Assembly: GCA_017541035.1 (NCBI GenBank)
Contig: JAFXZW010000093.1
Location: 1 to 34,640 of the forward strand
Origin: Eubacterium sp.
Lineage (GTDB): Bacteria; Bacillota; Clostridia; Lachnospirales; Lachnospiraceae
Direction of reading: 5' to 3'
DNA: 34,640 nt
Below, piece after piece: positions 1 to 34,640 of the stretch. Made by a program: the position numbers and the translations under genes. Below the pieces are notes generated by a model. It did no database searches, was not told the origin of the DNA, and saw nothing but the letters and a program-made list of their open reading frames with translations. Positions within the stretch are counted from its first letter, which is position 1. The number at the start of each line of letters is the position of its first letter.

Positions 1-145
1 AAGGCCAACTCGCTATATACAAATCGGTATATAAGTAGCCTGAATTAGATCAGGTAGAGGCATCAGGCTAGTGCCATTAAAGGACCGAGGCAGAGAGCTT
101 CGGGAATTTATAAATATCAACCACGAGTTGGTAAATAGCCATGTC
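1..145. other. Non-coding left edge with inverted repeats, possible mobile-element end
   Basis: I see no convincing gene here. Three inverted repeats are visible. TATATAC (14-20) faces GGTATATA (26-33). TAGCCTGA (37-44) faces TCAGGCTA (63-70). A small hairpin near 117-134 is built from TATCAAC and GTTGGTA around CACGA. The last one lies just before the end of the radical SAM gene at 146. A compact set of hairpins abutting the 3' end of a gene resembles the right end of an IS200/IS605-type element, where a TnpB guide RNA can also lie. No transposase is in the window, so this is only a suggestion. A plain intergenic or terminator region is equally possible. Confidence 0.3.
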
Positions 146-1540
146 TTATATCAGCGGCGTTACCGAGGTCCAGCCGGGAAGGGCCTGTTCAAACCGTTCC
201 ACCCAGCCACCCTCAAAGAAGGTGCAGGCTGTAGGATCGTAAGCCAGATAATCACCTTTACTGTGAAGGAAGCCCAGCGCCGGACAGCCACCCACACACC
301 AGGTGTACCATTTGCAGAAAAGACATTTGCTATTGTGGAGTAGACGCTGGTGTACGGTAGCATGAGCGATTTCACAATAACGTCCATCCTGCATCATGGG
401 AAGCAGTCCGTCCTGAAGCACATTCCCCAAAGAAATTCCATATGCATTCTGGGTTCCCTGACACTGCATGCAGGGAAAAAGCTCTCCATCCGCGCCCACA
501 GCCGGCATTCCGTTCATCGTCATACAGATGGGATGCGTGGAACGATAATTTCCGGTATGATAAAGAACGCGGTGAAAGCGATAGGAACGAATTGCCGGCT
601 TCATGGTAATAATCTGCCAGAAGTCCAGTTCGGCTTCACAACCATCCCGGGCATAACAGAATGCCTCATCCAACGCAAATTCAAGATATTCATCCCAGGT
701 AAAAGATGCATCCGGCGCATTTTCAGCCCAGCGCGGAGTCGGTGTCGTACAGATCACCCGGATACGCGGCACACCCATTTCCGAAAGAAATCTGAGAGTC
801 GGACGGATCGATTCCCTGTTTCTGCGATTTGCGTTCACCTGTACCCGTACCGGAACATGCGCATCCACACACAGCCGGATCGCTGCCAGCGTTTCCTGTT
901 CCGCACCCGCATGATTCCGCATCCAGTCGTGAAAACCCAGACCGTCGAAGGATATTTTGATCTCCGGCATGTAACCCAGGGATTGAAAAAGCTCCAGGAC
1001 ACCGGATGTCAGAAGCCGTCCGTTGGTATTCAGTTCATGGACAAACATATCCCGCCTGTACACCGCCTTTACAATATCGGTAAAATGGGAATGAACAAGG
1101 GGTTCCCCCCCTGTAATGAGCACAGCCTGAACGCCGGCAGCAGCCGCATCATCCAGCACCCGTCCATACTGTTCCGGCGTAAGCTCCGAAGAAAGACGCG
1201 CGTTATCGGCAGCATTAAAGCAGTGGAGGCAATTATAGTTACAGCGTCCCGTGATTTCCAGTGAAAGCCAGGGCATGACCCGGCAGGGATAGCTGCGGTG
1301 CCGCTGCCAGGGTGACAGACTTCTCTCTCCTTTTTCACAGGGCTTTATCATTCGTATTTCTTCCAGCCGGGTAAGCTCCGGCGAATTCGGAAGATCCGTC
1401 ATACCGTCACAGCTTAGCGCTATACGAAACTCCTCCGGAGAAAGACGGATCGGCATGTCCATAAACCGGCGTACTGCGGTATACGGTGTCCTTTCCCAGG
1501 ATCTCAATGCCACATCAGGGGCAAGGATATAGTAACCCAT
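146..1540 (-). CDS. Radical SAM/SPASM peptide maturase of the RiPP operon
   Basis: A 464-residue cytosolic enzyme predicted to modify the Cys-rich precursor encoded at 6650-7012. The radical SAM motif is C100-x3-C104-x2-C107, followed by GGEP at 144-147. The C-terminal SPASM region has C339, C357 and C360, then C406-x2-C409-x5-C415-x3-C419 and C439, enough to bind auxiliary Fe-S clusters. Residues 1-85 precede the barrel and could hold a small leader-recognition (RRE/PqqD-like) domain; that is inference. SPASM maturases of known RiPPs form thioether or carbon-carbon crosslinks, but the chemistry here cannot be read from sequence. The ATG follows an AGGAGG that lies inside the 3' end of the upstream ABC gene, and the two genes are 2 nt apart. 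It is the last gene of the operon. It is not assignable to a named maturase subfamily with certainty; Cys-rich-peptide maturases of Clostridia are the nearest idea. Confidence 0.88.
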   Translation of the reverse strand: MGYYILAPDVALRSWERTPYTAVRRFMDMPIRLSPEEFRIALSCDGMTDLPNSPELTRLEEIRMIKPCEKGERSLSPWQRHRSYPCRVMPWLSLEITGRCNYNCLHCFNAADNARLSSELTPEQYGRVLDDAAAAGVQAVLITGGEPLVHSHFTDIVKAVYRRDMFVHELNTNGRLLTSGVLELFQSLGYMPEIKISFDGLGFHDWMRNHAGAEQETLAAIRLCVDAHVPVRVQVNANRRNRESIRPTLRFLSEMGVPRIRVICTTPTPRWAENAPDASFTWDEYLEFALDEAFCYARDGCEAELDFWQIITMKPAIRSYRFHRVLYHTGNYRSTHPICMTMNGMPAVGADGELFPCMQCQGTQNAYGISLGNVLQDGLLPMMQDGRYCEIAHATVHQRLLHNSKCLFCKWYTWCVGGCPALGFLHSKGDYLAYDPTACTFFEGGWVERFEQALPGWTSVTPLI

Positions 1541-1542
1541 TG

Positions 1543-3744
1543 CTAAGCCTCCTGCCTTTTCACCAGCTCATAGAATGCCCCGCGGGCTGCCATCAGCTCT
1601 TCATATTTCCCTTCCTCCACGATCCGTCCGCCCTCCAGCATGCAGATCCGATCACAACTGCGGATCGTAGAGATCCGATGAGCGATCACGATCCTCGTAC
1701 AGCCAAGGGCGTCCAGACTGTCGGTAACGATCTGCTGGGTATCATTATCCAACGCACTTGTCGCTTCATCAAACATGATGATGTCCGGTTTATTTACCAG
1801 CGCCCGCGCGATGGCGATCCGCTGCCTCTGTCCCCCTGAAAAGCCGGTTCCTCCCTCTGGCACGATGGCATGCATGCCCATGGGGATCTTCCGGATATCC
1901 TCGGCGATGCCCGCCGCTTCCGCAGCCCGCCAGGCATCCTCCTCCTTAAGCCAGGGCGCCGAAATGACGATATTGGAGAACACATCTCCCTTAAACAGCT
2001 GCGATTGCTGCAGCACGACCCCGATATGTCTCCGCAGATCATGCATATCGATCTCCGTGACAGCATGGCCATCATAACATATCGAGCCCTTCTGAGGTTG
2101 TTCAAAGCCAAGAAGAAGACGCATGACAGTGGATTTTCCGCACCCGCTGGCGCCCACCAGAGCCAGATACTCTCCCGGCTTTATCGAAAGGGAAAAATGA
2201 TCGATCACCGGTTTTTTGCCGGATTCATATGCAAAGGTGATATCCGTCATTTCAATACGACCTGAGGGTGATCCGATGGAGGGCATTTTTCCATATAGCT
2301 CCGGCTGTGTCTTCATGATCGGATCCGCATTTTCCAGCTGAGGCTTAATGCCGGCAATGGTACCCGCCACACCGCCCAGCTGCTGAAATGCAACCAGAAG
2401 AATTCCGAAAGCGCTGTTAAAAGCCATGTACTGACTGACACTGATACCTGAAGCCACAGAGGAACCATAAATGGCTATGGTGCCGATCAGGGTGATCGCC
2501 AGCGAGATCACGCCGGAAAGGCGCATGATCAAAGGACCGTTATAGGTCAGACGGGCCGATGCGGCATAACGGGAAGCCCATGTGGCATAGGCATGATTTT
2601 CCACTCCGAATAGTCGGATGGTTTTAACGGAACCCAGTACTCCGTTCTCCCATCCGCAGAGATCCCTGATCAGTTTTGTGCTTTTCCGGTTTACCCGAAG
2701 CTGAACCATCGTGAGTGAGACTGTCAGGATCAGATTCGCGGATATGATTATGATCGCTGGAACACCGAGAGATGGTGTAATCGCAAAGATCTGACCGAGA
2801 TACGCAAGCGAAAAAACGGCTGAAAGTGCCGTATCCAGCACAACCTGCTGCAGCATACTCGCCAGAGAACGAAAGCTGCCCATGATCACGGAAAGCTCAC
2901 CGGAGGAATACTTACCGAAAAATGATGCCGGAAGGGACAGCACTCTTGCCATGGTCCCCGCTTCGATACTGCGAGAGAGCCTCGTTCCCACTCCATCCAT
3001 CACCAGCGATTTTGCCGCCCCGATCAGTGCCTGCGCCACGGCAACGCCGATCAGCAGTGCAAGTGCATTCGGAAGAATGGATGCTTCACCGGAAGCCAGT
3101 ACCGGACCGAACAGCATGGCGTTGGCTGCCGGAACCAGCATTCCAAGGCCTGTTGAGAAAACCATTGCGCAAATGATCAGGATAATATCCTTCAGCTCCA
3201 GACTGCGCGCCATATAAAACAAAATGTCACGTAAATGAAGGCTCCGCGCCGGAAAAGCTCTGTAAAAACAGAATCCTTCCTCACCGAAACGAGACACATT
3301 TTTCCTGCCGACACGATTCTTTTTCCCGGTCTTCGGGTCAATCCATGCATATCCCAGACCATGGGGAACCAACGATACAGGCTCTTTTCCGTCCAGAACC
3401 GCCACCATGACACCGACCGCGTCCCTGTACCAGAGCCCTTCCAGTGAAACACGGCGGCACTGGATGCCGGAAGTACGAAGAGCATCCTGCAGCATGCGGT
3501 CTGTCTGATCCAGCGTATCTTCTCCATCTTCCGGGAATGCCTTCTCTTCGTTTTTTCTGATGGGCTTTACTCCCATACGGGAAAGGACCACATCAGAGAC
3601 ATCCCGGGTTTCCCGCGCCTCATCCGACTCACTGGTAATCGCCTGTGCAAGCAGCTTTACAGCTTCATCCAGCGTGCGCTCCTGGGATTCCAGGGCAGCT
3701 TCCCGATCCTTATGAAATTCTTCATACGGGTTTTTTCCGTTCAC
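1543..3744 (-). CDS. NHLM-type ABC transporter, ATP-binding/permease protein without peptidase
   Basis: A 733-residue ABC half-transporter of the NHLM bacteriocin-export type (second ABC subunit). About 170 N-terminal residues form a soluble domain with no C39 catalytic Cys. An exporter membrane domain follows at roughly 185-460. The nucleotide-binding domain has Walker A GASGCGKST (531-539), signature FSGGQRQR (635-642), Walker B IIMFDEAT (655-662) and H-loop His689. The start is GTG at 3744, with AGGAGG six bases upstream. The gene lies 10 nt after the peptidase-bearing ABC gene, so the two products probably form a heterodimer in the membrane. In NHLM systems this subunit regularly accompanies the peptidase ABC protein and a membrane-fusion protein, as here. 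The family assignment rests on domain layout and neighbours. Confidence 0.86.
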   Translation of the reverse strand: MNGKNPYEEFHKDREAALESQERTLDEAVKLLAQAITSESDEARETRDVSDVVLSRMGVKPIRKNEEKAFPEDGEDTLDQTDRMLQDALRTSGIQCRRVSLEGLWYRDAVGVMVAVLDGKEPVSLVPHGLGYAWIDPKTGKKNRVGRKNVSRFGEEGFCFYRAFPARSLHLRDILFYMARSLELKDIILIICAMVFSTGLGMLVPAANAMLFGPVLASGEASILPNALALLIGVAVAQALIGAAKSLVMDGVGTRLSRSIEAGTMARVLSLPASFFGKYSSGELSVIMGSFRSLASMLQQVVLDTALSAVFSLAYLGQIFAITPSLGVPAIIIISANLILTVSLTMVQLRVNRKSTKLIRDLCGWENGVLGSVKTIRLFGVENHAYATWASRYAASARLTYNGPLIMRLSGVISLAITLIGTIAIYGSSVASGISVSQYMAFNSAFGILLVAFQQLGGVAGTIAGIKPQLENADPIMKTQPELYGKMPSIGSPSGRIEMTDITFAYESGKKPVIDHFSLSIKPGEYLALVGASGCGKSTVMRLLLGFEQPQKGSICYDGHAVTEIDMHDLRRHIGVVLQQSQLFKGDVFSNIVISAPWLKEEDAWRAAEAAGIAEDIRKIPMGMHAIVPEGGTGFSGGQRQRIAIARALVNKPDIIMFDEATSALDNDTQQIVTDSLDALGCTRIVIAHRISTIRSCDRICMLEGGRIVEEGKYEELMAARGAFYELVKRQEA

Positions 3745-3754
3745 TGTCTGCCTC

Positions 3755-5935
3755 CTATCCCCTTGCCACCAGTCCTGCGTAGGATCCGCCCTGAGCCATC
3801 AATTCCTCGTGTGTACCCCGCTCAATGATCCTGCCATGCTCCAGCAGGATGATCTCATCACAGTCACGGATCGTGGACAGCCGATGCGCAATGACAAGCA
3901 AGGTCCCGCCCCTTTTTCTGATGGCGTCCATGACTGCCTTCTCGGTACGGGCATCCAACGCACTGGTTGCTTCATCCAGGATCATTACACGCGGATTTCT
4001 GACAAGTGCCCGGGCGATCTCCACCCGCTGCCGCTGCCCACCGGAAAGGTTGCGGCCGCCTTCCGAAACAACAAAACCGTATCCGCCGTCCATGGCTATT
4101 ATATCCTCATGGATACAGGCATCCTGTGCGGCACGGATCACATCGGAATCAGAGAAGGAGCTGTCCCAGAGACGGATGTTGTTCATCAGGGAATCATTCA
4201 TGATAACAGGATCCTGACATACCATGGTTACGTTGGAGCAAAAATCAAAACGATTAACATGAGAGACCGGCACGCCATCCAGAAGAATCTCTCCTTCCCA
4301 AGGTTGATACAAGCCCGCCATAAGCGCTGCCACGGTGGATTTTCCTGATCCGGACCCGCCTACCAGTGCAACCGATCTTCCTGCCGGAACCTGAAAGGAA
4401 ATATCCCTGATAACCGGTTCCTCCTTCAGTGTATAACCAAAAGACACCTTCCGGAATTCCAGTTCACCCCGGATACCCTCCATGGCTTCATAATGATCGG
4501 CATCATAGATCACGTCATTTTCGGCATTCATGACATCATTGATCCGTTCCATATCCGTGCGTATCTCCGCAAGCGTCTGCAGAGAGCCGATCACCTCACT
4601 GACCGGCCCGTAAAACTGGGAGAAATAGCCCTGAAAGGCAAGAAGCATTCCGCTGGTGAAATGTCCCTCTATGATCAGCAGGATTCCCACTACGAGAACG
4701 ACAGCGTTGGCAGATGCTGATACGATCTGCGGTACGATACCGATGGAGGCGCCCAGCTTCGCCATACGGACCTGCTGTGCATTCGCCTGCGCCTGATAAG
4801 CTGCCCAGGTCCGGAAAAACCCATTTTCCGCTCCCGATGCCTTAAGTGTTTCAATGGTCTGAATCCCGGCCATCGTGGCTGTCGACAGATTTGCCTCATC
4901 CCTTGTCTGGGCACGGGTGATATTGATCCTTTTTGCCGCGGCGATCCTGGCCACGAAAATGTTCACCGTGATCGCTGCCACGCCAACAAGCGCCAGTACC
5001 GGAGAGTATGCGATCATGATGACCAGATAGATCACCAGCATCAGCAGATTCACCGGGATCGGCGCAAGGATTGAGACTAGATTCTGGGACATATTTGCCG
5101 TTGTGGAAAGGCGCGAGGCGATATCACTCACGGAGCGCTGCGCATAGAAATCGATGGGAAGATGAAGTGCCTTCCACATGTAACCGGAGGCGGAGGTAAC
5201 ATCAAATTTACCCTTTAACCTGAGCAGATATACGGAATTCAACGCAGAGGAAATGAGCTGAACGGCACTCACGCCGATCAGCACGAGAATAAACGGCACC
5301 AGCCAGGCCATATTCCGCTGCTCCAGAAGCCTGGTGACAAAAACCTGCGAAAGTACCGGATTCATAAGACCCACTATGGCCGTAACTAAAGCGGTAAGTG
5401 ATGTAAAGATGATAGCTGCCTTCGCCCCCCGGAGGTACGAACGCACAAAAGGAAGAATGGAGGTTCTCTCCCCTTCCGGTTTAAAATTCTCTCCCGGTGT
5501 CAGGCAGATACAGATGCCTGAGAACGCCCGATCGAAGGTCTCCCAGCTGCAGGTATATTCTCCCTGTGCCGGATCATTGATCAGAACCTTGTTGCCGCGA
5601 AATCCCCGCACCACAACAAAATGGACACTGTTCCAGTGAATAATGCAGGGAAATGTGGCCTTTTCGCGCAGACGCTCCGGCTCAAAACGATATGGCTGTA
5701 CATCAAAACCATAGCTGACCGCAGCGCGTGCAACATTTCCGGCCTTTGCGCCGTCCTTCCCCACACCGCAGTCACGGCGCACGGTTTCCAGCGTCAGCCA
5801 TTTTCCGTAATAGGCGCAGATCATGGCCAGACAGGCAGCTCCGCACTCCATTGCTTCCATCTGCATGATCTGCGGAACCTTATCAGCGCACACGCCCTCT
5901 TTTCGTATTTTATCCTTCCCCTTCGTCCCTGCCAT
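3755..5935 (-). CDS. NHLM-type peptidase-containing ABC exporter (C39 leader peptidase)
   Basis: A 726-residue export protein that should cut the leader after a double glycine and move the core peptide across the membrane. Residues 20-140 are a C39 peptidase domain: Gln25 (oxyanion), catalytic Cys31 in ECG, His105 in VHFVVV and Asp121 in NDPAQG. Several membrane helices follow (about 165-440). The nucleotide-binding domain has Walker A GGSGSGKST (526-534), LSGGQRQR (630-637), Walker B VMILDEAT (650-657) and H-loop His684. All catalytic residues are present, so it is expected to be active. The ATG is 3 nt from the stop of the membrane-fusion gene, with GGAG just upstream. The likely substrate is the VAGG-terminated leader encoded at 6650-7012. 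Confidence 0.92.
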   Translation of the reverse strand: MAGTKGKDKIRKEGVCADKVPQIMQMEAMECGAACLAMICAYYGKWLTLETVRRDCGVGKDGAKAGNVARAAVSYGFDVQPYRFEPERLREKATFPCIIHWNSVHFVVVRGFRGNKVLINDPAQGEYTCSWETFDRAFSGICICLTPGENFKPEGERTSILPFVRSYLRGAKAAIIFTSLTALVTAIVGLMNPVLSQVFVTRLLEQRNMAWLVPFILVLIGVSAVQLISSALNSVYLLRLKGKFDVTSASGYMWKALHLPIDFYAQRSVSDIASRLSTTANMSQNLVSILAPIPVNLLMLVIYLVIMIAYSPVLALVGVAAITVNIFVARIAAAKRINITRAQTRDEANLSTATMAGIQTIETLKASGAENGFFRTWAAYQAQANAQQVRMAKLGASIGIVPQIVSASANAVVLVVGILLIIEGHFTSGMLLAFQGYFSQFYGPVSEVIGSLQTLAEIRTDMERINDVMNAENDVIYDADHYEAMEGIRGELEFRKVSFGYTLKEEPVIRDISFQVPAGRSVALVGGSGSGKSTVAALMAGLYQPWEGEILLDGVPVSHVNRFDFCSNVTMVCQDPVIMNDSLMNNIRLWDSSFSDSDVIRAAQDACIHEDIIAMDGGYGFVVSEGGRNLSGGQRQRVEIARALVRNPRVMILDEATSALDARTEKAVMDAIRKRGGTLLVIAHRLSTIRDCDEIILLEHGRIIERGTHEELMAQGGSYAGLVARG

Positions 5936-5938
5936 GAC

Positions 5939-6424
5939 CTACTCCAATCCCAGCAGCAGACGAATGGGACGGTGCCGCGCCGTGATCACCCAGGCACTGT
6001 ATACACCCTGTGCCGCGCCGGATTCCATTTCCAGCTTCACTCCCCAGGTATCCGAACCAAAGGCCTCAGCCGCTTCTTCTCCGCAGAGCTCACGTACCGT
6101 ATCAAGCGATACCGGTACATCTCCGATGGCGGTTACCGTTCCCTGCTCCTGTTCATCCCTGCGGGTCAGTTCGATGGTATCCCCCACCTTGACCTCGGAA
6201 GCACGGGACAACGGAATATATGCCTCCGCTGTATTTCCCCGGATCAGAACACCGGCCGGTACCTTCTGTGTGATCGTTCCTGCAAAAAACCATATGATAA
6301 ATGCAGTCAGAAGCACAACAATCGTACCGAGAAGCAACCAGACCCCCGGCTTGGACACTTTGATATAGGTTCCCAGCTGATCAGGGGTAAGCCCCTGTCG
6401 GCTCTTTTCACGAAGCTTGACCAT
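5939..6424 (-). CDS. Minimal HlyD-like membrane-fusion protein of the NHLM exporter
   Basis: A short accessory subunit for the adjacent ABC exporter, 161 residues from the ATG at 6424. A cytoplasmic N-terminus with the segment GLTPDQLGTYIKVSKPGVW leads into one membrane helix (about 32-52). A roughly 100-residue extracellular part follows, resembling a lipoyl/beta-barrel pair (IPLSRASEVKVGDTIEL). The long coiled-coil hairpin usual in HlyD proteins is absent. The start at 6424 is preferred because GGGAGG lies six bases upstream. The frame stays open to a TTG at 6556 and on to a stop at 6575-6577, but no good ribosome site supports a start there. The stop is 3 nt from the next gene, so translation is probably coupled. 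Confidence 0.78.
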   Translation of the reverse strand: MVKLREKSRQGLTPDQLGTYIKVSKPGVWLLLGTIVVLLTAFIIWFFAGTITQKVPAGVLIRGNTAEAYIPLSRASEVKVGDTIELTRRDEQEQGTVTAIGDVPVSLDTVRELCGEEAAEAFGSDTWGVKLEMESGAAQGVYSAWVITARHRPIRLLLGLE

Positions 6425-6575
6425 TCCGACCCTCCCGGATCCTCTGCGCGAACTGCCGGCCTGCTGTGGCAAAGATTTCTGTACGACCTGCATTTCCTTA
6501 TCATCCGTACAGGTGAAATATTTGGAGAAAACAGCCGGGGCAGTAACTACGTTCAACTGCTTCAGGTTCTTATAC

Positions 6576-6635
6576 TATGATGCTGGGGTCAAAAGGTATT
6601 TTGCCCCCAGCTGATGATTCGCAGCACGCACGCTA
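6576..6635 (+). repeat. Truncated copy (A) of the dispersed hairpin repeat
   Basis: It begins TATGATGCTGGGGTC, like the copies at 30791 and 33761. It follows them through GGGGTCAAAAGG, the block GATGATTCGCAGCACGCA and a few bases more, then diverges at about 6635. The right half, including the far terminal inverted repeat, is missing. It lies between the precursor gene and the membrane-fusion gene, inside the RiPP operon. This is either a decayed insertion or a half element kept for its hairpin. Confidence 0.8.
6583..6610 (-). promoter_or_regulatory. Strong intergenic hairpin within the RiPP operon
   Basis: On the transcribed strand, CTGGGG and CAAAA pair with TTTTG and CCCCAG around a TACC loop, with one internal mismatch (about 11 bp). 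No U-run follows, so it is not a textbook terminator. By position it could limit read-through or protect the 3' end of the precursor message, giving more precursor than exporter. That role is inferred. Confidence 0.5.
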
Positions 6636-6649
6636 TGGGTATCCGTAAA

Positions 6650-7012
6650 TCAGAGATAATACCCTCCGCCCTGATTTCTGTACACATAACTGTAGTTACG
6701 TTCACAGGCATAGCAGTACATGGAATACACCGTATTTCCCGTTTTCGTTTCGCTGCCCAGACAACGGGTTTGCGTACTTCCGCAGTACTTGCACTTTTCA
6801 TGCTTTTCCGTACAGCCTCCTGCCACGTCATCCAGGTCGTCAATTGAAAGCTTCTCGGACGGATGCAGGCGGGAAAAAGCTTCCTTTGCAGATTCCTCCG
6901 TCATTTCCACCCCTGCTTCCTCAGCCAGCTTCAGGAGCTCCTCCGCGCTGGCTGCTGCCTTTGCCTTTTCCATCATTTCGTCCGTTACGCCGTTCATAAA
7001 TCCGTCTTTCAT
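6650..7012 (-). CDS. RiPP precursor peptide: double-glycine leader plus six-Cys core
   Basis: A 120-residue peptide expected to be modified by the radical SAM enzyme and exported. The acidic helical leader (1-66) includes EELLKLAEEAGVEMTEE and ends LSIDDLDDVAGG, typical of Nif11/NHLP-type leaders cut by C39 peptidases after GG66. The predicted core (67-120) has Cys at 67, 74, 77, 84, 100 and 103. The pairs C74-K-Y-C77-G and C100-Y-A-C103 look like two zinc-ribbon knuckles, and the tail is rich in Tyr and Gly. The ATG has a strong AAAGGAGG nine bases upstream, consistent with high expression. It is the first gene of the operon. Function of the product is unknown; antimicrobial or signalling roles are possible. 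An unmodified exported zinc-ribbon protein is the main alternative. Confidence 0.85.
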   Translation of the reverse strand: MKDGFMNGVTDEMMEKAKAAASAEELLKLAEEAGVEMTEESAKEAFSRLHPSEKLSIDDLDDVAGGCTEKHEKCKYCGSTQTRCLGSETKTGNTVYSMYCYACERNYSYVYRNQGGGYYL

Positions 7013-7087
7013 TGCTTTTTTCCTCCTTTGCTCTTTTTCTTTATCCTCCGTAATGATTCATGGAATCTTCCGTTCGTTTTCAAAATA

Positions 7088-7096
7088 AGTATATCA
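7088..7096 (-). promoter_or_regulatory. Candidate extended -10 promoter of the RiPP operon
   Basis: The transcribed strand reads TGATATACT, an extended -10 (TGnTATAnT-like), about 75 bases before the precursor ATG. No recognisable -35 lies 17 bp upstream, which would fit activator-dependent transcription. Read-through from the amino-acid importer is also possible, because I see no clear terminator at 7097-7160. Confidence 0.35.
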
Positions 7097-7159
7097 GGAA
7101 CTCTTCTTCTATCTCCGGAAAAGGGAAATGTGTACCCGATACTCCGATGAAGAGAAAAG

Positions 7160-7933
7160 CTATCTCAGCATCCGGCTGAGAAATTCCTTCAGGCGCTGGT
7201 TCTTTGGATTGCTGAAGAGCTCATCAGGCGGAGCATCCTCCTGAATCTGTCCTTCGTTAATAAAAAGGACACGTGTGGAAACGCCCATGGCAAAGCCCAT
7301 TTCATGAGTAACGACCACCATGGTCATACCCGCAGCGGCCAGGTCCTTCATGATCGACAGCACCTCTCCGACCATCTCCGGATCCAGAGCGGAGGTGGGT
7401 TCGTCAAAAAGCATGACGTCCGGCTTCATGGCAAGAGACCGGGCTATTGCCACACGCTGCTGCTGTCCTCCGGATAGCTGGGACGGATAATTATCCTGCT
7501 TGTCAGCCAGTCCGACCCGCTCCAGAAGACGCTCTGCCTCCTTCCTGGCATCTGCGGCATTCATAACCCCCAGCTTCACAGGTGCCAGCATGATATTATC
7601 GATCACCGTCATATTCCTGAAGAGATTGAACTGCTGGAATACCATACCGATCCGTTCCCTTATCCGGTTCTGTTCCTTTTCGTTCTTTCCGATCAGTTCC
7701 TCTCCCTCGAAAATGATGCTGCCGCTGTCCGGTACCTCCAACAGGTTCAGAGAACGGATAAATGTAGATTTCCCGCAGCCGGAGGGCCCTATGATGGAAA
7801 TCACCTCTCCCTTATGGATATCCAGATCTATTCCTTTCAGCACTTCATTCTGATCAAAGGACTTCCGGAGGCCACGCACCGCAAGAAGCACCTCAGCGTC
7901 TGCCTTTTTTTCCGTGTTCTTCTTATCGCTCAT
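7160..7933 (-). CDS. Polar amino-acid ABC importer, ATP-binding protein (GlnQ type)
   Basis: A 257-residue cytosolic ATPase powering uptake by the fused binding/permease protein encoded just upstream. It has Walker [10 protein letters not shown] (49-57), Q-loop VFQQFNLF (98-105), signature LSGGQQQR (153-160), Walker B VMLFDEPT (173-180) and a downstream H-loop His in VVVTHEMGF. Length and motifs match the GlnQ/ArtP/HisP group, where the QFNLF motif is common. The start overlaps the end of the permease gene by 11 nt, so the two are co-translated. The amino acid carried (Gln, Arg, Cys or other) cannot be told. It lies about 150 bp upstream of the RiPP precursor on the same strand. Confidence 0.93.
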
Positions 7934-9437
7934 TCTTCTTCAGCCTCCTCTCCAGCTTGGATACCAATGCACTCAGCAGCACCACCAGGATCAGATAAAT
8001 GATTGCTACCGTGAGCAGCGGCAGAAGCGGCTCATAGGTAATGCTTCGGATGATATCCCCGCCGCGGGTCAGCTCCTGCAGACCGATATAACCTGCGATG
8101 GAGGTCTCCTTCAGAAGGGCAATGAATTCATTACCGATGGCAGGAAGCACATTCTTCAGAGCCTGCGGAAGAATGATGTTCTTCATCATGATGGAATAGC
8201 TGAGTCCCAGACTTTTTCCGGCCTCAAACTGTCCCTCGTCAATGGACATAATACCGGAACGGATCACCTCGCAAAGGTAGGCTGCGGAATTCAGACCGAA
8301 GGCCACGATAGCTACCAGGATCTTACTGATATCCACGGACGCAAAAATGACGAAATAAATGATCAGCAGCTGAACCATCATGGGGGTTCCGCGGATTATG
8401 GTCACATATAGCTTTACTATAAAATTCAAAACAGTAAGGCTGCCCTTCTTATCATGGGCCACCCGTACCAGGGCGAGAAGGAAGCCCAATGCCACGCCGA
8501 TCAGAATGGCCACTACGGTGATGATAATGGTGTTAAGAAGACCCTGTGCCAGAAATTTCCAGCGGTCCTCCTTGATGAAGTTGTTGTAAAGCTTGCCTCC
8601 AAGGGTCTCCGCTTCCTGCATCGCCTCGTTATCCCGGACCAGGATCACCTGCTTGGAGGTAGTATAGGTCGTAGAGAAATTGATCTGGCTCTTCCGCTCA
8701 TCCGTAACGGTAAAGCCCGCCAGACCGATGTCTGCCTTGCCGGAGCTGACGGCATTGATGATGGCATCAAACTCGATATCATCGATGCTGAGCACCATGC
8801 CCAGCTTATCGGCAATGGCCCTGGCGATCTCCACATCGATACCGACTATCTTTCCGCCCTCATAATACTCATAGGGCGGAAACTGCGCATTGGTGGCCAT
8901 TTTCAGCTTCTCACCGGAAGTAACCGTCTGCGTATAGGTGAAGGGAACGGTCTCTCCCGTTTTCATATCGGGAATGTAATTATCAATGATCTTCTCCAGC
9001 GTACCATCGGCGATCAGTTCCTCAATGGCCGTGTTCACATTGTTCAGGAGCTCCTTGTTCTCCTTCGCAACCACAGCGGCATACTCCTCCTGCGTAAACT
9101 CCTCCTCCAGGATCATCAGCTCATAGTTCTGACGTGCAAAGGCTTTTGCCGGTTGTTCGTCAATGATCACACAGTCTATCTTCCCCTGTATCAGAGATGA
9201 CACCGCATCCGCACCCTTGTTGTAGCGTTCGACCTTCGTCCCTGCATTATCCCCCTCATAGTCCGCAGCATAAATATCCCCCGTGGTTCCCAGCTGCACA
9301 CCGATGGTTTTTCCTTCCAGATCTGCAACCGAAAAAACCCGGTTTTCGGGGATTTTGTTCTTTCCGCAGGCTGTCAGCGCCAGTGCGGAAAGGAGGAACA
9401 GAAGAAGGATTCCGATATGCTTCTTCAGCTTTTTCAT
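7923..9437 (-). CDS. Fused substrate-binding lipoprotein/permease of amino-acid ABC importer, permuted binding domain
   Basis: 504 residues. A lipoprotein signal ends in LTAC, with Cys24 as lipidation site. A type II binding domain and a permease domain (about 295-500) follow. The permease carries the EAA loop near 405-447 (EAGKSLGLS...LLKETSI). The binding domain is in unusual order. The part that is normally second ([20 protein letters not shown] to the LEKIIDNYI helix, 38-155) comes first. The part that normally starts the mature protein ([21 protein letters not shown] to VILVRDN, 179-270) comes second and runs straight into the permease. This looks like a circular permutation at the hinge between lobes. 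GGGAG supports the ATG. It overlaps the ATPase gene by 11 nt and forms a two-gene importer with it. Confidence 0.9.
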
Positions 9438-9530
9438 GTTGTACTCCCTCGCATTTTTCGTTTTTCAGATTCCTATGGACTATCACCTCAGGATAACAAA
9501 CCTTTTTTCCTGACTCCCGGAAATCGATAT

Positions 9531-10313
9531 TTACTCACTCCTGATCTCCGAAAATTCCGCCCAACTATACTGGTTCATATATTCTCCCGTATACGGACCC
9601 ATATGACCGCCGCTGCGTTCCAGTGCCTCATAATAATCACAGCGCACCTTATCCACATTGACCGCATAGAGGTTACGGCTGTGGTTTACCGCATCCTCGC
9701 AGCCCAGATCCTTCAAGGTATCCCGCAGGCTGTGCCAGATTTTCTGCATATAATCCCGCTGCTTCTCCGTATCTTCCGCCTCATCCTCCCAGAGGATAGC
9801 CCTAAGCTCCTCCCCCGTCACGCCGGCTCCCCGCCGGTCTACCAGATAAGCAAGCATTTCCTTTGCTCTTCTTCGCCGGAAGCGAACGATCCTGCCGTTA
9901 TAGAAAACCTCGAAATTTCCGAAGCACTGCAGGTAAAGACCTTTTGGTACCAGATTCACAGGTCGGCGAAGATTTTTCAATGCTTTTTCTACCTCGTCTT
10001 CTGTCGCAGGCTTCAGGATATAACCGCTGACAAATAGACGGAAGGCATCAATGGCATAATGGTCATACGCCGTTACCATGACAATATTGGTAAGAGGTGA
10101 GCTCCTTTTTATTTCCTCGGCCAGCTCCAGTCCGTTTTTACCCGGCATCTCAATGTCCAGAAATGCAATATCGAAGCTTTTTTCCGATATTTTCTCCATA
10201 GCCAAAGCCGCATTTCCGACAGCTGTGATCTCTGCCTGCGGTGTTACGGATTCCAGTACATTGATCAGATTTTTTCTTGCTGCTGCCTCATCATCCACGA
10301 TCAAAATGTTCAT
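9531..10313 (-). CDS. Response regulator, REC plus SARP/BTAD-like output
   Basis: A 260-residue transcription regulator. The receiver domain (1-118) has acidic residues D7, D8 and E9, phospho-acceptor D53 in FLDIEMPG, T81 and K101. Residues 126-190 (LQCFGNFEVFYNGRIVRFRRRRAKEMLAYL...) form a winged-helix DNA-binding domain of the OmpR/SARP type. The C-terminal part (about 190-260) resembles a short bacterial transcriptional-activation (BTAD) domain. It overlaps the kinase gene by 23 nt and must be its partner. The next genes downstream are the amino-acid importer and the RiPP operon, which are plausible targets, but no binding site was identified. LytTR output, more usual with LytS kinases, is not present. 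Confidence 0.87.
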   Translation of the reverse strand: MNILIVDDEAAARKNLINVLESVTPQAEITAVGNAALAMEKISEKSFDIAFLDIEMPGKNGLELAEEIKRSSPLTNIVMVTAYDHYAIDAFRLFVSGYILKPATEDEVEKALKNLRRPVNLVPKGLYLQCFGNFEVFYNGRIVRFRRRRAKEMLAYLVDRRGAGVTGEELRAILWEDEAEDTEKQRDYMQKIWHSLRDTLKDLGCEDAVNHSRNLYAVNVDKVRCDYYEALERSGGHMGPYTGEYMNQYSWAEFSEIRSE

Positions 10314-11655
10314 TCTTTTCTGTCTCCTCTCCTGTATTCTTCACATTTGCCCTGATCGGGATCATTACCCTTGCCGTTGTCCCCTTTCCGATCTCGCTGA
10401 TGATCTCCAGATGTCCCTCACACAGTGTTTCCAGTCTCTTTCGCAGGTTAATCAGTCCCAGATGGCTTCGTTCTTTTTTTTCCTTCAGGATACCTCTCCA
10501 CGCTTCGTCACTGAGACTGCTGTTCTCCTTCCAGCGCTCCTTTAATTCATCCAGATGAAAACCGACACCGTCATCCTCAACCTCTATCACGTGGTGTCGC
10601 TCCTCCCGCCGGCAGGTCAGTCGAAGAGTCCCCACACCGTCCTCCTTCTTCCGGATTCCGTGAATTACGGCATTTTCCACAAGTGTCTGAACCGTAAATG
10701 CGGGAATCTTAAAATCGGTATCCTCAATACTGATCTCTATGGTTAGACTGTCTTCAAACCTCTTTTTCTCCATGTATAGATAATTTTCTACAATGTCAAT
10801 TTCCCTGACAACCGGTATCAGTCCCGTCTGCGTAAGAAGCTCCGCATTTCCACGCAGATACCTTGTAAAATGATCCAGAACATCCTTTGCCTCCGACTCG
10901 CCCGGCGGAAGCTGGGAACGGATGACTCCCAGACCGTTGTAGATAAAATGCGGGCGGATCTGTCTCTGATACAGCTGCATATCCGCCAGGATCAGCTCTC
11001 TTTCCGTCTTGGCCTGTCGATCGGAGGAAAAAAACAGCATATAAAGCAGGATACTGAACGCCCCTATGGTATTGACCTCCTTCAGGACCCCAAATACGAC
11101 CAGCATGCCGCTGATGCTGAGCAGAATGAAAATGAGCAGCTTCGGATCAATATGCAGATAACGTCTTTTCTTAACCTCCTTTTCGGAGAAAAAAAGAATA
11201 AATACCAGCAGGATGAAAGAAACAACAACGGGCAGATAACCCAGATAACCTCTATGAAACTGATTGTCCGGTGTAAAATGTACTGTCCATTTTGTATTAA
11301 ACAGAATCAGTATACTGTACAGGGTGTTTACCGCCAAAAGCAGTATGGACCATATCCACTTTTTGTGTGGAATCAGGGTAAGGACAATGATAAAAAGCAG
11401 GACCTGGTACATCTCGGCATTTATCGTACATAAAATGCTTCTGCCGGTTTCATAATGATCCAAAGCTCCATAACAGCTTTCCGCATACCACACAATGGAA
11501 CACAAAATGAGCCCGTATCCGATCCATGGCATCACCCGCTCCGTTGACCTTTTCTCCATATACCGGGTATTAAAGGAAACGATAAAGATGACAAGGAGCA
11601 TTACCAGCATGATATAGTACTCCTGCAGATACTCTTCTACAGAAAACGTTATCAC
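10291..11655 (-). CDS. LytS-type membrane sensor histidine kinase
   Basis: 454 residues. The first 210 contain six or seven hydrophobic segments (about 14-30, 44-58, 84-96, 100-119, 138-157, 172-191, 197-210), so the sensor is embedded in the membrane with no large external domain. The kinase part has phospho-acceptor His236 in RPHFIYN, the N-box LVENAVIHG (325-333), DDGVG (361-365), HLGLINL (398-404) and GKGTTARV. This is the His_kinase/HATPase arrangement of the LytS/YehU family. The start is GTG at 11655, with GGGAGG upstream and only 3 nt from the fumarase beta stop, so it may be co-transcribed with fumarase. The signal sensed is unknown. Confidence 0.88.
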   Translation of the reverse strand: MITFSVEEYLQEYYIMLVMLLVIFIVSFNTRYMEKRSTERVMPWIGYGLILCSIVWYAESCYGALDHYETGRSILCTINAEMYQVLLFIIVLTLIPHKKWIWSILLLAVNTLYSILILFNTKWTVHFTPDNQFHRGYLGYLPVVVSFILLVFILFFSEKEVKKRRYLHIDPKLLIFILLSISGMLVVFGVLKEVNTIGAFSILLYMLFFSSDRQAKTERELILADMQLYQRQIRPHFIYNGLGVIRSQLPPGESEAKDVLDHFTRYLRGNAELLTQTGLIPVVREIDIVENYLYMEKKRFEDSLTIEISIEDTDFKIPAFTVQTLVENAVIHGIRKKEDGVGTLRLTCRREERHHVIEVEDDGVGFHLDELKERWKENSSLSDEAWRGILKEKKERSHLGLINLRKRLETLCEGHLEIISEIGKGTTARVMIPIRANVKNTGEETEKNEHFDRG

Positions 11656-11658
11656 GTT

Positions 11659-12228
11659 CTAATCCTCCCGAACCGCGTATTTCTCCAGATAGGAATGGAC
11701 AGCCGTTTCATATAGATTATTTCCCCGGGAATCCATGATCACGATCACCGGAAGCTTCTCCACCCGAAGACGACGGATTGCTTCGGTTCCAAGATCCGGA
11801 TAGGCAATCACCTCGGATTCCCTGATACATTTGGAAAGAAGCGCACCCGCTCCTCCTACGGCTGCAAAGTAAACCGCTCCCTGCTCCATGATGGCCTTGC
11901 GTACCTCTTCCGTACGTTTTCCCTTTCCGATCATACCACTGAGACCCTTCTTCAGAAGCAGGGGCGTATACTTATCCATCCTTCCGGAGGTTGTGGGGCC
12001 TGCGGATCCGATGACCTGCCCCTTCCTCGCAGGCGTGGGGCCAAGGTAGTACAGGATCGTTCCATCAAGAGGGAGGGGGATGTCCTCTCCTCTGGTCAGG
12101 CTTTCGTACAACCTCTGGTGTGCGGCATCCCTTGCCGTATAAATGGTTCCCGTAAGATATACATAATCTCCTGCCCGCAGCTCCCGGAGTTCTTCCCGGG
12201 ATGCAGGTACTTTTAAATTTGTTTCCAT
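11659..12228 (-). CDS. Fe-S fumarate hydratase, beta subunit
   Basis: 189 residues from the ATG at 12228. This is the smaller subunit of class I (oxygen-sensitive 4Fe-4S) fumarase/tartrate dehydratase, which reversibly hydrates fumarate to malate. The family motifs GTIYTARDAAHQRL, YYLGPTPA, IGSAGPTTSGRMD, GKGKR and AVGGAGALLSKCI are all present, and length is normal for a stand-alone beta subunit. The ATG at 12228 (METNLKVP) matches where family members usually begin. An ATG four codons earlier (12240) directly follows a hairpin. The alpha subunit gene lies 143 bp upstream on the same strand. In anaerobes the enzyme serves the branched TCA pathway or aspartate/malate interconversion. Confidence 0.92.
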   Translation of the reverse strand: METNLKVPASREELRELRAGDYVYLTGTIYTARDAAHQRLYESLTRGEDIPLPLDGTILYYLGPTPARKGQVIGSAGPTTSGRMDKYTPLLLKKGLSGMIGKGKRTEEVRKAIMEQGAVYFAAVGGAGALLSKCIRESEVIAYPDLGTEAIRRLRVEKLPVIVIMDSRGNNLYETAVHSYLEKYAVRED

Positions 12229-12240
12229 ACCAACTCGCAT

Positions 12241-12268
12241 AATCCAATGATCAGCTGATGACTGGATT
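12241..12268 (-). promoter_or_regulatory. Hairpin between a Shine-Dalgarno-like site and the fumarase beta start
   Basis: AATCCA at one end pairs with TGGATT at the other, and ATCAG|CTGAT forms an inner palindrome. On the transcribed strand, GAAAGGA lies just upstream of the hairpin and ATG (12240) just downstream. Folding would bring the ribosome site and the start together. The effect is inferred. Confidence 0.4.
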
Positions 12269-12371
12269 TTTCCTTTCTCCTGATTTACAGACAGTGTGCG
12301 CCTGTTCCGGATATCGTTCTTCCCTCACAGGGACATTCCTTCACAGAAATACTGTCCGCTGAAAATGATTC

Positions 12372-13211
12372 CTACAGGACTACCGTCTTGTGTCGGTTCA
12401 CATGGCAGCACATATTGACTGCCACGGGAAGTCCTGCTATGTGTGTGGGATAGGTTTCAATATTGACAGCCAACGCCGTATTCTTTCCCCCCAGTCCCGC
12501 AGGACCGATACCCAGCCGGTTTACCCTTCGGAGAAGCTCCTCCTCCAGCTCCCGGATATGGGGCAGGGGACTGCGGACCTCCGTGGAACGTGTCAGCGCC
12601 TTTTTGGCCAGGATACAGGAAAGCTCGAAATCTCCTCCGATTCCCACACCCACCACAAAGGGAGGGCAGGCGTTAGGACCCGCTTCCTTCACGGTCTGAA
12701 GCACGACGCCTTTTACACCCTCTATGCCATCCGCCGGCTTCAGCATGAACTGACGGCTCATATTTTCACTTCCGAAGCCCTTCGGCGCTATGGTTATGGA
12801 AAGCTCCTCACCCGGTACCACATCATAATGAATGATCGCCGGTGTATTATCTCCCGTGTTGACCCTTAGAAGGGGGTCACTTACTACGGATTTCCGAAGG
12901 CAGCCTTCCTCATAACCCTGACGGACGCCTTCGTTAATCGCTTCCGTAAGCCCGGATGTGAGACGGACATCCTGTCCCAGACGGACAAAAAATACCGCCA
13001 TCCCCGTATCCTGACAGATGGGAATCCTGTCCTGCTCCGCGATCGCAAGGTTCTCCTTCAGCTGCCCGAGGATCTTTTTGCCCAGGGGACTGTTCTCCGT
13101 ATCCGCTGCTTCCCGGATCGCTCTCTGCATGTCCGGTGCCAGATATAGATTGGCGGAAATGCATAGCTCCTTTACAGCCTGAATAATCGCTTCTGTACTG
13201 ATTTCTTTCAT
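12372..13211 (-). CDS. Fe-S fumarate hydratase, alpha subunit
   Basis: 279 residues from ATG 13211 (MKEISTEAII), chosen because AAAGGAG lies five bases upstream; the frame extends 14 codons further without a ribosome site. It is the catalytic Fe-S subunit partnering the beta subunit downstream. Cluster-type cysteines are visible in CQDTGMAVFFV, NACPPFVVGVGIGG and the C-terminal NMCCHVNRHKT. The motifs GFGSENMS and GLGGKNTALAV are typical of the alpha subunit of class I fumarase/L(+)-tartrate dehydratase. Fumarase is likelier than tartrate dehydratase in this setting, but sequence alone does not separate them. It is followed by a 131-143 bp gap before the beta gene. Confidence 0.92.
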   Translation of the reverse strand: MKEISTEAIIQAVKELCISANLYLAPDMQRAIREAADTENSPLGKKILGQLKENLAIAEQDRIPICQDTGMAVFFVRLGQDVRLTSGLTEAINEGVRQGYEEGCLRKSVVSDPLLRVNTGDNTPAIIHYDVVPGEELSITIAPKGFGSENMSRQFMLKPADGIEGVKGVVLQTVKEAGPNACPPFVVGVGIGGDFELSCILAKKALTRSTEVRSPLPHIRELEEELLRRVNRLGIGPAGLGGKNTALAVNIETYPTHIAGLPVAVNMCCHVNRHKTVVL

Positions 13212-13290
13212 TTTCACTCCTTTAATGCCGCAGACGAAGAGCCAAATCAACATTTCTGCACATCCATCTGACTATTCACCCGCTGTCGCT

Positions 13291-13319
13291 AAAGGCCTCC
13301 GTGTCACCACAGAGGCCTT
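13291..13319 (-). terminator. Hairpin terminator after the gyrase operon
   Basis: AAGGCCTC and GAGGCCTT form a perfect 8-bp stem around a short loop. It lies after the 65-residue gene, the last of the dnaA-gyrA run. The U-run on the minus strand is short (TTTA), so termination may be partial. The plus-strand read is followed by CCTTTCC. Confidence 0.6.
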
Positions 13320-13334
13320 CCTTTCCGGCCGCAT

Positions 13335-13532
13335 TTATGACAGGAAATCATCCCGGTCACGCAACGCCTTCTTATTCTTTCTGGTCTGAACAAGATTGTT
13401 GATCTTAATGCAGATATAGAAGATCAGGATCACCACAGCGATAACGGCCAGCCAGTAGGCGATACCGATCAGGAGATCCTCCAGACCCTTTGTATTTGTT
13501 AACGACTCGATATTATCCTTCAGCCCGTCCAT
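13335..13532 (-). CDS. Small single-pass membrane protein of unknown function
   Basis: 65 residues, not recognised as a named family. A polar N-terminus (MDGLKDNIESLTNTKG) leads to one strongly hydrophobic helix at about 20-42 (LLIGIAYWLAVIAVVILIFYICI). A basic, charged tail (RKNKKALRDRDDF) follows, suggesting the C-terminus faces the cytosol. GGAGGTG eight bases before the ATG is a good ribosome site. The gene starts 26 bp after gyrA and ends just before a terminator-like hairpin, so it is probably the last gene of the gyrase transcript. Confidence 0.72.
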   Translation of the reverse strand: MDGLKDNIESLTNTKGLEDLLIGIAYWLAVIAVVILIFYICIKINNLVQTRKNKKALRDRDDFLS

Positions 13533-13558
13533 CCGATCAGCACCTCCTTTCCACAGCT

Positions 13559-16159
13559 TTACGTTGTTTCATCATCTGCCGCTTCTTCTACAGCTTCGTC
13601 TGATATTTTTTCCATAGTTCCTTCTGAAATCTCTTCCGCTGTGCCATTCACTTCTTCCGGTGCGGCTGCATTTTCTTCCTCTCCTTCATCCTCACGGCCC
13701 GAAGGATTGATATGCTCCCTCACCTTGGCAATGCTGGCAACGAAAATGTCCTCACCCTTATCCAGATTGATCAGCTTCACGCCGGAGGTGATCCTTCCGT
13801 AGGTGGAAATGTCGGAGCATTTCAGACGGATGATGATTCCCTGTGTCGTGATCATCATGATCTCATGATTATCATTGACGGCCTTAACGCCCACAAGCTC
13901 GCCGGTCTTTCCCGTAATCTTATAACATTTCAGACCCTTGCCGCCGCGCCTCTGCAGGGTGAATTCAGAGATCCTCGTCCTCTTGCCCATGCCCCGTTCG
14001 GAGACAAGAAGCAGGGTTTCGCCCTGAGTATTCATCTGCATACCGATCACTTCATCACCGGGAGACAGATTCATGCCCCGTACGCCCATGGAGGAACGGC
14101 CGGTGCTGCGTACATCCCTGTCACTGAAACGGATGCACATACCTTCCCGGGATACCATGAAAATGTCCCTCGTATTGTCGGTGGTCTTCACCTCGATCAG
14201 CTCATCGTCATCCTTCAGATTGATGGCTATGATACCGTTCTTCCGGATATTGGCGTATTCCGTAACCGGAGTTTTCTTGATCATACCCTGGCGGGTGACC
14301 ATGATGAGATACTTCTTCTCATTATATTCCTGAATGGGAATGATTGCCGAGATGGTCTCATCTCCCTCCAGCTGAAGGAGATTGACGATAGCGGTTCCTC
14401 TGGCATTTCTTCCCGCCTCGGGGATCTGATATACCCGCAGCCGGTAAGCCCGGCCCTTATTTGTAAAGAACATGATATAGTGCAGCGTGGTGGTCATCAG
14501 CAGATCTTCAATATAATCGTCCTCTATGGTCTGCATTCCGCGGATACCCTTGCCGCCACGGTTCTGTGCGTGGAAGTTTGCCTCGTTCATTCTCTTGATA
14601 TAGCCAAGATGAGACATGGCAACAACCGTATTCTCCTTCCGGATCAGATCCTCGTCCATCATTTCACCGACAGCTGCACCGATACGGGTACGCCTGTCAT
14701 CCCCGTATTTCAGGGCTATGGCCAGTATCTCTTCGCGGATGACCGAAAGAAGACGCTTCGGATCAGCAAGAATCGCCTTGAATTCCGCGATCTTTGCCTG
14801 AAGCTCTTTATATTCTTCCTCCAGCTTTTCCCTTTCCAGTCCTGTCAGCTGGCGGAGACGCATTTCCACGATAGCACTTGCCTGGATCTCTGTCAGTCCG
14901 AAGCGTTCGATCAAAGCAGCCTTTGCAGCAGCCACATTTTCCGAACCGCGGATGATCTTGATCACCTCATCGATATGATCAATGGCGATCAGCAGACCCT
15001 CTACAATGTGAGCTCTCTCCTCTGCTTTCTTCAGGTCGTACTTCGTCCGCCGGGTAACCACGTCCTCCTGATGCAGGATGTAATACCGCAGCATATCCAG
15101 AAGAGACAGAACCTTCGGCTCATTATTCACAAGAGCAAGCATATTTACACCGAAGGTATCCTCCAGCTGGGTATGCTTATAAAGATTGTTCAGAATGACA
15201 TTCGCATTGGCATCCCTGCGGAGCTCGATCACGATCCGCATACCCTCACGGTTGGACTCGTCTCGCAAATCCGTAATACCATCTACACGCTTCATCTTAA
15301 CAAGCTCTGCGATCTTGGCGATCAGCATTGCCTTATTTACCATATAGGGCAGCTCCGTTACCACGATCCGCTGCTTTCCGCCTGTCATGGGCTCGATATC
15401 GGAAATGGCACGCACCCGGATCTTGCCTCTTCCGGTCCGGTAGGCTTCTTCGATGCCGGCTCTTCCAAGGATTTCCGCGCCTGTGGGGAAATCCGGTCCC
15501 TTTACGATATCCAGAAGCTCATCGATATCCGTTTCCCGGTCCTCATAAATGCGGTTATCAATGATCTTCACCACCGCATCCACAACCTCCCGCAGATTAT
15601 GGGGAGGAATATTTGTTGCCATACCGACAGCGATACCCGTCGTTCCGTTCACCAGAAGATTCGGATATCGGCTGGGAAGAACCGTAGGCTCCTTTTCTGT
15701 TTCGTCAAAGTTCGGAATAAAATCTACCGTGTCCTTACCGATATCCTGCAGAAGCTCGGTGGAGATCTTCGTCAGTCTGGCCTCCGTATAACGCATGGCA
15801 GCTGCTCCGTCACCATCCACGGAACCGAAGTTTCCATGACCGTCCACCAGAGGATATCGCGTGTTCCATTCCTGGGCAAGCTTAACCAAAGCCTCGTATA
15901 TGGAGCTGTCACCGTGGGGGTGATACTTACCCATGGTATCACCGACGATACGCGCACATTTACGATGTGGCTTGTCAGGGCCGTTATTCAGTTCCACCAT
16001 GGAGAAGAGTATTCTTCTCTGAACCGGTTTCAGACCATCTCTTACATCAGGAAGCGCACGTGCTGCGATTACGCTCATGGCATAATCGATATAGGAGGTT
16101 TCCATGGTTTTCTTCAGGTCTACTTCCCGGACGTCGTCAAAATTCTTATCGTTTTCCAT
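13559..16159 (-). CDS. gyrA: DNA gyrase subunit A
   Basis: 866 residues. It is the breakage-reunion subunit of gyrase, which introduces negative supercoils with GyrB. Catalytic Tyr124 lies in RYTEARL. The quinolone-resistance region reads [11 protein letters not shown], with Ser85 and Glu89 at the usual resistance positions, a sensitive-type pattern. The C-terminal beta-pinwheel carries the GyrA box QRRGGKG. The last 45 or so residues are a very acidic tail ([13 protein letters not shown]...), longer than needed for the fold. GAGAGG precedes the ATG. It lies 65 bp downstream of gyrB in the standard order. Confidence 0.98.
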
Positions 16160-16224
16160 TTATCCTCTCCGTTTTCGGGATTACAGGGATTTATCTTCAT
16201 TTTGATTTAAGGAATCTTCAAACC

Positions 16225-18147
16225 CTATATATCAAGATTTTTAACAAATTTTGCATTTTCTTCGATAAACTTCTTGCGGGGTTCCACCTTATCGCCCATC
16301 AGGACGTTAAATGTCAGATCAACCTCGGATTCATCATGCTCATCCACAGCCACCCGGAGGAGTATGCGCTTCTCCGGATCCATGGTGGTATCCCACAGCT
16401 GCTCGGCATCCATCTCGCCAAGACCTTTGTAACGCTGAACCTTGTTATTCTGGTCACGCCCCACTTCTTCAATGACCTTTGCCAGTTCTTCATCACTGTA
16501 GGCATACCAGAACTTCTTATTCTTCTCCAGCCGATAAAGCGGAGGCTGCGCCAGATAAACATGTCCGGCCCGGATCAGGTCCGGCATGAAGCGATAGAAA
16601 AATGTGAGCAGCAGCGTGGCAATGTGGGCACCGTCCACATCGGCATCCGTCATGATAATGATCTTGTCATAGCGAAGCTTTTCGATATCAAAGCTGTCGT
16701 GGATCCCCGTTCCGAAGGCTGTGATCATGGCGTTGATCTCCGCATTTTCCAGGATGTGATCCAGCCTTGCCTTTTCCACATTCAGGATCTTACCGCGCAG
16801 AGGAAGGATAGCCTGGGTAGCCCGGTTCCTGGCTGTCTTTGCGGAACCGCCTGCGGAATCTCCCTCCACGATATAAATCTCGCAGTTCTTCGGATTCTTA
16901 TCCGAACAGTCAGCCAGCTTGCCGGGAAGAGCTATGCTTCCGGAGAGCTCCGTCTTGCGAACCATTTCCTTTGCCTTGCGGGCTGCATTTCTGGCCTTCT
17001 GTGCCTGCAGGGCCTTGTCGATAATGGCCTTTGCTACCTGCGGATTCTGCTCCAGGAAGTAAACCAGCTGTTCACTGACAATGGATTCCACCGCAGAACG
17101 GGCGGAAGCATTTCCCAGCTTCTGCTTGGTCTGTCCCTCAAACTGAGGATCCTCGATCTTCACGGAAATGATGGCCGTGAGGCCCTCCCGGAAGTCCTCA
17201 CCGGAAAGATTCTCATCCTTCTCCTTCAGGAACTTGAAATTCCGGGCATAATCATTCAACACCTTTGTAATAGCCGAACGGAATCCGGTAAGATGCATAC
17301 CTCCCTCCGGCGTAATGATATTATTGACAAAGCTGTTGACGATCTCATTATAGGAATCATTATGCTGCAAGGCGACCTCCACGTAGATCTGATCCTTTGT
17401 TCCCTCACAGTAAATGATCTTGTCATAGAGCGGTTTTTTGTGCCGGTTCAGATAGGTGACGAATTCCTTGATACCACCTTCATAGTGGAAGGTATCGCTG
17501 CGTCTCTCCTCCTCCGGTCCACGCAGATCCTGAAGTGTGATCTTCAGATTTTTGGTCAGAAAAGCAGTTTCACGCAGACGGATCCTTAAGGTATCATAGT
17601 CATAGATCAGTGAATCGAAAATGGTCCCATCGGGTTTAAAGGTAACCTTTGTTCCGGTACCCTCTGCCTCACCAACCACCTTAAGATCATACATGACCTT
17701 TCCGCGTTCGTAACGCTGTTTGTAGATCTTGCCGTCACGGGAAACCTCTACCTCCAGCCAGTCGGAAAGAGCATTTACTACCGAAGAACCCACACCATGC
17801 AAACCACCGGATACCTTATAACCTCCACCACCGAACTTTCCTCCTGCATGGAGTACGGTAAATACTACCTCTACCGCAGGACGTCCGGCTTTTTTCTGAA
17901 TATCAACAGGAATTCCACGCCCGTTATCCACAACGGTAATGGAATTATCTTCATTGATGAACACATTGATCTCACTGCAGTATCCGGCCAGCGCCTCATC
18001 TACCGCATTATCAACGATCTCATAAACCAGATGATGAAGTCCTCTTTCAGATGTACTTCCGATGTACATGCCCGGTCTTTTCCGAACGGCTTCCAATCCT
18101 TCCAGGATCTGAATTTGTTCCGCATCATAGTTTTCTACTTCAGCCAT
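16225..18147 (-). CDS. gyrB: DNA gyrase subunit B
   Basis: 640 residues. It is the ATPase subunit that partners GyrA. The N-terminal GHKL ATPase has Glu43 and DNAVDEA (46-52), DNGRGIP (74-80) and GLHGVG (115-120). The TOPRIM domain has EGDSAGG and DADVDGAHI for Mg2+ binding. The QPPLYR segment and the C-terminal QRYKGLGEM motif are present. The ATG shares a base with the recF stop (TAATG), so translation is coupled. AGGAAA lies upstream. Length matches Firmicute GyrB. Confidence 0.98.
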
Positions 18148-19241
18148 TATTCATTTCCTTTCCTGCTTTGCAGCTTCCCGTTTTCCACATGATATATCCT
18201 GTCCAGAGAGACCCTCTCTCTGATAAAATCATCATAACCCGTACAGGTGATCACAGTCTGAATGTCACGGATCGTAAGGAGCAGTGCATTTCTTCTTCGC
18301 CCGTCCAACTCAGACATAACATCATCCAGAAGTAAAATGGGCGTATCATTGATCAGTCTTTTCACCAGCTCTATCTCCGCCAGCTTTAAGGTAAGAGCCA
18401 CCGTCCTCTGCTGTCCCTGGGAACCGTAGGTTCTAACATCCCTGCCGTTGATATAGATTCCGATATCATCCCGCTGGGGACCTGTCATAGTGGATGCATT
18501 TTTCAGATCCATGTCCCGGCGATCCAGGAGGACATCCGCAAACTGATCTCTTGTTACATGAGGCTCGTAACGTATGTCGATCTCTTCTCTTCCCTCCGTG
18601 ATTTCTCCGTGAACCCTTACAACGACCTCCCGCAGCATATCGATGAAATTTCCTCTTTCCTCGATGATCCTTTTTCCATAAGACACCAGCTGGTCATCCC
18701 AGACATCAAGGGTGTCCATCATGCTCCTGTTAAAGGAAAGGGTCCTGAGAAGAGCATTTCTCTGATTCAGCACTTTATTGTAGCCTGCCAGATTACCGTA
18801 ATAGATTCTGCTCAGCTGGCACAGCTCCATATCCATAAATCTTCTTCTTTCCGCCGGCCCTTCCTTCACAATGGAAAGATCCTCCGGAGAGAAGAAAATG
18901 ATATTGATCAGACCGAAAAGCTCGGAGGTACGATGAATGGGAATCCCATCAACCGTGACCATTTTGCTTTTTCCCTTCCGGAGGTGCATGTCGATCCTGT
19001 GTCCGATCTCCCTTTTCTTTACCTGCATCTGAATATGGGCTTCCTCTTCTCCGAAGCGGATCATATCCTTATCCTTCACGGGACGATGGGAACGGGTGGT
19101 TGCACCGACATAAGCAGCTTCCAGGATATTTGTCTTACCCTGAGCGTTCTCTCCGTACAGGATATTCGTCCGATCACTGAAAAAAACCTCCAGCTGCTCG
19201 TAATTTCTGAAATTGTCCAGTCTGATCGATTCGATATACAT
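18147..19241 (-). CDS. recF: DNA replication and repair protein RecF
   Basis: 364 residues. It is an SMC-like ATPase that helps load RecA at gapped DNA. Walker A is GENAQGKTN (30-38), the signature region is [10 protein letters not shown] and Walker B is [12 protein letters not shown]. The N-terminus ([14 protein letters not shown]) is typical. The gene lies six bases after yaaA and overlaps gyrB by one base in the conserved origin-region order. Confidence 0.97.
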
Positions 19242-19247
19242 AAGGAA

Positions 19248-19454
19248 TTATTCTACCGTAATCTCTTTTCCCTGATAAGAGAAGGTATCACCGGGTACCA
19301 GTTTTTTTCCCCTGCGTGTATCCACCTCTCCGTTCACAAGAACCTTTCCTGCCTGAATGACTTCCTTTGCCTCAAGGCCGGAATCAACCAGACCTGCCAG
19401 TTTCATGGCCTGTCCCAGTTTGATATATTCATCTTTGATGGTTATTTTATCCAT
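19248..19454 (-). CDS. yaaA: S4-domain RNA-binding protein, YaaA type
   Basis: 68 residues, almost entirely an S4 RNA-binding fold (YIKLGQAMKLAGLVDSGLEAK...GKVLVNGEVDTRRGKKLVPGD). It is the small protein regularly found between dnaN and recF in Firmicutes. It probably binds structured RNA, perhaps on the ribosome; its precise role is not established by sequence. It lies tightly packed before recF (6 bp). Confidence 0.93.
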   Translation of the reverse strand: MDKITIKDEYIKLGQAMKLAGLVDSGLEAKEVIQAGKVLVNGEVDTRRGKKLVPGDTFSYQGKEITVE

Positions 19455-19553
19455 TTTCTCAATCCATTCATTCTTCGGTTTCCTTATCCTGCTTTATTCT
19501 GAGTGCAGCAAAGAAACCACATAATCAGGCATTTTCCTCAGAATGACAGGGAT

Positions 19554-20672
19554 TTACCTGTAAATATCCGTATTGATACTGATGGGGAGGATGATATAAA
19601 CATAATCCTCCTTCTCATTCTTGATGATGAGAGGATTCTTGGAATCCGACATATAGAATTCCACTTCATCATCATCGATCACACGAAGTGCATCTCCCAG
19701 GAATTTGGGATTCATTCCGATGATGATCTCGTCCCCTTCCTTCTCGATCTCCATTTCTTCATTCATGGATCCCAGATTGGTATCCAGCCTTACATACAGA
19801 TTCCCATCATTCTTCACGCTGACGATAATGGGTTTTTTATCTGTTTCCTGGATCAGAAGACGTGCTCTGTCAATGATTGCCATCAATTCCTTTTTATTGG
19901 CCTTTACCTTCATGCTGTGACCGATGGACATCATGGATGCAATCTTAAAATATTCTCCCTCCAGCAGGCGACTGACTACCCTCGTCTGATCATATTCAAA
20001 CTGAAGATGCTGATCTGTAAAGTAAATATCCACAAGATCATCATTTCCACCATTGATAATCTTGGATAACTCCTGCATGGTCTTTCCGGGAACAACAACA
20101 CTCACATCCGGATTATCTCCCCTCAGATCGATCTTACGACGGGATATCCGATGCCCGTCAAGTGTAATTACGATCAGACGATTATCCATAACCTCAAGAG
20201 ATACACCTGTCATCATTCGGGCATTCTCATTGTCGGAAATGGAGAAAATGGTCTGACGGATCACATCCCGTAAAGCAAGCTGTGAAATCTGAATACTCTT
20301 CTCTTTTTCAATATTGGGAAGCAGAGAAAATTCATCCCCGTTCCGGCAGGGAATGGTAAATCTTGCTTTTTCACAGTGAATATCAACACGGATATCGGAA
20401 GTCGTTTCCATATCCACTTCACTGTCCGGAAGACTTCTGATAATGTCGGTAAAAAGCTTTGCCTCCAGCGCAACCTTTCCTTCCTCCAGAACGGTCGCTT
20501 CAATTACAGTTTCAATACCCAGTTCAAGATTATTCGCTGTCAGGGTAACCTGTCCTCCGGTAGCCTGCAATAAAACACATTCCAGAATAGGGGAGGTTGT
20601 TTTTGTGGATACTGCCTTGGAAACGATGGCCAGTCCACTGCTCAGTGTTGATTTCCTGCATTTGATTCTCAC
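19554..20672 (-). CDS. dnaN: DNA polymerase III beta sliding clamp
   Basis: 372 residues from a GTG start (mature start MRIKCRKSTL). The protein forms the dimeric ring that tethers polymerase III to DNA. The GTG at 20672 is chosen because family members begin MKIxCxKxxL and AAAGGAG lies upstream. The same frame continues 34 codons further to an ATG, but that stretch (ITITTIIVIIFIII) is only the translation of the AT-rich origin element. The segments SKAVSTKTTSPILECVLL and the C-terminal YIILPI are typical. It follows dnaA after an origin-like gap. Confidence 0.97.
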   Translation of the reverse strand: MRIKCRKSTLSSGLAIVSKAVSTKTTSPILECVLLQATGGQVTLTANNLELGIETVIEATVLEEGKVALEAKLFTDIIRSLPDSEVDMETTSDIRVDIHCEKARFTIPCRNGDEFSLLPNIEKEKSIQISQLALRDVIRQTIFSISDNENARMMTGVSLEVMDNRLIVITLDGHRISRRKIDLRGDNPDVSVVVPGKTMQELSKIINGGNDDLVDIYFTDQHLQFEYDQTRVVSRLLEGEYFKIASMMSIGHSMKVKANKKELMAIIDRARLLIQETDKKPIIVSVKNDGNLYVRLDTNLGSMNEEMEIEKEGDEIIIGMNPKFLGDALRVIDDDEVEFYMSDSKNPLIIKNEKEDYVYIILPISINTDIYR

Positions 20673-20701
20673 GGCTCTGCTCCTTTTGCCCTGTGGGCGG
20701 A

Positions 20702-20764
20702 TAATAATAAATATAATAACAATAATAGTAGTTATAGTAATAGGGGCTGTTGAAATGTGGATAA
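20702..20764 (-). other. oriC unwinding region: DnaA box, GC cluster and DnaA-trio-like run
   Basis: On the minus strand a perfect DnaA box TTATCCACA (20756-20764) is followed by a GC-rich stretch (CAGCCCC, 20744-20750). Then comes a triplet run starting CTA-TTA-CTA-TAA-CTA-CTA-TTA-TTG-TTA-TTA (20743 down to 20702). DnaA-trio elements are repeats of 3'-(G/A)AT-5', that is 5'-(C/T)TA on the other strand. Eleven of the fourteen triplets fit. Box, GC cluster and trio occur in the same order as in Bacillus subtilis, making this the probable strand-opening site. Confidence 0.8.
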
Positions 20765-20815
20765 ACCCTATCAACCCTTGTCAAATAAGGATTTCTTTAT
20801 CTCATATCTTGTTTA

Positions 20816-22225
20816 TCAGTTTTCTCCCGGAACGATCTTTGCTGTGATAACCTGTACCGTGGTGTGGAACTGAGGGTCTTCATCCATCTTCTCTTTGATC
20901 TTCTTAATACCACTATAAACAGTTGCGTGGTCTTTTCCACCAACAGTATCCCCAATGGCCTGAAGGCTTTTATCAGTCAGTTCCCGTGAAAGGTACATAA
21001 CCAGCTGCCTTGCTATCGCAATCTCCTGGTTTCTCTTCTTGGACTTGATATCCTCGATGGAAACATTCATATGTGCCGCGACCACATTCATGATGAATTC
21101 AGGTGTGATGGAAATACTGGTATCCTTGGAAATCAGATCCTTCAGCATATCCTTTGCCATTTCTACATCAATGGTATCATTGGAAAGCTTGGAATAAACA
21201 CGGATCTTATTCAGGGCGCCTTCCAGTTCCCGGACATTGGATACGATATTTTCCGCAATGTACTTAAAAACATCCTCGGGAATATTCGTCATTCCTGCCA
21301 ATTCGGCTTTATTTTTAAGAATTGCCATACGGGTTTCATAGTCAGGAGCATGGATATCTATGGGAACACCCCACTCGAAACGGGAACGGAGTCGTTCATC
21401 CAGGGATTTGATCTCACGGGGAGGACGATCCGAGGATATGATGATCTGTTTACCGGCTTCGTACAGAAAGTTGAAAGTGTTGAAAAACTCCTGCTGTGTT
21501 CTTTCCCGTCCGATGATCTCCTGGATATCGTCGATGATCAGGACATCTACCTGACGGTACTTGTCACGAAATTCATCCATTTTATTATTCTGTATGGATG
21601 AAATAATATCGTTGGTAAAAACCTCTGATGTAACATAGAGTACGTGAGCCTCAGGATCATGCTGAAGGATATAATGTGCAATGGACTGAATCAAATGGGT
21701 TTTTCCCAGACCGGATCCTCCGTACAGAAAGAGAGGATTGAAATTATCCTGGCTCGGTTCATCCGCTACGGCAACGCAGGTTGCAAAGGCATGCTTATTT
21801 CCGTCACCGACGATGAAATTATCGAAAGTATATTTTCCGTTCAGATTACTTTTCCGGACAGCAGCATAATAAGCAGAGCTGTAAGAATCATTTTCCTTAT
21901 CTTCTCTGCTATCGGAAATCTTCCTATTCATAAGGGAGGATTTTTCGTCTATAACGATCTCTATATCGGAATTGTTCAGAATCTCCCGGATCGAGGACAT
22001 CAGGAAGGTATCATATCCCTTCTTGCGAAGGTATTCCACCCCGTGCTTTCCTCTTTTATCATCTACATAAAAATAAACGGTGTTGTCCCGGACCTCGTAA
22101 ATTTCCAGAGATGCGATCCATGTATCGATAATGATTCTGGAAATGTCATACTGGGTTTCCAGCAGGTTTAATATATTCTCCCAGTTTTCTTCTATCTTTT
22201 TCTTCATAATATGCAGAAAATCCAT
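20816..22225 (-). CDS. dnaA: Chromosomal replication initiator DnaA
   Basis: 469 residues. It binds DnaA boxes and opens the origin. Domain I covers about 1-85, a polar linker follows, and the AAA+ domain starts near 130 (YTFDNFIVGDGNKHA). Walker A is GGSGLGKTHL (169-178) and Walker B is LIIDDIQ. The C-terminal DNA-binding helix-turn-helix has the DnaA signature GGKDHATVYSGI. The ATG at 22225 has AAGG six bases upstream; an ATG six codons later (22207) is the alternative. The gene faces away from rpmH, with DnaA-box-like sites and a promoter in between. Confidence 0.98.
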   Translation of the reverse strand: MDFLHIMKKKIEENWENILNLLETQYDISRIIIDTWIASLEIYEVRDNTVYFYVDDKRGKHGVEYLRKKGYDTFLMSSIREILNNSDIEIVIDEKSSLMNRKISDSREDKENDSYSSAYYAAVRKSNLNGKYTFDNFIVGDGNKHAFATCVAVADEPSQDNFNPLFLYGGSGLGKTHLIQSIAHYILQHDPEAHVLYVTSEVFTNDIISSIQNNKMDEFRDKYRQVDVLIIDDIQEIIGRERTQQEFFNTFNFLYEAGKQIIISSDRPPREIKSLDERLRSRFEWGVPIDIHAPDYETRMAILKNKAELAGMTNIPEDVFKYIAENIVSNVRELEGALNKIRVYSKLSNDTIDVEMAKDMLKDLISKDTSISITPEFIMNVVAAHMNVSIEDIKSKKRNQEIAIARQLVMYLSRELTDKSLQAIGDTVGGKDHATVYSGIKKIKEKMDEDPQFHTTVQVITAKIVPGEN

Positions 22226-22261
22226 CCTTTGCCTTTTTGGCGCATGAAAACATACATTACT

Positions 22262-22290
22262 ACTATACTACAAAAACCACATTTCAGCAA
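22262..22290 (-). promoter_or_regulatory. Promoter of dnaA
   Basis: The minus strand reads TTGCTG, 17 bases, TATAGT, a good sigma-A promoter 37 bases before the dnaA start. The spacer holds TGTGG, part of a DnaA-box-like word, which would suit autoregulation. Confidence 0.75.
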
Positions 22291-22425
22291 GGATTTCCGC
22301 CTAATAAAGGACCTTATATTATGTTAAACGATAAAAAATATGTTGAAAAATAACTCCCCGTAAAAAGCCCGTAAAAAGGCTGATTTTAGCTGTTATAAGA
22401 AATACATCCACATTATATGGGAAGG

Positions 22426-22457
22426 TTATCAACAGATTATAAACAGATTGTGGAAAA
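22426..22457. promoter_or_regulatory. Cluster of DnaA-box-like sites between dnaA and rpmH
   Basis: Three nine-base words resemble the DnaA box TTATNCACA: TTATCAACA (22426-22434), TTATAAACA (22437-22445) and TGTGGAAAA (22449-22457, minus orientation). Each departs from consensus at one or two positions. Spacing is close and the surrounding DNA is AT-rich. It could be the upstream half of a bipartite origin, as in Bacillus subtilis, or a dnaA autoregulatory site. Confidence 0.6.
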
Positions 22458-22485
22458 TTACGTAAACTGAAAAAATTTTTGTGTA

Positions 22486-22514
22486 TTGACTTTTATCAAA
22501 GATTTGCATAAAAT
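22486..22514 (+). promoter_or_regulatory. Promoter of rpmH operon
   Basis: TTGACT (22486-22491), a 17-base spacer and TAAAAT (22509-22514) form a near-consensus sigma-A promoter. It leaves a leader of about 40 bases before the rpmH start, with AAAGGAGG as ribosome site. Confidence 0.85.
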
Positions 22515-22560
22515 AATGAAGATTGTCTTTATATATCTATAAGAAAGGAGGATTCTATCC

Positions 22561-22695
22561 ATGAAGATGACATTTCAGCCGAAGAAGAGATCTCATTCCA
22601 AGGTGCATGGTTTCCGCAAGAGAATGAGCACAACAAACGGTCGTAAGGTTCTTTCTGCAAGAAGAGCAAAGGGAAGAAAGGTTCTTTCCGCGTAA
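22561..22695 (+). CDS. rpmH: Ribosomal protein bL34
   Basis: 44 residues beginning [20 protein letters not shown], with the closing motif [18 protein letters not shown]. It is a small, very basic protein of the large ribosomal subunit. AAAGGAGG lies about ten bases before the ATG, and length and sequence match bL34 throughout. It opens the rpmH-rnpA-yidD-yidC-jag operon, opposite to dnaA. Confidence 0.97.
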
Positions 22696-22711
22696 CAGAT
22701 GAGGAAGTGAT

Positions 22712-23071
22712 ATGAAGGGGATTCATTCACTGAAAACTTACCGGGATTTTAGCAGGGTGTATCAATACAGGGAATCGTCTGCAAATAAACATTTTGTGAT
22801 GTACGTGCTTCCCAACCGACTCACGTACAGTAGAATCGGAATTTCGGTAAGTAAGAAGGTTGGAAACAGTGTCGTAAGACACAGGATCACGCGATTGATC
22901 AGAGAAAGTTACCGCCTGAATAAGGATAAGCTTATGGATGGCGTAGATATCGTTGTGGTGGCACGTGGGGAAGCAAGGAGCATCGGCTTTAAAGAAGCGG
23001 AAGGTTCCTATCTTCACCTGCTGAAAAGACACCACATCTTCCGTACAGAAAGCGGGGATACAGGAAAATGA
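22712..23071 (+). CDS. rnpA: Ribonuclease P protein component
   Basis: 119 residues. It is the protein cofactor of RNase P, which trims tRNA 5' leaders and binds the RNA subunit. The RNR-type motif appears as [20 protein letters not shown] (about 49-68), and the N-terminus [11 protein letters not shown] is typical. GAGGAAGTGAT precedes the ATG. It starts 16 bp after rpmH and overlaps yidD by four bases (ATGA). Confidence 0.96.
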
Positions 23072-23280
23072 AAAAGCTTTGTATCTGGTTAATCCGTTTT
23101 TATCAAAAGCATTTGTCCAAAATGAAAGGACATGGTACCTGCATATTCTATCCGACCTGCTCACAGTATGCCATCGAGGCTTATGAGAAGTATGGTTTCT
23201 TTAAGGGCACCCGTCTGGCAGTCTGGAGGATACTCCGCTGCAATCCCTTTAGTGAGGGCGGGTATGACCCTGTTCCGTAG
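23068..23280 (+). CDS. yidD: Membrane protein insertion efficiency factor YidD
   Basis: 70 residues. It is a small basic, membrane-associated protein that aids YidC-dependent insertion. The conserved segment [20 protein letters not shown], the motif [15 protein letters not shown] and the closing GGYDPVP are diagnostic. The ATGA overlap with rnpA implies translational coupling. It sits 51 bp before yidC. Confidence 0.96.
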
Positions 23281-23331
23281 GAGTATGGAACAGGATGAAG
23301 GAAAGGTACCATTCAAGGAGACGAAAATACC

Positions 23332-24654
23332 ATGATCTTAACACAGTCAAGTGGGTTTTTACTCGGAAATCTGTCCAAGCTACTTGGATGGGTCATGAAT
23401 GGCATTTACAATCTCTTTAACAACATGGGCGTTGTCTCAATCGCCCTTTCCATTATCGTTTTTACGGTTATCATCCGTCTTGCGATGTTCCCTCTTTCGA
23501 TCAAGACGACAAGATCCGGCAAGATTCAGAATTTCCTTCGTCCGGAATTTCAGAAGATTACAAAGAAGTATAAAGGAAAGAAAGACAACGCATCAGTCAT
23601 CGCACAGCAGAAAGAGACAAGAGAACTCCAGAAAAAGTATGGAATTAAAATGAGCGCCGGATGTCTGACAGCATTGATCCAGCTGCCCATTTTCCTTTCT
23701 CTGTATAACGTTATCCAGAATATTCCTGCTTATGTAGGCAAGATTTACGACCTCTACGCTCCCATTGCAAATGCAATGATCAAGGTAGAGGGCGCACATG
23801 ATACACTTGCCCAGTTTATCACGGATAATAAGATCACCCGGGTTACGCTGCAGGCTTTTGATCATACCATCAATACAGCCTCTGACGCGGGAAAATCCGC
23901 ATTGAATTCTATCATAGATGTTCTTGCAAAGTGCGGTAATGATTTCTTTGAGAAACTGAAGGTCCTCTTTGGAGGAAGTCCGGATGTCGTAAATGCCATC
24001 AATGCAAATCAGGAAAAAATTGTAGACAGTAACCAGTTTATTCTCGGTATCAACCTGTCGGAGGCACCCGGCTGGGCCTGGACATGGGCACTGATCATCC
24101 CAATCTCTGCTTTCCTTTTCCAGTTCCTGTCCATGAAGGTTACTCCGCAGCAGTCCACAGGAGACCCGCAGCAGGATGCACAGATGAAGTCCATGCGGCG
24201 CTTCATGTTGGTAATGCCGGTTATGTCTTTCTTCGTAACCATTTCGGTTCCCGCCGGTCTGGGTCTTTACTGGGCAGTCAGTGCTCTTGTCAGTGTACTG
24301 ATCACCCTTGCAACGAACTTCTATTATGATCATGCAGATATGGAAGCAATCGTTGAGAAGGCAAGAGTTAAGGCAGAACGCAAGATGGAACGTCAGAAGG
24401 CACGCCGCGGTGGAAAGGAAAAGAAAAGCTTCCTTGACAAGATGCAGGAAGCAGCCGGCGGACAGAGCTCCGGAGCATCGGAGGAAGAGTCTGCGGGAAT
24501 GCGTCAGTATGGCAATGCCAGATTGAAGAACTATACATCTTCCACCTCATATAAGGACAGACCTGCTGAGAATAGTAATGCAAAGTACAAGCCCGGAAGT
24601 CTTGCATCAAAAGCGAATGCCCTGCGGGACTACAATGAAAAGGGCGATCATTAA
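23332..24654 (+). CDS. yidC: Membrane protein insertase YidC/SpoIIIJ
   Basis: 440 residues. It inserts proteins into the cytoplasmic membrane, alone or with Sec. The first core helix ends in IIRLAMFPLSIKTTRS, with the conserved groove Arg49, and is followed by the cytoplasmic helical hairpin (about 60-105). The second core helix is near 107-130 (ALIQLPIFLSLYNVI). A large extracellular insertion of about 110 residues comes before the next helix (about 243-265), longer than in Bacillus SpoIIIJ. Two more helices lie around 285-330, then a basic, disordered tail (KARVKAERKMERQKARR...). No lipobox is seen at the N-terminus. AAGGAG is 11 bases upstream. Confidence 0.95.
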   Translation: MILTQSSGFLLGNLSKLLGWVMNGIYNLFNNMGVVSIALSIIVFTVIIRLAMFPLSIKTTRSGKIQNFLRPEFQKITKKYKGKKDNASVIAQQKETRELQKKYGIKMSAGCLTALIQLPIFLSLYNVIQNIPAYVGKIYDLYAPIANAMIKVEGAHDTLAQFITDNKITRVTLQAFDHTINTASDAGKSALNSIIDVLAKCGNDFFEKLKVLFGGSPDVVNAINANQEKIVDSNQFILGINLSEAPGWAWTWALIIPISAFLFQFLSMKVTPQQSTGDPQQDAQMKSMRRFMLVMPVMSFFVTISVPAGLGLYWAVSALVSVLITLATNFYYDHADMEAIVEKARVKAERKMERQKARRGGKEKKSFLDKMQEAAGGQSSGASEEESAGMRQYGNARLKNYTSSTSYKDRPAENSNAKYKPGSLASKANALRDYNEKGDH

Positions 24655-24666
24655 GGAGTTATCAAA

Positions 24667-25479
24667 ATGGAATACAAGGAATTTCGTGCAAAAACCGTTG
24701 AGGATGCACTGATCGATGCGGCAAAGGAATTCGGTGTAACAACATCGGATCTGGAAACGCTGATCGTTGATAAGGGCAGCACCGGTTTTCTGGGAATCGG
24801 TGCCAGACAGGCAACCGTAAAGGCAAGGGTTAAGACGGCCGTTCTGGAAGCAGGTATTCCGGAGAGACCGGCTGAGACAGCAGAGAAAAAGCCGGCTGCA
24901 AAGAAGGAAGAGGATATCATGCCTCCTGTTGAGGAGGAGGATGCTCCCGAAGAAAAACCGTTCGTTGAGAAGGAGAGACCGAAGAGCGAACCCCTTTCCG
25001 AAGAGGAAAAGGCGGAGCTTCTCCCCCGGACAAAGGAATATCTGGATAAGCTTTTTGCGGCTATGGAGTTGGAAGCAGAGGTTACACTGGATTATCATGA
25101 TGACGGAAATGAACTCTGCATCGATGTGGAAGGTCCCGATATGGGCGTTCTGATCGGAAAGAGAGGACAGACTCTGGATGCCCTTCAGTATCTGATCAGT
25201 CTCTATGTCAATAAGAACACCAAGGATAAATACATCCGCGTGAAGCTGGATACGGAAAACTACCGGAATCGCAGGAAGGAAACACTGGAGAATCTGGCAA
25301 AGAACATCGCATTCAAGGTAAAGAGGACACGCAGATCCTTTACTCTGGAGCCCATGAATCCATATGAAAGACGGATCATCCACTCCACTCTTCAGAATGA
25401 TAAGTTCGTTGCAACCCGGAGCGAGGGTGAGGAACCCTACAGAAAGGTTGTTGTTTATCTGAAGAAGAAGGATAAGTAA
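24667..25479 (+). CDS. jag: RNA-binding protein Jag/KhpB (SpoIIIJ-associated)
   Basis: 270 residues. The N-terminal Jag domain (1-55) contains EFRAKTVEDALIDA and GSTGFLGIGAR. A Glu/Lys/Pro-rich linker (about 60-120) follows. The KH domain has LIGKRGQTLDALQYL, and the C-terminal R3H domain has MNPYERRIIHSTLQ. In other Firmicutes the protein partners KhpA, binds RNA and affects cell division and elongation. AAGGAG is eight bases before the ATG. It starts 12 bp after yidC and is the last gene of the operon. Confidence 0.95.
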   Translation: MEYKEFRAKTVEDALIDAAKEFGVTTSDLETLIVDKGSTGFLGIGARQATVKARVKTAVLEAGIPERPAETAEKKPAAKKEEDIMPPVEEEDAPEEKPFVEKERPKSEPLSEEEKAELLPRTKEYLDKLFAAMELEAEVTLDYHDDGNELCIDVEGPDMGVLIGKRGQTLDALQYLISLYVNKNTKDKYIRVKLDTENYRNRRKETLENLAKNIAFKVKRTRRSFTLEPMNPYERRIIHSTLQNDKFVATRSEGEEPYRKVVVYLKKKDK

Positions 25480-25511
25480 ATACATTTCCCACATGTTATC
25501 TTTGAATGACG

Positions 25512-25556
25512 CGAAGGATCTTATGTCCTATAAAGGCTGTAAGATCCTTCGTTTCG
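25512..25556 (+). terminator. Terminator-like hairpin after jag
   Basis: CGAAGGATCTTA and TAAGATCCTTCG are perfect 12-base arms, followed by TTTCGTT. The right arm with its flank, GATCCTTCGTTTCGTTCA, resembles the word at 27464-27481 (GATTCTTCGCTTCGCTCA). The hairpin may therefore derive from the same widespread short repeat. Confidence 0.7.
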
Positions 25557-25604
25557 TTCAGGATGACACGATATGTACGTAAGAGGAAAGTATTTGTAAG
25601 TAAC

Positions 25605-25643
25605 AAAAAAGAGATTGCCGCGAGTGGCGGAAATCTCTTTTTT
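25605..25643. terminator. Bidirectional terminator between convergent genes
   Basis: AAAAAAGAGATT and AATCTCTTTTTT flank an inner GCCGC/GGCGG pairing, with A-runs and T-runs on both sides. It would stop transcription from jag (plus) and from the 201-residue gene (minus). Confidence 0.85.
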
Positions 25644-25694
25644 TATCCGGAAAATCACTCGAATGATCCTCCGGTATATCATCGGAAGGATCTG

Positions 25695-26300
25695 TTAATC
25701 TTCAAAATTCTTAAAAATGGTCATTCTGACGGAATCACCCTTGATACCGATCTGAATGTCATCTGCCAGGCTTCCGACGATGGACTTCTCCAGCTCATCC
25801 CACACCTCACGGTTGGAATGGTTAGGATCGTTCAGTGAATCCCGGTATTGATTATAGGACCACATGGGTGTGGACGGCATGGAGAGAGAGGTATCTACTC
25901 CCGGATAGCTAAAACCGGAAGCATAGGCATCCGTAACGGTGTCATCATAGGGCTCCAGCATTCTTTCCAGAATATCCCGCATTTTTCCCATAAAGCCCTT
26001 GGCTTCCACATTTTTACCGGAGTGGGAGCTGGAAAGGATTTTTTTACGCTTTTCACTGTTCATATTTGTATTGGTCTTCAGATTCAGGCGGAAATTTTTT
26101 CCTTGCGCCTCAATCCAGAATTCTCCGTCTGTTTCTCCTGTCATGCCCTGCAGCATGCCCATCATTTCCTCTGTCAGTAGACGGATCTGAAGAGTTTTCT
26201 TCTTGTCCAGATTTGCATATGCACAGGCAGCCTCCGCGTGAGCAAGTGCGGTTGTCGCTCCGTCGCCGGTACTGCTTACGGAAATAATATCTGTTTTCAT
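25695..26300 (-). CDS. Hypothetical protein, possibly a degenerate GHKL-type regulator
   Basis: 201 residues, not recognised. The helix and strand pattern of the N-terminal 80 residues (RLLTEEMMGMLQGMTG, then EFWIEAQGKNFRLNLKTN) is reminiscent of anti-sigma-factor-like ATPase domains, with TEEMMG in the place of an N-box. The closing strands (DDIQIGIKGDSVRMTIFKNF) also fit. Clear G-boxes for ATP are missing, and the middle (120-165) is rich in Ser, Pro and Tyr. There is no signal peptide or membrane helix. AAAAGGAGG before the ATG predicts good translation. It is monocistronic between a bidirectional terminator and the tRNA-Arg gene. The functional idea is weak. Confidence 0.7.
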   Translation of the reverse strand: MKTDIISVSSTGDGATTALAHAEAACAYANLDKKKTLQIRLLTEEMMGMLQGMTGETDGEFWIEAQGKNFRLNLKTNTNMNSEKRKKILSSSHSGKNVEAKGFMGKMRDILERMLEPYDDTVTDAYASGFSYPGVDTSLSMPSTPMWSYNQYRDSLNDPNHSNREVWDELEKSIVGSLADDIQIGIKGDSVRMTIFKNFED

Positions 26301-26359
26301 ATTTATCCTCCTTTTTTGTGAAGGTGATCAGTTCCGAATATCGTGTATAAAGAAAGAGG

Positions 26360-26375
26360 GTGTCAAACATGACAC
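26360..26375 (-). terminator. Terminator of the tRNA-Arg gene
   Basis: GTGTCA and TGACAC form a 6-bp stem around a four-base loop, followed on the minus strand by CCTCTTTCTTT. It lies about ten bases past the tRNA 3' end. Confidence 0.6.
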
Positions 26376-26385
26376 CACTTTCAAG

Positions 26386-26459
26386 CGTCCACGAGAGGAT
26401 TTGAACCTCCGACCTACCGCTTAGGAGGCGGTCGCTCTATCCAGCTGAGCTACGCGGAC
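26386..26459 (-). tRNA. tRNA-Arg (anticodon CCU)
   Basis: A 74-nt cloverleaf on the minus strand. The acceptor arm GTCCGCG pairs with CGTGGAC (one wobble). The D arm contains AGCTCAGCTGGATAGAGC. The anticodon loop CTCCTAA gives anticodon CCT, reading AGG. The T arm contains GGTTCAAATCC. The discriminator base is G and CCA is not encoded. The gene stands alone between a hypothetical gene and the DUF3881 gene. Confidence 0.96.
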
Positions 26460-26536
26460 CGACAAGCATTCCAACCAAGATCATGGTATGCTGAACATTA
26501 AGATATTTTATACGAAAAATGTAAATGCGTCAAGCT

Positions 26537-27427
26537 TTATCCCTTACTTTCCGGTAAAGGTTCCGCCAGAACAGCCCCCTGGAGCCAGGTGATACCCCGA
26601 AAACGACGCCCGGGAACCGGTTCACCCTGAAGGTTTTCCTTATTGATCGCAATACGGATGATATAGTAGAGGCAGGCCACATCCAGAAGATAAACCTTTT
26701 CCTTTGTGAGAGTATTTTCCGTCTCGGATACGGCTACGACTGTTCCGATCACGTCAAAGATATCGCTTTCGGTTCCAAAGGGAATCAGACTGCTGTCCAC
26801 TATAGATAGAATGTCCTCCGAACGGGAGCGGATTTCCAGTGTGTCTTTGATGTCCATATCTCGCAGCATCAGGCGGTCTATAACGGAATCGTCACCTTTG
26901 CGGAAATTATGAATCTCCGCAAGCTCCTTCTTCATGCGTTCCATCTCATATTCCCGGTCCTGGGGGGTTTTCGTCATGGGAAGCAATATGACACCCTCCA
27001 GAGAAAGACCACTCAGGGAAAGAAGTAATATCTCCGGAAGCTTATTATTCCAGATCAGGCCGCGGACATAGGCGACATTCTGGATGGCAAAGATGACGGA
27101 CAGATTAACATTATCAAGAACCCCTGCGTAAGCTGTCTGAAAGGGATCCTCTTCTACAATCACTTCATCCGTAAAGGCATGGTGTCCCGGAAGGATGAAG
27201 GGAAAGGCATACTCTGCCAGAAAAGAACCTGCGGAATCCATTTCCCCTACCAGTGAGATGCCGATTCCTTCACCAAAGGATTTATCCAGCTGGACGAGAG
27301 TGTGACTCAGAGAGTAGCCTGCCACTGTACGGTGATCAGGATTACGCATTACCTCCCGGTGCAGACGGTCCAGCTGTTGGATGGATTTAATTTTGCTGAA
27401 ACCAATGGCACTGAGATACTTATTCAT
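26537..27427 (-). CDS. DUF3881 family protein
   Basis: 296 residues resembling the DUF3881 family, found mainly in Lachnospiraceae and of unknown function. The N-terminus MNKYLSAIGFSKIKSIQQL is characteristic. The rest alternates strands and helices with no catalytic motif, signal peptide or membrane helix visible. A central acidic/basic helix (about 160-195) could be a coiled coil. The ribosome site is weak (GAAAGAAAAG). It is the gene after serS on the same strand, separated by a 19-bp tandem array. Conservation near serS and parB in this family suggests a housekeeping rather than accessory role. Confidence 0.8.
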   Translation of the reverse strand: MNKYLSAIGFSKIKSIQQLDRLHREVMRNPDHRTVAGYSLSHTLVQLDKSFGEGIGISLVGEMDSAGSFLAEYAFPFILPGHHAFTDEVIVEEDPFQTAYAGVLDNVNLSVIFAIQNVAYVRGLIWNNKLPEILLLSLSGLSLEGVILLPMTKTPQDREYEMERMKKELAEIHNFRKGDDSVIDRLMLRDMDIKDTLEIRSRSEDILSIVDSSLIPFGTESDIFDVIGTVVAVSETENTLTKEKVYLLDVACLYYIIRIAINKENLQGEPVPGRRFRGITWLQGAVLAEPLPESKG

Positions 27428-27475
27428 GGGGTTGCTTTTCTTTCGGGTGGTTGTGATCGGAGAGATTCTTCGCTT

Positions 27476-27680
27476 CGCTCAGAATGACATTAAGTTCTTA
27501 GAGTGACATCAGGTGCTCAGAGTGACGTCAAATGCTCAGAGCGACATCAAATGCTCAGAGCGACATCAAATGCTCAGAGCGACATCAAATGCTCAGAGCG
27601 ACATCAGGTGCTCAGAGTGACATCAAATGCTCAGAGTGACATCAGGTGCTCAGAGCGACATCAGGTGCTCAGACTGTGGG
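27476..27680. repeat. Tandem array of a 19-bp unit
   Basis: About eleven units start at 27476, 27495, 27514 and every 19 bases to 27666. The consensus is TGCTCAGAGYGACATCARR, where Y and R vary between units. The first unit is part of the word GATTCTTCGCTTCGCTCAG continuing into AATGACA, a sequence that recurs in many bacterial genomes; the rest look like expansions of its second half. The array fills the gap between serS and the DUF3881 gene and runs into the serS stop codon (27669-27671). Confidence 0.92.
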
Positions 27681-28958
27681 AACCAGGACTTCCTTACCGC
27701 CCATGTAGGGGCGGAGAACTTCCGGTATCTTCACGGAGCCGTCCTCGCAGAGATTATTCTCCAGGAAGGCAATGAGCATACGGGGCGGTGCTACAACCGT
27801 GTTGTTCAGGGTGTGCGCCAGATATTTCTGTCCGTCCTCTCCTTTTACACGGATGCGGAGTCTGCGGGCCTGTGCGTCTCCCAGATTGGAGCAGCTTCCC
27901 ACCTCGAAGTATTTCTGCTGACGGGGAGACCATGCCTCCACATCGATGGATTTTACCTTCAGATCTGCCAGGTCTCCGGAGCAGCACTCCAGTGTACGAA
28001 CCGGAATGTCCATGGAGCGGAACATTTCCACCGTATAACCGTACATCTTATGGAACCAGTCCATGGAATCCTCCGGCTTGCAGATTACGATCATTTCCTG
28101 CTTTTCAAACTGGTGGATGCGGTATACGCCGCGCTCCTCCAGACCATGTGCACCCTTCTCCTTACGGAAGCAGGGGGGATAGCTGGTCAGTGTCAGAGGG
28201 AGAGAAGATTCATCGATCATTTCATCGATGAAACGTCCGATCATGGAATGTTCGCTAGTACCAATGAGGTAAAGATCCTCTCCCTCAATCTTGTACATCA
28301 TGGACTCCATCTCGTCGAAGCTCATGACACCTGTCACGACGTCACTGCGGATCATGAAGGGGGGGATACAATAGGTAAAGCCCTTACCGATCATGAAATC
28401 CCGCGCATAGGTAAGAATGGCGGAGTGCAGACGAGCGATGTCCCCTACCAGATAGTAAAAACCATTTCCGGCCACACGCCTTGCTGCATCCAGGTCGATC
28501 CCTGCAAAGCGGCTCATGATGTCGGTATGGTACGGCACTTCAAAGGAAGGAACAACCGGTTCTCCAAAACGTTGTACTTCAACATTTTCACTGTCGTCTT
28601 TTCCAATGGGAACAGAAGGATCAATGATGTTCGGAATAACAAGCATGATCTTCCGCAATTCCTCTTCCACAACGGGAGCTTCCTGCTCCAGTTCCTTCAG
28701 ACGGGCTGAGAATTCAGCAACCTTTTTCTTTACTTCCTCAGCTCCCTCCTTATCGCCTGCAGCCATCAGACGGCCAATCTCCTTGGAGATCTTGTTCTTT
28801 TCGTTTCGAAGGTTATCGGCTTCTGCCTGACCTTCTCTTCTCTTCTGGTCCAGAGCAATGGCCTCATCTACCATGGGAAGCTTTCTGTCCTGAAATTTCT
28901 TACGAATGTTTTCCTTTACCAGCTCCGGATTCTCCCGGAGAAACTTAATGTCCAGCAT
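27669..28958 (-). CDS. serS: Seryl-tRNA synthetase
   Basis: 429 residues, full length. It charges tRNA-Ser. The N-terminal coiled-coil arm that holds the tRNA long arm spans about 30-105. The class II catalytic core has motif 2 in CFRKEKGAHGLEERGVYRIHQFEK and motif 3 in the C-terminal segment with HTLNNT and IAFLENN. GGAG lies before the ATG. The final residues (EVLVPTV) and the TGA stop fall at the edge of the 19-bp array. No T-box leader is seen upstream. Confidence 0.97.
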   Translation of the reverse strand: MLDIKFLRENPELVKENIRKKFQDRKLPMVDEAIALDQKRREGQAEADNLRNEKNKISKEIGRLMAAGDKEGAEEVKKKVAEFSARLKELEQEAPVVEEELRKIMLVIPNIIDPSVPIGKDDSENVEVQRFGEPVVPSFEVPYHTDIMSRFAGIDLDAARRVAGNGFYYLVGDIARLHSAILTYARDFMIGKGFTYCIPPFMIRSDVVTGVMSFDEMESMMYKIEGEDLYLIGTSEHSMIGRFIDEMIDESSLPLTLTSYPPCFRKEKGAHGLEERGVYRIHQFEKQEMIVICKPEDSMDWFHKMYGYTVEMFRSMDIPVRTLECCSGDLADLKVKSIDVEAWSPRQQKYFEVGSCSNLGDAQARRLRIRVKGEDGQKYLAHTLNNTVVAPPRMLIAFLENNLCEDGSVKIPEVLRPYMGGKEVLVPTV

Positions 28959-28985
28959 TTTTTCACTCCTTGTATGATATCATGT

Positions 28986-29230
28986 AACCGATGTTCACTG
29001 ATTGGTTTTTGATCGGCATTCTGATTTGTTTGATTGTTTGAATTTAACAACCGGTGTCACAGACAGGTGTTTGATCGGAATTCCGATTTGTTTGATTGTA
29101 TGAATATAACAACCGAAGTCACAGACAGGTGTTTGATCGGAATTCTGATTTGTTTGATTGTATGAATATAACAACCGAAGTCACAGACAGGTGTTTGATC
29201 GGAATTCCGATTTGTTTGAATAATATGAAG
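28986..29230. repeat. Four tandem copies of a 62-bp unit with a central palindrome
   Basis: Units begin AACCG at 28986, 29049, 29111 and 29173, with the same word order in each; the first is 63 bp and the last loses its tail near 29220. Each holds ATCGGAATTCCGAT or a close variant. That is a perfect 14-bp palindrome in units 2 and 4, one base off in unit 3 and two off in unit 1. The array fills the region upstream of serS and just after the DUF4446 gene. It could bind a dimeric protein or be a neutral minisatellite. Confidence 0.92.
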
Positions 29231-29235
29231 AATAC

Positions 29236-29787
29236 TTAATCAATATCAAATGTTTCTCCTTCCGGATCGGTCAGAGCACTGATTTCTTCTTCAATGGTCA
29301 TAGCTTTTTTGATCGCTTCCTTTTCTTCCTCTGACAGGGCAATGTAGGATTCTCCGCCGATGATCTCTTTTGCGTAGGTATAGCATCCGTCCCGGGAGTG
29401 CATGGTATTTAAAACAACACCGGAATTGTCTGCATTCAGCAAAGCAAGCGAGAAGCTGAGTTTTCCGGATAGATTGTCAAAGGCGTCATATTTCACGAGA
29501 CCGATCTTATTAAAACAGGCGTCGAGGTGACCCTTAAATCTCTGATGTTCCGCAGTCACTCTTCGGGCGTTTTTCTTTACTTTGTCCATTTCCTTGAAAC
29601 GGGTGAAAATGATCTTCTCCAGATCCTTTCCTTTTTTCCCACTCATAAGGACATAGTATTTACGGCTGACATAGTTCAGTTTTCGGATCGTAAAGATCAG
29701 AAGAGCAGCCAGAACGACGATGAGTACCAGAAGAACGATCACTACGATCTCAAACTTGATACCGAATACAGTCGCTGTTTGATCCAT
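29236..29787 (-). CDS. DUF4446 family membrane-anchored protein
   Basis: 183 residues. One membrane helix at about 13-33 (VVIVLLVLIVVLAALLIFTI) is followed by a basic, helical stretch (40-85). A small globular domain (95-165) contains KIGLVKYDAFDNLSGKLSFSLALL and HSRDGCYTYAK, features of DUF4446. Function is unknown. The family is often found next to parB in Clostridia, as here (20 bp downstream), suggesting a link with chromosome segregation or the origin. GGGAGG lies between the parB stop and this start. Confidence 0.85.
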   Translation of the reverse strand: MDQTATVFGIKFEIVVIVLLVLIVVLAALLIFTIRKLNYVSRKYYVLMSGKKGKDLEKIIFTRFKEMDKVKKNARRVTAEHQRFKGHLDACFNKIGLVKYDAFDNLSGKLSFSLALLNADNSGVVLNTMHSRDGCYTYAKEIIGGESYIALSEEEKEAIKKAMTIEEEISALTDPEGETFDID

Positions 29788-29807
29788 TTTTCTAAAAGAC
29801 CTCCCTG

Positions 29808-30740
29808 TTATTTCGCGATACTGTAAATGAGATGCAGGATCCTCTCCATATCATCGGAAGAATAATATTCGATCTCAATCCGTCCACGGTCTTTCGTTTT
29901 CGGTTTTACGGATGCTTTCGTACCGAGAACATTCTTCAGATTTTCTTCGATCTCATGATAAATGGGGGTGAGATCTCGTGCAGCATCGGTCTGTTCAGAC
30001 TTATCCTTTTTTCCGGGAGAATTGAGAAGCTTCTTTACATAGAGCTCTGTCTCACGGACGGACATCTTCCGATCAAAAATGGTCATGGCTGTGTCGTACT
30101 GTATCTCTGGATCGGTGATCTGGATCAGACAGCGTGCATGACCGGTGGTGAGCATATCCTCAATCACCATCTGTTGAACCTTGTCACACAGCTTGAGAAG
30201 TCGGAGAGAATTTGTTATGGTGGTTCTTCCCTTGGAGACTCTGTCTGCTACTTCATCCTGCTTCAGATGAAATTCTTCGATCAGGCGTTGATAAGCCTTT
30301 GCTTCTTCAATGGGATTCAGATTCTCACGCTGCAGATTCTCAATCAAGGCGATCTCTACCTGTTGTTGTTTTGTATATTCTCTGATGATTACGGGAACAT
30401 CTTTAAGACCTGCCATCCTGGCTGCACGCCAGCGACGTTCTCCGGCGATGATCTCGTAGTATTTGTTCTTTTTTACTACGATGATGGGTTCGATGACCCC
30501 GAACTGCTTGATGGAATCGGCCAGTTCCGCCAGTGCATCCTCATTAAACTGCCTCCTCGGCTGCTCTTTATTCGGTTCGATGGAGGTTATGGGAAGTGTC
30601 TTCTCTACCTCTTTTGTTACTGTTTTTGTTATGGTCTTTGTTACAACCTTCTCCTGAGAAGCAGTTTTCTTGGCACTCTCCTGTTCCCCTGTGGGAATCA
30701 GATCCTTGATGCCTCTGCCCAGTCCTCTTTTTGCAGCCAT
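29808..30740 (-). CDS. parB: Chromosome partitioning protein ParB
   Basis: 310 residues from ATG 30740 (MAAKRGLGRG), preferred because GGGAGG lies upstream; an in-frame ATG eight codons earlier lacks support. It binds parS and, with CTP, slides to form the partition complex. The N-terminal CTPase domain has GERRWRA (100-106) and ENLQREN (134-140). The helix-turn-helix region is near 160-183 (KQDEVADRVSKGRTTITNSLRLL), and a C-terminal dimerisation domain follows. Six perfect parS sites lie 1.6-3.4 kb away. A 512-bp gap with a hairpin repeat separates it from parA. Confidence 0.97.
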   Translation of the reverse strand: MAAKRGLGRGIKDLIPTGEQESAKKTASQEKVVTKTITKTVTKEVEKTLPITSIEPNKEQPRRQFNEDALAELADSIKQFGVIEPIIVVKKNKYYEIIAGERRWRAARMAGLKDVPVIIREYTKQQQVEIALIENLQRENLNPIEEAKAYQRLIEEFHLKQDEVADRVSKGRTTITNSLRLLKLCDKVQQMVIEDMLTTGHARCLIQITDPEIQYDTAMTIFDRKMSVRETELYVKKLLNSPGKKDKSEQTDAARDLTPIYHEIEENLKNVLGTKASVKPKTKDRGRIEIEYYSSDDMERILHLIYSIAK

Positions 30741-31252
30741 AGTGTTATTCCTCCCCGGTGGCAATGAATCTGTTGATGGTTTAAATATAGTATGATGCTG
30801 GGGTCAAAAGGTCTTTTGCCTTGATGATTCGCAGCACGCATACTGCGTGTGCAATGTGCTGCGAGAACACTCACGGCTCCCGTCATTCGTGTTTGGAAAT
30901 AAGGTCTCGTGCGATTACGCAAGCGTATCGCATGGACCTTTTGACCCTATCATCATATTATGTAAACCAAAATGCAGTTCTGCCGGTTTTTTCTTTCATT
31001 TAATAACAGGATTTTTTCTGTAATATTTTTATTCTAAGGCGTTTATATGTCATGATTTTGTTATGCTAAATGTATACGGTATTTGTGTTTTGCAAGTTAA
31101 TTAAGGTTTCCTGCGACAGCTTGAGCATATCCATGGTCGTTTTTCCCTTTCATCATCTTACCGGATCTTCCGGTTAGTGAAACTCAGATTTGTGAGTGGA
31201 AAAAACGCACGTATTTTAGTGGTTAACATAAGGGTTTTCAACAAAAAAACAG
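30741..31252. other. parA-parB intergenic region
   Basis: 512 bp without a credible gene. The first 220 bp hold repeat copy B. The remainder is AT-rich with one small inverted repeat, ACCGGA-TCT-TCCGGT near 31160-31174, which lacks a U-run on the minus strand. parA and parB are usually adjacent, so the gap is unusual, and parB may have its own promoter here. Confidence 0.6.
30791..30957 (+). repeat. Full copy (B) of the dispersed hairpin repeat
   Basis: About 167 bp. The ends TATGATGCTGGGGTCAAAAG and GACCTTTTGACCCTATCATC...ATA are inverted repeats. Inside are two hairpins. One is CGCAGCAC/GTGCTGCG with inner GCATAC/GTGTGC. The other is AAGGTC/GACCTT enclosing TGCGATTACGC/GCGTATCGCA. There is no reading frame for a transposase, so it would be a non-autonomous (MITE-like) element. 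Confidence 0.9.
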
Positions 31253-32023
31253 TTATAAGAACAATTTATTGTTGATAACTTCCTTTGCTAGTGCCTTATA
31301 TGCCTCTGCACCGGCGCATTTGGGATCATATTTGTTGATAGGTAGCCCAAAGCTGGGTGCTTCCGCCAACCGTACATTTCTCGGAACCTGAGTCTGATAA
31401 ATGATCTGGTCCAAATTTTCTTTTACATTATCAACAACCTGTTGTGAGAGATTATTTCTGGCATCATACATCGTAAATACCACACCCTCGATCTCCAGGT
31501 TCTTGTTCAGCTTCTTTCGGATGAGGTCTATGGTGTAGATCAGCTGTGTGAGTCCATCCAGAGCATAAAATTCACATTGAATAGGTACAATTACCGTATC
31601 CGATGCGGTCATGGAATTGATAGTAAGGATTCCGAGTGCAGGTGGACAATCGATAATGATAAAATCGAATTTCTTTCGGAGATTCTTGATGAGATTTTTC
31701 AGGATATATTGCTTGTCTTCTATCTCCAGAAAGTCAACCTCAGCGCCGGCTAATTCTCTGCTGGCCGGCAGGAGATTTAGGTTCTCAAAGACGTTGATCA
31801 GCATACATTCTCCAAGATTGCAGTTTCCACACATTGCATCATATACGGAATAAGTAAGACTGTTTTTATCAACGCCCAATCCACTGGTCATATTTCCCTG
31901 TGGATCCATGTCAATTGCCAGAACCTTCTTACCCATATCCGCTAATGCAGCAGCAAGGTTGATGGATGTTGTGGTTTTTCCCACACCACCCTTCTGATTT
32001 GCTATTGATATGATTCTACCCAT
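31253..32023 (-). CDS. parA: Chromosome partitioning ATPase ParA/Soj
   Basis: 256 residues. It is a deviant Walker-type ATPase that works with ParB in origin segregation and, in Bacillus, regulates DnaA. The motifs are KGGVGKTTTSINLA (11-24), AIDMDPQGN (37-45) and FIIIDCPPALG. AGGAGAG precedes the ATG. Length is standard for chromosomal Soj. An extended -10 promoter and two inverted repeats lie just upstream. Confidence 0.97.
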   Translation of the reverse strand: MGRIISIANQKGGVGKTTTSINLAAALADMGKKVLAIDMDPQGNMTSGLGVDKNSLTYSVYDAMCGNCNLGECMLINVFENLNLLPASRELAGAEVDFLEIEDKQYILKNLIKNLRKKFDFIIIDCPPALGILTINSMTASDTVIVPIQCEFYALDGLTQLIYTIDLIRKKLNKNLEIEGVVFTMYDARNNLSQQVVDNVKENLDQIIYQTQVPRNVRLAEAPSFGLPINKYDPKCAGAEAYKALAKEVINNKLFL

Positions 32024-32047
32024 GTTATTCTCTCCTGTTTGTGCGTT

Positions 32048-32100
32048 CTTAATTGATTAAGCTTTGTGTCATAATGACACGCACGTAAGAGATTATATCA
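32048..32100 (-). promoter_or_regulatory. parA promoter with two inverted repeats
   Basis: The minus strand has TGATATAAT (32092-32100), an extended -10. About 12 bases downstream is GTGTCATAATGACAC (32066-32080), a perfect 7-bp inverted repeat. Next is CTTAATTGATTAAG (32048-32061), a perfect 6-bp inverted repeat. Both fall at or just after the expected transcription start, as operators do. The binding protein is unknown; autoregulation by ParA or ParB is one idea. Confidence 0.5.
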
Positions 32101-32333
32101 CTTTTTAGGAATTCTTTCCATCACTAGATATAGTAATATTCAGGTATTGAAACCACAAGATAGGTGCTTTTTTGATTTTTCTTCTTTTTATTATGTTATT
32201 TATATATTCGATAATATCGTTTGCTTTTAATTTATGATTTGCATTTGCTTTCAAGGGGGCTGCTTCTGTTTATAATGCTACTTTTTCGTGGAAGTCTTTC
32301 GAAACCGATTCTGTTATGATGCTATGTTTTTTA

Positions 32334-32349
32334 TGTTTCACGTGAAACA
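32334..32349. promoter_or_regulatory. parS site 1
   Basis: A perfect TGTTTCACGTGAAACA, the 16-bp ParB-binding centromere palindrome. It is the nearest to parA, about 310 bp upstream of its start. Confidence 0.97.
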
Positions 32350-32501
32350 TTTTATGGTTTATTATTGGTTTATTTTCTTCAGCCCTTCGTAGGATATTTT
32401 ATCTTTGGTTTGTGTCAATTGTTCCGGCTTCATATTATCATGTGAATAAATTGGTATTTGGATTCATAATATTTTCTTTTTGTTTTTTATGTAATGTATA
32501 G

Positions 32502-32517
32502 TGTTTCACGTGAAACA
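32502..32517. promoter_or_regulatory. parS site 2
   Basis: A perfect TGTTTCACGTGAAACA, 168 bp after site 1 and about 33 bp before repeat copy C. Confidence 0.97.
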
Positions 32518-32549
32518 ATTGTTGAAAGGATGTTGTAATGTAATAATAA

Positions 32550-32742
32550 TATGATGATAGGGTCAAAAGGTCCGTGCGATGCGCTTGCGCAATCGCACGA
32601 GACCTTATTTCCAAACTCGTATGGCGTATTCATTTTGCGAAGCAAAATGACGGGAGCCCTGTGTGTTCTCGCAGCACATTGCATACGGAGTATGCGTGCT
32701 GCGAATCATCAAGGCAAAATACCTTTTGACCCCAGCATCATT
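32550..32742 (-). repeat. Full copy (C) of the dispersed hairpin repeat, inverted
   Basis: About 193 bp, in the opposite orientation to copies B and D. It carries the same terminal inverted repeats (TATGATGATAGGGTCAAAAG and CTTTTGACCCCAGCATCAT). The inner hairpin is GCATAC/GTATGC where copy D has GCACAC/GTGTGC, a compensatory base change. It has about 25 extra bases including a hairpin CATTTTGC/GCAAAATG. Confidence 0.9.
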
Positions 32743-32884
32743 AATATTAGTTCAGAAGTTAGTATTTTTTAGTTTGGTATAATTATGTGTTAATTATAAT
32801 TGACGAATTAATCTTTTTTTCTCTTGAAGGTGTATAATCGTTATATTTATTTAAAATAATTTTGTTGTGATGATTTCCTATAAT

Positions 32885-32934
32885 AAAAGATTAAATATGA
32901 ATGTTTCACGTGAAACATTCATATTTAATCTTTT
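32885..32934. repeat. Perfect 50-bp palindrome centred on parS site 3
   Basis: 25-base arms match without mismatch around the centre at 32909/32910. The core is parS (32902-32917). The flanks AAAAGATTAAATATGAA and TTCATATTTAATCTTTT extend the symmetry far beyond it, and A/T runs on both sides add terminator-like character. The other parS sites lack such extension. Confidence 0.95.
32902..32917. promoter_or_regulatory. parS site 3
   Basis: A perfect TGTTTCACGTGAAACA at the middle of the 50-bp palindrome. Confidence 0.97.
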
Positions 32935-33335
32935 TAATTATATTTCTTGTAATATGTTCATTCACAGGAAATATACGATACACGTACAGTTGAATATGAC
33001 ATGAACTGACCCCAAAACAAAAATATTATTATCATTTTGCCATTAAAAAGTGACGAGTGCCATGACAGTTTTTAGCAGCATATTACACATGACGTGATGT
33101 GTGCGTTTTGTGGATCTCCTGATGAAGGGAAATAATCCTTCTTGTCACTGAAATCATTTCTAAATCATTCTATATGTGATATAAGTGTATATAATTTGTT
33201 TATAATCTTCTTGATTACAATATTAAGAAATTATTCCGATGATTGGCTTGATTATTTGCTCGATTATTCTTCAGTTCTATTTATGTTTACATTTTGTGTA
33301 TTTATATATTATATTAATTCTTTTTTTAGATTTAA

Positions 33336-33351
33336 TGTTTCACGTGAAACA
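33336..33351. promoter_or_regulatory. parS site 4
   Basis: A perfect TGTTTCACGTGAAACA, 434 bp after site 3. Confidence 0.97.
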
Positions 33352-33533
33352 ACTGGTTTCTGTTGCTTCTCACACTGCAAGAAAATTTGATGATTCTAGA
33401 CTATAATAAATCGGGACATGGACATTTCTAATATGAAGAGGGTAGTTATCTATCGTTTAATAATTCTGTGATGATTTTTGTGAATAGTAACATTATTATA
33501 TTACTTGTGTATTGTTAGGCAATTATATTTGAA

Positions 33534-33549
33534 TGTTTCACGTGAAACA
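33534..33549. promoter_or_regulatory. parS site 5
   Basis: A perfect TGTTTCACGTGAAACA, 198 bp after site 4. Confidence 0.97.
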
Positions 33550-33760
33550 TTGTATATAACGTGATTACAGTATTATTTTAAATATTATTATTTGATTATG
33601 AATCATTTTATTTGAATTCTAAATAAATGCTAATTATTTGATCTATGAAATAACCAGAATGATATACTCTGTTGTTGTATTCATACTGTTATCGAAATAG
33701 AAATCAATTTTCGTTCCATTATACCTGGTTTTCCAATTGCTTAATATAATAATTTCATAT

Positions 33761-33913
33761 TATGATGCTGGGGTAATAAGTATTTTGCCCCCAGCTGATG
33801 ATTCGCAGCACGCACACTACGTGTGCAATGTGCCGTGAGTGTTCGGCGGGTCAAATAAGGTCTCGTGCGATTGCGCAAGCGCATCGCACGGACCTTTTGA
33901 CCCAATCATCATA
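33761..33913 (+). repeat. Full copy (D) of the dispersed hairpin repeat
   Basis: About 153 bp, in the same orientation as copy B, with ends TATGATGCTGGGG and CCCAATCATCATA. The left end shares the CTGGGG/CCCCAG hairpin with copy A. The right hairpin is GTGCGATTGCGC/GCGCATCGCAC where copy B has TACGC/GCGTA, a compensatory change. The middle is shorter than in B and C. Confidence 0.9.
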
Positions 33914-34154
33914 TTATAATAAAATATTTCTCATATTTCCAAGATACCCAATTGTAATAGAAAAGCTGACCTAATTACATTTTCATGTATATGACTAATA
34001 TCATTTTGTAGCCCTTTATCACTTTTTAACGATTTTCAATTCTTATCAGTATTTGAATTAACAATTATTTAGTAAGATTAAAACACAAACGTAAATGAAT
34101 CAGTAATCTAAAATCATACAAAGAAGCATCATTTAATACCCATTACATAATGAA

Positions 34155-34170
34155 TGTTTCACGTGAAACA
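34155..34170. promoter_or_regulatory. parS site 6
   Basis: A perfect TGTTTCACGTGAAACA, the outermost site in the window, 606 bp after site 5. Confidence 0.97.
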
Positions 34171-34439
34171 ATGTAAGTATTATGTTGATAAAACAGGTAA
34201 ATAAAGAGAGTTATGAACCGAGTTATCAACATTACAAACAGTATGTTTATAAATGAAAGAAGAAAAGGAAGTTATGTAAACCACAAAAAAGTAAATATAC
34301 GCAATTCTTTCCTCTTTAGGATGATTTATAACTAAATGATCAATGTCGATTGAAAAAAAGAGCAGCTGATTTGAGTAAATGTGTAGTAAATGATAAAGCG
34401 CTGCACAAGCATCATAGAATGGAGAAAAATATATAAAAA

Positions 34440-34481
34440 CGAACATATGTTCTTGCCTTAAAAATAGTAGTATGTTATAAT
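34440..34481 (+). promoter_or_regulatory. LexA box overlapping a strong promoter
   Basis: CGAACATATGTTCT (34440-34453) contains the perfect palindrome GAACATATGTTC and fits the Firmicute LexA box CGAACN4GTTCG except at the last base. It abuts TTGCCT (34453-34458). After a 17-base spacer comes the extended -10 TGTTATAAT (34473-34481). A repressor here would block the -35, so the downstream gene is probably part of the SOS response. Confidence 0.78.
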
Positions 34482-34505
34482 GAAAAAAGCTATACATTAT
34501 AGTTG

Positions 34506-34567
34506 ATTGCGAAAGTAAATTCCTCATTGCAAAGGTAAATTCAGGTTGAGCTGACTTTACCTTTGCA
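34506..34567 (+). promoter_or_regulatory. Leader with direct repeats and a hairpin
   Basis: ATTGCGAAAGTAAATTC (34506-34522) and ATTGCAAAGGTAAATTC (34526-34542) are direct repeats 20 bp apart. The second also pairs with TTTACCTTTGCA (34556-34567) through TGCAAAGGTAAA, a perfect 12-bp stem. A short T-rich stretch follows. It lies in the leader between the promoter and the ATG at 34630, so it may attenuate transcription, or be the end of a mobile element. Confidence 0.5.
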
Positions 34568-34629
34568 CATCTTTTCGAGTATACTAATCAGGCTGCTGAT
34601 TACCTGGCCTGTGCAGAAAGAGAGGAAAG

Positions 34630-34640
34630 ATGAATACGCC
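34630..34640 (+). CDS. Start of a plus-strand gene cut by the window edge
   Basis: ATG AAT ACG CC (Met-Asn-Thr-...) follows GAGAGGAAAG, a usable ribosome site, and lies about 150 bp after a LexA-controlled promoter. Only three codons are visible, so the product cannot be named. Its SOS-type promoter hints at DNA repair, mutagenesis, a phage or mobile-element function. Confidence 0.6.

Follow-up and report, generated by a model that had tools for sequence, protein, structure and literature searches.

Gene organization of the locus

The window, that is, the whole stretch of 34,640 nucleotides of Eubacterium sp. DNA analysed here, carries within positions 146-7012 five minus-strand genes in the reading order precursor, HlyD-like subunit, C39 peptidase-ABC transporter, second ABC transporter and radical SAM/SPASM enzyme (Table 1). 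The precursor, both ABC genes and the radical SAM gene were all recovered, on the minus strand, at the place given in the initial annotation, which had overlooked the short HlyD-like gene, whose match to TIGR03794 is weak. Because the first base of the window is also the first of its contig, the operon may continue, with further genes, beyond the radical SAM gene.

Table 1. Features of the locus, with coordinates in the window and the evidence for each.
Feature	Position	Strand	Evidence
Precursor gene	6650..7012	-	ORF; stop codon 6650-6652
Nif11-like leader, residues 1-66, ending LDDVAGG	6815..7012	-	TIGR03798, 30.7 bits (curated cut-off 32.3); PF07862, 20.1 bits (cut-off 23.8); three predicted helices
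Core of 54 aa, beginning at Cys67	6653..6814	-	Sequence, alignments, structure model
Cys67, core residue 1, proposed docking or modification site	6812..6814	-	N-terminal Cys statistics in relatives
First knuckle, C74-K-Y-C77, followed by Gly78	6782..6793	-	Alignments of precursors and cores
Cys84, extra Cys	6761..6763	-	Absent from invariant and near-invariant alignment columns
Second knuckle, C100-Y-A-C103	6704..6715	-	Alignments of precursors and cores
Intergenic hairpin ahead of the HlyD-like gene, possible expression-ratio element	6582..6611	-	Stem in minimum-free-energy fold
Short HlyD-like subunit	5939..6556	-	TIGR03794, 20.6 bits (cut-off 156.2); start uncertain
NHLM exporter subunit 1: C39 peptidase, membrane and ATPase domains	3755..5935	-	TIGR03796, 834.1 bits (cut-off 853.3); PF03412, 117.8 bits (cut-off 22)
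NHLM exporter subunit 2: membrane and ATPase domains	1543..3744	-	TIGR03797, 651.5 bits (cut-off 709.4)
Radical SAM/SPASM maturase with putative RRE-like N-terminal domain	146..1540	-	PF04055, 70.7 bits (cut-off 29.5); invariant Cys; structure model

TIGR03796 and TIGR03797 were the best models for exporter subunits 1 and 2, respectively, both under their curated cut-offs, and the second of them bears out the earlier assignment of the gene as an ABC half. The C39 catalytic residues, likewise as annotated, are complete on reading the sequence (Cys in ECGAAC, His in VHFVV and Asp in INDPAQG), and the match to PF03412 is strong. The combination expected of an NHLM exporter, a C39 peptidase-ABC fusion with a second ABC protein and an HlyD-like subunit, is therefore present, the HlyD match being weak; an HlyD-like homologue occurs in 32 of 80 related loci. 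The window's subunit 1 is one of four full-length TIGR03796 matches in its own genome (604-918 bits). A strong ribosome site, AAAGGAGG, lies at 7022-7029, upstream of the precursor ATG. The hairpin that follows the precursor gene has no T-run and may set the ratio of precursor to exporter expression; the 101-nt stretch that holds it gave a z-score of -2.0, and 8 of 200 shuffles folded equally well.

A Nif11-like leader and a core resembling a zinc ribbon

The leader ends in VAGG at residues 63-66, as previously described. The search of leader and core against RiPP precursor families that the initial annotation had proposed returned a Nif11-like leader, with TIGR03798 as the best model at a score below its cut-off; residues 12-66 align to the end of that model. 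The arrangement is that of the Nif11 type, a GG-terminated leader ahead of a variable core, the variability being taken from the relatives in genome G255 (below).

The six cysteines of the precursor (67, 74, 77, 84, 100 and 103) lie where they had been located, and comparison with relatives divides them into four knuckle residues, one N-terminal residue shared with non-ribbon cores and one unshared extra. C74, C77, C100 and C103 are invariant in 25 of 25 aligned precursors and in 39 of 39 cores (window included), in alignments whose rows were picked for carrying the CxxC...CxxC pattern. What the ribbon relatives have in common is thus one plus four cysteines; conservation of Cys84, which a six-Cys pattern would imply, did not hold. 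The predicted structure has strands at residues 82-90, 93-100 and 106-112, with a block pLDDT of 83-89 over residues 71-110 and of 51 over 111-120; two CxxC knuckles and a three-stranded sheet, the hallmarks of a zinc ribbon, are accordingly present as a prediction from a pattern-selected alignment. Against the Pfam zinc-ribbon models the sole match of the core was Zn_ribbon_NrdR (14.2 bits, under the cut-off of 27.2; E 0.043). A Foldseek search of the PDB with the precursor model gave no match at E <= 0.001, NrdR being the best at E 0.05. The N-terminal zinc ribbon of NrdR resembles predicted core residues 70-115 in fold, with 14-21% identity over the aligned part; NrdR, however, is an intracellular repressor, whereas the window core belongs to a putative exported product. 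The top PDB sequence match, the tandem C2H2 fingers of Aart, was set aside as reflecting CxxC composition and not kinship. The zinc-ribbon-like character noted earlier is thus favoured by relatives, by weak zinc-ribbon profile matches and by the predicted structure. The pattern does not stand alone.

The radical SAM/SPASM enzyme

The enzyme carries CxxxCxxC at residues 100-107, inside the radical SAM domain. That the operon supplies a single SPASM enzyme was confirmed, with nine and not eight cysteines from residue 339 on; seven of them (339, 357, 406, 409, 415, 419 and 439), the number characteristic of SPASM domains, are invariant in 44 aligned sequences (window included), and the Pfam SPASM model scored 20.6 bits, just below its cut-off of 21.5. 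The structure model (pLDDT 91.7) aligns with anSME, SuiB, ChlB and SkfB; the alignment with SuiB, for the whole model with its putative RRE-like N-terminal domain, extends from residues 4-5 to 440-442. Gene order suggests that this enzyme modifies the window core. Plasmid records searched with the enzyme and phage records searched with the precursor gave no match, and an enzyme profile found 19 distant relatives (24-36% identity) in viral contigs.

The enzyme scores far below the cut-offs of the named NCBIfam maturase families (StsB, 56.9 against 625 bits; PapB, 52.9 against 340; SkfB, 65.0 against 300). This bears on the reading of the product as an ordinary sactipeptide or ranthipeptide, in which every cysteine, those of the knuckles too, would sit in a thioether and the zinc-ribbon look would be incidental. 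We consider it unlikely: no named sactipeptide or ranthipeptide maturase model exceeded its cut-off among the matches listed (25 of 77 families, and 9 in a second search), Gly after the knuckles and Pro within them are far above background, and the core has zinc-ribbon profile and fold matches.

Precursors and loci in relatives

One enzyme family adjoins many ribbon and non-ribbon cores. A leader profile found GG precursors in 61 of the 80 related loci, many of which sit on short contigs; 33 also have a C39-ABC gene, and 24 have a precursor with HlyD, ABC1 and ABC2 genes. A frequent order is HlyD, ABC1, ABC2, one to six precursors and the enzyme. With this backing from the relatives, the system can be regarded, at the level of sequence, as a RiPP-type operon.

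The precursors read number 174, of which the 80 loci contributed 171, the same-genus locus L003 two and the window one. Two CxxC motifs 8-45 residues apart occur in 62 of them, from 31 of the 80 loci and the window, against a mean of 4.5 in 1000 shuffles (sd 2.0, maximum 12), a control that flatters the count, as related sequences are not independent. Of the 172 cores of at least 10 residues, 116 begin with Cys (17.3 when shuffled) and 143 have one among their first three residues (mean of shuffles 45.8, maximum 64). The N-terminal Cys is the most widely shared core feature found, and it is a candidate site of enzyme action. Its frequency within the first three residues was 60/72 in non-ribbon and 44/54 in ribbon cores encoded on the enzyme's strand no more than 3 kb from it, and 37/44 for precursors farther away or on the opposite strand.

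Seven usable precursor pairs, which leave out the out-of-frame pair L014, conserve 53 of 55 Cys columns; in the core, dN falls below dS in five pairs and roughly equals it in another, and the remaining pair shows no change. The precursors L023:231-335 and L040:4469-4573 share one and the same ribbon core, preceded by leaders that have diverged (dS 0.89 in the leader, 0 in the core), which shows a core swap.

Conserved partners were compared across 30 loci and the window. Ten of the 30 loci have a sigma-70/ECF-type gene close to the enzyme (e.g. L013:11528-12076 and L059:6820-7416; two members confirmed by Pfam), which is absent from the window's row; beyond the operon genes, a second family recurs in 6 loci and others in 3-4. 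A second recurrent core type, CN...GxGCA..A..SA..GHVGQ...GRLCN, accompanies the same enzyme family in L022, L027, L030, L038 and L050.

Enzyme phylogeny and nearest kin

On a tree of 90 of 92 enzymes (two short ones left out), ribbon cores are scattered, requiring 14 changes, of which at least 13 are forced. This rules out the ribbon as a marker of a single enzyme clade, yet the cores are more clustered than shuffled labels (mean 20.5 changes; 2 of 500 as low). Given this scatter, ribbon cores have been gained and lost, or swapped.

The window enzyme groups with those of L004 and L005, whose precursors (L004:4397-5221 and L005:6080-6793, both minus strand) consist of a Nif11 leader, GG, a Cys, some 17-20 residues and a Hint module (matched by PF01079 at E 3.2e-6 and 1.9e-5, in both cases narrowly below the cut-off; PT-HINT, 3.9e-5, in L005). 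As these cores carry Hint, the closest relatives known for the window enzyme go with a core type other than the window's. With Cys at the N-terminus and Hint at the C-terminus, such a product might cleave itself or be ligated head to tail. The Hint precursors matched 6 of 397 family genomes, and only in the Hint part. By eye, the usual Hint His is apparently replaced by Gln.

A precursor search of 61 genomes (the window's own, 36 of the same genus and 24 of the same order) yielded, outside the own genome, one weak match (E 0.0085) in G027, a same-genus species, where three precursors with CxxC...CxxC cores lie beside a distant enzyme (L092; 188 bits). A second match in the own genome (contig C121, E 7.7) was set aside as chance. 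Contigs C109, C8, C18, C123, C136 and C62 of the own genome hold a second, paralogous enzyme with a short core (TGGFWDCPW), further Nif11-like precursors and additional TIGR03796 matches.

That one of these other precursors adjoins the paralogous enzyme (contig C109), and that very different cores accompany one enzyme family, would suit a reading in which the ribbon core is an exported metal protein left unmodified by the adjacent enzyme; the enzyme would serve other precursors and the exporter alone would handle the window core. We regard this as quite improbable, in that enzyme, exporter and precursor form one tight minus-strand gene run, and the sole precursor detected at L013, L056 and L057 is a ribbon.

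Expansion of ribbon precursors in one genus

A precursor profile matched 10 of 299 family genomes at E <= 1e-8, some without ribbons, and G255 stood out. A profile built from its own precursors gave 34 matches on 12 contigs of G255 (L178-L181 and L185-L212), some of them truncated at contig ends; the lowest-ranking match is weak (E 2e-5), and the sequence was read for part of them. The reading gave 31 distinct cores, with 30 ribbons among them and likewise 30 that bear a Cys at one of core positions 1-3; this count includes a ribbon with the leader end AISGG and leaves out one partial copy, as well as a truncated leader and a leader-like peptide beside the enzyme, both without GG. Exactly five Cys are found in 18 of the 30 ribbon cores. 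In G255 a single enzyme of the family (E <= 1e-40) and a single NHLM ABC1 gene (E <= 1e-120) occur, both on contig C4. By eye, genes in the maturase stretch read as a sigma factor, STAS, an anti-sigma kinase and a phosphatase-like protein.

Mean identity in G255 is 79% for leaders and 34% for cores, among sequences meeting the GG pattern (the AISGG ribbon not counted). Such core diversity within one genome would be odd for a single redox role, and thus for an exported electron carrier with a rubredoxin-like iron centre. CxxC...CxxC fits rubredoxin too, and rubredoxin chains do appear lower in the PDB profile search, but L37Ae and RPA12 rank above them and NrdR leads the fold comparison, which together make this alternative very improbable.

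A second species of the genus, G689 (L232-L248), has at least 13 precursor matches; 17 sequences were read, one a truncated copy, and 15 are ribbons. Matching by core similarity gave fourteen reciprocal pairs with G255; one of the sequences compared contains unread residues. In the 13 ribbon pairs, judged by eye, the N-terminal and four knuckle Cys are retained and the differing Cys are extras. Pooled over these pairs, leaving out the non-ribbon pair b16/a17, dN and dS are 0.044 and 0.212 for the leader and 0.063 and 0.071 for the core. Cysteines apart, these cores change nearly as readily as synonymous sites do, judged on a small number of substitutions.

In a sample at the level of the order, 7 of 294 genomes matched at E <= 1e-6; this sample missed G255 and is therefore a poor gauge of ribbon rarity. 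Among its precursors the ribbon pattern was found in G295 only, where four precursors directly follow a related enzyme; three fit the pattern and the fourth has CxxC and CxxxxC. As a small control, Cys lies within the first three core residues in 0 of 11 precursors of G149, G099 and G167, where the stretch read lacks this enzyme; the figures are 2 of 2 for G280, whose precursors adjoin a distant enzyme (203 bits), and 2 of 4 for G295.

Proposed mechanism and significance

The explanation we favour, at just under an even chance, is an exported zinc-ribbon mini-protein produced by RiPP logic. Judging from fold and family, the Nif11-like leader would recruit the radical SAM/SPASM enzyme through its N-terminal domain. 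The core would fold as a zinc ribbon on its two knuckles, with Cys74, 77, 100 and 103 binding Zn or Fe. The enzyme would act near the shared N-terminal Cys67, possibly forming a thioether from its sulfur to a nearby residue; alternatively, Cys67 may coordinate an auxiliary cluster, the residue that is altered being a different one. The C39 domain would then cut after GG66 and the paired ABC subunits export the product, as their domains suggest. In relatives, the same chassis carries many cores, and in one genus about thirty scattered ribbon precursors go with a single family enzyme and a single exporter. For the role outside the cell, our most likely guess would be antagonism or signalling between bacteria.

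More broadly, we tentatively propose, as possible rather than probable, a class of exported RiPPs with metal-binding zinc-ribbon cores, with four Cys for the metal and an N-terminal fifth for radical SAM chemistry; some bacteria would use a single enzyme and a single exporter for about thirty dispersed precursors, a combinatorial library of metal mini-proteins. Both the mini-protein explanation and this class are held less firmly because the presence of the N-terminal Cys does not depend on proximity to the enzyme and because two of the four G295 precursors lack it.

RiPP cores are usually pictured as short peptides shaped by the modification itself. The window core, from a gut-type bacterium, is apparently a small folded protein shaped by metal, with its Cys divided between metal and enzyme, and relatives in other bacteria suggest a family of exported mini-proteins. 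If true, this would widen the substrate range of radical SAM maturases, offer a ready scaffold of a few dozen residues and one metal with a freely evolving surface, and reveal an unstudied traffic of metal mini-proteins among gut bacteria.

Comparison with known systems

Leader, exporter and enzyme superfamily are of known kinds. Among the open-licence papers searched, judged by titles and the opening of abstracts, we found none in which RiPPs of the radical SAM type were combined with a zinc-ribbon or Hint core, and the zinc-ribbon core, the one-plus-four Cys rule and a genome with one enzyme and many ribbons were likewise absent. The Nif11/NHLM precursor systems of Haft, Basu and Mitchell (2010, PMC2887384) share the Nif11-related leader with GG, the hypervariable core and an exporter of the TIGR03794/03796/03797 type. 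They are described with heterocycle and lanthionine enzymes, and the main text contains 'radical SAM' zero times and 'zinc' twice, once for a cyclodehydratase; the window, in contrast, has a radical SAM/SPASM enzyme and a zinc-ribbon core.

A precedent for C39 cleavage of Nif11 leaders comes from a Lachnospiraceae cluster, in which LahT150, the C39 protease of an AMS/PCAT transporter, cuts Nif11-type leaders before widely differing cores (PMC6363468); that cluster, however, makes lanthipeptides, and 'radical' occurs zero times in the main text. The layout of G255 recalls the prochlorosins, where one promiscuous enzyme, ProcM, serves Nif11-family precursors (PMC10783134), but ProcM makes lanthipeptides, whereas here the enzyme is of the radical SAM type and the cores resemble folded zinc ribbons. 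The ranthipeptide/SCIFF system with CteB, as described in PMC8326336, is similar in its radical SAM and SPASM domains, possibly in its RRE, and in its Cys-rich substrate, and in CteB a Cys at the start of the core lies near an auxiliary cluster. The cores studied here appear to differ in carrying CxxCG knuckles, and the window enzyme scores far below the cut-offs of the PapB, StsB and SkfB models.
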